Source: Synechococcus sp. RCC307 (lineage in GTDB: Bacteria; Cyanobacteriota; Cyanobacteriia; PCC-6307; Cyanobiaceae). Taken from it: a stretch of 64,000 nucleotides of DNA. The DNA lies in NCBI GenBank assembly GCA_000063525.1, contig CT978603.1, positions 305,105 to 369,104 of the forward strand, given 5' to 3'. Of the stretch, positions 1 to 64,000 are shown in pieces (position 1 is the stretch's first letter; every line of letters begins with the position of its first letter). Below the pieces are notes generated by a model. It saw only the letters and a list, made by a program, of their open reading frames with translations, was not told the DNA's origin and made no database searches. The position numbers were made by a program, and so were the translations under genes.

Positions 1-2
1 GT

Positions 3-827
3 CGACAGTTAGCTGCAACTTTGAACTTGCCCCAGGATGTGACGCCAACGGCTAGCGATAATTTAGAAGTTCTTGGAGTCTGGACTCCAAGTTTGGAGGA
101 GAGCATTATTGCCTCCTATGAGTTCCGTGAGGAGCTTGACAACATAATTTTAGATATCTCGATCTTTAACTCAAGGGCTAATTCTTTCTTGGGTGATATT
201 CAGCCTTTCTTGAACATTGCTGGTGATGCTCGTTGGTCGAAGCAGTTTGGGGAACAGCGCCAGCGAGACGATACGGTTGACATGGGAAGAGTTGCTGAAA
301 ACCTTGATCAGTCCATCTACATGGGGCTTACCTGGAAGATCTTTGATGGAGGCCGCTCACAGGCCTTGGCGCGTGAGCAAAAACAGAAAGCCAAAGAGAG
401 TGAGTATTTGTTTGCGCGAGAGCGAAACGAAATTCGTCAGGAATTGGAAAATCAGTTTTTTGATCTGCAAAAGCACGCTCGTAATTTGATTAGCGACTCT
501 CGCCAGGTTCTCTCCTCTAGAGAGGCTTATCGTTTGGCGGTGCTGCGCTTCCAGGCTGGAGTCGGCACTCAGCGGAACGTGATTGATAACCAGCGGGATG
601 TCACTAGAGCCGAGGTCGACTACTTCACCACAGTGGTCTTCTATAACCGCACCCTGGCTGCGTTACGTCGTCAAACCGGCCTAGATGCGGTCGTCCGTTG
701 TACCCCTGCAGACCTGCCTGCGAGCCCGCCACCCAAGGATCCAGCGACTGACGTTCCTGTCTTTTCAACGCCGATTACTGAACCCTGCGAGTTCCAGCGG
801 GCTACGTTTGTGCCCCCTGCTGACTGA
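3..827 (+). CDS. TolC-type outer membrane efflux protein, C-terminal part
   Basis: The reading frame is open to the left edge, so only the last ~274 residues are present and the 5' end is missing. The sequence shows the long alternating helical pattern of the TolC/OEP family, a strand with WKIFDGGR leading into a long Gln/Glu/Arg-rich helix, and a second repeat-like helix (AYRLAVLRFQAGVGTQ) followed by a Tyr-rich segment. TolC proteins form an outer-membrane channel for type I secretion or multidrug efflux. A Pro-rich tail after about residue 230 is a poorly conserved periplasmic end. The substrate cannot be told; the partner pump is not in view. Confidence 0.85.
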   Translation, partial: RQLAATLNLPQDVTPTASDNLEVLGVWTPSLEESIIASYEFREELDNIILDISIFNSRANSFLGDIQPFLNIAGDARWSKQFGEQRQRDDTVDMGRVAENLDQSIYMGLTWKIFDGGRSQALAREQKQKAKESEYLFARERNEIRQELENQFFDLQKHARNLISDSRQVLSSREAYRLAVLRFQAGVGTQRNVIDNQRDVTRAEVDYFTTVVFYNRTLAALRRQTGLDAVVRCTPADLPASPPPKDPATDVPVFSTPITEPCEFQRATFVPPAD

Positions 828-832
828 TCCGG

Positions 833-2221
833 TTGGGGTCATTGCGCTTTGCAGCCCTGGCGGTTCGCCTCGGCTTATTTCAGGCCTGCCTCGGGGCCCT
901 TTCGGTGCTCACGCTCGGCATCTTTAATCGGCTGCTGATTGATGAGTTCTCGGTTCCTGCAGCCCTAACGGCGCTTGCCCTTGGCGCCCAGCAACTGGTG
1001 GCCTTCACGCGCGTTTGGTTTGGCCAACGTTCCGATAACTGCCGTTGGCGCGGGTTGCGGCGCACCCCCTTTGTGCTGTGCGGTTCGCTGAGCTTCTGCG
1101 TGCTGTTCTGGATTGCCGGGCGCACAGTGTTGTGGCTGGCGGAGGCGTCTCAAGCCGGTGATGGCAGTGCCGTGCTGTTTCGCGGTCTGGTGCTCACGGT
1201 GGTGTTTCTTGGCTATGGCCTGGCCATCTCAGCCAGCTCCACGCCGTTTGCGGCATTGCTCGTTGATGTCACCAGCGAGCGACAACGGCCTGCCCTGGTT
1301 TCGGTGGTTTGGTCGATGCTCACCGTTGGCATCGTGGCCGGCGCGATTTTGGCCAGCCGCTTTTTGGGCACCGCCTGCGCCAGCACTGATTTGAATTTGG
1401 TGATTGCCGGGGTGGAGCGCCTGATCGTGGTTGCTCCGCTGGTGATCTTTGGCTTGATCTTGCTGGCGGTGGTTGGGGTGGAGCGGCCCGTTGACCAGCA
1501 GAGCAATGAAGCCAAGCTTGCCGCTGATCGCCCTGCCGAACTGAGCTTTGGCCAGGCCTGGACCGTGCTGCGCGCATCGCCGCAGGTGGTCTATTTCTTT
1601 GGGGTGTTGTCGCTGTTCACCTTCTCGCTGTTTCTGCAGGAGGCGGTGCTGGAGCCCTATGGCGGCGCGATCTTTGGCATGGATGTTTGTGCCACCACGC
1701 GCCTCAATGCGATTTGGGGCGTTGGCACCTTGGTGGGCATTGCCAGCACGGGGTTTCTTCTGGTGCCTCGCTTGGGCCCGCAGCGCACCGCCTTGGTTGG
1801 TGGCGTTCTAGCTGGGGTGTTTGTGCTGCTGATGGTGGTGGCTGGAGCAGTGGTTTCAGAGCCGCTCTTCCGTTTGGCCCTGCTGCTGTTTGGCTACGCC
1901 GCGGGGGTGAGCACCAACGCCAGCCTCACCTTGATGCTGGGTCTCACCTCGCCCGCCTTGGCCGGCACGTTTATTGGTGTCTGGGGTCTGGCGCAGGCCT
2001 ACGCCCGCGGCGTGGCCACGGTCACCGGCGGCGGCTTGCTCAGCCTGTTTGGTGGTGTGTTCGGCGGGCAAGACACCTACGGGGCCTATGCCAGCGTGTT
2101 TGTGATTCAGGCGGTGGGATTGCTGTTGGCTGGTTTGTTGTTGCTGCGGGTGGATACGACCCTGTTCCAGCAGCGGGTGCAGCGCGCCTTGGGTGATCTG
2201 CTCGCGCTGGAGCTCGATTGA
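833..2221 (+). CDS. BCD-family (PucC-like) chlorophyll-type MFS transporter
   Basis: A 462-residue integral membrane protein with about 12 hydrophobic segments and the layout of the major facilitator superfamily. Motifs such as GLAISASSTPFAALLVDVT and the GVGTLVGI region match the bacteriochlorophyll delivery (BCD/PucC) family, which is linked to pigment-protein assembly in phototrophs. The start is TTG, five bases after the TolC-like stop, with no ATG nearby; a TTG three codons later is an alternative. The stop overlaps the next gene as TGATG, so translation is probably coupled. The pigment role is inferred from the family. Confidence 0.8.
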   Translation: MGSLRFAALAVRLGLFQACLGALSVLTLGIFNRLLIDEFSVPAALTALALGAQQLVAFTRVWFGQRSDNCRWRGLRRTPFVLCGSLSFCVLFWIAGRTVLWLAEASQAGDGSAVLFRGLVLTVVFLGYGLAISASSTPFAALLVDVTSERQRPALVSVVWSMLTVGIVAGAILASRFLGTACASTDLNLVIAGVERLIVVAPLVIFGLILLAVVGVERPVDQQSNEAKLAADRPAELSFGQAWTVLRASPQVVYFFGVLSLFTFSLFLQEAVLEPYGGAIFGMDVCATTRLNAIWGVGTLVGIASTGFLLVPRLGPQRTALVGGVLAGVFVLLMVVAGAVVSEPLFRLALLLFGYAAGVSTNASLTLMLGLTSPALAGTFIGVWGLAQAYARGVATVTGGGLLSLFGGVFGGQDTYGAYASVFVIQAVGLLLAGLLLLRVDTTLFQQRVQRALGDLLALELD

Positions 2222-3015
2222 TGGCGACCTATCCCCATGGGGCCCACTGGCCGGCCTTGCATGAGCTTGTCGATCGGGTCGCAGAGCGTCAGCGCGCTGA
2301 CTTCGGCCAGATCGCCAGCACGGTGAAGCCCGATGGCAGCTTGGTCACCGACTGTGATCGCTGGAGTGACGCCACCATCGCTGCAGGCTTGGCGGCGATC
2401 CTTCCCGGCGACGGCCTGCTCAGCGAAGAAGGCTGCACCGATTCCCCAACCCAGCGCCACGGCTGGATTGTTGACCCCCTTGATGGCACCACCAATTTCT
2501 CGGTGGGCCTGCCGATTTGGGCGATTTCGATGGCGCGTCTGCAGGATGGCCAGCCCCTCGAGGCCATCATCGATGTGCCCCCGCTCCGGGAGCGTTATGT
2601 GGCGGTGCGCGGCCAGGGCGTTTGGCGCAATGGTGAGCCATTGCAGCCCCCTGGCGGTCCTCGCCATCGCTGCAATTGCGCCAGCCTCTGCACCCGCTCG
2701 CTGCCTGTGCTGCAGAAGGTCCCTGGGCGCTTCCCCGCCAAAACGCGAATGCTGGGGGTGGCCAGCCTCAACCTGCTGGGTGTGGGGCTAGGCACGATGC
2801 TGGCCGCCCTCGAGGCCACTCCCAAGATCTGGGATCTCGCAGCGGTGTGGCTGATCCTCGAGGAGCTTGGTTGCGTGATTCGTCCGCTGGCGGATCACCC
2901 CTTCCCGATGACGCCAGGAGCTCCCTTGGGTGAGGCGAGCTATCCCTTGATGGCCGCGTGCGACGAAGAGCACTACCAGCGGTTTTTGCCCTGGGGTCAA
3001 GCGCTGGTTAGCTAG
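2221..3015 (+). CDS. Inositol monophosphatase-family phosphatase
   Basis: A 264-residue Mg-dependent phosphatase of the IMPase/CysQ/FBPase-like superfamily. The metal-binding signature is visible: acidic LLSEEG at about 66-71, [11 protein letters not shown] at about 82-92 and a C-terminal [14 protein letters not shown] helix. The ATG overlaps the stop of the upstream transporter (TGATG), and the end overlaps the end of convergent obgE by four bases. Family members dephosphorylate inositol phosphates, histidinol phosphate or PAP; the substrate here cannot be decided from sequence. Confidence 0.88.
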
Positions 3016-4007
3016 CTGCTGACGCCAAGCTCTTGCCACACCTGCTGCAGCAGTCCATCCAGGCCTTGACCGGTCACCGCTGAGATCACCTGCACCGGCT
3101 GCCCCAACGTGTCACTGAGCTGGGCAGGCAGCGCCTCGAGTTGCTCCTCATCGAGCAGTTCGGATTTGCTGAGCACCAGCAGGCGAGGACGCTCCAGTAG
3201 CCCATTGCCATAGGCCTCGAGCTCGCCGAGCAGCACTTGGGCATCGGCGATCGGGTCGGGGCTGCTGCCATCCACCAGGTGGATCAACACCCGGGTGCGC
3301 TCGATGTGGCGCAGGAAATCGTGGCCGAGTCCGGCCCCTTGGGCGGCACCAGCAATCAGTCCGGGGATATCAGCAAAGACCGTGCCATCGCCGCTGGGGC
3401 GGCGCACCACCCCCAAGTTGGGCACCAGCGTGGTGAAGGGATAGTCGGCGATCTTTGGCCGGGCGGCGGAGAGCACGCTGATCAGCGTGCTCTTGCCGGC
3501 ATTGGGAAGCCCCACCAGCCCCACTTCCGCCAGCAGCTTGAGCTCTAGCTGCAGTTCGCGCTCTTCTCCGTCTTTGCCTTCGGTGAATTTCTCTGGGGCT
3601 CGGTTGCGGTTGCTGAGGTAGTGGGCATTGCCCAGGCCTCCTTTGCCGCCGGTGGCAATCATCAGCTGCTCACCGTTGTCGGTCAGATCCCCAAGCAGTA
3701 AATCGGTGCCCAGGTCGCGCACTTCGGTGCCGCAGGGCACGCGGATCAGCAGCGTGTTGGCGCTGGCTCCGGTAGAGCGGTTGGGTCCGCCGCGGCGACC
3801 ATCGTCGGCCTGGAATAGGCGCTTGTATTTGAAATCCAGCAGGGTTTGCAGGTTGCTGTCGGCCTGCAGCACCACATCACCACCGCGCCCACCATCGCCG
3901 CCGGAGGGCCCGCCAGCTGGCACGTATTTCTCTCGCCGAAAGGCGCAAATGCCATCACCACCGCGGCCGGCCTTAACGGCAATCCTGGCCTGGTCGATGA
4001 ACTGCAC
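3012..4007 (-). CDS. obgE: GTPase ObgE/CgtA, ribosome assembly
   Basis: A 331-residue Obg GTPase, essential in most bacteria for 50S subunit maturation. The glycine-rich Obg fold is at residues 1-160 (many GGxGG repeats such as [13 protein letters not shown]) and the G domain follows: G1 GLPNAGKST at 166-174, G3 [15 protein letters not shown]4-like LSKSE and G5-like ISAVTG. The protein stops soon after the G domain, without the acidic OCT domain of some relatives. The start is GTG. It is divergent from the ABC ATPase gene, with about 75 bases between starts. Confidence 0.96.
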
Positions 4008-4082
4008 GGCTCGCGGGTCAATCCATCATTCTTCCCTGTCAGGCCAACCTCTATAAAGTCGGGCATCCGCAGAGCTCTCCGC

Positions 4083-5297
4083 GTGGCCGAGGTTGCCTTC
4101 CGCCAGTTGCGCAAGCAGTACCCGCCGCGGCGCGGCAGTGCCGCTGTTGAGGTGCTCAAAGGCATTGATCTTGAGGTGCGCGACGGCGAATTCCTCGTGC
4201 TGGTGGGGCCATCCGGTTGTGGCAAAAGCACGCTGCTGCGCCTGCTGGCGGGTTTGGAAGAGCCCAGTCAGGGGCAGGTGGTGGTGGCTGGCCGGGATGT
4301 CTCAGCTCTGCCGCCATCACGCCGGGATGTGGCGATGGTGTTTCAGAGCTATGCGCTCTATCCCCACCTGAGCGTTGCCGACAACATCGCGTTTGGTTTG
4401 CGCCGCAGCGGTCATCGCCGCCTGCAGCAGCAGCTGCAGGATTGGCTGGCACGCACCACCGGTTGGCTGCGCTCACCGCGTGAGCAACGCATTGCCGATC
4501 GGGTTCAGCAGGTGGCTGAGATGTTGGATCTGGCTCATCTGCTCGATCGTCTGCCGAAGGAGTTGTCTGGCGGCCAAAAGCAACGGGTGGCACTGGGCCG
4601 CGCCATTGCCCGGCAGCCGGCTGTCTTTTTGATGGATGAGCCGCTCAGCAACTTGGATGCCAAGTTGCGCGGTGATACGCGCCGCCAGATCGTGCAGCTG
4701 CAGCGGCAGTTGGGGGTCACCACGCTGTATGTGACCCACGATCAAGTCGAGGCGATGACAATGGGCCATCGCATTGCGGTGCTGAATGCCGGCCGCCTGC
4801 AGCAGCTCGGCACCCCCATTGAGCTCTATGAGCAGCCGGCCAATCTGTTTGTGGCCCAGTTCATTGGTTCGCCGCCGATGAATCTTTTGCCGGTGGAGGT
4901 GCTCTCGGCTGATCAGGTGCTGCTGGCCGGCAAGCGTGTCGCCGCTGATCCGTCTTTGGCTGGCCTACTGCAGGGCTATTTGGGCCAGCAACTCACTTTG
5001 GGTTTGCGCCCGGAGCGCCTGCGGCTGGCGCCAGCCACCAACCGCAATCTTCCAGCTGAAGTGGTTCAACTCGAGGCCTTGGGCCATGAGCAGCTGCTCA
5101 GCTGCCGGCTGCTGGATGCTGATCACACCGTGCAATTGCGCACCGCCGCTGAGGTGAGTGTTCAGCCAGGAGACCAGTGCCACCTCGAGATCGAAGCCGC
5201 TGGCTGGAATCTGTTTGATGCGGCTGGCGATGCGTTGCGTCCTAAAAGCGGCGATGCTGCGGTGGCGTCCCCTGATTTGCCCAGCCTGCCTGCTTAA
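4083..5297 (+). CDS. Sugar-type (MalK/UgpC-like) ABC transporter ATPase
   Basis: A 404-residue nucleotide-binding protein. Walker A GPSGCGKST is at 42-50, the Q-loop is in VFQSYALYPHLS, the signature is LSGGQKQR, Walker B is VFLMDEPLSNLDAKLR and the switch His is in YVTHDQVEAMTM. The C-terminal ~150 residues look like TOBE/MOP regulatory domains, typical of the CUT1 (MalK) family. The open frame extends upstream over obgE, but GTG at 4083 gives the normal N terminus (MAEVAFRQL). An insert of about 25 residues sits after the Q-loop (HRRLQQQLQDW). No permease is adjacent, so it may serve a distant osmolyte or sugar transporter. Confidence 0.9.
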   Translation: MAEVAFRQLRKQYPPRRGSAAVEVLKGIDLEVRDGEFLVLVGPSGCGKSTLLRLLAGLEEPSQGQVVVAGRDVSALPPSRRDVAMVFQSYALYPHLSVADNIAFGLRRSGHRRLQQQLQDWLARTTGWLRSPREQRIADRVQQVAEMLDLAHLLDRLPKELSGGQKQRVALGRAIARQPAVFLMDEPLSNLDAKLRGDTRRQIVQLQRQLGVTTLYVTHDQVEAMTMGHRIAVLNAGRLQQLGTPIELYEQPANLFVAQFIGSPPMNLLPVEVLSADQVLLAGKRVAADPSLAGLLQGYLGQQLTLGLRPERLRLAPATNRNLPAEVVQLEALGHEQLLSCRLLDADHTVQLRTAAEVSVQPGDQCHLEIEAAGWNLFDAAGDALRPKSGDAAVASPDLPSLPA

Positions 5298-7675
5298 CGG
5301 GGCCAGACCACCGTGCAGCCAGCGCCGCCATCGCCCTGCTCGGCATCGACGAGGCGCTCGATGTAGTCGAGCCCGCTGAGCCATTCCCGTAGTCCGCGTT
5401 TGAGCCGGCCGGTGCCCACGCCATGGATCACCCAAAGCGGTCCATGCACCGACCGCAGCTGCTCCTCCACCGCGGCTTCGGCCTCATGCACGCGCAGGCC
5501 CCGCACATCAACGGTGTTGCGGCTGGTGCGCACGGCTGAATCACTGCGCCGGCCGCGGCCTTGGATGCGCACCGGGGCTGGTTCTGGTGGCGCCGGCTTC
5601 TCGCCTTGCAGGCCCTCGATACCCGTGAGAGGCACGGTCAGGCGCATCACGCCGCAGCGCACTTGCAGCTCCTGGCCGTCGTCGCTGCAGCTCAACACCT
5701 CAGCGGCTTTGCCCAGACTCAGCAGCCGCACCCGATCGCCAGCGGCAGGGCTCCAGCCGCGATGTTGCCGCTGCGGTCTGCTCTCTGGCGCATGTTCTTG
5801 CTCGAGGCTGCGCAGTCGTTGCCCCACTTGCCGTGCCGCTTCGCCATCGGCTTTGGGATTGCGCAGCCGGCGAATCAGTTGGCGCACCTCCTTGCGGCCT
5901 TCACGAATCGAGCCCACCAACTGCTGTTGGGCTTCGCCTTGGCGCGCTTGCTTTTGTTGTTGCTCCTGTTGCCAGCGCTGCTGCAGCTCTTCATGCAGGA
6001 GTTCGGCTCGCATCAATAGGGCGGCAGCTTCTTCGGCGGCTTCCTGTTGCCGCTGGCGTTGCTCTTCCAGGCCGCTGATCACTGTGTTCACCGAGCTGGT
6101 GCCCTGCTCATCCATTAGCTGCTCAGCCCCACCGAGCACTGCTTCGCTCAAGCCCAGGCGCCGAGCCACGGCCAAGGCATTGCTGCGTCCGGGGATCCCC
6201 CAAAGCAGCCGGTAGGTGGGCCGCAGGCTCACCTCATCAAATTCAACGGAGGCGTTTTCAAAGCGGGAGTCGTCGTATTTGAGCGCCTTCAGCTCACCGA
6301 AGTGGGTGGTGGCGACGCTGAGCTGCACTTGATCGGCCAGATGTCGTAGCAGTGCTGTGGCCAGGGCCGCCCCTTCGCTGGGGTCGGTGCCAGCCCCCAC
6401 TTCATCGAGCAGCACCAACGCCGGTACCGGTGCTGCGCCCAGGCGGCTGAGCGCTTCCAAGATCCGGGCGATGCGGCGCACGTGGCCGCTGAAGGTGGAG
6501 AGGTTTTGCTGCAGCGACTGTTCATCGCCGATGTCGGCCAGCACCGCTTCACACCAGGGCAGTTGTGGGGTGCCGCTGCAGGGCAGAAACAGTCCGCTCC
6601 TGGCCATCAAGGTGGCCAGCCCCAGGCTTTTGAGGGTCACCGTTTTGCCACCGGTGTTGGGCCCGGTGATGGCGACCACCCGCAGGGGCGGTTCAATCTG
6701 CAAGCTCACCGGCACCACCGCAGTCCCGGCCTCTTGGCGCTCCTGCCACACCAGCAGGGGGTGGCGCAGGTCCTTGAGCTGCCAGGACTCCGTGCCCAGT
6801 TTCGGTTTGATAGCCCCTAACCAGGCTCCATAGCGCGCCCGGGCTAGGCCCAGATCCAGCTGAGCCAGGCAGTCCTGCATGGCCATCAGGCTGTCTCCTT
6901 CAGCGGCGACTGCAGCGCTGAGTTGCAGCAGCACCCGCCGTTCTTCCTTCTGCTCCTGCGCTTCAAGCTCAGCGATGCGGTTGCCCAAGCCCACCACCGC
7001 TTGGGGCTCAATGAACAGGGTGTTGCCGGAGGCGGAGCTGTCGTGAACCTGGCCTTGCAAAGAACCTGCAGCGCCGGCTTTGACGGCCAACACCGGCCGG
7101 CCATGGCGCTGGGCGATGACGCTGTCTTGCAGCTGATTGGCCCAGCGCCGCATTAGCTCCTGCAGGCGGCTTTGCCGTTCTTGCCGCTGGCTTTGCAGCT
7201 GCCGGCGCAGGCCCGCCAGTGGCGGACTGGCCCGATCGGCTACGCGGCCGCCTTCTTCAATCGCGAAGCGCAACTGCTGCTCCAGCTCCGGCAGGGTGCG
7301 TAGCCCCTCCAGCAGCGCGGTGGTCACAGGCCGCAGTTCGTCGTCATCGATCTGACGCCGTAGACGCCGTGCTGCCGCCAGGGTGTCGGCGAGTTGCAGC
7401 AGCTCATCGGCCCCAGCGCAGCCCCCCTTGCTGCAGAGCTGCACCGTGATGCTGTGGTCGCTGACGCCTTGAAAGCTCAGTCCCCCCTCGGTGAGGCCAT
7501 CAAGAACCAAAAGCTCGGTTGTTTCCGTTTGCCGCCGCTGGGCTTCCTCCAGCGTTGGCGCCAGCTGCAAAGGGCGGCAGAGGTTGGCCCCAAGACAGCT
7601 GCCGGCAAAGCCAGCCACTTGCTCGCCAAGCCGCTCCCACTCCAACAGAGCCAGTGTTTCGGCTTGGATCTCCAT
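5294..7675 (-). CDS. mutS2: MutS2 family ATPase/endonuclease with Smr domain
   Basis: A 793-residue protein with the MutS core and Walker A GPNTGGKT at 338-345, Walker B LVLLDEVGAGTDPSEGAA, a long Gln/Glu/Arg-rich coiled coil at about 500-620 and a C-terminal Smr nuclease domain (VDVRGLRVHEAE, then VIHGVGTGRLKRGLREWL). MutS2 acts on branched DNA to limit recombination, or on stalled and collided ribosomes; it lacks the mismatch-recognition domain. ATG at 7675 overlaps the stop of the upstream gene as TGATG, so I prefer it to the GTG one codon earlier. Confidence 0.96.
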   Translation of the reverse strand: MEIQAETLALLEWERLGEQVAGFAGSCLGANLCRPLQLAPTLEEAQRRQTETTELLVLDGLTEGGLSFQGVSDHSITVQLCSKGGCAGADELLQLADTLAAARRLRRQIDDDELRPVTTALLEGLRTLPELEQQLRFAIEEGGRVADRASPPLAGLRRQLQSQRQERQSRLQELMRRWANQLQDSVIAQRHGRPVLAVKAGAAGSLQGQVHDSSASGNTLFIEPQAVVGLGNRIAELEAQEQKEERRVLLQLSAAVAAEGDSLMAMQDCLAQLDLGLARARYGAWLGAIKPKLGTESWQLKDLRHPLLVWQERQEAGTAVVPVSLQIEPPLRVVAITGPNTGGKTVTLKSLGLATLMARSGLFLPCSGTPQLPWCEAVLADIGDEQSLQQNLSTFSGHVRRIARILEALSRLGAAPVPALVLLDEVGAGTDPSEGAALATALLRHLADQVQLSVATTHFGELKALKYDDSRFENASVEFDEVSLRPTYRLLWGIPGRSNALAVARRLGLSEAVLGGAEQLMDEQGTSSVNTVISGLEEQRQRQQEAAEEAAALLMRAELLHEELQQRWQQEQQQKQARQGEAQQQLVGSIREGRKEVRQLIRRLRNPKADGEAARQVGQRLRSLEQEHAPESRPQRQHRGWSPAAGDRVRLLSLGKAAEVLSCSDDGQELQVRCGVMRLTVPLTGIEGLQGEKPAPPEPAPVRIQGRGRRSDSAVRTSRNTVDVRGLRVHEAEAAVEEQLRSVHGPLWVIHGVGTGRLKRGLREWLSGLDYIERLVDAEQGDGGAGCTVVWPR

Positions 7676-8046
7676 CACCCCTGGTTGCTGGGGATCCCGC
7701 CGGGAGGCTCATAGAGCATTTCCAGCCAGTTGCCTTCGGGGTCCCGCAGATAAAACGACGCGGTGCCATCGCGGTGGTCGTGCAGGCCGCCAACAGCAAC
7801 TCCCTCGGCCTTGAGCTGGTCATGCATGTGCTGCACGGCGTCGCGGCTATCGAAGTGAAAGGCGAAGTGGGGGCCGGCGGCTTTGTAGTTCGGGCCTAGC
7901 AGCGCCAGCCCTTCGTTGCCGGCTCCCAGGTAAGCCCAATCCTCGGCATCCCAGATCAACCTCATGCCAAGGCCCAAATAGAAGGCCTTGGCGCGCTCCA
8001 TATCGTCCACGCGGATTGCCACATGGCCCAACCTGTTGACTGCCAT
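7675..8046 (-). CDS. VOC/glyoxalase-fold protein
   Basis: A 123-residue protein of the vicinal oxygen chelate superfamily. The N-terminal RLGHVAIRVDDMERAKAFY and C-terminal FYLRDPEGNWLEMLYEPP are the paired beta-alpha-beta motifs. The metal-ligand candidates are His near residue 8 and Glu in WLEML. The frame is open further upstream into hemB, but ATG at 8046 gives the usual N terminus. It lies in a minus-strand string hemB-VOC-mutS2. The substrate is unknown; glyoxalase I, fosfomycin-resistance-like or dioxygenase-like roles are all possible. Confidence 0.8.
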   Translation of the reverse strand: MAVNRLGHVAIRVDDMERAKAFYLGLGMRLIWDAEDWAYLGAGNEGLALLGPNYKAAGPHFAFHFDSRDAVQHMHDQLKAEGVAVGGLHDHRDGTASFYLRDPEGNWLEMLYEPPGGIPSNQG

Positions 8047-8086
8047 TGCCACGCCGCAATAGGCCCATTCTCTAGTGCAGTAGGCC

Positions 8087-9088
8087 TCAGCCGTGGCGCA
8101 GCCACTCGGCTGCATCACATGCGTGATACGTGAGGATCAGGTCGGCCCCGGCCCGCTTGAAGCTGAGCAAGGTCTCGAGCACAACAGCACGCTCATCAAT
8201 CCAGCCTTTCTCAGCCGCCGCTTTGACCATGGCGTATTCACCACTGACGTTGTAAGCGGCGATCGGCAGCTCGGTTTCGGCCCGCAGGCGATGAATGATG
8301 TCGAGGTAGGCCAGGCCTGGTTTGACCATCATGATGTCGGCCCCCTCCTGCTCATCGAGCAAGGCTTCGGTCAGGGCTTCACGGCTGTTCGCCGGATCCA
8401 TCTGATAGGTGCTTTTGTCGTTGGGGATGGGCTTGCCTGCCGCGGCCCGGGGTGCGGAATCCAGCGCTTCACGGAAGGGGCCGTAGTAGGCGGAGGCGTA
8501 TTTCGCCGTGTAGCTGATGATCCCCACATGGCTGTAGCCCTCGTCGTCGAGGGCTTCGCGGATGGCGCCAACACGGCCATCCATCATGTCGCTGGGGCCG
8601 ATCAGATCAGCGCCGGCAGCCGCTTGAGTGACAGCCTGTCTGCAGAGGATTTCAACGGTTTCGTCGTTGAGAACGATGCCCTCATTGCTGACGATGCCGT
8701 CATGGCCATCGCAGGAGTAGGGATCGAGCGCCACGTCGGTCATCACCGTCATGCCGGGGTGCTCTTGCTTGATGCGCCGAATCGCCCGGGGGATTAAGCC
8801 CCCCTCGTTAAAGCACTCGCTGCCGTCTTCTGTTTTGAGCCCATCGGCCACCTTGGGAAACAGCACCACACAACGGATGCCGAGATCCCAGGCGCGCCCT
8901 ACTTCCCCTAGTAGGCCATCGAGGCTCCAGCGCTGGGCGCCGGGCATGGCTCCGATCGGTTCGTTGGTCGCCCCTTCGTGTACGAACAAGGGGTAGATGA
9001 AATCGGCAGCACTGACGTGGTGCTCGCGCACCATGGCCCTCAGGCCAGGTGTACGCCGTAGTCGGCGGGGGCGATAGGCGATATCCAT
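8087..9088 (-). CDS. hemB: Delta-aminolevulinic acid dehydratase (porphobilinogen synthase)
   Basis: A 333-residue enzyme that condenses two 5-aminolevulinate molecules to porphobilinogen, an early step of chlorophyll, heme and bilin synthesis. The active-site region IMMVKPGLAYLD carries the Schiff-base Lys, and a second Lys lies in ISYTAKYASAYYGPF. The metal site is DVALDPYSCDGHDG at about 118-131, the Asp-rich Mg-type version seen in plants and cyanobacteria and not the triple-Cys Zn version. ATG at 9088. Confidence 0.97.
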   Translation of the reverse strand: MDIAYRPRRLRRTPGLRAMVREHHVSAADFIYPLFVHEGATNEPIGAMPGAQRWSLDGLLGEVGRAWDLGIRCVVLFPKVADGLKTEDGSECFNEGGLIPRAIRRIKQEHPGMTVMTDVALDPYSCDGHDGIVSNEGIVLNDETVEILCRQAVTQAAAGADLIGPSDMMDGRVGAIREALDDEGYSHVGIISYTAKYASAYYGPFREALDSAPRAAAGKPIPNDKSTYQMDPANSREALTEALLDEQEGADIMMVKPGLAYLDIIHRLRAETELPIAAYNVSGEYAMVKAAAEKGWIDERAVVLETLLSFKRAGADLILTYHACDAAEWLRHG

Positions 9089-9114
9089 GGCGAGAAGCTT
9101 AAGGAATGCCCCAG

Positions 9115-10065
9115 TCAGAGCCTGGAGTTTTGAAACAGGCTGTCGCGTGGGTTGTCACTGGGGAGATCACGCAGTTGTTGATAAAGCTGCCGCTCCGCCT
9201 CACTTGGTTGATTGGGTAGTTGCAGTTGCACGGTCAGCAGCAGGTCGCCGCGACCGGCCTTCAGCGGCCAGCCTTTGCCGCGCAGTCGCAACGACCGGCC
9301 TGAGCTGATGCCAGCGGGAACGGTCACCACCGCTTCGCCATCGGGGGTGGGCACTTTGACGTCGCCGCCTAACACCGCCTCGGCGGGGCTTAAGGGCAGT
9401 TCAGCTCGCAACACATCGCCGTCGAGCTTCCACAAGGGGTGGCTGTCGAGATTGATGGTGAGGTAGAGATCGCCGCGCCGGCCGCTGCTGGGTTGCAGAT
9501 TGCCCTTCCCCTTGAGCCGCAGGCGGCTGCCGGGCTTGACCCCGCCAGGAATGCGGACTTGCACCCGCTCTTGATTCACTTGCAGCGTGCGCTCGCAGCC
9601 GCGGAAGGCCTCTGCCAGGCTGATTTTGATGCTGGCTTCCGCATCGAGATTCGCCGCTGGTGGCGGAGCGCCGAAGCCGCCGCCAAAGCCGCCGGGGAAC
9701 CCTCCTGGTGTTCCTGGTGTTCCACCGGCGCCAAAGCGGCCAAGGAGGTCATTGATGAAGTCGTCGAAATTGCCGTAACGGCCAAAATCGACATCAAATC
9801 CCGCGCCGGGTCCGCCGCTGCCCACACCAGCCTGATTCCAGTACTGGCCAAATTGCTCATAACGGCGCCGCTTTTCAGGATCAGAGAGCACCTCGTAGGC
9901 CTCGCTGATTTCCTTAAAACGAGCTTCAGCTGCCTTGTCGCCAGGGTTCACATCAGGGTGGTGCTGACGAGCCAGCTTGCGAAAGGCTTTTTTGACGGCG
10001 TCACCATCAGCGCCGCGCTCAAGGCCCAGCACTTTCCAGTAATCGCGGTAGCCGCCTGAACTCAT
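9115..10065 (-). CDS. DnaJ-class (CbpA-like) co-chaperone
   Basis: A 316-residue J-domain protein. The J domain is at residues 6-75, with the HPD tripeptide in ARQHHPDVNPG (36-38). A Gly/Phe/Pro-rich linker (FGAGGTPGTPGGFPGG) follows, then two CTD beta domains (VRIPGGVKPGSRLRLKGKG; VTVPAGISSGRSLRLRGKG). There is no Cys-rich zinc domain, so this is a type B/CbpA-like J protein and not classic DnaJ. The frame stays open upstream, but ATG at 10065 starts the J domain. It stimulates DnaK. Confidence 0.92.
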   Translation of the reverse strand: MSSGGYRDYWKVLGLERGADGDAVKKAFRKLARQHHPDVNPGDKAAEARFKEISEAYEVLSDPEKRRRYEQFGQYWNQAGVGSGGPGAGFDVDFGRYGNFDDFINDLLGRFGAGGTPGTPGGFPGGFGGGFGAPPPAANLDAEASIKISLAEAFRGCERTLQVNQERVQVRIPGGVKPGSRLRLKGKGNLQPSSGRRGDLYLTINLDSHPLWKLDGDVLRAELPLSPAEAVLGGDVKVPTPDGEAVVTVPAGISSGRSLRLRGKGWPLKAGRGDLLLTVQLQLPNQPSEAERQLYQQLRDLPSDNPRDSLFQNSRL

Positions 10066-10170
10066 CCGGGCCCTGCCCCTCAGCCCATAGTTTCTCAGTC
10101 CCCAGGTGGCTTGCCTGGGGCGGAAGTCCGAACGATTTGCGCTTAATCTCCGCCCAACCTGGCTCCTCTG

Positions 10171-10551
10171 ATGCGTCGCTCTCTTTGGTTGCTGCCCTTG
10201 GCGGCAGGGTTGGTGTTCGGTTCTGCGGAACTGCCCAAGGCGCAGGCCGGCAACCTGGGTGATGCCGTTGAGCCCTCCAATGCTGAGCAATTGAGCTTGG
10301 CCCGTGAGCTCAAGCAAGCCGGCGTCATTTTTTATGGCGCCTGGTGGTGCGGCGCCTGTTTCCACCAAAAGAATCTGTTTGGCACCGAGGCGGGGCGTGA
10401 ACTGCCCTATGTGGAGTGCGACAAAGATGACGCCGGGCGTGAGCAATGCCGCAAAGCTCAGATCAAGGCCTTCCCCACCTGGGTCTTGGGGGATCAACGC
10501 GCTGAGGGCGTGATGACCTTGCCGCAACTGCGCAGCTGGGCTGGGCTCTAA
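10171..10551 (+). CDS. Exported thioredoxin-fold protein with CGAC motif
   Basis: A 126-residue protein with an N-terminal signal-like segment (about 1-27, ending near AQA) and a thioredoxin-like core: VIFYGAWWCGACFHQKNLFG with the CxxC pair at 60 and 63, and the cis-Pro stretch AFPTWVL. The layout resembles the thioredoxin domain fused to cyanobacterial and plant VKOR, here as a free domain. It probably works in thiol oxidation or isomerisation in the periplasm or thylakoid lumen; the partner is not visible. Confidence 0.75.
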   Translation: MRRSLWLLPLAAGLVFGSAELPKAQAGNLGDAVEPSNAEQLSLARELKQAGVIFYGAWWCGACFHQKNLFGTEAGRELPYVECDKDDAGREQCRKAQIKAFPTWVLGDQRAEGVMTLPQLRSWAGL

Positions 10552-10554
10552 GCC

Positions 10555-10752
10555 TCAATCGATGAGCTCAACGCCGTAGGTGGAGCGCCGAACAGCTTTG
10601 CGGCGCTGCCGAGCGGGGATATAGCCACCTCGGTTCACGAAAGGACTGAGCTGGAGCTGGCGCGAACGGTTGACGTAGTTGAAGCGGATCAAGCTGGCGC
10701 TGAGGATCACCAGCAAGCTCAGAACAAGGGCTGCCGGCAACAAAACACGCAT
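10555..10752 (-). CDS. Small membrane-anchored hypothetical protein, 65 residues
   Basis: Not recognised. One N-terminal hydrophobic segment (about 3-22) is followed by a basic cytosolic or lumenal tail rich in Arg (PARQRRKAVRRS). ATG at 10752. It converges on the thioredoxin-like gene with three bases between stops. Codon use and hydropathy look like a real single-pass protein, but there is no motif. Confidence 0.6.
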   Translation of the reverse strand: MRVLLPAALVLSLLVILSASLIRFNYVNRSRQLQLSPFVNRGGYIPARQRRKAVRRSTYGVELID

Positions 10753-10859
10753 GACCCAGTTCCGAAATCCTGCTGCCGAGGTTGATCACGTGCCAGCAGG
10801 CGCGTGATGTGGTCTTAGCCCAAGACCATGGCGTTGGGGTGCGGCCAAACCCAGAGGCT

Positions 10860-11108
10860 TTAGATATCAGCTTCCGCATCCCACTGCGGAGCGCATGGCC
10901 TCCAGCCTCCCTGCAGCAGGCTCCGCCACAGCAGTTCTGCCGCTTGCGCTTTGAGATGAAGCCTCGTGGTTAGTAGGGGAGGCTGGCCTGGAAAAGGTCG
11001 CCCTGAATCCACAAAGATGTGCGGGTCCTGCGGGACGCTTTTTTCATCCCTGTGGAAGCGCTTGGTGTGCGCAGTTTGGGGGTTATGGATCCAGGCTTGG
11101 CAGCGCAT
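10860..11108 (-). CDS. DUF1651-type protein, possible SOS gene
   Basis: An 82-residue protein whose features fit the picocyanobacterial DUF1651 family as I know it: WIHNP, then RFHRDEKS, then DPHIFVDSGRPFPGQPPLL, then a helix AAELLWRSLLQGGWR and the terminal PQW. The second DUF1651 gene in this window (16640-16876) shares the LKSRR/LTTR...LW...GW...PQW ending. ATG at 11108; an in-frame stop lies 14 codons upstream, so the start is bounded. A promoter with two LexA boxes lies 90-130 bases upstream on the same strand. Function is unknown. A 71-residue ORF in another frame (10970-11185) is closer to the promoter but shows no family features. Confidence 0.7.
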   Translation of the reverse strand: MRCQAWIHNPQTAHTKRFHRDEKSVPQDPHIFVDSGRPFPGQPPLLTTRLHLKAQAAELLWRSLLQGGWRPCAPQWDAEADI

Positions 11109-11197
11109 GGTGCGGGGATGGCGATGGCAGGGCCCCGCATCCAGGCATCAGCACGGAAGGTGGCATAGGGCGAGCTGGGAGACATGGTCCTGCCGCT

Positions 11198-11211
11198 GGT
11201 ACACCTGTTCT
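11198..11211. promoter_or_regulatory. LexA (SOS) box, promoter-proximal copy
   Basis: GGTACACCTGTTCT matches every position of the cyanobacterial LexA consensus RGTACNNNDGTWCB (described in Anabaena). It abuts the second box and overlaps the -10 element of a minus-strand promoter. Repressor bound here would block transcription towards the DUF1651 gene. Confidence 0.7.
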
Positions 11212-11235
11212 AGTACGGGTGTACTGCTGCGTCAA
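11207..11235 (-). promoter_or_regulatory. Sigma70-type promoter under the LexA boxes
   Basis: On the minus strand TTGACG (11235-11230), a 17-base spacer and TAGAAC (11212-11207) form a good -35/-10 pair. Transcription would start near 11200 and run into the DUF1651 gene with a leader of about 90 bases. Confidence 0.6.
11212..11225. promoter_or_regulatory. LexA (SOS) box, upstream copy
   Basis: AGTACGGGTGTACT is a perfect match to RGTACNNNDGTWCB with symmetric AGTAC/GTACT half-sites. It fills most of the -35 to -10 spacer of the minus-strand promoter and is directly joined to the other box. Confidence 0.75.
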
Positions 11236-11275
11236 TCAATTGCCTGCCGCCGCTGGTTTTGCTGCGCGTTGTGCG

Positions 11276-11404
11276 TTAGCCGGCGTGGATCGACTGCAAT
11301 GTGATCCCTTTGGCCTGAAGGATGAAATAGCCGATCACGCCCACAACATTCAGGCCAATCACAAAAGCCCAAACGCCCCAGGGCTGCTTGCTGTCCAACT
11401 TCAT
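11276..11404 (-). CDS. 42-residue single-pass membrane peptide
   Basis: Not recognised. The product starts MKLDSKQPWG and has one clean hydrophobic helix (VWAFVIGLNVVGVIGYFIL) with a short tail. The size and one-helix form resemble small photosystem or cytochrome b6f subunits, but no HLIP signature (ExxNGRxAM) is present and I cannot assign it to a Psb, Psa or Pet family. No strong Shine-Dalgarno site is seen. The stop lies about 40 bases from the SOS promoter that fires away from it. Confidence 0.5.
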   Translation of the reverse strand: MKLDSKQPWGVWAFVIGLNVVGVIGYFILQAKGITLQSIHAG

Positions 11405-11490
11405 TGGGGTGTGCATTCAATCCATGCAGTGTCGCGCCAAGCGGCAACCCTCTGGATTGCTTTGCAGAATGGCGGCCGCAAAACAACGCC

Positions 11491-12354
11491 ATGACGGGCA
11501 ACTTGCAGGCCATTGGTTTTTTGTTCACCTGGGTGCTGCTGTGGTGCCTCGGGGGCATTGGCATTGAGGCCTTGTTGTTGCAAGTCGGCTTGATCGCGCC
11601 TGGTGGCGGCAGCTGGGCTGGTGGTCTTGGTTTTCTGCTTTGGACGTTGCTGATCGGTTTTGCTGGCTGGGCCTTGTTCAACCGCATCACCGGTTTGACC
11701 CAGCCCGCCCCCACGCTTCAAGCCTCGCCATGGCATGAGGTCCCAGCTCCGTTGCAGCCTGTTTTGGCTGGGCTGGCGCCATTGGCTAACCAGCAGCGCC
11801 GTTTGCTGTTGGTGCTCAGCCAGCTGGGTGACTTTGATTCGGTTGAGTACGCCCAGGCGGTGATGGCCTCATGGCCTCAGCTGCGGGAAGCCGGCGTGGA
11901 TGTTCGCGCCATCGGTATTGGCGATGCGGGAAGCGTTGATCGTTTTTGCGATTACACAGGGTTCCCAAAGGAACGCTTGTCGGTCGATCCCGAGGCGAGG
12001 TTGCACCGTGATCTGGGGTTGTACGGCGGTGCGGAGGGATTTGGTGGGCCCTGGGGAAACTTGCTCGCCATGTGCGCAGGCATTGGCTCGCCGGGCACCT
12101 TGCGCGAGGTTTTGCGTGGTTATCACGGCGGCGGGCGTTATCTCCCGTTTTGGATCGCCAGTATCCGCTTGCGGAACATGGTCGAAGTGCTCAGCCATTG
12201 GGGCACCTATGTACCGGATGAGCGTTGGATGACCCAACGAGGCGCCACCTTTTTGATCAGCAGTGATGGGTCGTTGCTTTACAGCTGGAAGGACCCAGGA
12301 CTGCTTGGCTTCTCAGCTTCGATGGCCGAACCGCTGAAGTTTTTGGAGCTCTAG
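11491..12354 (+). CDS. Membrane-anchored peroxiredoxin-like (AhpC/TSA, PRXL2-type) protein
   Basis: A 287-residue protein with two N-terminal hydrophobic helices (about 7-28 and 38-61) and a C-terminal thioredoxin/peroxiredoxin-like domain. Supporting pieces are LLVLSQLGDFDSVEYAQ, VDVRAIGIGDAGSVDRFCDYTGFPKERLSVDPEARLHRDLGLY and the terminal beta strand GATFLISSDGSLLYSW. This is the AhpC/TSA-like PRXL2 pattern. The usual CxxC at the active site is absent, so peroxidase activity is doubtful. ATG at 11491 is chosen; the upstream open frame has no support. Confidence 0.75.
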   Translation: MTGNLQAIGFLFTWVLLWCLGGIGIEALLLQVGLIAPGGGSWAGGLGFLLWTLLIGFAGWALFNRITGLTQPAPTLQASPWHEVPAPLQPVLAGLAPLANQQRRLLLVLSQLGDFDSVEYAQAVMASWPQLREAGVDVRAIGIGDAGSVDRFCDYTGFPKERLSVDPEARLHRDLGLYGGAEGFGGPWGNLLAMCAGIGSPGTLREVLRGYHGGGRYLPFWIASIRLRNMVEVLSHWGTYVPDERWMTQRGATFLISSDGSLLYSWKDPGLLGFSASMAEPLKFLEL

Positions 12355-12414
12355 AGGCTCATCACGGGGCGCCTGAGATGAAGGAGGGCGACCACAAGCC
12401 TGAGCGTTTGGTTC

Positions 12415-12834
12415 TTAATTCCCTTCGCAGAGCTTCAGCATGATTTGCTCGCTCACCGAGCGTGAAATGGGGTATTCCCAGGCCGTCCAGGCTTTGCTCT
12501 GACCGTTGTCTTGATTCCAAGCAATCTTGAAGGCTTGGCAATTCACGCCAACGGCTAACAATTTGCCGCCAATGCCAGGCGAGAGGTCATTCACAGCGGC
12601 GTAGCGGTTGCCATAGCGGCCATCTTTCCAGCCATCCCATTTGATTCCATACATCCCGGTTTGATCTTTGAACCATTCCCAGCTCGGGTCGAGTTGGGAG
12701 GCCGAAGCTGCTGTTGTTTTCGGCATAGCTGGCAGCTCGCGAGGCCCACTTGCCTCTGGTGGCGGCGCCACGAGGGGATTGGCGCGTACGGGCGTTAAGG
12801 CAACCAGCGTTGCCAACAGCAGAAATACGTTCAT
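12415..12834 (-). CDS. Exported hypothetical protein, 139 residues
   Basis: Not recognised. A signal peptide is clear (MNVFLLLATLVALTPVRA, cleavage near 18-19), followed by a Pro/Ala-rich linker and a compact domain with WEWFKDQTGMYGIKWDGWKDGRYGNRYAAV and two Cys (one in GVNCQAF, one near the C terminus) that could form a disulfide. ATG at 12834. Expected to be periplasmic or lumenal. Confidence 0.65.
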   Translation of the reverse strand: MNVFLLLATLVALTPVRANPLVAPPPEASGPRELPAMPKTTAASASQLDPSWEWFKDQTGMYGIKWDGWKDGRYGNRYAAVNDLSPGIGGKLLAVGVNCQAFKIAWNQDNGQSKAWTAWEYPISRSVSEQIMLKLCEGN

Positions 12835-12941
12835 GGCGGGAAATTACCAGCTCGCTTCTGCCGAGATGTTTCAGGCTGAACCTTTAAGTATCACCAAAGT
12901 TGTCTGCTGTGTTCAGTCGGCTCTTCTTTGACCGTCTGCCC

Positions 12942-13361
12942 TCAGCGCAGTGCCTCCACCCATTCCGGTCGCACGACCCAGGTAAAGCTCTCTTTGCCTT
13001 CCTCATAGGCATCCTCCAGTCCATAGGCCGCTTTGCGCTCGAAGGTCACCAGCAGATCAATCCACATCCCGGTGCTTGGTTTTTTCCACCCGAGCTGGCC
13101 AGCGAGCTTGCTGCAGGCATGGCCAACCACGGAGTTCCACTGCACTTTCAAAAACGTGCCCGGACTTTCGTTGGAAGGGCGACTCTCTGGGCTCAGCCCA
13201 GCGGCTAGGGCACCTCGAGCAGCCGTGCCCCGCCGCAGCGCAACAGTGGCAAAGAGGAAGTCCCGCTCTTTGGGGCTCAGTCCGCAGCTGTCAAAGGCTT
13301 GTCGCAGGCTTTTGGGGGCGGCGCAGAAGTAGTTGGCCTCGCCAACAGCAGCTTCACCCAT
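12942..13361 (-). CDS. Hypothetical protein, 139 residues
   Basis: Not recognised. A soluble protein with two helical parts: SLRQAFDSCGLSPKERDFLFATVALRRG near the N terminus and a basic/aromatic C-terminal half (FLKVQWNSVVGHACSKLAGQLGWKKPSTGMWIDLLVTFERKAAYGLEDAYEEGKE is split over about 70-125). ATG at 13361; a TTG one codon earlier is possible. The gene stands alone between an exported protein and a structured intergenic region. Confidence 0.6.
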   Translation of the reverse strand: MGEAAVGEANYFCAAPKSLRQAFDSCGLSPKERDFLFATVALRRGTAARGALAAGLSPESRPSNESPGTFLKVQWNSVVGHACSKLAGQLGWKKPSTGMWIDLLVTFERKAAYGLEDAYEEGKESFTWVVRPEWVEALR

Positions 13362-13402
13362 CAATTGACTCCAGCACTGGTCATCTCAACAGCAGTCTTG
13401 CC

Positions 13403-13433
13403 AAAAAAAAACGCCCTTTGCCGAAAAGGACGT
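13403..13433 (-). terminator. Strong intrinsic terminator, minus strand
   Basis: On the minus strand CGTCCTTT and AAAGGGCG pair around a short CGGC-containing loop and are followed by nine T. No minus-strand gene ends just upstream of it (the DUF-free 139-residue gene begins after it), so it probably ends a non-coding transcript or a read-through from further right. Confidence 0.7.
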
Positions 13434-13445
13434 CTCTTTGTCGAT

Positions 13446-13581
13446 CCACGACCCTTTCCCGAGAGTCGTGGGGAATGAATAGCTGGCTGCCGGGGGCTTG
13501 TTCGGTCGCCATAAACACCAATTCTGGAACTTTGTATTTCCTTAAAGAAAAAGTCCTCCGCGACGCATTCGCAACGTCGCG
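13446..13581 (-). ncRNA. Candidate structured RNA upstream of a terminator
   Basis: Two perfect 7-bp hairpins are seen: 13446-13452 with 13465-13471 (CCACGAC/GTCGTGG) and 13559-13565 with 13575-13581 (CGCGACG/CGTCGCG). On the minus strand they precede the intrinsic terminator at 13403-13433 by a short distance. This would fit a small RNA of about 150-240 bases. I could not match it to 6S, Yfr1 or Yfr2, and the 5' end is not defined. The hairpins could also be in the leader of the plus-strand gene at 13644. Confidence 0.35.
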
Positions 13582-13643
13582 ACGGCCACAGCACCGCCTC
13601 TCGAAAAGGCCTTAAACCTCCGCTGTCAACGGAGATTCTCTCC

Positions 13644-13904
13644 ATGCGAAGCACAGCGACCAACCCCGTCGGTGAAGCCACGGAGGTTTTGATGGCCCTC
13701 GCTGTTGAGCGCATCCTCAGCAAACACGCCACCAGCCAGCAGCGCGACAAAGCACGGCTCGCCATGCGCGCTGATCTGGCAAGCCCGGGCGTTGAAAGTT
13801 GCGTGGTCGGCAAGCTCGGCCTGTTGCACGACTACGCCGAGCACCTGGCTTGTGAGCTGATCAATGAGGTGTTGGTGGCCGGTCAAGAGCCCTGCGCTGA
13901 TTAA
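13644..13904 (+). CDS. Hypothetical protein, 86 residues
   Basis: Not recognised. A mainly helical soluble protein (VGEATEVLMALAVERILSKH, then QRDKARLAMRADL, and a C-terminal helix LHDYAEHLACELINEVLVAG) with three Cys. ATG at 13644 follows a small hairpin (CTCCG/CGGAG at about 13618-13634) that includes a GGAG that could act as ribosome binding site. After the stop, GGCTGATC and GATCAGCC at about 13938-13962 could form a hairpin. Confidence 0.65.
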   Translation: MRSTATNPVGEATEVLMALAVERILSKHATSQQRDKARLAMRADLASPGVESCVVGKLGLLHDYAEHLACELINEVLVAGQEPCAD

Positions 13905-13975
13905 GGGCGGTGCTGGGCCAAAGGTTGGTCGCTTGATGGCGGCTGATCCGTGATCGATCAGCCCTTAAACGTCTT

Positions 13976-14503
13976 TCATTCGCCAGCAACGCCGCAGGCG
14001 ATCCTGGCGCCGCCTCCGCCCAAGGGAGGTTCATCGCTGTAGGTGTCGCCGCCGGCATGAACGATGAAGGCTCGGCCCTTGAGGTCATCCACGCTTAACC
14101 GTGGAGCGACGACCGGCGTGGTTGATGTGCCATCAGCGTTGATCACCAATCGGCTCAGATCACCGCGGTGGCCAACGCCAAACGGCCCTTGATGGGAGCC
14201 GGTGTTGTCGGGATCCCAATGTCCACCGGCCGCTAGACCGGCCACTTCGACTCCGTCTTTGAGGCCTGATTCACAACTGCCGTTTTCATGAAGGTGAAAG
14301 CCATAGGCCCCTGCAGCTAATCCGGAGATGCTCGGGCTGATCACCAGTCCATCGCTCGTGTCACGGGCCATCACGCTGCCGAGCACCTCGCCACTCTCTT
14401 CCCCTCCAATGCGCTGGATCCACACCTGCTGCTCAGCAGCAAGCGCGGGCATGGATGGGACAAGCAGAGAGAGAAACAGCAGCAAAGACAGCAGTAAGCG
14501 CAT
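13976..14503 (-). CDS. sodC: Cu/Zn superoxide dismutase, exported
   Basis: A 175-residue SodC with a signal peptide (1-22). Metal ligands are visible: GFHLHENGSC (His70, His72), GGHWDP (His95), SHQGPFGVGHRGD (His104, His112, Asp115) and FIVHAGGDTYSD (His149). Cys77 and Cys170 fit the conserved disulfide. It converts superoxide to peroxide and oxygen outside the cytoplasm. ATG at 14503, divergent from a small plus-strand gene across an AT-richer 176-base gap. Confidence 0.95.
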   Translation of the reverse strand: MRLLLSLLLFLSLLVPSMPALAAEQQVWIQRIGGEESGEVLGSVMARDTSDGLVISPSISGLAAGAYGFHLHENGSCESGLKDGVEVAGLAAGGHWDPDNTGSHQGPFGVGHRGDLSRLVINADGTSTTPVVAPRLSVDDLKGRAFIVHAGGDTYSDEPPLGGGGARIACGVAGE

Positions 14504-14679
14504 TGGAGATGCAGGCCGATGGCACGGGTCAAAAAATAGGAAACGCCTGGCTGGATACCAAAACGCTTGCTTCTGGCAGCAATCACGACAGTTTTAGATT
14601 TTCCTCAGTTTTGTTTGTTGCTATTCGGACACCAAGACTTGTTTTCTTGCCTACTTTTGAGGACCTTTTACGTTCAAAA

Positions 14680-14871
14680 ATGCCTCCGGAAAGGATTAAT
14701 ACCCTCAAGTGGGAGTCCAACGGAGAGCTGTCAGCCCACGACGTGTTTGAGCTGGTGAAGCGCTTGAAGCAGCAAGAGCAGCCGGCATGCTCCAGTCAGC
14801 TTCTGCATTTGGTCAACAAGCATCGCCACAGCAGCAAAGTCAAAAAGGCTGCTCCCCGCGCGGCCAGCTGA
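14680..14871 (+). CDS. Hypothetical protein, 63 residues
   Basis: Not recognised. A basic helical protein (INTLKWESNGELSAHDVFELVKRLKQQEQ, then a Lys/Arg-rich tail KHRHSSKVKKAAPRAAS). ATG at 14680 is chosen because the frame upstream runs through the sodC promoter region. The next gene is in the same frame 36 bases on. Confidence 0.6.
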   Translation: MPPERINTLKWESNGELSAHDVFELVKRLKQQEQPACSSQLLHLVNKHRHSSKVKKAAPRAAS

Positions 14872-14907
14872 GCTCCTTGCCCTGGAGATCAGGCTGAATG
14901 GAAGGGC

Positions 14908-15165
14908 TTGACTACGAGAGATGTCTATCTGCTGATTAGAAAAAAAGAGCTCCTACCGTCCAACCATCGAGCAGTGGTGAAGGCGATGGGTGATGAGCGT
15001 TGGGTGGTTGTGAATGCGTGCGATGTGTTCAACAACTACCGCGAAGTGGCTTGCTTCTACAGCTCTGATGATGCGTTCGACTACATCGATCAGCATTGCG
15101 ATGAAGACAGCCATGTTGAAGAACGTTTCCTCCCACTCCGCCGGGTGGTGATGGTGGAGCCGTGA
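14908..15165 (+). CDS. Hypothetical protein, 85 residues
   Basis: Not recognised. An acidic, compact protein with LLIRKKELLPSNHRAVV, WVVVNACDVFNNYREVACFYSSDDAFDYIDQH and a C-terminal strand RRVVMVEP. TTG at 14908, behind GGAAGGG, is the only reasonable in-frame start before ATG at 14986, which would lose a conserved-looking helix. It may be cotranscribed with the gene before it. Confidence 0.6.
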   Translation: MTTRDVYLLIRKKELLPSNHRAVVKAMGDERWVVVNACDVFNNYREVACFYSSDDAFDYIDQHCDEDSHVEERFLPLRRVVMVEP

Positions 15166-15206
15166 TGGTCGTCCACCTTTCAGGATGGAGCTGTTGATGA
15201 AGGGCT

Positions 15207-15362
15207 ATGGGTAAGACGATTCCTTGTGTTAGCTGCGGTGCGCCCGTAGAGATCCCCGAGGCTTGGGACGCGGCCAAGACAGCGAAGTGCAGTAAGTGCT
15301 CGCCGATCATGCGCCAACACGAGCAAATGAAGCGTGCCTCGGGCGGCAAAGGCTTCAGCTGA
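15207..15362 (+). CDS. 51-residue zinc-ribbon-like protein
   Basis: A short gene starting MGKTIPCVSCGAP with ATG at 15207 behind AAGGG. Two CxxC pairs (Cys7/Cys10 and Cys28/Cys31, in CVSC and CSKC) 17 residues apart are a zinc-ribbon pattern. The C terminus is basic (MKRASGGKGFS). The role is unknown; small zinc ribbons often bind RNA, DNA or a protein partner. Confidence 0.65.
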   Translation: MGKTIPCVSCGAPVEIPEAWDAAKTAKCSKCSPIMRQHEQMKRASGGKGFS

Positions 15363-15420
15363 TTGAACCGGTGAACGCGATGCTGCCGCTCGGTCTTGCT
15401 AGCAATGCCATCAAGGTTTT

Positions 15421-15708
15421 ATGGGTTTGCTGGCAATGCTTCAACGCCTGATCTTTGCCGCTGCATGGCTTGGTGTTGCTTTGTTGGCAGCTTCCCCAGT
15501 GCAGGCCGGCTCCATTACGCGAAGCTCCATTTGGAACCAAGCCGCTGCCATGCGAGCAGCTCGAAGCCGTGTGCCTCAAGGGGCTGAAATCACTGACAGC
15601 CACTGCGAGCAGATTTCCGTAGCCAACGACTTCCGGTGGCAATGCACGGTGAGATTCAGCATGTCCCCGCCATCGCCGGCGGACACACCCGCTGCTGGCT
15701 CTGACTGA
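15421..15708 (+). CDS. Exported small hypothetical protein, 95 residues
   Basis: Not recognised. A signal peptide (about 1-29, ending SPVQA) is followed by a short mature part with two Cys (SHCEQ and WQCTV) that could form a disulfide and a Ser/Pro-rich tail. ATG at 15421, or ATG at 15436 five codons later. Confidence 0.6.
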   Translation: MGLLAMLQRLIFAAAWLGVALLAASPVQAGSITRSSIWNQAAAMRAARSRVPQGAEITDSHCEQISVANDFRWQCTVRFSMSPPSPADTPAAGSD

Positions 15709-15717
15709 GTGTTGCTG

Positions 15718-15894
15718 TTACTGCTGGCTGGCTAAGCCGGTTTGGGCGAGCAGCGCTTTGCCTTCGAGGATGTTCAGGGCTGATTGAAGGATGCTCTCAA
15801 CAGTTTCTCGATCCTCATCAAACTGACCTTTCAAGGCCGTCTCAAACGCGGCGTCATGCACCAGCCGTAAGAGGTTTTGCGTGGACTCCTGCAC
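15718..15894 (-). CDS. 58-residue helical hypothetical protein
   Basis: Not recognised. The frame reads QNLLRLVHDAAFETALK, then GQFDEDRETVESILQSALN and a Leu/Ala-rich end: two or three amphipathic helices with normal codon use. GTG at 15894 is the first start after an in-frame stop region; GTG eleven codons later is an alternative. It lies downstream of another small minus-strand gene. Confidence 0.5.
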   Translation of the reverse strand: MQESTQNLLRLVHDAAFETALKGQFDEDRETVESILQSALNILEGKALLAQTGLASQQ

Positions 15895-15979
15895 GGGAGG
15901 AGAGAGAAAAAGTGACGCCCATCCAAGATCAGCCGAGGCACCATCTGTGGACTCCGTGATCCATCAAGACAGCTGTCCA

Positions 15980-16141
15980 TCAGGTGAGTCTCGGCTGCTT
16001 CCGATCGATTAGCTGCGCGGCTTTGAGCCTGGCTGTGCTAACGCCGGCATCGTCGGTTTCCACGAGGATCCAGCCCTCCACAGAGCCAGGAGGCTTCCCT
16101 GCTGGGCTGGTGAGCCGTTCAACAATGGGGACTACGAGCAC
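15980..16141 (-). CDS. 53-residue hypothetical protein
   Basis: Not recognised. Reads MLVVPIVERLTSPAGKP, then VEGWILVETDDAG and a basic helix ARLKAAQLIDRKQPR. GTG at 16141 is seven codons after an in-frame stop. It is divergent from the plus-strand gene at 16159 with only 17 bases between starts, so the promoters must overlap. Confidence 0.5.
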   Translation of the reverse strand: MLVVPIVERLTSPAGKPPGSVEGWILVETDDAGVSTARLKAAQLIDRKQPRLT

Positions 16142-16158
16142 CGGCTGCTGGTTCTGTC

Positions 16159-16377
16159 ATGAAACTCTCCTTCGCTGTCTGCATCACCCATCCAGATCGG
16201 CGTGAGGAGACCTCCTTTCACGAGAGCGTGCTCGATGCGGTGGAGGACTATCACAGCTCCGTGCTCAAAAGTGCGCTTCAGGGTTGGGACTGTGTGGCTC
16301 TATCGCTCTGCATTAATGGCCAACCGGTGGAAGTGCTGGAGAGCATTGAGCCGTTGAAAAATGGCCGTCCCCATTAG
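16159..16377 (+). CDS. Hypothetical protein, 72 residues
   Basis: Not recognised. MKLSFAVCITHPDRREE is followed by a helix (SFHESVLDAVEDYHSSVLKSALQ) and a beta hairpin (DCVALSLCINGQPVEVLE). ATG at 16159. Its stop overlaps the stop of a convergent 59-residue membrane protein gene. Confidence 0.65.
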   Translation: MKLSFAVCITHPDRREETSFHESVLDAVEDYHSSVLKSALQGWDCVALSLCINGQPVEVLESIEPLKNGRPH

Positions 16378-16553
16378 CGGGCTAGGAAAATGATCAGGCT
16401 GGCCGTGATCAGGAAAACCATCCCTGCAATCCAGATCTGAGCGGAATGCTCTGAAAGCCACTTGAGCCTGCCCTCCAATGGCTGCCCGTAGAGACTCACA
16501 AAGGCAATCCCGAAAACAAGCAGCGGGATCAGTAGTGCAAAGACTGGAAGCAT
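16374..16553 (-). CDS. 59-residue two-helix membrane protein
   Basis: Not recognised. Two hydrophobic helices (MLPVFALLIPLLVFGIAFV and IWIAGMVFLITASLIIFLAR) are joined by a short loop. ATG at 16553. It overlaps the convergent 72-residue gene by four bases. Confidence 0.6.
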   Translation of the reverse strand: MLPVFALLIPLLVFGIAFVSLYGQPLEGRLKWLSEHSAQIWIAGMVFLITASLIIFLAR

Positions 16554-16639
16554 CCTGGCCAGGACTCTTGAGGGTTGTAGTCCTGGCTGCTGTTTAGCTC
16601 CTCTGGCAGCCCAGGTTCAGCATCCAACACCCCGCCTTC

Positions 16640-16876
16640 TCACCACTGCGGTTCAACACGTTTCCAGCCCGCTTTCACCCGATTGCGCCACAGCTCGCGG
16701 GCTTGGCTGAGCGTGAGTTGGCGCCGTGACTTCAGCAGGGGTGGTTCATGGAGCAGAAGGTGTCTGCCTAGGTCCACCGCCATGGGCCTGGCGCCACCGT
16801 CGCGCTCAAGCTCTGGATTGGGCCAGAACCGCTCGACCCATGGACCGTTGGGTTGCTTCAGCCAGGCTTCTTTCAT
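16640..16876 (-). CDS. DUF1651-type protein (second copy)
   Basis: A 78-residue protein with the family pattern: WLKQPNGPWVERFWPNPE, then a Leu/Pro stretch (HEPPLLKSRRQLT), the helix ARELWRNRVKAGWKRV and the C-terminal PQW. ATG at 16876 is preferred, since the longer frame would run through a terminator. A LexA-like box begins 11 bases upstream. Function is unknown; it is the second DUF1651 member in the window. Confidence 0.75.
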   Translation of the reverse strand: MKEAWLKQPNGPWVERFWPNPELERDGGARPMAVDLGRHLLLHEPPLLKSRRQLTLSQARELWRNRVKAGWKRVEPQW

Positions 16877-16887
16877 GGCCAAAGAGT

Positions 16888-16901
16888 AGTACAAGCGTAT
16901 T
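16888..16901. promoter_or_regulatory. LexA-like box before the second DUF1651 gene
   Basis: Read on the minus strand, AATACGCTTGTACT fits RGTACNNNDGTWCB with one mismatch (A for G at position 2). It lies 11 bases before the ATG at 16876 and overlaps a weak promoter-like pair, TTGCTT (16914-16909), 17 bases, TACTAC (16891-16886). The position mirrors the operator of the first DUF1651 gene. Confidence 0.5.
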
Positions 16902-16915
16902 ACTAGGCAAGCAAT

Positions 16916-16942
16916 AAAAAGGACGGCCTCCCACAGCCGTCC
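16916..16942 (-). terminator. Intrinsic terminator, probably of ssrA
   Basis: GGACGGC (16921-16927) pairs with GCCGTCC (16936-16942) and on the minus strand is followed by five T. It is the first terminator downstream of the tmRNA gene and lies just before the promoter of the DUF1651 gene. Confidence 0.75.
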
Positions 16943-17034
16943 CATGCTCGAAGCGCCACCACTCCCATGGCGGCCATTCAAGGGTTATGTATCGGCTTGA
17001 ACCTTTTTGTCGCGGTCGCCACAGAGCCTGCGTG

Positions 17035-17293
17035 GGACTGGTCACAGGCCCCGCGTTTGATTCTGGTGTTATGGCCAGATCAATTGCGCTGGAATGGTGG
17101 AAGGGGCCTTCCAGCCCCAGTGGGTCAATTGGGTGATAAGGCTGACCTCACCCCATCTCCCTTACTTGGGTCAGGCAGCAACAGGGGCTGCTTGACGGGA
17201 GAAACGAACGATGTTGTTCGCAGTTACGGGTTTGCTCTTACCGAGCAGGTTTCAGTCACCCTCCTGTTGCCCCGTCGAAACCATTGCAGCCCC
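17035..17293 (-). ncRNA. ssrA: tmRNA coding piece (two-piece, permuted tmRNA)
   Basis: The mature 5' end GGGGCTGCAATGGTTTCGAC lies at 17293. The tag frame (17221-17171) reads ANNIVRFSRQAAPVAA then TGA, a tag known from marine Synechococcus and Prochlorococcus. In these cyanobacteria the gene is circularly permuted and the RNA works as two pieces that rescue stalled ribosomes. The 3' end is not exact (about 17035 is a guess between the tag and the terminator at 16916-16942). Confidence 0.9.
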
Positions 17294-17307
17294 GCGATGG
17301 GGAGAAA

Positions 17308-17382
17308 TGGAGCTGAGCGGAATCGAACCGCTGTCCGAAACACTGGTTTGAGTCACCTAGTCCGGAAGGACCGGACTCCTTC
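17308..17382 (-). ncRNA. ssrA: tmRNA acceptor piece
   Basis: On the minus strand GGACAGCGGTTCGATTCCGC followed by TCAGCTCCA gives the T arm and the 3' acceptor strand, ending at 17308 without encoded CCA. CAGCTCC pairs with GGGGCTG at the 5' end of the coding piece, and only 14 bases (17294-17307) separate the two, which is the excised loop of a permuted tmRNA. The acceptor piece comes first in the transcript. A GC-rich hairpin (GTCCGGTCCTTCCGGAC) lies near its 5' end, which is approximate. Confidence 0.88.
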
Positions 17383-17406
17383 ATTGTGGCAGCAGTGCCC
17401 GCTGCC

Positions 17407-18603
17407 ATGCAGGATCAACTCTGGGATGTGATCGCCGTTGTGCCTGCTTCGCTCGAGGCAGAAGCTGCGGCAGAGCTTGAGGCTTTCGGTGCCCAATCGC
17501 TGCAGACCCTGCGCCGTGCGGTGCGCTGCCGCCTGGATCGAGCGGGCTTTTACCGCGCCCATTTGCAGGCCCGCTTGCCTTTTCAGCTGTTGCGGTTGCT
17601 CGCCAGCTTCCCCTGCTCCAGCCGCGCTCAGCTCTATGGCGGGGTGCAGCAAGCGGCGGATTGGCAGGGCTGGTTGCCGCCGCAGCTCAGCTTCCGAGTT
17701 GAGGCCAGCGGCAGAGCTGGAGAGCTCAACCACAGCCATTTCACGGCCTTGGAGGTCAAGAACGCCCTGGTGGATTGGCAGCGCCAGCACAGTGGCCAGC
17801 GCTCCGATGTGGATCTCGAGGATCCAGATCGGGTTTTTCATTTGCATCTCGGCCAAGGACGCCAGGGGCCCATGGCGTCGTTGTATGTGGCCGGTAGTTC
17901 CAGCAGCCTGCATCGCCGCGGCTACCGGGCGGCCATGGGCCTGGCGCCTTTGAAGGAAAACCTGGCTGCAGGGTTGATGGCGATCACGGGCTGGGATGGC
18001 AGCGTGCCGCTGGTGGACCCCTTCTGCGGGTCTGCCACGTTGCTGATCGAGGCCGTCTCGCGCGTGCTGCAGCGTCCGCCGGGTTTGTTGCCTGGTGCTG
18101 CTTTGGAGCCGGCCCACCACGCCCAGGCCCGCCGCTTCAGCTGCTTGCAATGGCCTGATGCTGATTTAGGCCTGTGGCGCTCGGAAGTGGTGGCCTCCGC
18201 TGAGCAGGCTCTGGCTGGATCGCAGCAACCGTTGGCCCCGGTCATTGGCCTGGAGAAGGACCCTGAGGTGCTCGAGCAAGCCCGCAGCAATGTGGCCGCG
18301 GCAGGCCTGGAGGCCTGGATCGATCTACGCCCAGGCGATGGTTGTGAGCTGATGCCTCCGCCTGGCCCTGGGGTGCTGGTTTGCAATCCCCCCTATGGCG
18401 AGCGCCTGGGCGATGAGCAGGCGCTCGATGCCCTCTATCACCGCTTTGGCCGGCAGCTCAAGGACCACTGCAGTGGTTGGAGTTTGTGGTTGCTGAGCGG
18501 CAACGCCAAGCTCACCCGCGCTCTGGGGATGAAGGCCAGCCGGCGCGTGCCAGTGAGCAATGGCGGAATTGATTGCCGCTGGCTCCATTACGAGATTCGC
18601 TAG
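17407..18603 (+). CDS. THUMP-domain rRNA methyltransferase (RlmL/UPF0020 family)
   Basis: A 398-residue SAM-dependent N2-guanine methyltransferase-like protein. The THUMP-type RNA-binding region is in the N-terminal half, SAM motif I is LVDPFCGSATLLIEA, and the catalytic motif is VCNPPYGERLG. A C-terminal KASRRVPVSNGGIDCRW is family-typical. It probably modifies 23S rRNA. ATG at 17407 is used; GTG at 17386 would begin almost on the tmRNA 5' end. It diverges from ssrA. Confidence 0.9.
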   Translation: MQDQLWDVIAVVPASLEAEAAAELEAFGAQSLQTLRRAVRCRLDRAGFYRAHLQARLPFQLLRLLASFPCSSRAQLYGGVQQAADWQGWLPPQLSFRVEASGRAGELNHSHFTALEVKNALVDWQRQHSGQRSDVDLEDPDRVFHLHLGQGRQGPMASLYVAGSSSSLHRRGYRAAMGLAPLKENLAAGLMAITGWDGSVPLVDPFCGSATLLIEAVSRVLQRPPGLLPGAALEPAHHAQARRFSCLQWPDADLGLWRSEVVASAEQALAGSQQPLAPVIGLEKDPEVLEQARSNVAAAGLEAWIDLRPGDGCELMPPPGPGVLVCNPPYGERLGDEQALDALYHRFGRQLKDHCSGWSLWLLSGNAKLTRALGMKASRRVPVSNGGIDCRWLHYEIR

Positions 18604-18974
18604 CGCCCCAGCAGCGTGCGGGTGGTGCGGCTGATGCCCGCAGCTGTCTCGGGCAGGTAGGGGCCTTTCAGCAGTTGCCCGCCGATGCGCAGCAGCAGCC
18701 CGGCCAGCACCAGGTCGATGGCGCCCACGACCAAAAAAGCGGTCAGCCAATCGAGGGCAGCGCCCTCCACCAAAACGATCACCAAGGCGGCATGGGCCAC
18801 CAGCAGTGCTCCGGTGAGCAAGACCAAGGCGGTGCCCATGAGCAAGGCACCAACGATGAGGCGCCGCTTTTCGCGGTCCACCTCCTTGAGGGCGATGCGG
18901 ACATGCAGGTCCATCACCGACACCACCAGGGAGGCCAGCTTTCCAGTGGCGCCGCGGGGCGATTGGGATTCCAT
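18600..18974 (-). CDS. Phage-holin-family (DUF1469-like) membrane protein
   Basis: A 124-residue protein with a cytosolic amphipathic N terminus (VVSVMDLHVRIALKEVDREKRR) and two adjacent hydrophobic hairpins (about 40-65 and 75-98). This is the layout of the Phage_holin_3_6/DUF1469 family, found in many bacteria outside phages and often next to DUF883-like genes as here. Function is unknown. It overlaps the end of the methyltransferase gene by four bases. Confidence 0.75.
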   Translation of the reverse strand: MESQSPRGATGKLASLVVSVMDLHVRIALKEVDREKRRLIVGALLMGTALVLLTGALLVAHAALVIVLVEGAALDWLTAFLVVGAIDLVLAGLLLRIGGQLLKGPYLPETAAGISRTTRTLLGR

Positions 18975-18979
18975 GCTGA

Positions 18980-19393
18980 TCAGCGCCGGCGGCCGCCGCT
19001 CAGGATTAGGCCAGCCAACAGGCCAATTCCAGCGGCAATGCCCACCGCCAGCAGCGGCCGCTCGCGCACCGGCGATTCAATTTTTGGCCTGAGGTTGGCG
19101 TTGAGGTCATCGAGCAACCGTTCCAATTGCTCTTCCAGTGGCTGCAGGCTGTCGCCGAGCTTGCGGGTTTGCTCGCCGGCCACATCCATAAATTCGAGCA
19201 GCTGCTCTTGCACCACCGCGCTGGTTCGACCGGTTTGTGCGGCGATCACAGCCACCACCTCATCGAAGCTGCCGCGGGTGTTGGTGAGGGCCTCATGGGC
19301 CACCTGGGGCCAGCGCTCTTGAATCTCCGGCAGCAGTTCGGTGAAGCGTTCGCGGAACCGTTCGCCCACCTGGGTTAGCCCTGAGCTCGCCAT
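18980..19393 (-). CDS. DUF883/ElaB-like membrane-anchored coiled-coil protein
   Basis: A 137-residue protein with long helices (FRERFTELLPEIQERW, LEEQLERLLDDLNANLRPK) and a C-terminal Gly-rich membrane anchor (LAVGIAAGIGLLAGLILSGGRRR). The C-terminal anchor after a PVRERPL stretch is typical of ElaB/YqjD-type proteins that can tether ribosomes in E. coli. Likely an operon with the holin-like gene (five-base gap). ATG at 19393 is chosen over TTG at 19417. Confidence 0.65.
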   Translation of the reverse strand: MASSGLTQVGERFRERFTELLPEIQERWPQVAHEALTNTRGSFDEVVAVIAAQTGRTSAVVQEQLLEFMDVAGEQTRKLGDSLQPLEEQLERLLDDLNANLRPKIESPVRERPLLAVGIAAGIGLLAGLILSGGRRR

Positions 19394-19526
19394 CAATCCC
19401 TTGGCTCTTTCCCGCAAGGTATCGAGCCAACGGGCGGTTGGCAGCGCGGCCTGTTCTCTCTTGTGCTCTTAAACACCTCGGCTAACTTCAGTCGATCTAA
19501 CTCCTGACCGAAAGGTCGCTGTCCTG

Positions 19527-22500
19527 TTGGTCTTTATCGATCAGGTCAGCCTTACGCATTTCAAGTCCTTCGGGGGGAGTGTCACCATCCCCCTGGAGCC
19601 AGGTTTCACGGTGGTGACTGGCCCCAACGGCTCAGGCAAAAGCAACATCCTTGACGGCATCCTCTTTTGCCTCGGGTTGGCCAGCAGCCGCGGCATGCGC
19701 GCTGAGCGCCTGCCGGATCTGATCAATAACAACGCCCTCAAACAGGGAAAAGCCTCCGAGGCGTCGGTGTCGGTGCGCTTCGATCTGCGTGGCTGGCAGC
19801 CCGATACGGCCGAAGACGGTTTGGAAGCCCCTGAGGAGGGGCCCTGGATCAAGGCTGGGCAAACCGAATGGACCGTCACCCGCCGGCTGCGGGTGGCTCC
19901 AGGCGGCACCTACAGCACCAGCTACAGCGCCGATGGGGTGCCCTGCAACCTGCAGCAGCTGCAAACCCAGCTGCGCCGCCTGCGCCTCGATCCCGATGGC
20001 AGCAATGTTGTGATGCAGGGGGATGTCACTCGCATCGTTTCGATGAGCGCCCGCGATCGCCGCGGAATCATCGATGAGCTGGCTGGTGTGGCGCTGTTTG
20101 ATAGCCGCATTGAGCAAAGTCGCCGCAAGCTCGATGACGTGCAAGAGCGCGAAGAGCGCTGCCGCATCGTCGAAGGCGAGCTGGAAGCCTCCCGCACCCG
20201 CCTGGAACGCGATTGCCAGCGGGCCCGGCTGTATCAGGATTTGCGCCAAAAGGTCCAGCTCGGTCGCCAGCAAGAGCAGGTGCTGGTGGTCGAGCAGAAC
20301 CGCGCCCAGCTCGAACAGCTGGCGCAGAACAGTGAGCAACTCAGCGGGCGGCGTGAATCGGAGCAGCAAGCCCTGATCCAAGGCCAAGCGCAACTCAAAG
20401 GTGCTGCGGAGGAACTGGCCGCTCTGCAAGAGGCTGTCAAAAGCCTTGGTGAAGACCAGCTGATTGCGGTGCAAGGCCAGCTGGCTGAGCTTGAAGCCGC
20501 TGGCCGCGAGTTGCAGCGCCGCGCTGAGCGCCACCAACAGCAGGCCTCGGAGTTGCAGCAGCAGCGCCATCAGCAACAGCAGCAGCGCGCTGAATTGCAG
20601 CAGCAGAGCCAGCAGCTGCAATCCACCGATGACGTTCAGCAGCGCCAACTTGCTGATGAGGCCTGCCGCAGCGCGGAAGCAGCCGTTGAACTCTCCCGCC
20701 GCCGCCTGGCGGAAGTGGCTGGCCGCTCTGGCAGCTGGATGGAGGAGCAGCAGGAGCGCAGTCGCCGCCGTCAGGAGCTGCAGGCCCTACTGGGTCCTCA
20801 GCAAGCTGAGGCGGTGCAGCTCGATGAGCGCCTGCGCCAAGAGCAGGAACGCCAGCAGGAGTTGCAGGCGGAACTCGATCGTGAGCAGCAAGGCAATGGC
20901 ACGGCGGCTGAGCAGCTCAAAGAGTTGCAAGGCACTCAGCAGGAGCTGCTGCAGTTGATCGCCAAGCACAAGCAGCGCGTGCAGGAGCTCGCTGAAGCCC
21001 TTTCGTTGCAGCAGCGCACCCGCATTCGCCTGGAGCAAGAGCAGCAGCAGCTCGAACGCGACATTGCCCGCCATGACAGCCGCCGCGAAACCTTGCAGGA
21101 GAGCCGCGGTACTGGAGCTCTGAGGCTGTTGCTTGAGGCTGGCCTCGATGGCATTCACGGCCTGGTGGCTCAGTTGGCCGAGGTCGACGACCGCTACCGC
21201 CTAGCGCTGGAGGTGGCCGCTGGGGGCCGGCTCTCCCAGGTGGTGGTTGATGACGACCGCATCGCAGCCCGCGCCATTGAGTTGCTCAAGCAGCGCCGTG
21301 CCGGCCGCCTGACCTTCTTACCCCTCAACAAGATCCGCAGCTCAGCGCGCGGCGGTGGTGCAGCCCTGCAGCGCGGCGGTGCCCCCAGCGGTGGCGGGTG
21401 CTTGGGCCGGGCGGTGGAGCTGCTGCACTTTGAGCCGATCTACCGCGATGTGTTTGGCCATGTGTTTGGCGACACGTTGGTCTATTCCGATCTGCAGTCA
21501 GCTCGCCGGGAGCTCGGCCGCAGCCGCATCGTCACCCTCGAAGGCGAGCTGCTCGAGCGCAGCGGTGCCATGACCGGCGGCAGCCTGCAGCAGCGCAGCG
21601 GCAGCCTCAGTTTTGGTCGTGCCAACGATGGAGATGAGGCTGAACCCCTGCGCCGCCGCTTGCTGGAGTTAGGTGAAACCCTGGTGGCTAGCCGCCGCCG
21701 TGAAGCTGAGCTCAGCCGCCAGTTGGAAGCGGCTCAAGGGGAATTCAGTTCCGAGCGCTCCCGCCAAGCTGGGGTGGAGGCTGAGTTGGCGGCCGCCCAA
21801 CGGGCCCATGGTCCCCAGGTCACCCGTCAGGCTCAGCTGCAGGCGCGGCTCGAGCAGGTGAGCCAGAGCCTCAGCAGCGATCAAACCCGTTTGCAGGAGC
21901 TGCAGGCCTCGATGCAGCCGCTGCGCCAGGACTTGGAGCAGCTTGAACAAGGTGAAGCGGCCAGCAGCGATTCCGCCGATGCCGCCCGCTGGGGTGAGTT
22001 GCAGCAGGAGCTCGAACAGGCCGATGCGGCATTGAGCGCCGCCCGGGCCCAGCGCGATGGCTTGGAAGCCGCCCAGCGTGATCGCGGCTTGGTGCTGGCG
22101 CGCCTCAACAGCCAGCTCGAGGCCGTGGCCGCTGAAGATCAGCGCCTGCAAGCCAGCACGGCCGCCCTCACCGCTGAGGTGCAGGAACTGCGGGACCAGC
22201 AACTGGCCGATCAAGCCCGCCGCGCTGAACTCCAGCAGCAGCAGCAGGCCTTGCAGGAGCGCTTTGGTGAGCAGCGCCGTGCCCGTGATGCAGCCGAAGC
22301 CCGCCTAGCTGGCCTGCGTCAGCAGCAGCAGCAGCGGGAGTGGGAATTGCAGCGCTTGGCAGAGCAAATCGAGGCCCTTGCCGAAGAGCGCCGTGCCCTG
22401 GGTGAGCGCTTGCAGCAGCAGGTGGCTGAATTGCCCGATCCGTTGCCGGAGATCAGCGATGAGCTGCGGGAGGCCGGCTTGGAGGCGCTGCAGGAGCAGC

Positions 22501-23123
22501 TGCGCGTGATTCAGCAGCGCATGGAAGCGCTGGAGCCGGTGAACATGCTGGCGCTCGAGGAGCTTGAGCAACTGGAAGCCCGGCTGGCTGAGCTGCGAGA
22601 GCGGCTTGAGGTGCTCGGCAATGAGCGCCATGAGTTGCTGCTTCGCATTGAAACGGTGGCCACCCTGCGTCAGGAGGCGTTTATGGAGGCCTTCCGCGCT
22701 GTCGATGGCCATTTCCGCAGCATCTTTGCCGGGCTCTCCGATGGTGAAGGCGAGCTGTCGCTGGAAAACCCAAGCGATCCGCTCGAGGGAGGTCTCACCT
22801 TGGTGGCCCATCCCAAGGGCAAGGCCGTGCGCCGGCTGGCCTCAATGTCTGGCGGCGAGAAGTCGCTCACGGCCCTCAGCTTCCTGTTTGCCCTGCAGCG
22901 CTTTCGGCCCTCGCCCTTCTATGCCCTCGATGAGGTCGACAGCTTCCTCGATGGCGTCAACGTTGAGCGCCTGGCTGGGTTGATTGCTGCTCAAGCCGGC
23001 GATGCTCAGTTTTTGGTGGTCAGCCACCGCCGCCCGATGATTGCTGCGAGCACCCGAACCATCGGCGTGACCCAGGCCCGCGGTGCCCACACCCAGGTGG
23101 TGGGCATGCCGGCTGCAGCCTGA
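19527..23123 (+). CDS. smc: Chromosome segregation SMC protein
   Basis: A 1198-residue SMC ATPase. The N-terminal head has Walker A GPNGSGKSN at 32-40. Two Gln/Glu/Arg-rich coiled coils (about 170-500 and 690-1010) flank a hinge near 525-670 with GRLSQVVVDDD and an unusual Gly-rich insertion (SSARGGGAALQRGGAPSGGG). The C-terminal head has the signature SMSGGEKSLTALS and Walker B FYALDEVDSFLD. It condenses and separates chromosomes with ScpA/ScpB. Start is TTG, giving the standard MVFIDQVSLTHFKSFGG. Confidence 0.97.
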   Translation: MVFIDQVSLTHFKSFGGSVTIPLEPGFTVVTGPNGSGKSNILDGILFCLGLASSRGMRAERLPDLINNNALKQGKASEASVSVRFDLRGWQPDTAEDGLEAPEEGPWIKAGQTEWTVTRRLRVAPGGTYSTSYSADGVPCNLQQLQTQLRRLRLDPDGSNVVMQGDVTRIVSMSARDRRGIIDELAGVALFDSRIEQSRRKLDDVQEREERCRIVEGELEASRTRLERDCQRARLYQDLRQKVQLGRQQEQVLVVEQNRAQLEQLAQNSEQLSGRRESEQQALIQGQAQLKGAAEELAALQEAVKSLGEDQLIAVQGQLAELEAAGRELQRRAERHQQQASELQQQRHQQQQQRAELQQQSQQLQSTDDVQQRQLADEACRSAEAAVELSRRRLAEVAGRSGSWMEEQQERSRRRQELQALLGPQQAEAVQLDERLRQEQERQQELQAELDREQQGNGTAAEQLKELQGTQQELLQLIAKHKQRVQELAEALSLQQRTRIRLEQEQQQLERDIARHDSRRETLQESRGTGALRLLLEAGLDGIHGLVAQLAEVDDRYRLALEVAAGGRLSQVVVDDDRIAARAIELLKQRRAGRLTFLPLNKIRSSARGGGAALQRGGAPSGGGCLGRAVELLHFEPIYRDVFGHVFGDTLVYSDLQSARRELGRSRIVTLEGELLERSGAMTGGSLQQRSGSLSFGRANDGDEAEPLRRRLLELGETLVASRRREAELSRQLEAAQGEFSSERSRQAGVEAELAAAQRAHGPQVTRQAQLQARLEQVSQSLSSDQTRLQELQASMQPLRQDLEQLEQGEAASSDSADAARWGELQQELEQADAALSAARAQRDGLEAAQRDRGLVLARLNSQLEAVAAEDQRLQASTAALTAEVQELRDQQLADQARRAELQQQQQALQERFGEQRRARDAAEARLAGLRQQQQQREWELQRLAEQIEALAEERRALGERLQQQVAELPDPLPEISDELREAGLEALQEQLRVIQQRMEALEPVNMLALEELEQLEARLAELRERLEVLGNERHELLLRIETVATLRQEAFMEAFRAVDGHFRSIFAGLSDGEGELSLENPSDPLEGGLTLVAHPKGKAVRRLASMSGGEKSLTALSFLFALQRFRPSPFYALDEVDSFLDGVNVERLAGLIAAQAGDAQFLVVSHRRPMIAASTRTIGVTQARGAHTQVVGMPAAA

Positions 23124-23166
23124 TTGGCGATCCTGCGACACAATGGCTCGATCGAGCAGTTAGCCC

Positions 23167-24111
23167 TTGCAGGCGCCCCCCCCTTCCGATTCCACCCCAG
23201 CACCCTCCGATCGGCTTTGGCTGCGTTCGGAATTGATGGGAACCCAGGTCATTACCACTGACACCGGCCGCCGTCTTGGCGTGGTGGGCGAAGTCTTGGT
23301 GGACATCGACCGCCGCGAGGTGGTGGCCCTTGGCCTGCGCGACAACCCGTTGACCCGTTTTCTGCCTGGTCTGCCGCGTTGGATGCCGCTGGAGCAGATC
23401 CGTCAGGTGGGTGATGTGATCTTGGTTGATTCCCTCGACTCCCTGGCTGAGGGCTTCAACCCCGATCGCTACGACCGGGTGATCAATTGTCAGGTGGTCT
23501 CGGAAGCCGGTGAGCAGCTTGGCCGGGTTCTGGGTTTCAGTTTTGACATCGAAACCGGTGAGCTCACCACCTTGGTGGTGGGCGCTGTGGGCGTGCCCCT
23601 TCTGGGTGAAGGCATCCTCAGTACCTGGGAGCTGCCCGTTGATGAAATCGTCAGCTCGGGCCCGGATCGAATCATTGTTTATGAGGGCGCGGAAGAGAAG
23701 CTCAAGCAGCTCAACACCGGTTTGCTCGAAAAGCTGGGTATAGGAGGCGGCAGCCTCGAGCGCGAAGAGCGTGAGCGCTACCGGCTCAACATGGTGCCAG
23801 TTGAAAATCAGTTGCCGGCCGGCGTTCCCACTGAACAGGAGCAGCGGCGCCTTGAGGCCTCTAGGCAAGAGCGTTTTGAGCCCCAGCGCCAGGAAGACGA
23901 CTACGAATACGTGGAACTTGAACAGCGCCAACGCCGCGAGCCCCAGCGCCTCTATATGGATGAGGAGCGCGATCCCTATGGCGAGCGGGATCGCTACGCC
24001 GAGCGTGATCGCTACCGCGACCGCTACGACGCGCCATTGGATGTCGAGCCCGAGCCGCTGCCAGAACCCCGCAGGGGGCCTCAGCCCGCTGAAGAAGACC
24101 CCTGGGCGTAA
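23167..24111 (+). CDS. PRC-barrel protein with charged tail
   Basis: A 314-residue protein with two PRC-barrel-like repeats (LWLRSELMGTQVITTDTG... and NCQVVSEAGEQLGRVLGFSFDIETGE). PRC barrels act in photosynthetic reaction centres, RNA processing and protein interaction. After about residue 200 the chain is disordered, Glu/Arg/Gln-rich, with ERDRY-type repeats. TTG at 23167 is needed for a full first barrel. A PRC-barrel protein near smc and psbX suggests thylakoid or envelope work, but this is inference. Confidence 0.8.
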   Translation: MQAPPPSDSTPAPSDRLWLRSELMGTQVITTDTGRRLGVVGEVLVDIDRREVVALGLRDNPLTRFLPGLPRWMPLEQIRQVGDVILVDSLDSLAEGFNPDRYDRVINCQVVSEAGEQLGRVLGFSFDIETGELTTLVVGAVGVPLLGEGILSTWELPVDEIVSSGPDRIIVYEGAEEKLKQLNTGLLEKLGIGGGSLEREERERYRLNMVPVENQLPAGVPTEQEQRRLEASRQERFEPQRQEDDYEYVELEQRQRREPQRLYMDEERDPYGERDRYAERDRYRDRYDAPLDVEPEPLPEPRRGPQPAEEDPWA

Positions 24112-24112
24112 C

Positions 24113-24523
24113 TCACGTCTTGTCTTTGAAGTCCAGCGAGGCTGAGTTCACGCAGTAGCGCAGCCCAGTGGGGGTGGGGCTGTCTTGAAACACATGGCCC
24201 AGGTGCGAATCGCATTTGGCGCAGCGGATTTCGGTGCGCACCATGCCGTGGCTCACGTCTTGGATGGTGCGGATCGCCTCGGGGTTCACCCCTTCCCAGA
24301 AGCTGGGCCAGCCGGTGCCGGAGTCGAATTTGCGGTCAGAGCGGAACAGCTCAGCGCCGCAGCAGATGCAGCGGTACATGCCATCACCTTTGTGATTCCA
24401 GTAGGCCCCGGTAAAGGCCCGCTCAGTGCCGCCCTCCCGGGTGATGCGGAACTGTTCAGGAGTCAGCTTGGAGCGCCAGTCGTTCTCGCTTGCTTCCACG
24501 GGGTCATCAATGGTTCGATCCAA
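24113..24523 (-). CDS. msrB: Peptide-methionine (R)-S-oxide reductase MsrB
   Basis: A 136-residue enzyme that repairs methionine R-sulfoxide. The zinc site is Cys52/Cys55 ([11 protein letters not shown]) and Cys101/Cys104 ([13 protein letters not shown]), and the catalytic Cys124 is in [17 protein letters not shown] is also typical. TTG at 24523 overlaps the end of the upstream gene by 17 bases; GTG at 24499 is an alternative that would leave no overlap. Confidence 0.95.
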
Positions 24524-25727
24524 CGCTAGGCAGCAGCTCCTCCACCAGTGAGCTCAAAGCAGCCACAGCACCGGGCTGCCCCCGCAAGCTGCGCAGGTCG
24601 TCCTGCATCCCTCGGAGCCGCTGCGGCTCAGCGAGCCAGTCACGGGCTTCGCTGGCGATTTGCTCAGGGGTGATCGCCCCGACTCGCTCGGGCACCACGG
24701 CCCGGCCGGCACTGATGTTGGGCCAGGCCAAAAAGCCCCGGTTGCGCAAGCGCCAGGCCGTCAGGGCCACACCCACCAACCAGCGCAGCAGGGGCAGCCT
24801 CGCCACCAGGCCAAACCAGCCATCCCAGGCCTGCATCACATGCAGGTGTTGGGTGGGCAGCAGCACCAGCATCGGCACTCCAAGGGCCCCAAGCTCGGCG
24901 GTATTGGCGCCAACGGTGGTGAGGGCCAGAGCGCACTGGCTCAAGGGGCCATGGGCGGGATGCTCCTCCACCAGCAGGATTCGAGCTCCCCCGGAGCTCA
25001 CAAGCCAGCGCTGGCCGTCTTGCTCGATGAGCTCGGGCTCCTGGGTGCCATAAAAGCGCTGCAGCGGATTGCTGGGTCCCGCGAAAGCCTGCAGCTCCGC
25101 CACGGTGGTGGTGGGCGCAAGTGCCAGCAGAAATTGCGTTTGGGGCCGCAGAGTCCGTAGGGCCTCGGCGCAGCGCAGCAGAAATGGCATGCCCACCTGC
25201 AACTTGGCTCGTTTGGAACCAGGCAGTAGCGCCACCCACTCGCCGCTGGGTAAGGGGGCACTGGAGCGGGCTGAGCTGGAGAGGTCAGCCATCAGATCAC
25301 CCACCACCTGGCAGCGGGGTTGCCAGCGTTTGGCGAGCCGATCGGCGGCCGCGGGCCCCATCGCCGCAATGCGGTCGTTCCAGCGGGGCCAGCGCGCCAC
25401 CCATTCGGCATAGGTCAGGTGCCGGTAGCCCAGTCGCGCGGAAAGCAGCACAGTCCAAAACTGATCACCACCGAGAAACACCACCACACCGGCGGCTGGC
25501 CATGGGCCATGGCGTTGGGGCCGCAGCAGCAACCACCAAAAGCGTGATGCCGGCAGCACCCGGTCAAACAAATTCATGCGCCGAGCCACGTCGGCCTCGG
25601 TGCCCGTGGCGTTGGGACACGGCACCAACACCAACTGCAAACTCGTGCTTGGCAGGGCGCGTTGATGCAGCCGCTCCGCCAACGGACGAACCCAGGTGGT
25701 GAGCTCCCCGGGGCCATTGCAGACCAA
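24507..25727 (-). CDS. Lipid-A-disaccharide synthase-like glycosyltransferase (LpxB-related)
   Basis: A 406-residue GT-B protein with [20 protein letters not shown] at the N terminus, [29 protein letters not shown] in the first domain, and [11 protein letters not shown] and a [24 protein letters not shown] nucleotide-sugar site in the second. It is the cyanobacterial LpxB-like family, not a proven LpxB. TTG at 25727 is the nearest start; the open frame runs into tRNA-Leu, which ends 26 bases upstream, so a longer form is unlikely. Confidence 0.8.
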
Positions 25728-25752
25728 AACGATGGCCCGTGATGGCTCTGAT

Positions 25753-25833
25753 GCGGATGGCGAGACTTGAACTCGCAAGACCGAAGTCACACGCCCCTCA
25801 AACGTGCGTGTCTACCAATTCCACCACATCCGC
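25753..25833 (-). tRNA. tRNA-Leu(GAG)
   Basis: The 81-base sequence GCGGATGTGGTGG... to ...CATCCGC folds as a class II tRNA: acceptor stem GCGGATG/CATCCGC, D arm with GGTAGACAC, anticodon loop TTGAGGG (GAG), a long variable arm TGACTTCGGTC and T arm GTTCAAGTC. CCA is not encoded. Confidence 0.95.
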
Positions 25834-25937
25834 GTGGTCTGCCAAGAGGCAGAAAGCGAGCGTACCAGTCGGTCTGGACGTTTGTGAAAGCGCCATGTGA
25901 ATCGCTGATAAAATCGCTCGCTGACGCGCTCCCCCCA

Positions 25938-27287
25938 TTGGGAATTGGCAAGCTTCTGATCGCCAACCGGGGTGAGATCGCTCTACGGATCATCCGCACT
26001 TGCCGGGAGATGGGCATCTCCACAGTGGCTGTGTACAGCACGGTGGACCGCAACGCCCTGCATGTGCAATTGGCTGATGAGGCCGTCTGCGTTGGGGACC
26101 CCCCCAGCGGCCGCAGTTATCTGAATATCCCCAACATCATTGCGGCGGCCACCTCCCGCGGTGCCGATGCGATTCACCCCGGTTACGGCTTTCTGGCTGA
26201 AAACGACCGCTTCGCTGAAATCTGCAGCGCCCATGGGCTGATCTTTGTGGGTCCATCGCCGGAGTCCATCCGGTCCATGGGTGATAAATCCACCGCTAAA
26301 GCCACCATGCAGCGGGTTGGGGTGCCCACCATCCCCGGCAGCGAAGGCCTGCTCGCCAGCGTCGATGAAGCAGCCCGTCTGGCGGGCTCGATGGGCTATC
26401 CCGTGATGATCAAAGCCACCGCAGGCGGTGGTGGTCGTGGCATGCGTCTGGTGCGCAGTGCCGATGAGCTGGAAAACCTCTTTAAAGCGGCCCAGGGTGA
26501 AGCCGAAGCGGCCTTCGGCAACCCGGGGCTCTACATGGAGAAATTCATCACGCGGCCGCGCCACGTTGAAGTGCAGATCCTCGCCGACCGCTTCGGCAAC
26601 GTCGTGCACCTCGGCGAGCGGGATTGCTCCATCCAGCGCCGCCACCAGAAATTGCTGGAGGAAGCTCCGAGCCCTGGGCTTGATCCTGAAACCCGCCGCC
26701 GCATGGGCGAAGCAGCCGTGGCAGCAGCCAAAACCATTGGCTACGAGGGCGCCGGCACTGTGGAATTCCTGCTGGATGCCTCCGGCGAGTTCTATTTCAT
26801 GGAAATGAACACGCGCATTCAAGTGGAGCATCCCGTCACCGAGGTGGTGACCGGCGTGGACTTGATCGCGCAACAGCTCAAGATTGCTGCCGGCGAAACC
26901 CTGGAGCTCAAACAGGACAGCATCAAGCTCCATGGCCATGCGATCGAGTGCCGCATCAATGCGGAGGATCCGCGACATGGCTTCCGCCCCTCACCAGGCA
27001 CCATCTCCGGTTGGCTGCCCCCCGGAGGGCCTGGCATTCGCATCGATAGCCACGTGTACACCGGCTACGACATCCCGCCCTTTTACGACTCGTTGATCGG
27101 CAAATTGATTGTCTGGGCGGAAGACCGGCCGGCAGCGTTGTTGCGTCTGCGCCGGGCGCTATCGGAATGCGCCGTGATTGGTGTGCCAACGACCATCGAC
27201 TTCCATCTCGCGCTGCTGGATCGTCCGGAGTTTCAAAACGCCCAGGTGCACACCAAATTTGTTGAGCAGGAGATGCTCAGCGACTAA
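25938..27287 (+). CDS. accC: Biotin carboxylase subunit of acetyl-CoA carboxylase
   Basis: A 449-residue ATP-grasp enzyme that carboxylates biotin on AccB with bicarbonate and ATP, the first step of fatty acid synthesis. Seen: [30 protein letters not shown], the ATP-grasp glycine loop [32 protein letters not shown] and the catalytic [19 protein letters not shown] at 25938 gives the family N terminus; the frame upstream overlaps the tRNA. The end overlaps the convergent YggT gene by four bases. Confidence 0.96.
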
Positions 27288-27574
27288 GCGCTTTTGAGCA
27301 CCAGCTGGGTGATCAGCCCCTGCTGACCAACAAGAAGCTCGCGCAGCAAGCTCACCAAGCCAACCCAGATCACCGGGGTGACATCCACGCCGCCAATGGG
27401 TTGGATCAGCTTGCGCGTGGGGCTCAAAAGCGGCTCGGTGGGGATCACAACCAACGCCACCAAAGGATTTTCGCTGCTGATCTGGGGGTACCAGGTCAGC
27501 ACGATGCGGAACAGAAACAGCAGGGTCCAGGCCGCCAGCAACAGCCCGATCACCCAGCTGCTGACGCTCAACAT
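27284..27574 (-). CDS. YggT/Ycf19-family membrane protein
   Basis: A 96-residue protein with two hydrophobic segments, [10 protein letters not shown] and [22 protein letters not shown], diagnostic of YggT/Ycf19. In cyanobacteria and plastids relatives act in thylakoid or nucleoid organisation and photosystem or cytochrome assembly. ATG at 27574 is chosen. Confidence 0.88.
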
Positions 27575-27667
27575 CGATATTGCTGTCACAAACTTCTAAG
27601 CGCTTGGCTGGGCACTCTATGAAGCCAGGTTCAGGCCCCGTAAGATGCCGCGACCACCAGTGGTGCC

Positions 27668-27790
27668 ATGACCCCCTCCCTCGCGAATTTCCTCAACAGT
27701 CTCGTGGCGGGTGCGCTGATCGTGGTGGTGCCCATCACCATCGCTTTGATCTTGATCAGCCAGACCGATCAGGTTGACCGCAAGCTCTGA
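27668..27790 (+). CDS. psbX: Photosystem II protein PsbX
   Basis: A 40-residue single-helix protein beginning [15 protein letters not shown] and with LILISQTD after the helix, the PsbX pattern. PsbX is a small PSII core subunit near cytochrome b559 that affects plastoquinone exchange. ATG at 27668. It lies between yggT and ycf66, an arrangement I recall from other cyanobacteria. Confidence 0.93.
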
Positions 27791-27869
27791 TCGCCCTGGC
27801 GTGGCCGAAAGCCGCCCTTAAACTGATTGCAAAGGGCTGTATGGCCCGGCCGGGCCTGGGAGGGCACGA

Positions 27870-28724
27870 ATGGTTAATGCCAGCCTGAATTGGGCCAGCA
27901 TCGTTGGCATCGTCCTTGCTGTGGGCGGCTGCGTGCTGTACTTCCTGCGCAGCTTCAAGCCAGGGCTGGCCCGTGATTACGACGTTTTCTTTGCTGCCGT
28001 TGGTTTGCTGTGCGGCGGCATCCTCTTTTTTCAGGGATGGCGTTTAGATCCCATCCTTCAATTCGGTCAGTTTCTTTTAGCCTCCACCACCGTTTTCTTT
28101 GCCTACGAGTCGGTGCGCCTGCGCAGCGTCACCACCGAACAGGCTCGTCGTTCGGCCTACTTCGACGACGACGAACCGGTGCCCTCTCGCCCACGCATGG
28201 GTCGCGGTGAGTGGGGTGGCGATGAGCGCTTCGATGATCCCCAGCCCTTGCGCCGCAGGATTCGCTCCCGCGCCGATGGCTCTGACGACGGCGATGAGCG
28301 CGGTGATCAGGAGGATTTCTACCGCCCGCGGCGTCCTGAGCGCCGTGCGATCCCTGAGCGCGCCGAGAGCCGTTTCGATGAGGCCGACGCTGAGGATCGC
28401 GGTGGCCGCGGCAGCCGTGAGCGCAGCCGTTATGGCGCCAGCACCCGAGAGCCGCGCCCTGAGTTTGGCGCCCGCCGTCGTGAGCGCGATGCCAGCAGCA
28501 CCCGTCGCAGTGGCTCTCGCCCCGGTGGTGCCACAGACGACATGCCCCGCTCCAGTCGCCGGCCCTCGAGCCGTCCTGTGGCGGCTGCCCGTCCGGATCG
28601 CCCCAGCAGCACATCAATGCCCGAAGGCGCTCCCATCAGCGACGCTGACTTCTCACCGATCAGTAGCCGTCCTGCCCCATCGCAGCCGGCCAACCGCGAT
28701 AACAGCTCCCGTTTCGACGACTGA
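27870..28724 (+). CDS. ycf66: Ycf66-family membrane protein with disordered tail
   Basis: A 284-residue protein. The first ~85 residues hold three hydrophobic segments (LNWASIVGIVLAVGGCVLYFL, VFFAAVGLLCGGILFF, FGQFLLASTTVFFAYESVRL), the Ycf66 domain. From about 95 the chain is very polar, with Arg/Ser/Glu/Asp repeats (RRPERRAIPERAESRFDE, RPSSRPVAAARP). Ycf66 function is unknown; it is retained in some plastids. ATG at 27870. Confidence 0.9.
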   Translation: MVNASLNWASIVGIVLAVGGCVLYFLRSFKPGLARDYDVFFAAVGLLCGGILFFQGWRLDPILQFGQFLLASTTVFFAYESVRLRSVTTEQARRSAYFDDDEPVPSRPRMGRGEWGGDERFDDPQPLRRRIRSRADGSDDGDERGDQEDFYRPRRPERRAIPERAESRFDEADAEDRGGRGSRERSRYGASTREPRPEFGARRRERDASSTRRSGSRPGGATDDMPRSSRRPSSRPVAAARPDRPSSTSMPEGAPISDADFSPISSRPAPSQPANRDNSSRFDD

Positions 28725-28732
28725 TTGCCTCG

Positions 28733-29221
28733 GTGCGGCGCGCGCTGCTGCTGCTTGTGCTGGTGCTGCTGGCTGGATGTAGCCAGCGGTATTCAGCTCC
28801 AGGTCTTGGCGATCAAGAAGATCCTGCCCTCAGCGGTAATGGACGCTTGCTGGTGAGCGTTGTCGATCGTGGTGGCCGCCGTTCCTTGCGGCTCGTGGAA
28901 CGCTCCACCGGCCGGGAATTGCCATTGCCAGGCCTGCGCCAAGGCCAGCCGCACCGCTCGCCATCGTTGAGTTGGACCGGCCGTTATCTCGCCTTCATCC
29001 GCCAACGCGGCACACGCCCAGAGGCTGTGCTGCTCGATCGTCTCAGCGGCCGTTTGCAGCCCTTGGCCCTGCCCAATGACCGGCTGCCTGAGCGACTCAG
29101 CCTGGCCCCCGATGGTCAGCAGCTGGCGGTTCAAGTGCTGCGTCGCGGTCAGCTGGATTTGGAGCTGTTCCGCTTGCCCGGGCTTGAGCCTGATCTGCCG
29201 GCAGGAGCGCCGCTGCCATGA
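28733..29221 (+). CDS. Lipoprotein with TolB/WD40-like beta-propeller blades
   Basis: A 162-residue protein with a lipobox LVLLAGC at about 12-18. Two or three blade-like repeats follow (PALSGNGRLLVSVVDRGGRRSLRLVERSTG; PSLSWTGRYLAFIRQRG; LSLAPDGQQLAVQVLRRGQLDLELFRLP), as in TolB or WD40-like PD40 propellers, but too few for a closed propeller. GTG at 28733. The end overlaps the next gene as ATGA. Confidence 0.75.
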   Translation: MRRALLLLVLVLLAGCSQRYSAPGLGDQEDPALSGNGRLLVSVVDRGGRRSLRLVERSTGRELPLPGLRQGQPHRSPSLSWTGRYLAFIRQRGTRPEAVLLDRLSGRLQPLALPNDRLPERLSLAPDGQQLAVQVLRRGQLDLELFRLPGLEPDLPAGAPLP

Positions 29222-29697
29222 GGTTGCTGGCTTCGACTCTGCTTGGGCTCGTGCTGTTGAGCGGTTGCCAGGGCCTGCGGCTGCAGCCGCTGATGGGCGT
29301 CAACACCCGCCTCTCCACACCAGGCGATGACCGCTCCCCCTCGATGGCCCGTCAGGGGGTGGTGTGGATTGCCCCGGGTCCCGCCGGCCAGCATCAGGTG
29401 CGCTGGTTTGATCTGGCCAGCGGAATGGGCGGCCCGTTGCCAGGTCTCAACCGGCCCGATGCCCAGCCCATCAGCGTCAGTGTTGATGCCAAGGGATCCC
29501 GCATCGCCTTGGTGCGCAGCCTCGATGGCCGCACCGAGTTGTTGCTCTACAACCGCAACCTGGCCAGCGTGCGGCCGTTGATGCTGGTGCCTGCCGGGGT
29601 TCCGGCCCGTGTGGCGCTCAGCGCTGATGGGCAGCAGCTGGCCGTGCAGGTCAGCCGCGGCGGGCGTTGGGAGGTGGAGGTGATGCGTGTGCCTTAG
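29218..29697 (+). CDS. Second TolB-like lipoprotein, paralog of its neighbour
   Basis: A 159-residue lipoprotein (lipobox LVLLSGC) with the same closing blade, VALSADGQQLAVQVSRGGRWEVEVMRVP, and a middle blade SVSVDAKGSRIALVRSLDG. It overlaps the upstream paralog by four bases (ATGA). A local duplication is likely, and the two may assemble together; that is inference. Confidence 0.75.
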   Translation: MRLLASTLLGLVLLSGCQGLRLQPLMGVNTRLSTPGDDRSPSMARQGVVWIAPGPAGQHQVRWFDLASGMGGPLPGLNRPDAQPISVSVDAKGSRIALVRSLDGRTELLLYNRNLASVRPLMLVPAGVPARVALSADGQQLAVQVSRGGRWEVEVMRVP

Positions 29698-29708
29698 GCG
29701 CACTCGCC

Positions 29709-29903
29709 CTAGCTCAAGCCAGCCCAGTGCAGAAAGGTGGTGCCGCTGAAGGCTTCGATCAACAGAATTGCCACGAAGCCGAGCATGGCGAAACGGCCAT
29801 TGATGCGCTCGGCATAGCCACTCCAGCCAAAGCTGGGGATTTCGCTGGTGGTGGCACTGGTTTTCTGCTCAGCGGCAGCGTTGGAATCAGGTGCGCTAGC
29901 CAT
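29709..29903 (-). CDS. hli: High-light-inducible protein (HLIP/SCP), 64 residues
   Basis: The chlorophyll-binding motif AERINGRFAMLGFVA (ExxNGRxAMxGF) lies in the single transmembrane helix. HLIPs bind chlorophyll and carotenoid, help in photosystem assembly and dissipate excess energy. The N-terminal extension (about 1-25) is polar Ser/Thr/Ala-rich. ATG at 29903. It converges on the lipoprotein pair with about ten bases between stops. Confidence 0.95.
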   Translation of the reverse strand: MASAPDSNAAAEQKTSATTSEIPSFGWSGYAERINGRFAMLGFVAILLIEAFSGTTFLHWAGLS

Positions 29904-29966
29904 CAGCGGTGGTGGGGATGCAGTGGTTCTTAGCTGGTCGTGGGGGCTGGGCGCCAGCAGGCGGGC

Positions 29967-31958
29967 CTAGGCCGCTTCTGGGTCGTAGTTCACCGCTGGC
30001 ATCAAACGCCAATCGCCATTGCCCTCGAGTTGCAGCACGTTGGTGTGGAAACTCTTCAGCGATGGCCGGTGCCCCACGCTGATGAAGGCCAAATCGCGCT
30101 CCACCAGGAGCTCGTAGAGCAGCTTCTCGGTTTTGACATCCAAGGCACTGGTGGCCTCATCGAGCACCACGTAGCGCGGTGAGTTCAGCAGCAGGCGGCC
30201 AAAAGCCAGGCGCTGTTGCTCACCCAGCGACAGGATGCGGGGCCAGTCCTGCTTGATGTCCAGGTCGGGGTAGCGGCTCACCAGCTGCGGCAGGTTCACC
30301 TGCTCCAGCACGCTGCGCAGCTGGGCATCACTGAAGCGCTCCTCATCGCTGGGGTAGCAGAGCTGCTCGCGCAATGAGCCCAGCAGCATGTAGGGCTTCT
30401 GGGGAATAAACAGCAGATCGCCGGTTTCGGGGCGCTCCACGGTGCCCCGCCGCGGGCTCCACAGGCCACTGATCATCCGCATTAGGGAGGTTTTGCCGCA
30501 GCCGGAGGGGCCCACCACCAACATCCGCTCGTGGTCGTTGACGCTCAAATTGAGATCGCGGATGACGGGCAGCTCTCCTTTGGGCGTGTAGAGATCGGCG
30601 TGGCGAATCACGATGCCGCCACCGGACTGAATGATCTGGTTGCTGGGGTCAAGCGGCTGGGTACTGACCTCTTCCACCTTCGATTGGAAGCCCTCCAAAC
30701 GACTGATGCCGGCAGTGAATTTGGCCAGCTCTTCGATCTGGTTAACGATGAAGAACAGCGAACCTTCCACCATTCCATAGGCGAAGGACGCTTGAACGAA
30801 ACCGCCGTAATCCACCTCACCCATAAAGAAGGCCGGAGCCATCACCAAATACGGGAAGAAGTTGCCCGCGTAGTTGGTGGTTCGGCGCATCACATCAATA
30901 ATGACTCGCCAATTAATGATCAGGTTGAAGTTACGAATGACCGTGTCAAGTCGCCTACGCGTCTCCTGTGACTCTGGTTCTTCGCCAGCGTAAAAAGCGA
31001 TCGATTCGGCGTTGTCGCGAATGTGCACCAGGCCGTAGCGGAAGTCGGCCTCGTAGCGCAGTTGGTCGAACTGAAGCCCAACCAACTTGCGCCCAGCAAG
31101 AATCAATAAGGTGGTAGCCACAGCGGAATAGCCAAACAGGCTGAACGTGAGCACCTGGCTGATGCTCCACAGAATCAGGATGTTCAGCGAGAAAGTCAGC
31201 AAAGCATCGAAGATGCCGATCGTGAATCCAAGGCTTTGGAAGGTGAATGCATAGGTATCTTCTGTAATTCGTTGGTCAGGGTTGTCGACGTCAGTTGCTT
31301 GTTCGTCATTTGGATTGAGGACGTAATAAGCTCGGTTGCTCATGTAATCGCCAATCAGCGACTTCGAGAGCCAATCACGCCAGATATTGCTGAGTTTGTA
31401 GGTGAAAAAGAACTGTGAAATGCGTATCGGAAGTGCCACCACAAAGCAGGCGGCATAGATGATCAAGATCCGATAAAAGTTCGCTTCTTGCTTCTCCACC
31501 AAGGCATTGGTGAGATCGCGGGCAATGAAACCGATGCCAGCGTTGATGCCATTCACCGAAAGCAGCATCACAACGATCACGCCCAGCAGCAGCCAGTGCA
31601 GCCAGCGCCGCTGACGCAATTGCTGGCGGAACGCCACAAAGCTGGCGGCTCCCAGGATGAAGAGGGAGACAAAACCAATGCCCCACCAGGAGCTCCAGAT
31701 CCCGCTGATCGTGGCGGCAACGCCGCCGAAGTATTTCTCGGTTAGCGCCGGCTGCAGCTGCTCCAGGCTGCGGATGATTCCGGTGAGCAGGGCAAGCACC
31801 AGCCCGCCAACGCAGAACAGCAGCGAAACCAACAGCCACAGAAACTGCCAGCCACTGGCTTGGTCCAGGGGCAGGAAGAACGGCTGGGAGAGGTGGCGCA
31901 GCTTGCTGAGCTGCTGGCGCAGGGACTGGAGAGGACCTGCAGCGACGGTCGCGGTCAT
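29967..31958 (-). CDS. ABC transporter, membrane domain fused to ATPase (SbmA/BacA/ABCD-like)
   Basis: A 663-residue half-transporter. Six or so hydrophobic helices occupy residues about 35-400, and the family-typical ADFRYGLVHIRDNAESIAFYAGEEPE is seen, as in the YddA/ABCD (peroxisomal-type) subfamily. The ATPase has GPSGCGKTSL (Walker A), LSLGEQQRLAFGR (signature with SLGEQ in place of SGGQ, typical of this group) and YVVLDEATSALD (Walker B). Substrate is unknown; fatty-acyl, vitamin B12 or peptide transport are precedents. ATG at 31958 is chosen. Confidence 0.88.
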   Translation of the reverse strand: MTATVAAGPLQSLRQQLSKLRHLSQPFFLPLDQASGWQFLWLLVSLLFCVGGLVLALLTGIIRSLEQLQPALTEKYFGGVAATISGIWSSWWGIGFVSLFILGAASFVAFRQQLRQRRWLHWLLLGVIVVMLLSVNGINAGIGFIARDLTNALVEKQEANFYRILIIYAACFVVALPIRISQFFFTYKLSNIWRDWLSKSLIGDYMSNRAYYVLNPNDEQATDVDNPDQRITEDTYAFTFQSLGFTIGIFDALLTFSLNILILWSISQVLTFSLFGYSAVATTLLILAGRKLVGLQFDQLRYEADFRYGLVHIRDNAESIAFYAGEEPESQETRRRLDTVIRNFNLIINWRVIIDVMRRTTNYAGNFFPYLVMAPAFFMGEVDYGGFVQASFAYGMVEGSLFFIVNQIEELAKFTAGISRLEGFQSKVEEVSTQPLDPSNQIIQSGGGIVIRHADLYTPKGELPVIRDLNLSVNDHERMLVVGPSGCGKTSLMRMISGLWSPRRGTVERPETGDLLFIPQKPYMLLGSLREQLCYPSDEERFSDAQLRSVLEQVNLPQLVSRYPDLDIKQDWPRILSLGEQQRLAFGRLLLNSPRYVVLDEATSALDVKTEKLLYELLVERDLAFISVGHRPSLKSFHTNVLQLEGNGDWRLMPAVNYDPEAA

Positions 31959-31983
31959 GGCCGCATTCTCGCCGTCAAACGGC

Positions 31984-32331
31984 TTATCCGGGCGGCCAAG
32001 CCAGCGGACGGCCACCAATCACATGCACATGCAGGTGAAAGACGGTCTGACCAGCCTCAGCGCCGGTGTTGATCACGGTGCGCCAGTCCTGCAGGCCGGC
32101 CTCCTTGGCCACCTTGGCGGCCACCAGCAAGAGGTGCCCCAACAGGGCGCTATCGGAGGGCTGGGCTTCTTTGAGGCTGGGGATGTGTTGGCGCGGAATC
32201 ACCAGCAGGTGCACGGGGGCTTGCGGCTGAATATCGGCAAATGCAATGCAGTGCTCGTCCTCATGGATCCGCTCAGCAGGGATCTCGCCGCGCAGGATGC
32301 GTCCGAAAATCGTTGGGTTGTTCTCAGCCAT
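31984..32331 (-). CDS. HIT-family (HINT-like) nucleotide hydrolase
   Basis: A 115-residue protein with FGRILRGEIPAERIHEDEHCIAFADI at the N terminus and the histidine triad HLHVHVIGGR near 99-107. HINT enzymes hydrolyse AMP-amine bonds, and can take AMP from acyl- or lysyl-AMP. ATG at 32331. Upstream of it the frame is open but meaningless. Confidence 0.93.
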   Translation of the reverse strand: MAENNPTIFGRILRGEIPAERIHEDEHCIAFADIQPQAPVHLLVIPRQHIPSLKEAQPSDSALLGHLLLVAAKVAKEAGLQDWRTVINTGAEAGQTVFHLHVHVIGGRPLAWPPG

Positions 32332-32421
32332 CGGGCCTGTTCGTAAACCAGCACAGGTTTCCCGAAACGCTCCGGGACGCTTCAATGTATGTCGGTAGTT
32401 CGTGGCTGTCAGGCCGTTTCC

Positions 32422-32670
32422 ATGCTGCACAGGCAGTTTCAAGAGGAACTTGCGCAGCGGCGTCGCGGTCCCATCCGCAAACGCCTGGAGCCCGATTGGC
32501 AAGATGCCGGCATGAATCTGCTGGATTCGGTCAACCGCTTGGCTGATCTGATGGACGAAGCCGAGCAGCGCCTGGATCCCAGCCGCCGCACCGAATTGCA
32601 CGACTACACCGAAGCTTCGATTCGCCGCCTTGAGCGGCTGCGCTACCGCCTGCAGCAGCGCAACAGCTGA
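32422..32670 (+). CDS. Hypothetical helical protein, 82 residues
   Basis: Not recognised. MLHRQFQEELAQRRRGPIRKRLEPDW is basic and is followed by a long heptad-like region (LLDSVNRLADLMDEAEQRLD, SIRRLERLRYRLQQRNS). ATG at 32422; ATG at 32389 is possible. It precedes comM by about 40 bases on the same strand and might be cotranscribed. Confidence 0.55.
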   Translation: MLHRQFQEELAQRRRGPIRKRLEPDWQDAGMNLLDSVNRLADLMDEAEQRLDPSRRTELHDYTEASIRRLERLRYRLQQRNS

Positions 32671-32712
32671 GCCCCAGCGGGGAGTCATGGCAGCAGCGTT
32701 GGGCCATCGCCT

Positions 32713-34278
32713 GTGCTCGCTTTCTGTGGTGCGGCTGCCCTGCTGGGGTTAGAAGCCCATCCTGTTGCTGTTGAGGTCGACCTCGCTCCGGGTTTGCCGG
32801 GGTTCCAGCTGGTGGGGCTGAGTGATGCCAGTGGCCGCGATGCCCGTGAGCGGGTCCGTTCAGCCCTGCGCAACAGCGGCTTTCGGCCGCCGCAAAGCCG
32901 GGTGGTGGTCAGCCTTGCTCCAGCGGATCTGCCCAAACAGGGAGCCGGCTTTGATTTAGCGATTGCTTTGGCGTTGCTGGTCGCCTCCGGTCAGCTAGAT
33001 CCTGCGCGGCTGCAGGCCCATTGGGCTTTTGGTGAGTTGTCTCTCGATGGGAGCCTGCGCCCTGTTCAGGGGGTTTTGGCTGTTGTTTTGGCAGCGCAGC
33101 AGGCTGCCGCCTCAGGTTTGATCCTTCCGCAAGCCAATGCCAGCGAGGCGCCGGTGCTCGACGCGCTGCCCCTGTATCCAGCCAGCAGCCTCAGCGCTGT
33201 GGTGGCGGCGTTGCAAGGCCGAGCCTCCTGGTCCTCCCGGCCCCAGCTGCATCCATGCCAGCCGCCTTTCGTAGGGGTTGATCTGCAGCAGGTGCTCGGC
33301 CAAAGCCAGGGACGCCGCGCTGCTGAGCTGGCGGCGGCCGGTGGGCATCACCTGTTGCTGGTGGGACCACCAGGCTGCGGCAAAACCATGTTGGCCTCGG
33401 CCTTGCTTGGCCTCCTGCCTCCGCTGGATAACGAGCAGGCCCTGATGGTGAGTCACATCCACACGATGGTGGGCCTGCGATCGGCTGGAGCTCCGCTGCT
33501 GCACCACCCCCCCTTTCGCGCGCCGCACCACAGCAGCACAGCCGCAGCCTTGGTGGGTGGGGGCCTTGGTCCCAGGCCTGGTGAGCTCACCCTCGCCCAT
33601 CACGGCCTGCTGTTTCTCGATGAGCTGGCGGAATTTCGGCGCCCTGTGCTCGACCAGTTGCGGCAGCCCTTGGAGAGCGGTGAGGTGCTCATTGCTCGCG
33701 CCAAGCAGGCCCTGCGTTTTCCCTCCCAGACGTTGCTGGTGGGGGCCACCAACCCTTGCCCATGCGGCTGGTGGGGGGATCCACGTCAGGGCTGTTGCTG
33801 CGGACAGCACCGCCGGCAGCAGTATTGGAACCGCATCAGTGGTCCATTGCTGGATCGCTTTGATTTGCAGGTGTCCTTGCGCAGTGATGCCTGCGCCAGC
33901 CCATCCAGCAGCCCGCCAGAGGCCACCGCCGTGGTGGCGCGGCGGGTTCACAGGGCACGCCAAAGGATGCGGCAGCGCAATCCGTCGGGTCGCTGCAATG
34001 GGCGCTTAACGGCAGCCCAGCTCAACGGCTGTGTGCAGTTGAGCCCCCAGGCCGAAGGCTGGTGGAGGGATGAGCGGCTGGCTCACCTGTTGAGCGGGCG
34101 CCGGCGGCATCGTCTGCTGGCGGTTGCCCAAACCCTGGCGGATTTGGCGGCGAGCCCTGTGGTGGAACCGCAGCATTTGGCTGAAGCCCTGTTGTTTCGC
34201 TCGCTGGAGCGCTCAGTCGCCCGTGATGGTGGTCTCGACCCAGGCTTGGCCGGGCGGCCTGGTGTCGCAGCTGATTGA
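32713..34278 (+). CDS. comM: YifB/ComM-type AAA ATPase (Mg-chelatase subunit-like)
   Basis: A 521-residue ATPase. The N-terminal S5/lon-like domain has VEVDLAPGLPGFQLVGLSDASGRDARERVRSAL (split over about 20-52). Walker A is GPPGCGKTM near 218-226, FRAPHHSSTAAALVGGG and FLDELAEFRRPVLDQLRQPLE follow, and a C-terminal ChlI-like helix bundle ends the chain. ComM is a helicase that helps branch migration in natural transformation. GTG at 32713. Marine cyanobacteria commonly keep comM. Confidence 0.92.
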   Translation: MLAFCGAAALLGLEAHPVAVEVDLAPGLPGFQLVGLSDASGRDARERVRSALRNSGFRPPQSRVVVSLAPADLPKQGAGFDLAIALALLVASGQLDPARLQAHWAFGELSLDGSLRPVQGVLAVVLAAQQAAASGLILPQANASEAPVLDALPLYPASSLSAVVAALQGRASWSSRPQLHPCQPPFVGVDLQQVLGQSQGRRAAELAAAGGHHLLLVGPPGCGKTMLASALLGLLPPLDNEQALMVSHIHTMVGLRSAGAPLLHHPPFRAPHHSSTAAALVGGGLGPRPGELTLAHHGLLFLDELAEFRRPVLDQLRQPLESGEVLIARAKQALRFPSQTLLVGATNPCPCGWWGDPRQGCCCGQHRRQQYWNRISGPLLDRFDLQVSLRSDACASPSSSPPEATAVVARRVHRARQRMRQRNPSGRCNGRLTAAQLNGCVQLSPQAEGWWRDERLAHLLSGRRRHRLLAVAQTLADLAASPVVEPQHLAEALLFRSLERSVARDGGLDPGLAGRPGVAAD

Positions 34279-34425
34279 GCCATCGGCGCCGGGAGCGCAA
34301 TTCACCTCCAGATGGGTGTCGGGATCCCAGGGGTCCTGGTTGTAGATCAGGCGCTGATTGAGCACCTCAGCCCGTGCCAGTGGCCCTGCCAACAACAAAG
34401 CCAGCGTTGTCAACAACGCTGGCAT
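34213..34425 (-). CDS. Small exported hypothetical protein, 70 residues
   Basis: Not recognised. Signal peptide MPALLTTLALLLAGPLARA is followed by a short mature part with two Cys (EVNCAPG and SISCDTRPPGQ). It overlaps the end of comM by 66 bases. ATG at 34425 directly follows the stop of the upstream 48-residue gene, so both may be in one transcript. Confidence 0.6.
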   Translation of the reverse strand: MPALLTTLALLLAGPLARAEVLNQRLIYNQDPWDPDTHLEVNCAPGADGSISCDTRPPGQAWVETTITGD

Positions 34426-34433
34426 CAGGGCGC

Positions 34434-34580
34434 CTAGTGGCCGTCTTTGTGGGGATGGTGCCGGAAGGGCTGCATGCCGATGAGCGGCGGCTGGTGCAGT
34501 TTTTCCTGGCGAGGGTCGCCAAAGGCGTGCTCGATGGCTTCGCCCCACCAGGCGCGGACGGAATGAAACAGGTTGCCCAT
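34434..34580 (-). CDS. 48-residue His-rich protein
   Basis: Not recognised. MGNLFHSVRAWWGEAIEHAFGD is a helix with three aromatic residues, and the tail MQPFRHHPHKDGH carries four His in eight residues, which may bind metal. ATG at 34580 follows AGGAGGT at a five-base spacing, a near-ideal Shine-Dalgarno site, so it should be well translated. It sits upstream of the 70-residue exported gene. Confidence 0.7.
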   Translation of the reverse strand: MGNLFHSVRAWWGEAIEHAFGDPRQEKLHQPPLIGMQPFRHHPHKDGH

Positions 34581-34626
34581 GGGGACCTCCTGAATGGCTT
34601 ATTTCCAGTTTGTGCACGTCAGCACC

Positions 34627-34656
34627 AAAAAAAAGTGCCGTCAGAGTAAACGGCAC
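34627..34656 (-). terminator. Intrinsic terminator after rpsU
   Basis: GTGCCGT (34635-34641) pairs with ACGGCAC (34650-34656), and eight T follow on the minus strand. It stops rpsU transcripts about 30 bases after the stop codon and before the 48-residue gene, which must have its own promoter or use read-through. Confidence 0.85.
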
Positions 34657-34689
34657 AAAAGGTTGTTTTGGGCTGCAAAAACTTGATGT

Positions 34690-34860
34690 TCAGCGGCGAC
34701 GACGACGCTGTTGCAGTTTGCGCTTGTACTTCTCCACGGGGGTTTCGTGGTGGCGCAGACGCTTCAGGTCAGCAAAGATCCCGGCCTTGGACACCTGGCG
34801 CTTGAAGCGGCGTAGGGCCGATTCAATCCCTTCGTTTTCACCGACGGTCACCTGGGTCAT
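34690..34860 (-). CDS. rpsU: 30S ribosomal protein S21
   Basis: A 56-residue protein [22 protein letters not shown] ending in a poly-Arg tail (QQRRRRR), the S21 pattern. S21 is at the 3' end of 16S rRNA next to the mRNA exit and aids initiation. ATG at 34860. A terminator follows. A compact monocistron. Confidence 0.95.
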
Positions 34861-34917
34861 AAGAACCGGCTTCGCTTTCGCTCGTTTGAACGCTCAATCT
34901 TACCAATCACCCTCGCC

Positions 34918-35481
34918 TCATTCCTGATCGCGGCGAATCGGCAGGCTTTCGTTGTGCACATAGAGGTGGCCCAGGGCCCGCTCGCCGTAGTGGCGGCGCT
35001 TCAAGCTCCAGCCTGGCTCGAGTTTCAGCTCCACATAGCCGTCATCAATGCCGCCGGCTCTGGCCATCACCACTTCACCGCCGTTGGGACCGGTGCTCAT
35101 CAGCACGATGTCCTCTTCCAGGATCTCCACGCGCAGGCGCATCGCTGAGCCGTAATCAATCTCGCCAATGCGCACGGAATAGCCATTGCTGTCCATGTAG
35201 CGGCCACAGATCCCTGTGAAATCAAAGGTGGCCAGCAGCGGCTTCACCGTGGTGGGGGCATTGCCCTCCCGGCTAAAGCAGGGACGGGTGTCTTTCTTTT
35301 GCTCGTAGATATTGAGCTGGGCGCCGCCACTAGGAATCGGGGCGGCCACCAGGACGAACTGGGTGGTCTCCACCTCTTTGGCATCAAACAGTCCTGCTTG
35401 AGCTGGCTGGCTGAGCAGGGCAGTCGTAGCGCTGGCCAGTCCCACGAGGGCAGGGGCGAGGCGGCGAAAGGCAGACAACAC
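34918..35481 (-). CDS. Exported DUF3747-type protein
   Basis: A 187-residue protein with a signal peptide (1-29, ending AQAG) and a domain FVLVAAPIPSGGAQLNIYEQ, then RPCFSREGNAPTTVKPLLATFDFTGICGRYMDSNGYSVRIG, the cyanobacterial DUF3747 pattern. One Cys pair (RPCFS, GICGR) may form a disulfide. Likely periplasmic or in the thylakoid lumen; the role is unknown. ATG at 35481. Confidence 0.8.
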   Translation of the reverse strand: MLSAFRRLAPALVGLASATTALLSQPAQAGLFDAKEVETTQFVLVAAPIPSGGAQLNIYEQKKDTRPCFSREGNAPTTVKPLLATFDFTGICGRYMDSNGYSVRIGEIDYGSAMRLRVEILEEDIVLMSTGPNGGEVVMARAGGIDDGYVELKLEPGWSLKRRHYGERALGHLYVHNESLPIRRDQE

Positions 35482-35543
35482 AGGCAGTAATCAGACCGGT
35501 TTGAACTGATCGTAAAAGTCAGATTCAGCCTTGCCCAGGGGCA

Positions 35544-35741
35544 TTAGGCCGGTGTGTTGAGGCGAATCGCGACAAGAAGTGATCCAGCGCAACCAGGCAG
35601 CGCGCCGATCAAGATTCCGCGCGTCACACCAATGCCAAGGTCGGGATCGCCGTAGGCGAGCTCGAAGACGCAACCGGTTGCTGCAATCCCAAGAACGCAA
35701 GCCAGGGCCAGGAACAGGCCGGCCAGGGGTTTCATCGGCAT
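35544..35741 (-). CDS. Small two-helix membrane protein, 65 residues
   Basis: Not recognised. Two hydrophobic segments (LAGLFLALACVLGIAATGCVF and GILIGALPGCAGSLLVAI) separated by a short acidic loop. ATG at 35741 or two codons later. Three bases separate it from the end of def on the same strand. Confidence 0.6.
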   Translation of the reverse strand: MPMKPLAGLFLALACVLGIAATGCVFELAYGDPDLGIGVTRGILIGALPGCAGSLLVAIRLNTPA

Positions 35742-35745
35742 GGGA

Positions 35746-36330
35746 TCAAGCGACAGGCTTCACATCATTGCGGTCGAAGCCGAGCCGCTGCAGCTCACCG
35801 CTCAAGCTCAGCTCATCGCTGACCCGATCCACGAACAGCACCCCATTGAGATGGTCCATCTCATGCAGGATGCAGCGGGCCATCAGGCCATCGGCTTTGC
35901 GCCGTTGCGGCCGGCCGAGCTCATCGCGGTATTTGACGTCGACCTGACTGGGGCGAACCACGTTGAGATAGACGCCGGGAATGCTGAGGCAACCCTCTTC
36001 GTAGGTGTCGAGGGCTCCGCTGGTGGCCACGATTTCAGGGTTAATCAGCACCAGGGGAGGGTTGGCAGCTTCCTCTGGATCGAGGTCGATCACCAGCAGT
36101 TGCTGGTGGACTCCGACTTGCGGTGCTGCCAGTCCAATGCCGTGGGCTGCATACATGCTGCGCAGCATCTCCCGCGCCAGCTCCCGCACCTGTTCATTGA
36201 CTTTGCTGATGCGCTTGGCGGGTTTGCGCAATTCGTTGGATCCCAGCGTGTGGATCTTGGGGCTTTCAGGCTGCTCCTCTCCCTTGGGGACCATCACCGT
36301 GGAGGCCTGCCGTTCGGATTGGCGCGCCAT
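35746..36330 (-). CDS. def: Peptide deformylase
   Basis: A 194-residue enzyme that removes the formyl group from new proteins. All three motifs are present: GIGLAAPQVG at 64-73, EGCLSIPG at 112-119 (metal Cys114) and HEMDH at 156-160 (metal His and catalytic Glu). The first ~25 residues are a polar N-terminal extension. ATG at 36330, divergent from the peptidase gene. Confidence 0.97.
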   Translation of the reverse strand: MARQSERQASTVMVPKGEEQPESPKIHTLGSNELRKPAKRISKVNEQVRELAREMLRSMYAAHGIGLAAPQVGVHQQLLVIDLDPEEAANPPLVLINPEIVATSGALDTYEEGCLSIPGVYLNVVRPSQVDVKYRDELGRPQRRKADGLMARCILHEMDHLNGVLFVDRVSDELSLSGELQRLGFDRNDVKPVA

Positions 36331-36401
36331 CGCGGCAAAGTTCAGGGACAAAACCGCTTCGCTAGAGAGATTGCATCCTAGGCAGCAGTGTCGAGATCTC
36401 T

Positions 36402-38276
36402 GTGGCGGTTCGTTCTGAAGCCATTGCAGCCCTGCCCGTTGATCAGGTGATGGGGCGAGATCGCGCCTGCAAAGAGCCTCTGCTGCTGGGTGAGCAGTTG
36501 TTCTGGGCTGAGCACCGCCCCGACCAAGGTGGCCGCACCACCTTGATGCGCCAGGTGGCGGCGGGTGCCGCACCGCAAGATCTCACTCCAGGCCGCTGGA
36601 GTTTGCGCAGCCGGGTCCATGAATTTGGTGGGGGCCTGTTTTGTGCCAGCAGCGAGTTGGCTGTCTTTATTGAGGCCCGCAGCGGGATTCCCCACGCCGT
36701 CTCCTTCAGCCCTGGTGCGCAGCCCAGGCCTTTGATCAGTGGACCCTCTGATGAGTGTGGGCGCTACGCCGATGGCCTGATTGATACGCACCGCCAGCGT
36801 TGGCTGGGGGTGCGTGAAACCACCAGCTGCGATCAGCTGGTGGCGCTGCCCCTCTCAGGCGGTGAGCCCCAGGTGCTGCGCCAAGAGGCAGATTTTTGCG
36901 GCTATGCCGCCCTCTCTCCAGCGGGTGATCAGTTGGCTTGGCTGGAGTGGTCGCTGCCTGCGATGCCGTGGGAGCGCACTGAACTGTGGTGCTCGCCCAT
37001 CGATGCCGCCGGTGAGCTGTCGCATCCGCAGCGGATTGCTGGAGGCGATGGCTGTGCTGAATCCTTGTTTCAGCCCCTGTGGAGTAGCGCTGGTGAGCTG
37101 CTGGTGGCCTCCGATCGCAGTGGCTGGTGGACGCCCCAGCGTTGGTGCCCTGATCAGCAACCGGCCTGGCAGCCGCTGCCGCTGCCGCAGGCCTGTGAAA
37201 CCGCCATGCCCCAGTGGGTTTATGGCATGCGCACCATGGCCGCCAGCGAAAGCGCCCTGCTGGCCTTGGCCTGCGCCCAGGGGGAATGGAGCCTTTGGCA
37301 GTACCCCTGGCAGCAACAGCAATGGCGGCGCATTCCCCTGCCGTTGAACGAGCTCAGTGGCCTGACGGCCTCCTCCCAGCGGGCGGTTTGCTTGGGCGCT
37401 TCGGCGACGCAGCGCACAACCCTGTTGGAGTTGGATTTGGCAGCAGCCAGCCATCACCCTCTACAGCCAGCGGCCCCTTTACCCCAGGGGCTGGTTCGCA
37501 TTAGTGAGCCCAGGGCTCTGGAGTTTGTCGGCGGCGATGGACAGAGCAGCCATGGCTGGTATTACCCCCCCACAACCTCAGAGGCAGGCCCAGCGCCATT
37601 GCTGGTAAAGGCCCATAGCGGACCCACCGGCATGGCCCGCACTGGGCTGAATCTGGCGATTCAGTTTTGGACCAGCCGCGGTTGGGGAGTGGTTGATGTC
37701 AATTACGGCGGTTCCACCGGTTTCGGCCGCGCCTATCGCCAGCGGCTCGATGGTCAGTGGGGCGTTCTCGATGTGGCCGATTGCGCTGCAGCCGTGGCCC
37801 ATTTGGTGGAGCTGGGGCTCGTTGACCCCCAGCGGGTGGCCATGGAGGGAGGCAGTGCGGGCGGTTTCACGACCCTGGCGGCCCTGATTCGTGAACCGGT
37901 TTTCCGCGCCGGGGTCTGCCGTTATCCGGTGTGTGATCTCGAGGCACTCACCAAGGACACCCACCGCTTTGAGTCGGGGTATCTCGATGGCTTGATTGGT
38001 CTTTGGCCACAGCAGCGCAGCCGTTACGACGAGCGTTCACCGCGCTCCTGCAGCCATCAACTCCATCGCCCTGTGCTGTTTATCCAGGGGTTGCAGGATC
38101 GGGTGGTGCCCCCCGAGCAGGTGGAGCAGATGGTGCAAGCCTTGCGCTGGCGGGGCCTCTCCCCAGAGCTGATGCTGCTTGAGAGCGAAGGCCATGGATT
38201 CCGCTCAACCTCGGTTCAGCGTCAGGTGCTGGAGGCCACCGAGCAATTTTTGCGGCGGGTGTTGCCCCAGCGTTAG
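36402..38276 (+). CDS. S9-family prolyl oligopeptidase-like peptidase
   Basis: A 624-residue serine peptidase with an N-terminal beta-propeller (about 1-380) and a C-terminal alpha/beta hydrolase. The nucleophile is in MEGGSAGGFTTLAAL, VKAHSGPTG (oxyanion loop) and DVNYGGSTGFGRAYR precede it, and HGFRS supplies the catalytic His, with the Asp probably in IQGLQDRVVPP. It is dipeptidyl-peptidase/acylaminoacyl-peptidase-like and probably cytosolic. GTG at 36402. Confidence 0.92.
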   Translation: MAVRSEAIAALPVDQVMGRDRACKEPLLLGEQLFWAEHRPDQGGRTTLMRQVAAGAAPQDLTPGRWSLRSRVHEFGGGLFCASSELAVFIEARSGIPHAVSFSPGAQPRPLISGPSDECGRYADGLIDTHRQRWLGVRETTSCDQLVALPLSGGEPQVLRQEADFCGYAALSPAGDQLAWLEWSLPAMPWERTELWCSPIDAAGELSHPQRIAGGDGCAESLFQPLWSSAGELLVASDRSGWWTPQRWCPDQQPAWQPLPLPQACETAMPQWVYGMRTMAASESALLALACAQGEWSLWQYPWQQQQWRRIPLPLNELSGLTASSQRAVCLGASATQRTTLLELDLAAASHHPLQPAAPLPQGLVRISEPRALEFVGGDGQSSHGWYYPPTTSEAGPAPLLVKAHSGPTGMARTGLNLAIQFWTSRGWGVVDVNYGGSTGFGRAYRQRLDGQWGVLDVADCAAAVAHLVELGLVDPQRVAMEGGSAGGFTTLAALIREPVFRAGVCRYPVCDLEALTKDTHRFESGYLDGLIGLWPQQRSRYDERSPRSCSHQLHRPVLFIQGLQDRVVPPEQVEQMVQALRWRGLSPELMLLESEGHGFRSTSVQRQVLEATEQFLRRVLPQR

Positions 38277-39199
38277 TGATCAACTCCCTGCAGCAAGTCG
38301 CTCAAAGCCCTGCTCCAACTGGGATCGCAGGGGATGCTCACGCGCCGGGCCAGGCTCGTGGCGATGTGCTTTTCCTGGTAAGCCGCCTCATTGCTGAACA
38401 CCGTCACCTGGTCTGGCTCTCCGCTGAAGGGAATCACGGTGCCATCGCCTTGTTGAAACAGGGGCGCTCCTGGTTTCAGTGGCGTCCAATCACTCTTCAG
38501 GCGTGCTGGGTGCAGGCAAGACGTGGGTTGGCCGCTGCTGTCCCTGGGGAGATCAAGGCTGCCGCTATGGCGGTGAACGCGCAGGGGAGAGCGCAGCTGA
38601 AGATGGCCCTGGCTGGCCTCATCCAGCAGATCCAGCAGGGTTTCCAACCCCAGCTGTGTTTGCTGGCAAATCACTGGGCTAATCACTCCTTGGGGCACTG
38701 GCCCCACCTCCAAGACCAACCCGCAGGGCCAAGCTTCTGCCATGAAACCGGTTTGATCCGGATCGTGTTCGTGTTGATAGATCGGTAGCCCCAACCGTTC
38801 TTGGCAGGCAGCAGCCAGGGCGAGATCGGCAGGACGGCGGCCATAGACCACCAAGCTGTTGCCCATGGCGGCTGTGGTGCTGTGCAGATCAATCACCACC
38901 TGGCAGGGCTTGGTTCCTTGTGGCCCAAAGCTTTGGACCAACTCCCTGGCTCGCTGCACTTCCCACTGATCAGCTGGGCTTGGCTGGGCTTGCAGGAGAT
39001 CGCCCCGAAAACTGCGATTGAGATCGCGATCGATGTAACGCCGGCAGCACTGCAAAGCTCTGGGATTTCCCAGGGCTGTCTGCACCTTCAGCCTGGGCCG
39101 TTGGAGCGCCGCAAAGCTCGGCCCCCATTGCTGCAGCAGCCAGGGGGCATTGCATTCGTTGCCATGGGTCCCGCCGACAACAAGAACGGAGGCCACCAT
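38273..39199 (-). CDS. Aspartoacylase/succinylglutamate desuccinylase-family zinc hydrolase
   Basis: A 308-residue metal carboxypeptidase-fold protein. The zinc site GGTHGNE is at 9-15 (His12, Glu15) with the third ligand His in VIDLHSTTAAMGN, and NPRALQCCRRYIDRDLNRSF holds the substrate Arg. GLVLEVGPVPQG holds the catalytic Glu. ASPA splits N-acetylaspartate; bacterial relatives act on N-acyl amino acids or acetyl-citrulline. It overlaps the end of the S9 peptidase by four bases. Confidence 0.85.
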   Translation of the reverse strand: MVASVLVVGGTHGNECNAPWLLQQWGPSFAALQRPRLKVQTALGNPRALQCCRRYIDRDLNRSFRGDLLQAQPSPADQWEVQRARELVQSFGPQGTKPCQVVIDLHSTTAAMGNSLVVYGRRPADLALAAACQERLGLPIYQHEHDPDQTGFMAEAWPCGLVLEVGPVPQGVISPVICQQTQLGLETLLDLLDEASQGHLQLRSPLRVHRHSGSLDLPRDSSGQPTSCLHPARLKSDWTPLKPGAPLFQQGDGTVIPFSGEPDQVTVFSNEAAYQEKHIATSLARRVSIPCDPSWSRALSDLLQGVDH

Positions 39200-39213
39200 G
39201 GCGGCAGGGCTGC

Positions 39214-40656
39214 TTAGCCCACTTTGGCTTTTCCGACCCCCAGTTCGCGCAACTCCTGAGCGAGTCCGCTGAGCACCTTCTTGGCGTCGCCAAACACCAT
39301 CGAGGTGTTGGGGCGCTCAAACAGGCTGTTTTTGATGCCGGCATAACCAGCGCTCAGACCTCGCTTCACCACAAACACCGTCGTGGCTTCCTCCACGTTC
39401 AACACGGGCATTCCGTAAAGCGGGCTGGAGGAGTCGTTGCGGGCCTGGGGGTTCACCACATCATTGGCGCCCAGAACAATCACCACGTCGGTGCGCGGGA
39501 ATTCGGGGTTGATCGTTTCCATTTCGATCAATTGCTCGTAGGGCACATCGGCTTCCGCCAGCAGCACGTTCATGTGCCCTGGCATGCGCCCGGCCACCGG
39601 GTGGATGGCATAGGCCACATCAATGCCTTGGGCTTCCAGTAGCTCGGCCACTTCCCGCAGGATGTGCTGGGCCTGGGCCACCGCCAAGCCGTAGCCAGGT
39701 ACGAACACAACCCGTTGGGCTGTTTCCAGAGTCAGGGCGCATTCTTCAGCGCTGCAGGAGGTGATGCCCTGGTATTCGCCTTGGTCGGCAGCGCTAGCGC
39801 TGGCGCCAAGGGCACCACCAAACAGCACGTTCACCAGCGAACGGTTCATGGCATTGCACATCACCTGCGTGAGGATCAGGCCTGCCGCACCAACCATGGC
39901 GCCGGCCACGATCAGCATCTGACTGCCCACCACAAAACCGGCGGCTGCCGCAGCAACACCGGAATAGGAGTTCAGCAGGGAGATCACCACGGGCATGTCT
40001 GCCCCTCCGATGGAGAGGGTGACGCCGATGCCCAGCAGGCTGGAGCCAATCACCAGCAGCCAGAGGCCTTGATCTCCACCGCTTGCGATTAAGGCGATGG
40101 CAGCCACCAGGGAGACGGCCGCCAGGCCGATGTTGATGACATGGCGCAGCTTGCTCTGCATCCAGGCCGGTGTGTCCAGCCAACCCTGCAGCTTGCCCAT
40201 GGCCACCACCGAGCCGCTGAAGGTGATCGCACCCACAAACACCGACACCACAATCGAAATGCCGGCAACGAGGGCTCCTGTGCCCTCACCATCGCTTCCA
40301 GCCAGTGGATCGAGAGCCACGCCAAGGGCCACCAACAGCGAGGACATGCCGCCGCAACCGTTGAACAGCGCCACGGTTTCGGGCATGGCCGTCATCGGCA
40401 CCCTTTGCGAGGTGATGGCGCCCAGCAAGCCACCCACCACGGTGCCGCCGATGATCCACAGCCAGGCACTGGAGTCGATCCCGCTGGTGCTGAGGAAGTT
40501 GATCAACACGCCCAACACGGCCAAAGCCAACGCGACGGCCGCGATTTGATTGGCGGCGCGTGCCGAGCGCACCTTGGATAGCCCTTTGATGCCCAGCGCG
40601 AGGAGCAGGACAGCGACCAGCTCGATCGCGTACTTGATTACGACAGCGGCAGTCAT
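39214..40656 (-). CDS. pntB: NAD(P) transhydrogenase beta subunit
   Basis: A 480-residue protein with about nine transmembrane helices and a C-terminal NADP-binding domain (VPGYGLAVAQAQHILREVAELLEAQGIDVAYAIHPVAGRMPGHMNVLLAEA is the dIII core; VIVLGANDVVNPQARND). With PntA it drives NADPH formation using the proton gradient. Its ATG overlaps the stop of pntA2 as TGATG. Confidence 0.97.
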   Translation of the reverse strand: MTAAVVIKYAIELVAVLLLALGIKGLSKVRSARAANQIAAVALALAVLGVLINFLSTSGIDSSAWLWIIGGTVVGGLLGAITSQRVPMTAMPETVALFNGCGGMSSLLVALGVALDPLAGSDGEGTGALVAGISIVVSVFVGAITFSGSVVAMGKLQGWLDTPAWMQSKLRHVINIGLAAVSLVAAIALIASGGDQGLWLLVIGSSLLGIGVTLSIGGADMPVVISLLNSYSGVAAAAAGFVVGSQMLIVAGAMVGAAGLILTQVMCNAMNRSLVNVLFGGALGASASAADQGEYQGITSCSAEECALTLETAQRVVFVPGYGLAVAQAQHILREVAELLEAQGIDVAYAIHPVAGRMPGHMNVLLAEADVPYEQLIEMETINPEFPRTDVVIVLGANDVVNPQARNDSSSPLYGMPVLNVEEATTVFVVKRGLSAGYAGIKNSLFERPNTSMVFGDAKKVLSGLAQELRELGVGKAKVG

Positions 40657-40976
40657 CAGCGCTTCTCCTTCTGGCGAGCGGGTTTACGGCTGAACATGGC
40701 CAGCATTCGATCGGTGACCAAAAAGCCGCCAATCACGTTGAACAGGGCAAAGCCCAGGGAGACGGCTCCCAAGGCCATCAGGCCGCCATTGCCACTGGAG
40801 CCAGCCTTGATGATCAAGGTCAGGGCCGCCAACACGGTGATTCCTGAAATGGCATTGGCGCCACTCATCAGAGGCGTGTGCAGGGTGGGAGGCACCTTGC
40901 CAATGAGCTCGAGCCCCAGCAGGCTGCCGAGGAGCAACACCCAGAGGGCGTCGTTCAGGGAAAGAGCGTCGTTCAT
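40656..40976 (-). CDS. pntA2: NAD(P) transhydrogenase alpha subunit, membrane part
   Basis: A 106-residue membrane protein with three hydrophobic helices and HTPLMSGANAISGITVL, the dII portion of the alpha subunit that is split off in cyanobacteria. It ends with a basic tail RKPARQKEKR. It overlaps pntA1 by four bases (ATGA) and pntB as TGATG, so the three are one operon. Confidence 0.95.
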   Translation of the reverse strand: MNDALSLNDALWVLLLGSLLGLELIGKVPPTLHTPLMSGANAISGITVLAALTLIIKAGSSGNGGLMALGAVSLGFALFNVIGGFLVTDRMLAMFSRKPARQKEKR

Positions 40977-42127
40977 GGGGTCATCTCGCTTGAGGTGGCG
41001 CGCTCAGGCACCAGATCCGTGCGTCGCAGATTGCCATCCAGGCTGATCAGGCTGGGAGCTAGGAGCTCATCTTCGCTGTCGAGCTTGAGGACACCTTCTT
41101 GATCGATCAGCGCCTCCAGCAGCGACATCAGGTTGCGTGCATACAACGAGCTGGCGTGGTGGGCCACGCTGCCGGGCAAGCGATCAGCACCAATCACCTT
41201 CACCCCGTGGTGCTCCACGGTTTGGCCGGCTTGGCTCAGTTCGCAGTTGCCCCCCTGAATCACGGCCAAATCAACGATGACGGCCCCAGGGCGCATGGCG
41301 GACACCATGGCGCTGGTGATCAACATCGGCGCTGGCCTTCCGGGCACTTGAGCCGTGCAGATCACCACATCGGCTTGGTTGAGGTGTTCGCTCAATCCCG
41401 CCCGTTGGGCATCGAGAAACGACATCGTGGCTTGCTTCGCGTAGCCGCCGGATTCACCCGGTACGCCTTGCTCTGGAGGCGGAATAAAACGAGCGCCCAG
41501 CGATTCCACCTGCTCTTGTGCGGCAGCGCGCACATCACTGACGCTGACGACAGCACCTAAGCGCCTGGCGGTGGCAACGGCTTGCAGCCCGGCCACACCA
41601 GCTCCAATGACCACCACCTTGGCTGGCTGCACCGTCCCGGCCGCCGTCATCAGCATTGGCATGAAGCGATCCAAATCCGCCGCTGCCAGCAACACCGCTT
41701 TGTAGCCGGCGATGTTGGCTTGGGAGGAGAGCACATCCATCGCTTGCGCCCGGCTGATCCTCGGCAGCAGCTCTAGGGAGATGGCTGAAAGCTGGCCTTT
41801 TTCCAGTTGATCGAGCAGGGCATTGTTGTTGTGGGGCGCCAGCTGACCAATCACCACGGCACCTGGCTTGAGCGCTGCTGTGTTGTCGCCCAGCGGGCCC
41901 ACACTCAGAATGATGTCGCTTTGCGACCACGTCGCGCGGTCACCGGGGTTAACCAAGTCAGCTCCGGCCGCCGCATAGTCCTCATCACTGAAGCCAGCCT
42001 GCCGTCCAGCGCCGCGCTCCACGGAGCATTGGACGTGCCGTCCAGCAAGACGTTTCACCACCTCTGGGCTGCTTGCCACCCGGGTTTCCCCGGCATCCCA
42101 CTCCCGGGGGATCAAAACCTTCACCAT
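40973..42127 (-). CDS. pntA1: NAD(P) transhydrogenase alpha subunit, NAD-binding part
   Basis: A 384-residue soluble domain dI: VKVLIPREWDAGETRVASSPEVVKRLA, the Rossmann site VVVIGAGVAGLQAVATARRLGAVVSVSDVR and a VICTAQVPGRPAPMLIT motif. It binds NADH and passes hydride to the NADP domain of PntB. It is divergent from the CP12-like gene over about 92 bases. ATG at 42127. Confidence 0.96.
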   Translation of the reverse strand: MVKVLIPREWDAGETRVASSPEVVKRLAGRHVQCSVERGAGRQAGFSDEDYAAAGADLVNPGDRATWSQSDIILSVGPLGDNTAALKPGAVVIGQLAPHNNNALLDQLEKGQLSAISLELLPRISRAQAMDVLSSQANIAGYKAVLLAAADLDRFMPMLMTAAGTVQPAKVVVIGAGVAGLQAVATARRLGAVVSVSDVRAAAQEQVESLGARFIPPPEQGVPGESGGYAKQATMSFLDAQRAGLSEHLNQADVVICTAQVPGRPAPMLITSAMVSAMRPGAVIVDLAVIQGGNCELSQAGQTVEHHGVKVIGADRLPGSVAHHASSLYARNLMSLLEALIDQEGVLKLDSEDELLAPSLISLDGNLRRTDLVPERATSSEMTP

Positions 42128-42219
42128 CGAGTGCGGCTCGTCTGCCCCCCCTATCTATATGTGATGGCGTGCCCATCTGTGTGTGGAGATGGCCGCCTGA
42201 GTCACCAAACCTTGCCGGG

Positions 42220-42474
42220 GTGGATACCCTTGAAAGTGAATTGATTGATCGCGCGATGAAATCCATCGACGAGCACATCGCCAAGGATGAGAACGAGATC
42301 CTTGCGGCCAAAGCTCAAGGCGATGAAGGCAAAGTGCGCCACCTCGAGGGCGAGCTCCAGGACCTCAAAGTGTTCAAGGAGCACCACCCTGGCGACAATC
42401 ACGACCCCACCTCGCTCGAGATGTTCTGCGAGAACAACCCCGAGTCCCCTGAGTGCCGGATTTACGACGACTGA
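42220..42474 (+). CDS. CP12-domain protein lacking the N-terminal Cys pair
   Basis: An 84-residue protein whose C terminus, SLEMFCENNPESPECRIYDD, is the CP12 C-terminal motif that binds GAPDH (Cys pair near 69 and 77, YDD end). The N-terminal ~60 residues are a charged helix (SELIDRAMKSIDEHIAKDEN, VRHLEGELQDLKVFKEH) with no Cys, so the N-terminal disulfide that closes on PRK in classic CP12 is missing. GTG at 42220 is used. CP12 links the Calvin cycle to redox state, and the divergent partner is pntA1 (NADPH supply). Confidence 0.8.
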   Translation: MDTLESELIDRAMKSIDEHIAKDENEILAAKAQGDEGKVRHLEGELQDLKVFKEHHPGDNHDPTSLEMFCENNPESPECRIYDD

Positions 42475-42485
42475 TCAGCGCGTGA

Positions 42486-42677
42486 TCAGTACTCCTCGTT
42501 GAAAGCTCTGGGGGAAACCGGTGCGTCGGTCATCCGGCAGACCACCGCTTCCTCCGGCTCCATTTCCACAACCTTGATGACGGGGCGCCCCAAGCGGCGC
42601 AGGACTTCCACATCAGCCATGGTTTGGCAGCGGGCCAAGAGCGTGCCCTCACCGTCGTAGCAGCAAAAGAATTTCAC
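42486..42677 (-). CDS. Hypothetical protein, 63 residues
   Basis: Not recognised. Reads MKFFCCYDGEGTLLARCQTMADVEVLRRLGRPVIKVVEM, an alpha/beta pattern with a CC pair and a helix with LRRLG, then an acidic end. GTG at 42677 is chosen as the N terminus KFFCCYDGEG looks natural; GTG at 42701 or TTG at 42734 are alternatives. Convergent with the CP12-like gene (11 bases between stops). Confidence 0.55.
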   Translation of the reverse strand: MKFFCCYDGEGTLLARCQTMADVEVLRRLGRPVIKVVEMEPEEAVVCRMTDAPVSPRAFNEEY

Positions 42678-42763
42678 TAAACCAAAGACCCGTGGGCTCA
42701 CTCCTGTTATGCCCACAGCCTTTGATCTCGGCAACGCAAGTCTTTCTGAAGGATCCTTTTGAA

Positions 42764-42985
42764 TCAGGGGCCTTCAGCCAAACGCCGCATCAGTAGCAAG
42801 TCACTGTGCGGATCGTTGGGACAAAGCCACTCCCTGTATTCCTCAAAGAGACGTTCACCCCCCGCGTGATCGCCGCTGCCATGCAGTTGCTGAATCCGCT
42901 GCCGCACCTGTGGCAGGCGCGACTGCAGCAAACCCAGCGGATCGCCGGCTGAAGAGCAGCTCGCAGAAACGTCGGGCAAAGGCAA
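42764..42985 (-). CDS. Hypothetical protein, 73 residues
   Basis: Not recognised. A helical protein (LGLLQSRLPQVRQRIQQLHGSGDHAGGERLFEEYREWL) with a short acidic end. TTG at 42985 is the only start in this frame before an internal GTG, so the N terminus is uncertain. It lies directly before the rRNA promoter, pointing the other way. Confidence 0.45.
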   Translation of the reverse strand: MPLPDVSASCSSAGDPLGLLQSRLPQVRQRIQQLHGSGDHAGGERLFEEYREWLCPNDPHSDLLLMRRLAEGP

Positions 42986-43042
42986 GACCGTTGCAATCCC
43001 TCTGCGATAACCCAGATCCTGGCGAGGATGCCAGTCAATTTG

Positions 43043-43070
43043 TTGACAGGCGATGCCCTTGTGCTATGTT
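43043..43070 (+). promoter_or_regulatory. rRNA operon promoter
   Basis: A consensus -35 TTGACA (43043-43048), a 16-base spacer and a -10 TATGTT (43065-43070). It would start near 43077, about 560 bases before 16S rRNA. It is the best sigma70 promoter between the leftward hypothetical gene and the 16S gene. Confidence 0.7.
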
Positions 43071-43076
43071 TCGTTG

Positions 43077-43635
43077 GTGGGCAGTTGAGCTGCGCTCGTT
43101 TCTTGATGTCTGGTTTCGACCAGAGCTTCGGATCCGACGCTTTGCTACTGTTCCTCAGCCGTCGAAAGACGGTTGTGCGTCGTCCAGACGCCCTCGCCCT
43201 TTCAGTTCTCTGAAAACGGCGATCCGGCGCTCTGATACGATTCACAAGTCGCCGAAAGGCGATGCACCTGGACAACCGAAAAGCTTAAGGAACCGACGCT
43301 TTTGTCGCGTTTCTTTCACCAGAACGCTGTTCTGGCTTTGAAAGGAACGATTTCGCGACAAAGGTGTGAGGTCCCGTCAAAAAGAACTAGCGAAAGCTCT
43401 TTTGGATCTGTGTTGTGGTTTTTCACGAGGCTGCGCACAGAGGGAAAGCGAAAGAGTGGACGCACCGGAACTGAGTTCCAAGGAGAGTCGTGGTTGTTCG
43501 CTGCGGAGTGAACGACGGACACGGCACTTATCCGAACCCTTCGCAAGAAGGCGAGCTGAGGACTGTGGTTTAAGCGCCACGGGACGAGCTGAACACTTTG
43601 CGGGATTGCTATGCAATGACCAATAGGAAGTGTCT
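43077..43635 (+). other. rRNA operon leader
   Basis: About 560 bases with no supported gene. It is rich in short GAAAG/CGAAAG and CTTTTGG-like repeats and several complementary stretches that could fold for antitermination or RNase III processing of 16S. Small open frames (e.g. 43366-43626) are not supported by codon use or family signals. Confidence 0.5.
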
Positions 43636-45121
<1,486 letters not shown>

Positions 45122-45296
45122 AGGGAGAACCAACCTCAAATGATGATCACCATTTTTTAGTGATCCATTTGACTGTTCATTCCTAAGGTCGATCGGTACC
45201 TCAGTGAGTGATAATCACTCATCTCGGTCCTTAAGCTTGTCTAGGTCACCACCCCTTAGCTGATAAGCTTTGTGGGATGGGCCCGAGAGGGTTCCT

Positions 45297-45370
<74 letters not shown>

Positions 45371-45378
45371 TCGGGATT

Positions 45379-45451
45379 GGGGGTTTAGCTCAGCTGGTAG
45401 AGCGCCTGCTTTGCAAGCAGGATGTCAGCGGTTCGAGTCCGCTAACCTCCA
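45379..45451 (+). tRNA. tRNA-Ala(TGC)
   Basis: GGGGGTTTAGCTCAGCTGG... forms a cloverleaf with acceptor GGGGGTT/AACCTCC, anticodon loop TTTGCAA (TGC) and T arm GGTTCGAGTCC. It lies nine bases after tRNA-Ile. Confidence 0.97.
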
Positions 45452-45727
45452 TTAGTCTTGATAATGGAACTGTGGCGCAGGGTGACTTAGAAGGATGTTG
45501 GTGATTCCAGCCTCGTTTGATTCTTGATTCAAGTTCAAACGATGCTGGGCTCAGCAATGGGTTCAGCAAGAACCTTGACAACTGCATAGGTAAGTCTGGA
45601 AATAAAGCATCTCACAGAGATGATCCAGGCATGAAGTGATCCACGTTACGGCGTGATTTGCTTGATGTTTGGTTCAACAATTCTGGAGAAAAGCCGAGTC
45701 CTGAATCAATTTGATCAGGAACAAAAT
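45452..45727 (+). other. tRNA-Ala to 23S spacer
   Basis: About 276 bases. It has stretches complementary to the region after 23S (RNase III processing stem likely) and no gene. The start of the long ORF on the minus strand here is not supported. Confidence 0.5.
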
Positions 45728-48592
<2,865 letters not shown>

Positions 48593-48687
48593 TCACTTGG
48601 CCCTCCATGTGAGATGTTTTTTCCAGAGCTCAGTTCCTTGAACTGAGTATCCTATGCAGTTCTCAGGGTTCTTCCTGGGAATTTCTA

Positions 48688-48805
48688 TCCTGGTGTTCAT
48701 GGCGCAGTGGTCCCACACCGATCCATCTCGAACTCGGTTGTGAAACGCTGCAGCGGCGACGATAGTTGGGGGGTGGCCCCCCGTGAAAATAGCTCAATGC
48801 CAGGT
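48688..48805 (+). rRNA. rrf: 5S ribosomal RNA
   Basis: TCCTGGTGTTCATGGCGCAG starts it, with CGAACTCGG and AACGCTGCAGCGGCGA loops, and CCAGG closes the first stem. It follows 23S by about 95 bases. Confidence 0.95.
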
Positions 48806-48828
48806 AAAAATTTCCTTTACTTCATCAA

Positions 48829-48857
48829 AGCCATCCCGTGACGGGGTGGCTTTTTTT
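48829..48857 (+). terminator. rRNA operon terminator
   Basis: AGCCATCCCG (48829-48838) pairs with CGGGGTGGCT (48842-48851) over a three-base loop, followed by seven T. It stops the operon 24 bases after 5S and just before the BrkB-like gene. Confidence 0.9.
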
Positions 48858-48869
48858 GTGTCTATTCGC

Positions 48870-49802
48870 ATGAGTTTGCTTCAACGCGCCAGACATCAAT
48901 TACAGCTTGCTTGCCAGGTGTGGAATCGCCATGGCTGTGTTGATCTGAGTGCAGCTTTTGCGTTCCATAGTCTCCAATCTTTTTTCCCTTTTTTGTTGGT
49001 GTGCCTGGGTGTTGGGGCACGTTTATTCGGGCAAGTTGATGGTGCGAGTGATCAATTACTGGCCGTAGCCGCTGGTGTTTTACCGCCTGGTGGCTTGGAA
49101 GTGATGGAAGGAATCTTGCAGCGTTTGGTGAATCAGGGTCAGGTGGCTGAGCAGATTGGTGGTTTGGTCTTAATTTTTAGTGCCAGTAACGCCACGTTGT
49201 CGTTGCAGCGTGGGGCCGATCGTCTTTGGTATGGATTGGCGTTGCCCAATGCTGGTGATCAAGCTTGGCATTGGCATCTTCGCCGCTGGTTCTTTCAACG
49301 TCTCAAGGCCATTGGTGCTGCTTTGCTGTTGGCATTGGTGCTGTTAATTAACCAAATCACCACGCCATTTCGTCTGCTTTGGTCGTCGATGTGGTCGAGT
49401 TTGGGTTCATTATCTCCCTGGTTACCGCAGCCCTGGGAGGTGCCTGCCCGCACCTTGATTTCGGTGCTTGGTAGTTGGTTGGGTGTGGTGATTGCCACCG
49501 TGCTGTTGTTTTCTTATTTGCCCAGTCGCAGGCCCCGGCTGGGCTTGCTGTGGCAAGGTTCCTTGCTGGTGGCCACGGGTCTCACCTTAGTGAACCCACT
49601 ACTGGGGAGGGCTTTGGTCTGGGCTGGCTCGCGCTTTTTGGCCTATGGCCTCGTTGGCGGAATTATTCTTCTCACGCTTTGGATTTGGTTATTGGGCCTG
49701 ATTTTGTATTTCGGGATGGCTTGGACCGTTGCGTTGACGCAGCGTCGTCAGCCGCAGTTGTTGTTAGCCAACGATGCCCAATCAGCTGAGGCTGATCTCT
49801 AG
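48870..49802 (+). CDS. YihY/BrkB-family membrane protein
   Basis: A 310-residue integral membrane protein with six or so helices. The family cues are HGCVDLSAAFAFHSLQSFFPFLLVCLGV, NQGQVAEQIGGLVLIFSASNA and GLVGGIILLTLWIWLLGLILYFG. ATG at 48870 is chosen; the open frame starts upstream inside 5S and the terminator, which cannot be coding. Function of the family is uncertain. Confidence 0.85.
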   Translation: MSLLQRARHQLQLACQVWNRHGCVDLSAAFAFHSLQSFFPFLLVCLGVGARLFGQVDGASDQLLAVAAGVLPPGGLEVMEGILQRLVNQGQVAEQIGGLVLIFSASNATLSLQRGADRLWYGLALPNAGDQAWHWHLRRWFFQRLKAIGAALLLALVLLINQITTPFRLLWSSMWSSLGSLSPWLPQPWEVPARTLISVLGSWLGVVIATVLLFSYLPSRRPRLGLLWQGSLLVATGLTLVNPLLGRALVWAGSRFLAYGLVGGIILLTLWIWLLGLILYFGMAWTVALTQRRQPQLLLANDAQSAEADL

Positions 49803-50506
49803 CCCGCAGTATCTGCGTTGATATCCAGAACAACAACATCGACTGGGTCAACGCGTCCATGGTCATCGAGAAAGCGTTTGTATTCCCGTGCCGTGTGCCG
49901 CATGGCTTCGCCAGCGGTTCGAATTAACACGGCATTTAAACTTCCGCCCACCAACGCACCGGTGAGCGGAACCAGCCGCCCCAGGCCGAGCCAGCCGCGG
50001 CGCGCCAAATGGGTGACCAGCCGCTGTCCTACCAGACGTTGCAGCATCTGGCTGGCTTCTCTGGAGAGCTGAAGCAGCAACTGGCGCGCGGCGCGCTCAC
50101 CAAGACGGCTGCCAATCAATCGCACCATTTCATTGACGCCCAAGCCCATGGCTGCTGCCAGCAAAATCGGCCGGTGCTGTTCGTCGTCGAGCTCGACGCC
50201 AAAGACCGTGAAAATGGCTGCCGACAGCTCAATTTCGGCGTAGAGGAAATAGAGCAAATCTCCGCCGCCAGCTGGCAGGGTCAACACCCCACCAAGCCCC
50301 GCCAGCGCTCCAGTCCCGGCGGTGCGCCACATGGCCCGGCGAATGGCGTGCTCAACCATCCCGTCACGCCCCAGGTCCGCGTGTTGCTCCAGTAATTGCC
50401 GGCCCCAGTGCACCCCTTGGCTCTGCGCGGTGCGCAGACCCGCTGACACCACTGGTAGATCCAGCAGTTCTGCCATCAGATTCGGTGCAGGCCTGCTCCT
50501 AGCCAT
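49799..50506 (-). CDS. EcsC-like (or DUF697-like) hydrophobic protein
   Basis: A 235-residue protein with glycine-rich hydrophobic helices (TGALAGLGGVLTLPAGGGDLLYFLYAEIELSAAIFTVFGVEL and VPLTGALVGGSLNAVLIRTAGEAM) between charged helices. This pattern recalls the EcsC family, but the match is weak. ATG at 50506 overlaps the stop of the DUF2834-like gene by eight bases, so it is in an operon with xseAB. Confidence 0.6.
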   Translation of the reverse strand: MARSRPAPNLMAELLDLPVVSAGLRTAQSQGVHWGRQLLEQHADLGRDGMVEHAIRRAMWRTAGTGALAGLGGVLTLPAGGGDLLYFLYAEIELSAAIFTVFGVELDDEQHRPILLAAAMGLGVNEMVRLIGSRLGERAARQLLLQLSREASQMLQRLVGQRLVTHLARRGWLGLGRLVPLTGALVGGSLNAVLIRTAGEAMRHTAREYKRFLDDHGRVDPVDVVVLDINADTAG

Positions 50507-50849
50507 TGGCGTCTTCAAGTTGCTGCAGGTGGCGCTCCCGCATCAGCAAAAACAGCGGAGCACCGGCGGCAAAGGCAATCAGCATGGAGGCCAGCACCGG
50601 CCATTGCAGATGGCGCATCTGCAGCCTGCGCCCCTCCACAATCATCGCCATCACACCGGCGGTGGCCCCAATCACCAAATCCCAGCTCAGGGATTGCCCG
50701 GCCGCGGTGGCTCCGGCTTGGGCAATGAATTCGCCTAAGGCAAAGCCGCCGTTCTCTTGGATGAATTGCCAATTGGCCCGTTGCGTCAACACCGTGCCGC
50801 TGATGGTCAGCAGCAGATAGATCAGTTGTCTGCCTTGGCTGCTGTTCAT
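50499..50849 (-). CDS. DUF2834-type membrane protein
   Basis: A 116-residue protein with three hydrophobic segments (RQLIYLLLTISGTVLTQRANWQFI, DLVIGATAGVMAMIVEGRRL and VLASMLIAFAAGAPLFLLMRERHLQ). The RANW/DL...GRR pattern fits DUF2834. ATG at 50849 overlaps the stop of xseB by four bases. Function is unknown. Confidence 0.75.
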   Translation of the reverse strand: MNSSQGRQLIYLLLTISGTVLTQRANWQFIQENGGFALGEFIAQAGATAAGQSLSWDLVIGATAGVMAMIVEGRRLQMRHLQWPVLASMLIAFAAGAPLFLLMRERHLQQLEDANG

Positions 50850-51103
50850 CCTTCCTCCTCTGACCAAGCACTCAGGCTGATGCCATCGGGATCAAGTTTT
50901 TGAATGTCTTGGCTCACCTGCTCCAGTTTTTGGCGGCAATGGTTCTCGAGTGCCACGGCTTGGGCGTACAGCTGGGGCAACTCCTCCAAGGGCAGAGTGT
51001 CTGATTGCAGCTGCGCTAAGGCCTGTTCAAGCTGCTCCTGCGCTTGGCTGTAGCTGAGGTCTTTGAGGCCTTGATCGGCTTGGCGCTTGGCTTTGGCTGC
51101 CAT
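50846..51103 (-). CDS. xseB: Exonuclease VII small subunit
   Basis: An 85-residue helical protein with YSQAQEQLEQALAQLQSDTLPLEELPQLYAQA and ENHCRQKLEQVSQDIQKLD, the XseB family. It binds XseA to make a bidirectional single-strand exonuclease used in repair. Its ATG at 51103 joins the end of xseA with a one-base overlap. Confidence 0.93.
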   Translation of the reverse strand: MAAKAKRQADQGLKDLSYSQAQEQLEQALAQLQSDTLPLEELPQLYAQAVALENHCRQKLEQVSQDIQKLDPDGISLSAWSEEEG

Positions 51104-52257
51104 CAGCTCACCTCACTGGTTTCAGGTTGCCACGTCTGCACCGTTAACGACAGAACGCCCTGATGCAGTTGGGCTTCGACGGCATCGCCTGCGCTGAGTG
51201 TGCTGCCATTACGCAGCAGCTGGCCTTCGCTGCTGCGCAGCAAGCAGTACCCCCGTTGCAGCAAGCGTTGGGGCGAGAGCGCCGCGAGCAATTGCCGCTG
51301 ACTGTGCAACTGCCATTGCCGTCTTTCCAGGTTTCGCTGCAGCAGAGCACGCCGCTGGTCTTGCCTCAGTTCTGGGTCCCACTGTCTCAGCTCCTGCTCC
51401 AACCGGTTTTGGATGCTGCTGCGCCAATGGCGTCCGCGCTGCTCCAGCAGCTGTTGCTCCTGCTGGCGATCGGGCAGCAGCGCCACCATGGCGGCGGTGG
51501 GAGTGGCGGCCCGGTAGTCAGCGGCGAGATCAGCGATCGTCACATCGTCTTCGTGGCCGATGCCACTCACCACAGGCACCGGGCAGCGCAATAGGGCCCG
51601 GGCCAAGTCTTCGCCGTCAAAGACGCTGAGGTCTTCGCGGCTGCCTCCGCCTCTGGCGAGCACCACCGCTTCAATGCCGAGCCGTTGCCACTGGGTTTCC
51701 AGCTGATCAAACACCGCGCAGATGCGCTTTTCCACATCGCCTTGCACGGGGATCGGCACCACCCGCAGGTTGCAGGCGGGCCAGCGCTGTTTGGCGGTGC
51801 GCAGCAGATCGGCCAGTGCTGAGCTGGGAACGCTGGTGAGGATGGCAATGCAGCTTGGCCGTTGCGGTAGCTGCCGCCTCAGGGCTGGATCCAGTAAGCC
51901 TTCACTCTCGAGCTGTTGTTTCACCTGCTCAAAGCGGCGCAGCACCGTCGAGAGGCTGGGGCGGATGTCGAGGGCTTGCACGCTCAAGCTGGCGCGTGCA
52001 CCCCAAAAATTCAGCTTGCCAACGACGCGAACGCCGTCGCCATCGTTGGGGCGAAAGCTGAGCCGGGCCACCGTTGAGGCCCAAGCCACAGCTTGGATGG
52101 AGGCATCTCCATCGCTGAGGCTGAACCAGAGATGGCCTTTTTTCAGAACGGGTTTAACAACGGCACCATCGACCAAAAAGCGAGGAGCAAAGCCCCGCTC
52201 CAGCAACACACCAATGGCTTCATTGAGCTCGCTAACGCTGTAAGCGGGCAGCTCCAT
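51103..52257 (-). CDS. xseA: Exonuclease VII large subunit
   Basis: A 384-residue protein with an OB fold (YSVSELNEAIGVLLERG... VKPVLKKGHLWFSLSDGDASIQAVAW) and a catalytic core ARGGGSREDLSVFDGEDLARAL, GIGHEDDVTIADLAADYRAATPTAAM, and a coiled coil end. ATG at 52257 overlaps the stop of a 57-residue gene as TAATG, so it is part of the operon. Confidence 0.96.
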   Translation of the reverse strand: MELPAYSVSELNEAIGVLLERGFAPRFLVDGAVVKPVLKKGHLWFSLSDGDASIQAVAWASTVARLSFRPNDGDGVRVVGKLNFWGARASLSVQALDIRPSLSTVLRRFEQVKQQLESEGLLDPALRRQLPQRPSCIAILTSVPSSALADLLRTAKQRWPACNLRVVPIPVQGDVEKRICAVFDQLETQWQRLGIEAVVLARGGGSREDLSVFDGEDLARALLRCPVPVVSGIGHEDDVTIADLAADYRAATPTAAMVALLPDRQQEQQLLEQRGRHWRSSIQNRLEQELRQWDPELRQDQRRALLQRNLERRQWQLHSQRQLLAALSPQRLLQRGYCLLRSSEGQLLRNGSTLSAGDAVEAQLHQGVLSLTVQTWQPETSEVS

Positions 52258-52430
52258 TAGTGGGTGAGCTTGCGGTAGCAGAGCCACCACCACAGGCTCA
52301 AGGCGCCAGCGGCAACAAACAACACGCGTCCCCAGCTGGTGTCGATCCGGATCAGACCCACGAAGCTGAAGGCCAGGGCACTGCTCAACAGGCGCGAGCC
52401 GTCGCGGCGATTGTCAACAAACAGCTTCAC
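52257..52430 (-). CDS. 57-residue membrane hypothetical protein
   Basis: Not recognised. A charged N-terminal part (VDNRRDGSRL) is followed by two hydrophobic stretches (SSALAFSFVGLIRI and RVLFVAAGALSLWWWLCY). GTG at 52430. Its stop overlaps the xseA ATG, so it is the first gene of the xse operon. Confidence 0.6.
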   Translation of the reverse strand: MKLFVDNRRDGSRLLSSALAFSFVGLIRIDTSWGRVLFVAAGALSLWWWLCYRKLTH

Positions 52431-52466
52431 GCAGCAGGCCGATCAACGATCACCTTAAAAGGGCAC

Positions 52467-52491
52467 AAAAAAAGGGGGGCCGTGGCCCCCC
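52467..52491 (-). terminator. Intrinsic terminator after the HLIP gene
   Basis: GGGGGGCC (52474-52481) pairs with GGCCCCCC (52484-52491) and seven T follow on the minus strand. It separates the hli transcript from the xse operon. Confidence 0.85.
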
Positions 52492-52514
52492 TTCTTTGGT
52501 GGCTTCTAGAAGCT

Positions 52515-52661
52515 TCAGCCGAGGCCCAGCTGGGACAGGATGCCCTGGCCGGTCAGCAGTTCGGTGCCCAGACCGATGACGAAACCCATCATGGCCAGGC
52601 GGCCATTCCAGGTTTCAGCGAAGTTCACGAAGCCGAAGCGGGAGGCGTTGGTTTCGGACAT
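52515..52661 (-). CDS. hli: High-light-inducible protein (HLIP), 48 residues
   Basis: MSETNASRFGFVNFAETWNG is followed by RLAMMGFVIGLGTELL: the ExWNGRLAMMGF chlorophyll-binding helix. ATG at 52661 and an intrinsic terminator 25 bases past the stop make it a single-gene unit. It is one of two HLIPs in the window. Confidence 0.95.
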   Translation of the reverse strand: MSETNASRFGFVNFAETWNGRLAMMGFVIGLGTELLTGQGILSQLGLG

Positions 52662-52685
52662 GGATTAAAGGTGTTGTCTTTGCCA

Positions 52686-52693
52686 AGTGTAAC
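52686..52693 (-). promoter_or_regulatory. HLR1-like half site before hli
   Basis: GTTACACT on the minus strand is one G/TTTACAT/A-like unit of the HLR1 motif bound by RpaB in cyanobacteria. A -35-like TTCAAC (about 52714) and -10 TACACT are at 17-base spacing. A clear second half was not found, so the site is tentative. Confidence 0.35.
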
Positions 52694-52802
52694 GAATGAT
52701 TGAGCTTTGTTGAAAGTGCTGTAGGCAACAAAAGGTGCGATTGACCGGCATTGACAGGTTGGCCGCCTGGGCCTACTGAGGCAGGGTTTGGCAAGGCCAT
52801 TG

Positions 52803-53600
52803 ATGCGGGCACAGTTTCAGGCTCAAGTCCAGGCGCCCTTGCCGAGTGCTCCTGAGCTAGTGCTCGTCACCGATCTCGATGGCACCTTGCTGGCCGGCGA
52901 GCCAGCGGATCGTCGACGCCTCTATCGCTGGCTGAGTGATTGCCGTGAGCAGGTGCTGCACATCTTTGCCACGGGCCGTGAACGCAGTTCAGTGGCTGAG
53001 CTGTTTCAGGCGCCTGAGCATGCTCTGCTCAGGCAGCCCCACCTGGTTATCAGTGATGTGGGCTGCACGGTGGCTTGCGGCGACAGCCTCGAGCTGGTGC
53101 CGTTGGTGGTTGATGACATCGAACGTCAGTGGCAACCATTCGCTGAGCAGGTGTTGGCGCTGACCCAAGGGCAGCCGGGGTTGTCCCCCCAGCCAGTGTG
53201 CGCGGAACGGCGCCATGCCTTTGATGCCGATCCAGAGCTGATGGATCCAGGCCTGATGCAACGTCTGCGCCAGGTGGGTGTGGATTGTGTGTTCTCCGAT
53301 GGCCGCTACCTCGACGTTCTGCCCCCAGGGGTGAACAAGGGTTCGACGCTGCAACGCGTGCTGGAGTTGCTGGAGTTACAGCAGGTGCCTGTGGTCGTGG
53401 CAGGGGACACCCTCAATGATTTGGGTCTTTTTCAGACCGGTTATGCCGGTGTGATGGTGGGCAACGCCGAAGCTCCCCTGCTGGAGTGGCTGCCCCAATT
53501 GCCCAATACCTACCTGGCCAACGGCGCTGGTTGCAGCGGCATCCTCGAAGGGCTGGAGCATTTCGGCTTTGGCGGGCTGCTGGCTCAAGGGGCCTCGTGA
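52803..53600 (+). CDS. HAD-family sugar phosphatase (S6PP-like)
   Basis: A 265-residue HAD-IIB protein. Motif I is VLVTDLDGTLLAG, motif II is IFATGRERSS, the Lys is in VNKGSTLQRV and motif IV is VVVAGDTLNDLGLF, as in sucrose-phosphate or mannosyl-phosphoglycerate phosphatases. It may make a compatible solute. ATG at 52803 (ATG/GTG nearby possible). GTG of the SemiSWEET overlaps its stop, so both are coupled. Confidence 0.85.
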   Translation: MRAQFQAQVQAPLPSAPELVLVTDLDGTLLAGEPADRRRLYRWLSDCREQVLHIFATGRERSSVAELFQAPEHALLRQPHLVISDVGCTVACGDSLELVPLVVDDIERQWQPFAEQVLALTQGQPGLSPQPVCAERRHAFDADPELMDPGLMQRLRQVGVDCVFSDGRYLDVLPPGVNKGSTLQRVLELLELQQVPVVVAGDTLNDLGLFQTGYAGVMVGNAEAPLLEWLPQLPNTYLANGAGCSGILEGLEHFGFGGLLAQGAS

Positions 53601-53896
53601 GCGACAGCGCCCAGTGGTTGGGCTTTACGGCAGCAGCCCTCACCACCAGCAGTTTTTTCCCGCAAGCCTTGAAAACCTTGCGGACCAATGAAACCGCAGG
53701 GATCTCGCTGCGGATGTACTTGCTCTTCACCTCAGGCGTCAGTGCCTGGGCGGTCTATGGATTGTGGGTTCAAGACTGGCCCGTGTTTTGGGCCAATGTT
53801 GTGACGCTGCTTCCAGCAGCAGCGGTCTTGGAGAGAAAAGTGAGGGCGAGCCTGTCTTCAGCCGGCAATCGACAACGCCAGGGCGAAAACCGCTGA
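53597..53896 (+). CDS. SemiSWEET sugar transporter (PQ-loop)
   Basis: A 99-residue protein with three hydrophobic helices (LGFTAAALTTSSFFPQALKTL, SLRMYLLFTSGVSAWAVYGLW, FWANVVTLLPAAAVLE). The PQ motif in FFPQALKT marks the SemiSWEET family, which works as a dimer and equilibrates sugars across a membrane. The GTGA overlap with the HAD phosphatase suggests a shared sugar or solute pathway. Confidence 0.88.
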   Translation: MSDSAQWLGFTAAALTTSSFFPQALKTLRTNETAGISLRMYLLFTSGVSAWAVYGLWVQDWPVFWANVVTLLPAAAVLERKVRASLSSAGNRQRQGENR

Positions 53897-53959
53897 GCTC
53901 AGGAGGCCCAAAGCGGCAAGGAGGCGAATTAAGCCTCCACCAGCAGCGACGGAAAACAT
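53858..53959 (-). CDS. Possible 33-residue membrane peptide (uncertain)
   Basis: A frame MFSVAAGGGLIRLLAALGLLSSAVFALALSIAG followed by TGA could be a one-helix peptide. ATG at 53959 and a short hydrophobic stretch are all that support it; it overlaps the end of SemiSWEET on the other strand by 39 bases. It could be chance in GC-rich DNA. Confidence 0.3.
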   Translation of the reverse strand: MFSVAAGGGLIRLLAALGLLSSAVFALALSIAG

Positions 53960-54069
53960 AAAGAGAACCTAAAGGTCGCAATGAGTCCGTTGTAGCGCTC
54001 TTGTTTGGCTGGCGCCGTAGCTGTTCGCACCCCGTTTCAAATGGTTGGAATGCGCAACATTTCAGCGCG

Positions 54070-54474
54070 TCAGCGCACGTGGCGCGTGCCATCCACCGGG
54101 TGATACGCCTCGCCGGTGGTTTCTTCGTAAACAATCGCCGGGAGCCCTGTTTCAAACATGGTTTGCAGAGCTTCTTTGAGGTAGGGGTTCCAGCCTCCGG
54201 TGGACACCTTGCCGTGGCGCACCGTCCAATCCCAGGTTCCTTGTAGATCACGGGGGATGCGCCCTTCGCGGTCGCGGCGGGCCACCAGATCCTGGGATTC
54301 CACGATGCCCACCAGGATGGGGTCTTTGCCGTAGGCCGGCGTCAGTGTGAGCTCCAGGCGCACGGGGTCATCTTTGACCAGCTTCAGGCGAAAGCGAGGA
54401 GGCAGCTTGACGGCCTTAAGAACAGCGAGCACCACTCGGGTGCGTGGATCGGCTTGGCGAGCTCCTGCCTGCAT
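54070..54474 (-). CDS. Hypothetical protein, 134 residues
   Basis: Not recognised. An alpha/beta protein: RTRVVLAVLKAVKLPPRFRLKLVKDDPVRLELTLTPAY is basic, then ILVGIVESQDLVARRDREGRIPRDLQGTWDWTV, then a C-terminal helix YLKEALQTMFETGLPAIVYEETTGEAY. ATG at 54474, with the DUF2973-like gene upstream on the same strand. Confidence 0.65.
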   Translation of the reverse strand: MQAGARQADPRTRVVLAVLKAVKLPPRFRLKLVKDDPVRLELTLTPAYGKDPILVGIVESQDLVARRDREGRIPRDLQGTWDWTVRHGKVSTGGWNPYLKEALQTMFETGLPAIVYEETTGEAYHPVDGTRHVR

Positions 54475-54497
54475 CTGAACTGAGTTCCCTTGTCTTC

Positions 54498-54743
54498 CTA
54501 GCTTGCGTGATCATCGGACCCGTCGGCACTGGGCTCAGCCTCAAAGCGCACCGTTAGGAGTTCCTCTTCGGTGATTTGGCCGTTGGCATCCAAGAGCTCG
54601 GGGTGCACGTTGGCCGGCGGCTGCACTGATTTCTGCGCCGCACTGAAGCCGCGCCCCATCACCCGAAAAGCCTGCCAGAGCAGCAGCCCCAGACAGGTGA
54701 GGTAGAGCAGTGGGAACAGTTGAGTCAAAAGGCCGTCAGCCAT
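54498..54743 (-). CDS. DUF2973-type membrane protein
   Basis: An 81-residue protein with one N-terminal helix (TQLFPLLYLTCLGLLLWQAF) and a tail with HPELLDANGQITEEELLTVRFE, the DUF2973 pattern of cyanobacteria. ATG at 54743. It may be an operon with the next minus-strand gene (23-base gap). Function is unknown. Confidence 0.75.
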   Translation of the reverse strand: MADGLLTQLFPLLYLTCLGLLLWQAFRVMGRGFSAAQKSVQPPANVHPELLDANGQITEEELLTVRFEAEPSADGSDDHAS

Positions 54744-54870
54744 TGATCAGTTGTTTCATTGTGCGAGATCAGCCCGGTCACTGGCACAACCAGTCACATC
54801 TTGGTGCGTTGCCAGAGGGGCCTGAGCGGTCAACCGTCGATACGGTTTGACGAGTCTTTTGCCCCGATTC

Positions 54871-55962
54871 ATGCGCCGCCAGTTGCCGCTGCTTGCCCTC
54901 TCCACGGCTTTGGTGATCGGAACAGCAGCTCAGGCGCCAGCCCGTTTGCCCGTTTCAACCACCAATCGCCAGTCCTTTGTGGCAGAGGCTGTACGTCAAG
55001 CCGGGCCCGCGGTGGTGCGCATCGACACCGAGCGCACCATCACCAGCGCCAGCGCACCAGGCGGAATTCCGCCGGTGTTCTTGATGGATCCGTTGTTTCG
55101 TCAGTTCTTTGGTGGCTCCGGTGGCGCCATGCCCGCGCCGCGGCCAAGCCAACGCACTGAACGCGGTCAGGGCACGGGGGTGATCTTTGAGGCTGATGGC
55201 TTAATCCTCACCAATGCCCATGTGGTCGAGGGGGCCTCAAGGGTCACGGTGGGTCTGGTGGATGGCCGCACGATGGAAGGCTCGGTCATCGGGGCTGATC
55301 CCGTCACCGATCTGGCAGTTGTTCGCGTGGCCGCTTCAGAGCCTCTGCCTGTGGCGCCATTGGGCGATTCCGATGCGGTGGAGGTGGGGGACTGGGCCAT
55401 CGCGGTGGGGAACCCATTTGGTCTGGACAACACCGTCACCTTGGGGATCATCAGCAGCACCAACCGCAACGCCACCAAGCTCGGGATCACCGACAAGCGC
55501 CTTGATTTGATTCAGACCGATGCCGCGATCAATCCCGGGAATTCCGGCGGGCCGCTGCTGAATGCCGATGGTGAGGTGGTGGGGATTAATGCCTTGGTGC
55601 GCACTGGCCCTGGCGCCGGCTTGGGCTTCTCGATTCCGATCAACCGGGCGCGATCGATTGCCGATCAGCTGATCCGCAATGGCAAAGCCAGCCATGCTCT
55701 GGTTGGTCTGGCTCTCTCCGCTGAGCCCAAGGGGGTGCGGGTGAACTCCGTGATGCCCAATGGCCCAGCCGCTCGCGCGGGGGTGCGGCCCGGCGATCTG
55801 GTGCTGAGCGTTGGCGGCGAAGCAGTGCGCGATCCGGCGCAATTCCTGGCTCGTATGGAGCGCTCAGGGGTTGGCAAGCCCCTCAGCCTTGAGCTGCTGC
55901 GTGATGGTCAGCGCCGCACTCTGGAGGTGGTGCCGGTGGAGATGGCCAGCATGGCCACTTGA
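54871..55962 (+). CDS. HtrA/Deg-type serine protease with PDZ domain
   Basis: A 363-residue exported protease. Signal peptide about 1-25. The triad is His117 (LTNAHVVEG), Asp147 ([10 protein letters not shown]) and Ser225 ([10 protein letters not shown]), and IDTERT marks the N-terminal linker. One PDZ domain is at about 268-355 ([21 protein letters not shown]). It degrades or refolds misfolded proteins in the periplasm or thylakoid lumen. ATG at 54871; TTG at 54847 is possible. Confidence 0.95.
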
Positions 55963-56029
55963 CCCAGAGTCCATAGGCCGGCGTGATCGCTGTCCGTTTG
56001 TCAAGGCCCCCAGTTCAATTCGTCTCACA

Positions 56030-56233
56030 ATGAGACCAATCGATTCCACGTTTGTGGCAAGGCAGCGACTGGCTTTGGCTTTATCTCTGCAGGGCAACCG
56101 CAGCTGGCTGGCAGCTCGCCGCGCTCAGCTGCTGGAGGAAGGGCGTGTGTTGGAGGCTGAGGCGTTGCTGCAGGAATTCCGTGGTTTGGGCCAGCCTGAT
56201 CAGTTGCTGACCGTGCCGGCGCAGCTTGGTTGA
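56030..56233 (+). CDS. Hypothetical protein, 67 residues
   Basis: Not recognised. A basic helical protein (FVARQRLALALSLQGNRSWLAARRAQLLEEGRVLEAEALLQEFRGLGQP). ATG at 56030. It converges on a small minus-strand gene at 56234, with no gap. Confidence 0.55.
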   Translation: MRPIDSTFVARQRLALALSLQGNRSWLAARRAQLLEEGRVLEAEALLQEFRGLGQPDQLLTVPAQLG

Positions 56234-56371
56234 TCACTCCCAGGGGAGGTCAGGTAGGTCATTAAGGTCGTCGTCGCGCACGCTTTCAAGCCGTTGCGCA
56301 GGATCCCAAAGGTCAAGCGGTCGCTCGCCCAATTCCTGGTCGGCGTAGCTCGTGGTCGCTGTCTCGTTCAA
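56234..56371 (-). CDS. Acidic 45-residue hypothetical protein
   Basis: Not recognised. Reads MNETATTSYADQELGERP, then LDLWDPAQRLESVRDDDLNDLPDLPWE, a strongly acidic and Pro-containing C terminus. TTG at 56371; the frame is open upstream into the neighbouring gene. The LW/WD content suggests a peptide-binding tail. Confidence 0.45.
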   Translation of the reverse strand: MNETATTSYADQELGERPLDLWDPAQRLESVRDDDLNDLPDLPWE

Positions 56372-56384
56372 GGCTGCCCGTGGT

Positions 56385-56570
56385 TCAACTCTGCTGATCA
56401 CTCTGCTGGCTGAGCAGCCAGCGGGATGCGGCCCGTTGGCTTTGCCAGGCCTGCAGCAGCTGCTTGGCAATGCCGCGCACGGCGGTGGGATCCATTTCGG
56501 CGTCGATAGCGCGATTCATCCGTTCCAGCTCAAAGCGTTGGCCAAGACTGAGGGCGGCGGCGGAATCCAT
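56385..56570 (-). CDS. Small helical hypothetical protein, 61 residues
   Basis: Not recognised. MDSAAALSLGQRFELERMNRAI is followed by DPTAVRGIAKQLLQAWQSQRAASRWLLSQQ, two helices with NRAID and QAWQSQRA. ATG at 56570. It is upstream of the 45-residue acidic gene, 13 bases apart, so likely cotranscribed. Confidence 0.6.
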   Translation of the reverse strand: MDSAAALSLGQRFELERMNRAIDAEMDPTAVRGIAKQLLQAWQSQRAASRWLLSQQSDQQS

Positions 56571-56641
56571 GGCATCCGTTCAGATGCCACAAACCTTAAA
56601 AACTGTTTCAGATGCTTGCGTAGTAAGGGCTACATCTGCTG

Positions 56642-56803
56642 CTAGTCGGTTTCGGAACCATCACTGATGCGCAGATCTTCCACGCAACGGGTGACGCATT
56701 CACCGTCATCCAAGGAGCATTCGGTGATGCACTGGAAATAGGTTTCAACGGCATCCCAGGTCTGCTCGTGCTCGCCTGACCCGGGGATGTAAGAGCGGCT
56801 CAT
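56642..56803 (-). CDS. 53-residue twin-CX3C protein
   Basis: Not recognised. MSRSYIPGSGEHEQTWDAVET is followed by YFQCITEC and GECVTRCVED, so Cys25/Cys29 and Cys36/Cys40 form two CX3C motifs six residues apart, a helical hairpin pattern like small Tim chaperones or CHCH-like proteins. ATG at 56803. It could bind metal or form two disulfides. Confidence 0.65.
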   Translation of the reverse strand: MSRSYIPGSGEHEQTWDAVETYFQCITECSLDDGECVTRCVEDLRISDGSETD

Positions 56804-56909
56804 CCAGCAACCTCAACGCATCCCGTCAGCGTATGCACACCGAAAAGAGAGGTCCAGAAAGTTGAGTCTTCCTGCCTACAAAGCTGTGAAGTTGTTTGTC
56901 GGCGGCCCC

Positions 56910-58637
56910 TCAGGTGGGACGTTTGCGCCGGCTCTCCGCTTTGGACTTTTGCTTGGCCCGGTTGGCGGCCCGCTTGGCTTCCCGTGCTTCGTCTTCCTCG
57001 GCCTGGCGCAGCAGAGCTGCCTCCTCTTCTTTCTTCTCTAGGTAGTAGGCGTAATCGCCGCGGTAGAGCACCAGCTCACCATCGCGGAGTTCCACGATGC
57101 GGTTGGCCACCCGGGCGATGAAGGTGCGGTCGTGGCTGACCAGCAGTGCGGCCCCCTCGTATTGCATCAAGGCGTCTTCCAGCATCTGTTTGGCTGGAAT
57201 ATCGAGGTGGTTGGTGGGCTCATCGAGCACCAGCAGATTGCAGGGGGTTAGCAACATCAGTGCCAGGGCGAGGCGGGCTTTTTCGCCGCCGCTCAGCTGG
57301 CCCACTTGTTTGAACACCGCGTCATTGCTGAAGCAGAAGCTGCCCAAGAGCGACCGCACCTGCGTTTGGGTCCAGTCGGGAACCGCCTCGAACAGCGTGT
57401 CGATCACGGTTTTCTCGAGATCGAGGGCCTCGGCTTGGTTCTGCTCGAAGTAGCCGGCCTCCACGTTGTGCTCCCCGAGGCGAGCCGATCCTTCACTGGG
57501 CTGCTCCAGCCCCATCACCAGCCGCAACAGGGTGGATTTCCCGGCCCCATTGGGACCAACAAAAGCAATGCGGTCGCCCCGCTCCACCTCGAGGTTGGCC
57601 TCGAGAAACAAGATGTTGTCGTCGTAGTGGTGCGTGAGGTTGTCGATCAGTGCGATCTGACGACCTGAGCGCGGCGCCGGCGGGAATTGAAATTGCGGCC
57701 CCCCGAGCGATTCCACTGGGGCATCAATGCGCTCCACCTTGTCGAGCAATTTCTCGCGGCTTTTGGCTTGTGTGGAGCGGGTGGCACTGGCCCGGAAGCG
57801 GTCGATGTAGGCCTGCTGCGCGGCGAGTTCTTTCTGCTGCCGATCAAAGGCCGACTGGCTGGCTTCCCGCTCCAGCACTTTTTGCTCCAGGTGCTGGCTG
57901 TAGTTGCCGAGGTAGCTGCGTGAGATCCCGCGCTCGGTTTCAACGATCTGATTGCACACCCGATCGAGGAACGTGCGGTCGTGGCTGATCACCACCAGCG
58001 GCACATTGATCTCGGTGAGATAGCCCTCCAACCACTCAATCGTGGCCATGTCGAGGTGGTTGGTGGGCTCATCGAGCAGCAGCAGATCGGGCTCCTGCAA
58101 CAGGATCTTGCCCAGGGCGATCCGCATTTGCCAGCCGCCTGAGTAGTCGCCAACGAGGCGCTCAGCCTTGGCCTCGTTGAAGCCGATCGTGGGCAGCAGC
58201 TTGTCGATGCGAGCATCCAGCTCGTAGCCATGCAGCCCCTCAAAGCGGGTCTGCAGGCGCCCCAAGTCCTCGATCAGTTCTTGCAGGTAGTCCGGGTCTT
58301 CCGCGGCTCGTTCGCTGGCCATCGCCTGCTCCACGTGCCCTTGGCGGTTGCGCACCTCGGCCGCCTCGCCAAAGGCCTGAAACAGCTCTTCTCGCACCGT
58401 GCGGCGCACATCGACATCAAATTCCTGCTGCAGGAAGACGATGCGAGGGTCGCCCTGGCGGACCACTTGGCCGCTGCTGGGCTCTTCTAAGCCCGCAATG
58501 ATCCGCAGTTGGGTTGATTTGCCGGCGCCGTTGACGCCCACCAGACCGATGCGGTCTCCGCTTTTGACCTCCCAGGTGACGTCGCGAAGCACCTCCCCGG
58601 TGGGGTAGATCTTGCCAACGCGCTCCAGCCGCAGCAC
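56910..58637 (-). CDS. ABC-F family ATPase (Uup/EttA-like)
   Basis: A 575-residue protein with two ABC domains and no membrane part. Walker A1 is GVNGAGKST, signature YSGGW (variant) and Walker B LLLLDEPTNHLDMATIEWLEGYL. Walker A2 is GPNGAGKSTLL, signature LSGGEKARLALA and Walker B LLVLDEPTNHLDIPAKQML. The linker has LEREASQSAFDRQQKELAAQQAYIDRFRASATRSTQAKSREKLLDK. The end is a basic coiled tail. ABC-F proteins act on the ribosome. GTG at 58637. Confidence 0.94.
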   Translation of the reverse strand: MLRLERVGKIYPTGEVLRDVTWEVKSGDRIGLVGVNGAGKSTQLRIIAGLEEPSSGQVVRQGDPRIVFLQQEFDVDVRRTVREELFQAFGEAAEVRNRQGHVEQAMASERAAEDPDYLQELIEDLGRLQTRFEGLHGYELDARIDKLLPTIGFNEAKAERLVGDYSGGWQMRIALGKILLQEPDLLLLDEPTNHLDMATIEWLEGYLTEINVPLVVISHDRTFLDRVCNQIVETERGISRSYLGNYSQHLEQKVLEREASQSAFDRQQKELAAQQAYIDRFRASATRSTQAKSREKLLDKVERIDAPVESLGGPQFQFPPAPRSGRQIALIDNLTHHYDDNILFLEANLEVERGDRIAFVGPNGAGKSTLLRLVMGLEQPSEGSARLGEHNVEAGYFEQNQAEALDLEKTVIDTLFEAVPDWTQTQVRSLLGSFCFSNDAVFKQVGQLSGGEKARLALALMLLTPCNLLVLDEPTNHLDIPAKQMLEDALMQYEGAALLVSHDRTFIARVANRIVELRDGELVLYRGDYAYYLEKKEEEAALLRQAEEDEAREAKRAANRAKQKSKAESRRKRPT

Positions 58638-58719
58638 CCGGTCTTAAGCATGGGACCGGCAGGACCATACCAAGCGTGCGGCAGGTCAAACTGAAGGCTG
58701 TGCTGGCACCCGCACGGTG

Positions 58720-58875
58720 ATGCTCAAGCGCTTGGAAGCGGTCATGGCCTTGGTGGTGACAGCCGGTCTGGCCGTTGTGAGCTATTGGCTGTTCTTCAGT
58801 TGGGCCCAAGGCGGGGGCAGTCAGCGAGAGCCACTCACCACACCGGTTCCCCAGGAGCGCTCCGCCGACTCATAG
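58720..58875 (+). CDS. 51-residue single-pass membrane protein
   Basis: Not recognised. MLKRLEAVMALVVTAGLAVV and SYWLFFSWAQ make one hydrophobic helix, and the tail (GGGSQREPLTTPVPQERSADS) is polar. ATG at 58720. Its stop overlaps the convergent Nif11-like gene by six bases. Confidence 0.6.
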   Translation: MLKRLEAVMALVVTAGLAVVSYWLFFSWAQGGGSQREPLTTPVPQERSADS

Positions 58876-59103
58876 GCCACCGCGGGCTTTGATCAGCCAC
58901 TGCCGGGTTGCATCGTCGGCACTGTCGTTGAGGTAATCGCGGATCTCTTGGCGGCTGACGCTCAGCCCCTTGGCTTCGGCAATGGCGACCAATTGATCCA
59001 AGGTGCCCTGGGGGTCCTGCAGGGCCTGGCGAAAGAGGGATCGGGTCAGCTGGGCATCGCTGCGCACGATGTCGTAGAGGGCTTGGGCCTGCTCAAAACC
59101 CAT
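58870..59103 (-). CDS. Nif11-domain-like protein, 77 residues
   Basis: A helical protein MGFEQAQALYDIVRSDAQLTRSLFRQALQDP, then LDQLVAIAEAKGLSVSRQEIRDYLND. This is like the Nif11/nitrile-hydratase-leader fold (residues, alpha-helical, with a GLSVS turn before EI), used as leader peptides of picocyanobacterial lanthipeptides (prochlorosins), though no core-peptide sequence or GG motif is seen. Probably a free Nif11-like protein. ATG at 59103. Confidence 0.55.
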   Translation of the reverse strand: MGFEQAQALYDIVRSDAQLTRSLFRQALQDPQGTLDQLVAIAEAKGLSVSRQEIRDYLNDSADDATRQWLIKARGGL

Positions 59104-59126
59104 AGGGCAGAACGCTTTTTTTCAAG

Positions 59127-59390
59127 CTAGACCCGGCGACCAAACATGCTGCTGACGTAACGGCGTGTGAGGTCGCGTTGCTGGACGCCCTGCTGCAGCA
59201 AAAAGCCGGCCAGCGCGGCTTGCATCAGGCGGTATTGATCCCACTGCGGATGGGCCTCGATGAACTGGCTCATGGCCTGGGCGAGGTTGCCGGGCAGGGG
59301 GGTCTGGAAGCTCACCATCTGCTCACTACCGGTGCACTCCGCCTGTAAAGCGATTGGCTGGGTGGCGCTGGCAACGGCGGCGGAAAGCAT
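59127..59390 (-). CDS. DUF2811-type protein, 87 residues
   Basis: VSFQTPLPGNLAQAMSQFIEAHPQWDQYRLMQAALAGFLLQQG fits the cyanobacterial DUF2811 pattern. ATG at 59390 gives a 25-residue extension; ATG at 59318 would begin at MVSFQTPLPG. Function is unknown. It is about 24 bases downstream of nothing on the same strand and may be in an operon with the Nif11-like gene. Confidence 0.7.
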   Translation of the reverse strand: MLSAAVASATQPIALQAECTGSEQMVSFQTPLPGNLAQAMSQFIEAHPQWDQYRLMQAALAGFLLQQGVQQRDLTRRYVSSMFGRRV

Positions 59391-59730
59391 GGAGGTGTTG
59401 TGCGCTGGGTGCACTAGTTCGCCACGAGATGGCCGATTCGTCAAAGCGGGCCCGCTGAGGTGGTCGCATGAGTCCCATGGCCGAGATTGACTGCTGCAAC
59501 TGGCTTGGCTTGCTGGCGCTTCGGTTTGGCTATGGCGCCAGATGTATGACGCAACACTGTCAAGTGAGAAAGGGAACACATTGGGTGTTTCCCCAGTTCA
59601 GCCGTTGCGGCGGGGGTTTGACCCGTTGGGCTGTGGAAAACCTTCAGCTTGGTTTGGGAAAAGTGCTCCCCGCTGGGGAAAGCTAAAAACGATTAGTGCT
59701 GCTGATCAGTGCTGAATTGGGTGCGAAATC
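59391..59730. other. Gap without a supported gene
   Basis: About 340 bases. A plus-strand frame at 59468-59686 (MSPMAEIDCCNWLG...) has no family signal and is probably chance. A minus-strand TCCCC/GGGGA hairpin near 59665-59680 could be part of a terminator or small RNA, but no strong T run follows. Confidence 0.4.
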
Positions 59731-59991
59731 TCAGGCCGCCCAGTCTTCGGAGGTCTCCATGGCGGAGGCGTCCCGCATGGTGCGTGCATCGAGGCAAAGC
59801 ACCTTGCGCAGCTTGGCGTAATTCCTTGCCATCGCTGGCCTGCCCTCGCGCGTGGCGCTGAATTCCGCCCGCTGCAACACGTGGTGGAGATGGGTCAGCA
59901 GATAGGTACTCATCACAGCGGAGACGAGCACATCGCTCTTGTCAGCGGAGGCGGCCATGGCGGGGATTGCCGGTTCCATCAGCATACGCAT
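59731..59991 (-). CDS. Hypothetical protein, 86 residues
   Basis: Not recognised. MEPAIPAMAASADKSDVLVSAVMSTYLLTHLHHVLQ is a helix, and the second half (MARNYAKLRKVLCLDARTMRDASAME) is basic to acidic. ATG at 59991; ATG four codons later is possible. It is divergent from the RHH gene with a 47-base gap. Confidence 0.55.
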   Translation of the reverse strand: MRMLMEPAIPAMAASADKSDVLVSAVMSTYLLTHLHHVLQRAEFSATREGRPAMARNYAKLRKVLCLDARTMRDASAMETSEDWAA

Positions 59992-60038
59992 GGATACTAT
60001 CCGTGGCGATCTCAGTACACTTGTGTGTGTGACCGTGT

Positions 60039-60311
60039 GTGCCTAAGGCCGTGGCGACCCGTCAGACCTCCAGCAGTGGCCGCGCCAAGTCGCCGCGTAT
60101 TCAGGTGGTGTTGCCAGAAGCGCTTCTCGAGCGCCTGGCGGTGGCGGCAGACCAGGACAGCCGCACGGTCAGCAACATGGCCAAGGTTTTGATTCAGCAA
60201 GGCCTCGATCGCTTGCAGGGCGGCGTGCGCCATCAACTCGAGCGTCAGCAGCAGGTGCAGCCCCGTCTGCGTCAGGGCCGGCCGCGGCGGATTCGTTTGC
60301 GCGGCGGCTAA
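60039..60311 (+). CDS. Ribbon-helix-helix (CopG/Arc-like) DNA-binding protein
   Basis: A 90-residue protein whose centre (RIQVVLPEALLERLAVAADQDSRTVSNMAKVLIQQGLDRL) shows the strand-helix-helix pattern of RHH regulators; a basic N-terminal arm and a Gln/Arg-rich tail flank it. GTG at 60039. It may regulate the divergent gene or itself; the 47-base intergenic holds GTGTG-type repeats. No toxin partner is visible. Confidence 0.7.
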   Translation: MPKAVATRQTSSSGRAKSPRIQVVLPEALLERLAVAADQDSRTVSNMAKVLIQQGLDRLQGGVRHQLERQQQVQPRLRQGRPRRIRLRGG

Positions 60312-61436
60312 TTAGGGCTCGGCCACTTGCCCCAGCAGGCCCGCTCGCGCTCCTGTGATCGATGGGGCGCTTCCCGGCAGTCCCAGCTGCCGCCACCAGG
60401 CCAGAAGGGCAAAGGCCAGGGCCTCGCGGTGTTGGGGGTTGAGCCCCAAGCTTTCAAAGCTGCGCACCCAGAGGCCGCGGCAGCGTGATCTGAGTTGTTG
60501 CATCAGGGCTTGGTTGCGGCAGCCGCCCCCGGCAACCAGCATCTCAACCACTGCAGGCCCCCGCTGCAAATCAGCCGCCACCGCCGCTGCGCTCAAGGCC
60601 GCCAAGGTGGCCAGGGCATCGGCTGGGTTGATGCTCTCCCCCAGCTCCTCTAGGCGCCGCTGCAGGTCAGGGCGGCCGAAGAGTTCGCGGCCGGTTGATT
60701 TGGGCGGCGACTGTTGAAAGAACGGCTCCTGCAGCCAGCGCTGCACCAAGGCTTCGTGCACCTGCCCTTGCAGCGCCCAGCGTCCGCCCTCATCAAAGTG
60801 GCTGCTGCCGCCGCTGAAGTGCTCAGCTGCGAGATCGAGCAGGGTGTTGGCTGGCCCGCAGTCCCAGCCCTGAACGGGCTGCTGATCGCGGCCTTGCCCC
60901 GGTGGCAGCAGGGTCAGATTGGCGATCCCGCCCAAGTTCAGCAGGGCCCGCCAGCCGCCTTCGGCTGGATAGAGGGCCGCATCGGTCAGGGGAACCAGGG
61001 GTGCCCCTTGGCCGCCCCGCGCCAAATCAGCGCTGCGGAAGTCGCTCACCACCGTGCGCTGCAGCCTCTCGGCCAGCAAGCAGGCATCCAGCAATTGCCA
61101 GCTGGCGCCGCATTGGCCGGCGTGGGGCGGTTGATGCCAAAGGGTTTGTCCGTGGCAGCCCACCAGGCTGGCTTGGTGTTGGGGGTCGGCCGCGGCGGCG
61201 CAGGCCGCTTGGGCTTCGCTCACCGCTTGGCGCAGCTCAAGCCACTGCGCTGCCGATAACAAAACCCCCTGCCCCGCATCCAGCAGCTGCTGACGCAAGG
61301 GCAGGGGGTAGGGGTGATGGATGGCATTGATGACGCGCCAGGACGGTTGCCTGGGGGCGCCATCAAAACGGGCCAAAACAGCATCGACGCCATCGGCGCT
61401 GGTGCCACTCATCAGCCCCAGCACCGTGGCGCCCAT
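60312..61436 (-). CDS. anmK: Anhydro-N-acetylmuramic acid kinase
   Basis: A 374-residue sugar kinase that phosphorylates 1,6-anhydroMurNAc in cell-wall recycling. Signature VLGLMSGTSADGVDAVLARFDG at the N terminus, CHGQTLWHQPP, SDFRSADLARGGQGAPLVP and a NLGGIANLTLLP ATP site, then GWDCGPANTLLD. ATG at 61436; two bases separate it from the end of the peroxiredoxin gene. Confidence 0.95.
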   Translation of the reverse strand: MGATVLGLMSGTSADGVDAVLARFDGAPRQPSWRVINAIHHPYPLPLRQQLLDAGQGVLLSAAQWLELRQAVSEAQAACAAAADPQHQASLVGCHGQTLWHQPPHAGQCGASWQLLDACLLAERLQRTVVSDFRSADLARGGQGAPLVPLTDAALYPAEGGWRALLNLGGIANLTLLPPGQGRDQQPVQGWDCGPANTLLDLAAEHFSGGSSHFDEGGRWALQGQVHEALVQRWLQEPFFQQSPPKSTGRELFGRPDLQRRLEELGESINPADALATLAALSAAAVAADLQRGPAVVEMLVAGGGCRNQALMQQLRSRCRGLWVRSFESLGLNPQHREALAFALLAWWRQLGLPGSAPSITGARAGLLGQVAEP

Positions 61437-61438
61437 CC

Positions 61439-62074
61439 TCAGCGGTTGGGCTGGGGAGTCATGCGCAGATACGGGCGGACTTCGGTGACGCCTTTGGGGA
61501 ACTTGTTGCGGGCCTCATCGGTGGGGATGGAGGGCACCACCACGCAGTCTTCACCGTCTTTCCAGTTCACTGGAGTGGCCACCTGGTGGTGGTCGGTGAG
61601 CTGCAGCGAATCGATGACCCGCAGGATTTCATCAAAGTTGCGGCCGGTGCTGGCGGGATAGGTGATCTGCAAACGCAGCTTCTTGGCTGGGTCGATCACG
61701 AACACCGAGCGCACCGTGAGGTTGTTGAGCGCCTTCGGGTGAATCATCCCGTAGAGATCGCTCACGGTTTTGTCCTCATCCGCGAGGATCGGGTAATCAA
61801 CGACCGTGCACTGGGTTTCGTTGATATCGCCAATCCAGCCCTTGTGGCTCTCAGCAGAGTCAACGCTCAGGGCAATGGTTTTGACGTTGCGCTTATCCCA
61901 TTCGGCTCGCAGCTTGGCGACGGCACCGAGCTCCGTGGTGCAAACCGGGGTGTAATCAGCGGGGTGTGAGAACAGAACCACCCAGCTATCGCCGGCATAG
62001 TCGTAGAAATTGATCGGACCCTGCTGGGAGTCCTGGGTGAAATTGGGAACGGTGTCCCCAAGCTGGAGCGCCAT
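61439..62074 (-). CDS. 1-Cys peroxiredoxin (Prx6-type)
   Basis: A 211-residue peroxidase with the peroxidatic Cys45 in SHPADYTPVCTTELG and an Arg in the LRITYP (LRLQITYP) region, and the long C-terminal extension (TPVNWKDGEDCVVVPSIPTDEARNKFPKGVTEVRPYLRMTPQP) that marks Prx6/1-Cys type. It reduces peroxides with thiols. ATG at 62074, divergent from the glycosyltransferase. Confidence 0.95.
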   Translation of the reverse strand: MALQLGDTVPNFTQDSQQGPINFYDYAGDSWVVLFSHPADYTPVCTTELGAVAKLRAEWDKRNVKTIALSVDSAESHKGWIGDINETQCTVVDYPILADEDKTVSDLYGMIHPKALNNLTVRSVFVIDPAKKLRLQITYPASTGRNFDEILRVIDSLQLTDHHQVATPVNWKDGEDCVVVPSIPTDEARNKFPKGVTEVRPYLRMTPQPNR

Positions 62075-62154
62075 GACTGTGGACAAAGTGTCTTTTTGAT
62101 CGTGGCACATGCCCTGCGCCGCAGGCCATGACCCACTGTGAGACCGTAACGCTC

Positions 62155-63192
62155 ATGCAAACTCCCCTCGCTCTTTTTAACGGCAGCTATGTCGGAGAGC
62201 GGCCCACGGGGATTGGCGTTGTGGCGAGGGATTTGGCCGCCGCCTTGGGTCCTGAGCAGGTGCCAGCCGTGTGGCCCCAAGGCATGGCGCCCGATCAGGG
62301 CAGCGCGGGCCATGGCCGGCGTCTGTGGTGGACCCAGAGGCAGCTTCCGAAGCTGTGGCGAGCTAGTGGCGCGCCGCTGTTGTTATCGCCATTGCCGGAA
62401 GCCCCTCTGTTGGCAGGCGTGCCTTCGGTGGTGCTGGCCCATGACCTGCTGCCGCTGCGGTACCCGCAGCTGACGCCGCTGCTGGCTTACCACCTGGCCT
62501 ATGTGCCGCTGGTGCTGCGCCGCGCTCGCCACGTGCTCTGCAATTCCGAGGCGACGGCCCGGGAGGTGCATGGCCGCATTGGTGTGCCAACACGCCGCTT
62601 GTCCGTCTTGAAGTTGGGCTTCAACCCAGGACAGCTTCGCCCTTTGGGCTATCAGCGCGAAGCGGAATTGCTGGTGCTCGGCCGCCATGACCCCCACAAA
62701 AACCTGCGCCGGCTGTTGAAGGCGGTGGCAGCGCTGCGCGATCGCGAGCACCGCATTCACTTTGTGGGGCCCCACGATCGCCGCTACACACCCAAACTTC
62801 AGGCGCTGGCCCAGGAGCTGGGTATCGCCTCGCGTTGCCGCTGGACCGCTTGGGTGAGCAACGACGAGCGCTTGGAGTTGCTGAATCGGGCCCGCGCCTT
62901 GGTGATGCCGAGCCTCTGGGAGGGATTTGGTTTGCCAGCCCTCGAAGCGATGGCTTGCGGCACGCCGGTGTTGGCCTCCACGGCTGGTGCTTTACCGGAA
63001 GTGGTGGGAGAGGTGGCCGTTCCCCTTGATCCGATGTCTTCAGCGCAAATGGCTGCGGCTATCGACGACTTTTTGCAGTCGAGTGCGCTGCAACAGCAGT
63101 TGGGCCAGCAGGGGCCGTTGCGGGCGGCTGGCTTTAGTTGGGCGCAAACCGGGGCCGATTTGAAGCAGCGTTTGCAGGCCTTGTGCCCCTGA
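62155..63192 (+). CDS. GT4-family glycosyltransferase
   Basis: A 345-residue GT-B enzyme. LLVLGRHDPHKNLRRLLKAVAAL is the acceptor-side loop, and the nucleotide-sugar site is SLWEGFGLPALEAMACGTPVLAS with the EX7E motif. FNGSYVGERPTGIGVVARDL is at the N terminus. It transfers a sugar from a nucleotide sugar to an unknown acceptor, perhaps for surface polysaccharide. ATG at 62155 is preferred over 62128. Confidence 0.88.
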   Translation: MQTPLALFNGSYVGERPTGIGVVARDLAAALGPEQVPAVWPQGMAPDQGSAGHGRRLWWTQRQLPKLWRASGAPLLLSPLPEAPLLAGVPSVVLAHDLLPLRYPQLTPLLAYHLAYVPLVLRRARHVLCNSEATAREVHGRIGVPTRRLSVLKLGFNPGQLRPLGYQREAELLVLGRHDPHKNLRRLLKAVAALRDREHRIHFVGPHDRRYTPKLQALAQELGIASRCRWTAWVSNDERLELLNRARALVMPSLWEGFGLPALEAMACGTPVLASTAGALPEVVGEVAVPLDPMSSAQMAAAIDDFLQSSALQQQLGQQGPLRAAGFSWAQTGADLKQRLQALCP

Positions 63193-63196
63193 GCTC

Positions 63197-63847
63197 TTAG
63201 GGCACCAGCAGACCGCTGGGGCGCTGCAAGCGCAAACAGCGCATGCCGGCCGCTGCAGCCGCCTGCTCATCGGCGCCGCTATCGCCAATCAGCAGGGCTT
63301 GCTCAGCGCTGCAGGGCACTTGGCCGAGGGCTGCCTCCAACAGGGCGGGATCGGGTTTGGCGGCTCCGGCTTCGCTGGAGACCAGCACGCCATCAACGGC
63401 ATCACGCAGGCCAAGACGCTCGAGTAAGCCGTGCAAACGGCGATCGAAGTTGCTGACCACCATCAAAGCCAGCCCGCTTTGGCGCCAGCGCTCCAAGGCA
63501 TCAGGCACCTCGGCATAGACCGCCCATGGCTCGGGTTGCGCGAAGCGATCAAACAGCTCACCGGCCAGGCCAATCGGAAGCTGCTTCACGCCCACGGCCT
63601 TGAAGGTGGCTTCAATCCGCTGCTGCCACCAGGACCGTTCGGCTTGCTCCAGATGAGCGGGGGCAACTCCTGGGAACGCCAGCGGAGGGGCTTGGCTGTA
63701 GGCCTGCGCGAAGGCGCGATCGAGGGCTTCAGCTTCCAGGTCCAAGCCGTAGTCGGCTGCCGCTGCGCTGTAGAGGGTGCCCACCGATTGGCGCAAGCCG
63801 ATCAAGGTCCCCATCGCATCGAGCAGGAGGGCCTTGGCTTGAGTCAT
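63197..63847 (-). CDS. HAD-superfamily hydrolase (HDHD3-like)
   Basis: A 216-residue haloacid dehalogenase-type protein. Motif I is LLLDAMGTLIGL, with Met in place of the usual second Asp (DxMGTL as in HDHD3), motif II is MVVSNFD, the motif III Lys is GAAKPDPALLEAAL and motif IV is LLIGDSGADEQAA. A helical cap (about 20-95) is present. The catalytic acid change suggests altered or no phosphatase activity. ATG at 63847 overlaps the upstream stop. Confidence 0.8.
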   Translation of the reverse strand: MTQAKALLLDAMGTLIGLRQSVGTLYSAAAADYGLDLEAEALDRAFAQAYSQAPPLAFPGVAPAHLEQAERSWWQQRIEATFKAVGVKQLPIGLAGELFDRFAQPEPWAVYAEVPDALERWRQSGLALMVVSNFDRRLHGLLERLGLRDAVDGVLVSSEAGAAKPDPALLEAALGQVPCSAEQALLIGDSGADEQAAAAAGMRCLRLQRPSGLLVP

Positions 63848-64000
63848 GGGCGAGGGGCGCTGAGCCAGCCCGCCGCCACCTGAAGCGGTAAACGGCACCC
63901 TGGCAAGCGAGTGAGGTAGGTCCAGCGGCGGAGCTGATAGGCGGAGGATCCGGCCAAGGTCAGCCCCATGCCTGTGAGGGTGGCATCACCCACACCCAAG
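63844..64000 (-). CDS. Partial hypothetical protein, C-terminal ~51 residues
   Basis: A minus-strand frame open to the right edge (LGVGDATLTGMGLTLAG, then a basic RRWTYLTRLPGCRL and end SAPRP) stops at 63844-63846 and overlaps the HAD gene start as ATGA. Too short to recognise; a membrane or peripheral protein is possible. Confidence 0.4.
   Translation of the reverse strand, partial: LGVGDATLTGMGLTLAGSSAYQLRRWTYLTRLPGCRLPLQVAAGWLSAPRP

Follow-up and report, generated by a model that had tools for sequence, protein, structure and literature searches.

A tightly coupled, lineage-limited gene pair of a HAD-IIB phosphatase and a SemiSWEET in Synechococcus sp. RCC307 and related picocyanobacteria

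In Synechococcus sp. RCC307 the gene of a HAD-IIB sugar-phosphate phosphatase (P0001) overlaps that of a SemiSWEET (P0002), and we report that the two form a real, tightly coupled two-gene unit that is limited to one lineage of picocyanobacteria. Our leading explanation, which we hold tentatively, is that the pair works as a translationally coupled unit in the RCC307-type lineage, P0001 most likely hydrolysing sucrose-6-phosphate and the SemiSWEET acting as a passive sugar carrier. The window is a stretch of 64,000 nucleotides in a genome that consists of a single contig of 2,224,914 bp, and it was set against whole-genome searches of 151 sampled genomes of the family (Cyanobiaceae), some of them incomplete.

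The gene pair and its distribution

Both open reading frames are present as the initial annotation had described them, with a GTGA overlap between the S6PP-type phosphatase and the SemiSWEET (Table 1). Its title had called them fused, which is right insofar as the reading frames overlap, but the products are two separate proteins. P0001 matches the Pfam family S6PP (PF05116) with 153.7 bits (cut-off 20.3) and P0002 the SemiSWEET_2 model (NF037968) with 94.1 bits (cut-off 80); residues 7-82 of the 99 in P0002 align with solved SemiSWEETs (4x5m, E 5.2e-17), one of them covering residues 7-79. In this alignment and in scoring over the SemiSWEET_2 cut-off, P0002 resembles known carriers (4x5m, 4qnc and the Bradyrhizobium BjSemiSWEET). 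What sets it apart is that it is coupled to such a sugar phosphatase, an arrangement absent from the gene contexts given in the excerpted part of a review of SemiSWEET gene contexts (PMC5972207). The promoter scan gave 0 sites (0.2 expected) and terminator-like sites numbered 5 against 2.2 expected; none was used in the interpretation.

Table 1. Coordinates of the gene pair in the window and of permease/SemiSWEET loci in other genomes
Feature	Position	Strand	Evidence
HAD-IIB sugar-phosphate phosphatase P0001, 265 aa, ATG start	52803..53600	+	S6PP family match, motifs, structure model
SemiSWEET P0002, 99 aa, GTG start	53597..53896	+	family models, alignment to solved SemiSWEETs
GTGA overlap, SemiSWEET start codon and phosphatase stop codon	53597..53600	+	sequence
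Permease/SemiSWEET locus	L040:2720-3532		
Permease/SemiSWEET locus	L189:2824-3753		
Permease/SemiSWEET locus	L191:3808-4572		

Orthologues of the phosphatase were found in 42 of the 151 family genomes at E 1e-30, and a SemiSWEET in 111 at E 1e-6. All 42 phosphatase loci were read. The SemiSWEET directly follows the phosphatase in eight of them, from three genera (G000-G005, G036 and G071); a convergent hrpB-type gene fills its slot in 29, none of the usual neighbourhood genes occurs in the stretch read in four, and the contig ends at the slot in the remaining one. Here and below, neighbour genes such as xseA, hrpB, glpD, gghA, sqdB and the like bear presumed names. The junction is tight in all eight paired genomes, ranging from a 4-bp overlap to a 1-bp gap: it is an NTGA 4-bp overlap in all six genomes of the genus that were read, TGATG in G036 and TGAgATG (the 1-bp gap) in G071, which argues that the overlap is more than chance. 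The phosphatases of the paired genomes form one clade (100/98 in the first tree, from which G002 was left out as a near-copy), which most likely reflects a single origin of the pair.

The initial annotation had raised the question of whether the two genes stay together across genomes. A pair conserved throughout the picocyanobacteria is ruled out by adjacency in 8 of the 42 carriers, but within the RCC307-type lineage the genes have indeed been kept together, tightly so in every paired genome. Elsewhere among the loci read, a frame change close to the start breaks the G028 orthologue (L034:5393-6235) in two and leaves motif I apart from the remainder. The picocyanobacterial xseA-phosphatase-hrpB locus also turned up on a contig labelled as a MAG of Bifidobacterium breve (L209), probably through a binning or labelling error.

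The SemiSWEET apart from the phosphatase

In three genomes of the genus to which G071 belongs (g67; G106, G130 and G149), the SemiSWEET lies between xseA and 54070-type genes and the phosphatase is gone. No SPS was found in these three at E 1e-100; G071 has both SPS and the phosphatase. Since the SemiSWEET is in place without either of them, the carrier is independent of the phosphatase and of sucrose synthesis. It is also present in 9/9 SPS-less family genomes that are at least 90% complete and, together with its occurrence in 111 of the 151 genomes, this rules out the SemiSWEET as a general part of sucrose synthesis.

It is quite possible, though in our view still doubtful, that the SemiSWEET is an unrelated neighbour, that the overlap reflects a compact genome and that P0001 acts on some other substrate or on a broad range of them (several glycosyl-polyol phosphates). 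Such an explanation would account for the three genomes in which the carrier has stayed in place after loss of the phosphatase, and for the neighbours of the carrier elsewhere, namely a convergent 7TM-HD gene (three of the loci tested) or a pseudouridine synthase (one). It would also suit G133 and G148, which keep the phosphatase gene and in which no SPS, GgpS or StpA was found. What it accommodates poorly is the junction, which has remained tight in 8/8 genomes of three genera despite divergence of their SemiSWEET proteins to about 61% identity.

In three Cyanobium-like genomes an ABC-transporter permease (PF00528) is encoded 0.5-2.2 kb upstream of the SemiSWEET on the same strand, with opposite-strand ORFs between the two (Table 1).

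The phosphatase and canonical sucrose-phosphatase

The HAD catalytic residues of P0001 are intact (DLDGT, ATGRE, K179 and GDTLND) and, judged by them, the protein is an Asp-nucleophile HAD-IIB phosphatase. The assignment to the S6PP family made in the initial annotation stands with the PF05116 match, but an identity as canonical sucrose-phosphatase (SPP) is ruled out by score, signature residues and trees. Against the SPP equivalog model (TIGR01485), P0001 reaches 100.8 bits, under the cut-off of 183.65, compared with 302, 245 and 200 bits for three SPP-type proteins from this dataset. The SPP-type signature of TGRS, Lys116 and GDSGND, in which TGRS and GDSGND follow published rules (PMC9971976, PMC5113954), is replaced by TGRE, Arg and GDTLND in P0001; P0001 and its orthologues mostly have TGR[D/E], Arg and GD[T/S]LND. 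Arabidopsis SPP2 with the substitution S54A, at the Ser of TGRS, had no detectable activity (PMC5113954), and P0001 has Glu at this position. In the trees, the SPP rows stand apart from the P0001 clade with 100/99 (first) and 100/100 (second). Rows were hand-chosen for both trees and seven SPP-type rows were dropped as too short; 11 further rows were removed before the first tree as near-copies or odd, and the second included 20 of the 54 outside loci described below.

A structure model of P0001 built from alignment A2 (38 sequences) has a mean pLDDT of 95.1 and was used instead of a single-sequence model (mean pLDDT 34.8). Its nearest solved structure is Synechocystis SPP (1s2o; Z 25.3, 30% identity), followed by a match at Z 20.8; the fold-search rows shown held no glucosylglycerol-phosphate phosphatase entry, and such a search cannot separate SPP from GgpP. 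With Synechocystis SPP (slr0953), P0001 shares the HAD-IIB fold, the catalytic Asp, Asp, Thr, Lys and GDxxxD, and two of the three glucose-ring contacts, Gln107 and Asn189, the third, Lys116, being Arg; it may substitute for the SPP domain that SPS lacks. It differs from that enzyme in its low identity, in a score under the cut-off, in TGRE/Arg/GDTLND and in belonging to a separate clade. SPP-like proteins of unknown function have also been described (PMC9971976); P0001 has the motif I Gly of this class without its motif III Pro, and membership was rejected.

Kinship with GgpS-linked phosphatases

Of the 291 genomes of the class that were sampled, close relatives of P0001 (144-185 bits; next match 99.5) occur in 11 that lie outside the family. 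Six of these have GgpS, and in 6/6 the phosphatase gene adjoins ggpS on the same strand; four of the six also have StpA. From a search for relatives across GTDB the best 80 of at least 457 were kept, with the 54 nearest non-picocyanobacterial loci. At 52 of these 54 the phosphatase is fused to GgpS (17) or near it, being directly upstream in 34, with one further case, L254, where GgpS is part of a separate fusion gene 2.3 kb upstream. The other two have no GgpS in view: L257 stops 107 bases past the match, while L236 is a genuine miss. Family models confirmed the GgpS fusion in 5/5 proteins tested. The search patterns came from a 12-sequence alignment, of which four members are from the GgpS-linked clade or close to it, and may favour that clade; a pattern-free search within the class also ranks it first.

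In the second tree, with the SPPs on the other side, the GgpS-linked rows group together (97/92) and the picocyanobacterial phosphatase clade is sister to all of them. The tree thus shows no descent of the picocyanobacterial clade from within those rows. On the evidence of the tree, the P0001 clade is sister to the HAD-type glucosylglycerol-phosphate phosphatases and lies outside the GgpS-linked clade. The GgpS-linked relatives are of the GgpPS kind, for example that of Marinobacter; HAD-type GgpP is known as the N-terminal domain of GgpPS (PMC10873239). P0001 resembles HAD-type GgpP in the sister position, in 34-45% identity and in the diagnostic residues shared with the GgpS-linked clade (DLDGT, TGRE/D, Arg137 and GDTLND), and differs in being neither fused to GgpS nor near it and in occurring mostly in genomes without GgpS (21 of the 31 carriers at least 90% complete).

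We nevertheless consider it unlikely that P0001 is a second HAD (GgpPS)-type glucosylglycerol-3-phosphate phosphatase working with a GgpS encoded elsewhere. The sister position, the linkage to GgpS at nearly all of the nearest outside loci kept and in every outside-family cyanobacterium having both genes, and the shared DLDGT, mostly TGR[D/E], Arg for Lys116 and GD[T/S]LND would all agree with such a role, as would G109, which has GgpS and a P0001-type gene without StpA. Yet the picocyanobacterial clade falls outside the GgpS-linked rows, and GgpS occurred within the stretch read at 0/26 picocyanobacterial phosphatase loci. The absence of GgpS from most carriers and the presence of StpA in four of the six cyanobacteria with neighbouring genes also weigh against it. 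In RCC307 itself ggpS lies ~860 kb from the P0001 gene on the same contig, and the genes of GgpS and StpA are 5.6 kb apart in that other genome region, so that glucosylglycerol is already provided for. Within the family, P0001 and GgpS were not associated (Fisher p 0.27), which ruled out the former as a marker of the latter.

Three further arrangements were seen. Flavihumibacter sp. ZG627 (L254:2603-5711) has a GgpPS-type fusion gene and, after it, a second HAD of that kind as a gene of its own. In one cyanobacterial family (loci L037 and L182; sqdB is a presumed name), G197 has the order phosphatase-ggpS-sqdB, and in G054, of another genus of that family, no ggpS was found, the phosphatase adjoins sqdB, and an intact SPP domain is present on SPS elsewhere.

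Sucrose and glucosylglycerol genes in the carrier genomes

The SPS frame of RCC307 spans 503 aa, has a tail of 63 aa and carries no SPP domain. SPS tails were read in the carriers: 13 have a short-tailed SPS, and in the other 24 whose SPS could be read to the end, 26/26 SPP domains lack the first Asp of GDxxxD, as aligned, with 12 of the 26 (one type) also lacking the nucleophile. Degenerate fused SPP domains occur as well in family genomes without the phosphatase gene, seven with the same SPS type and four with the other, and the dead-looking domains of these 11 non-carriers mean that such domains do not single out P0001. The fused SPP domains of the family have degenerated in two ways, by loss of the GDxxxD Asp or by this loss plus a change of the nucleophile Asp to Ala (L082-L147).

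Five relatives (G001, G002, G003, G036 and G071; 82-96% complete) have an SPS without an SPP domain and have kept the phosphatase; neither GgpS nor StpA was found in them at the search thresholds. The 94 family genomes that are at least 90% complete include 31 carriers, 29 with SPS. At this completeness, 85/85 SPS genomes have a P0001-type gene, StpA or one of two other stand-alone S6PP types, compared with 2/9 SPS-less genomes for the same four phosphatase kinds; the S300 and S9 phosphatase sets are at least as large as counted, among the matches listed. The 85 divide into 10 with both the phosphatase and StpA, 19 with the phosphatase only, 45 with StpA only and 11 with neither, so that the two tend not to occur together (odds ratio 0.13, p 4e-5, uncorrected for kinship among the genomes).

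Four carriers gave no SPS match at E 1e-100 (G128, G132, G133 and G148); two are less than 90% complete, and G133 and G148 are 99% complete. Conversely, 15 family genomes have short SPS frames without the phosphatase, and 14 of these have StpA; another phosphatase can therefore serve. For this count the status of the SPS domain was judged by open-frame length (under 640), to which G113 (contig-cut, with a degenerate domain), G136 (contig-cut) and G100 (long frame, short tail) are exceptions.

A separate S6PP-type clade of ~300 aa (S300) is encoded beside or near a second SPS type at L098, L103, L109, L112, L121, L137 and L138.

Discussion

Tentatively, we take sucrose-6-phosphate to be the likeliest substrate of P0001, because its genome has an SPS without SPP domain together with GgpS and StpA, and because of the five relatives and the counts in 94 genomes. 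The single-domain SPS would make sucrose-6-phosphate, and P0001 would remove the phosphate as the last step of sucrose synthesis. The SemiSWEET, presumably with sucrose as its substrate, would be the passive sugar carrier, and the overlapping genes may lead the cell to make phosphatase and carrier together. A possible benefit is that sucrose could be let out after a drop in salinity. Coupled production and release of sucrose by the pair is a plausible hypothesis.

Several observations nonetheless count against sucrose: the TIGR01485 score, TGRE/Arg/GDTLND and the Glu in place of Ser; the nearest relatives outside the family, which go with GgpS and not with SPS; the gene kept in G133 and G148, where no SPS was found; and the degenerate SPP domains in genomes without the gene, StpA in 14 of the 15 short-SPS non-carriers, and the persistence of the SemiSWEET alone. 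A more detailed history, in which a GgpP-branch HAD-IIB phosphatase was taken over as sucrose (or dual sucrose/glucosylglycerol) phosphatase where SPS had lost a working SPP domain, and was then coupled to the SemiSWEET in one lineage as a make-and-release unit, strikes us as improbable as a whole.

Picocyanobacteria accumulate sucrose (PMC4390843, PMC6753628), and among the SPS proteins of the family that were read, the SPP domain is either absent or degenerate. P0001 is a concrete candidate, in the lineages of RCC307 type and Cyanobium-like ones, for the enzyme that removes the phosphate. Should the SemiSWEET move sucrose, this carrier could offer a native route by which fixed carbon leaves the cell; Synechococcus elongatus has served as host for efflux through BjSemiSWEET (PMC5972207). 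According to the excerpted part of one survey, spp (CK_00002483) and sps were present in just two of the marine isolates, MINOS11 and RCC307, and spp in 42/67 freshwater strains (PMC9361551). From its spread, CK_00002483 is presumably the P0001 cluster, and the label 'spp' would then hide a different ancestry. We found neither this GgpP-side kinship nor the gene pair described in open-licence PMC, which for the pair agrees with the remark in the initial annotation that no standard description of it was known.

A parallel case may be StpA/GgpP (TIGR02399), since ggpP has been speculated to act as SPP in Prochlorococcus (PMC11505929). That protein is of another family and is a separate gene in the RCC307 genome; P0001 had no StpA-type Salt_tol_Pase match among the 4 Pfam and 25 NCBIfam families listed. 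StpA is encoded at G000:C1:1226747-1227895 and is found in 76 other family genomes. It tracks SPS rather than GgpS, in that SPS is present in 55/55 StpA genomes at least 90% complete and GgpS is missing from 19 of these, which fits the published speculation that StpA serves as SPP in picocyanobacteria.
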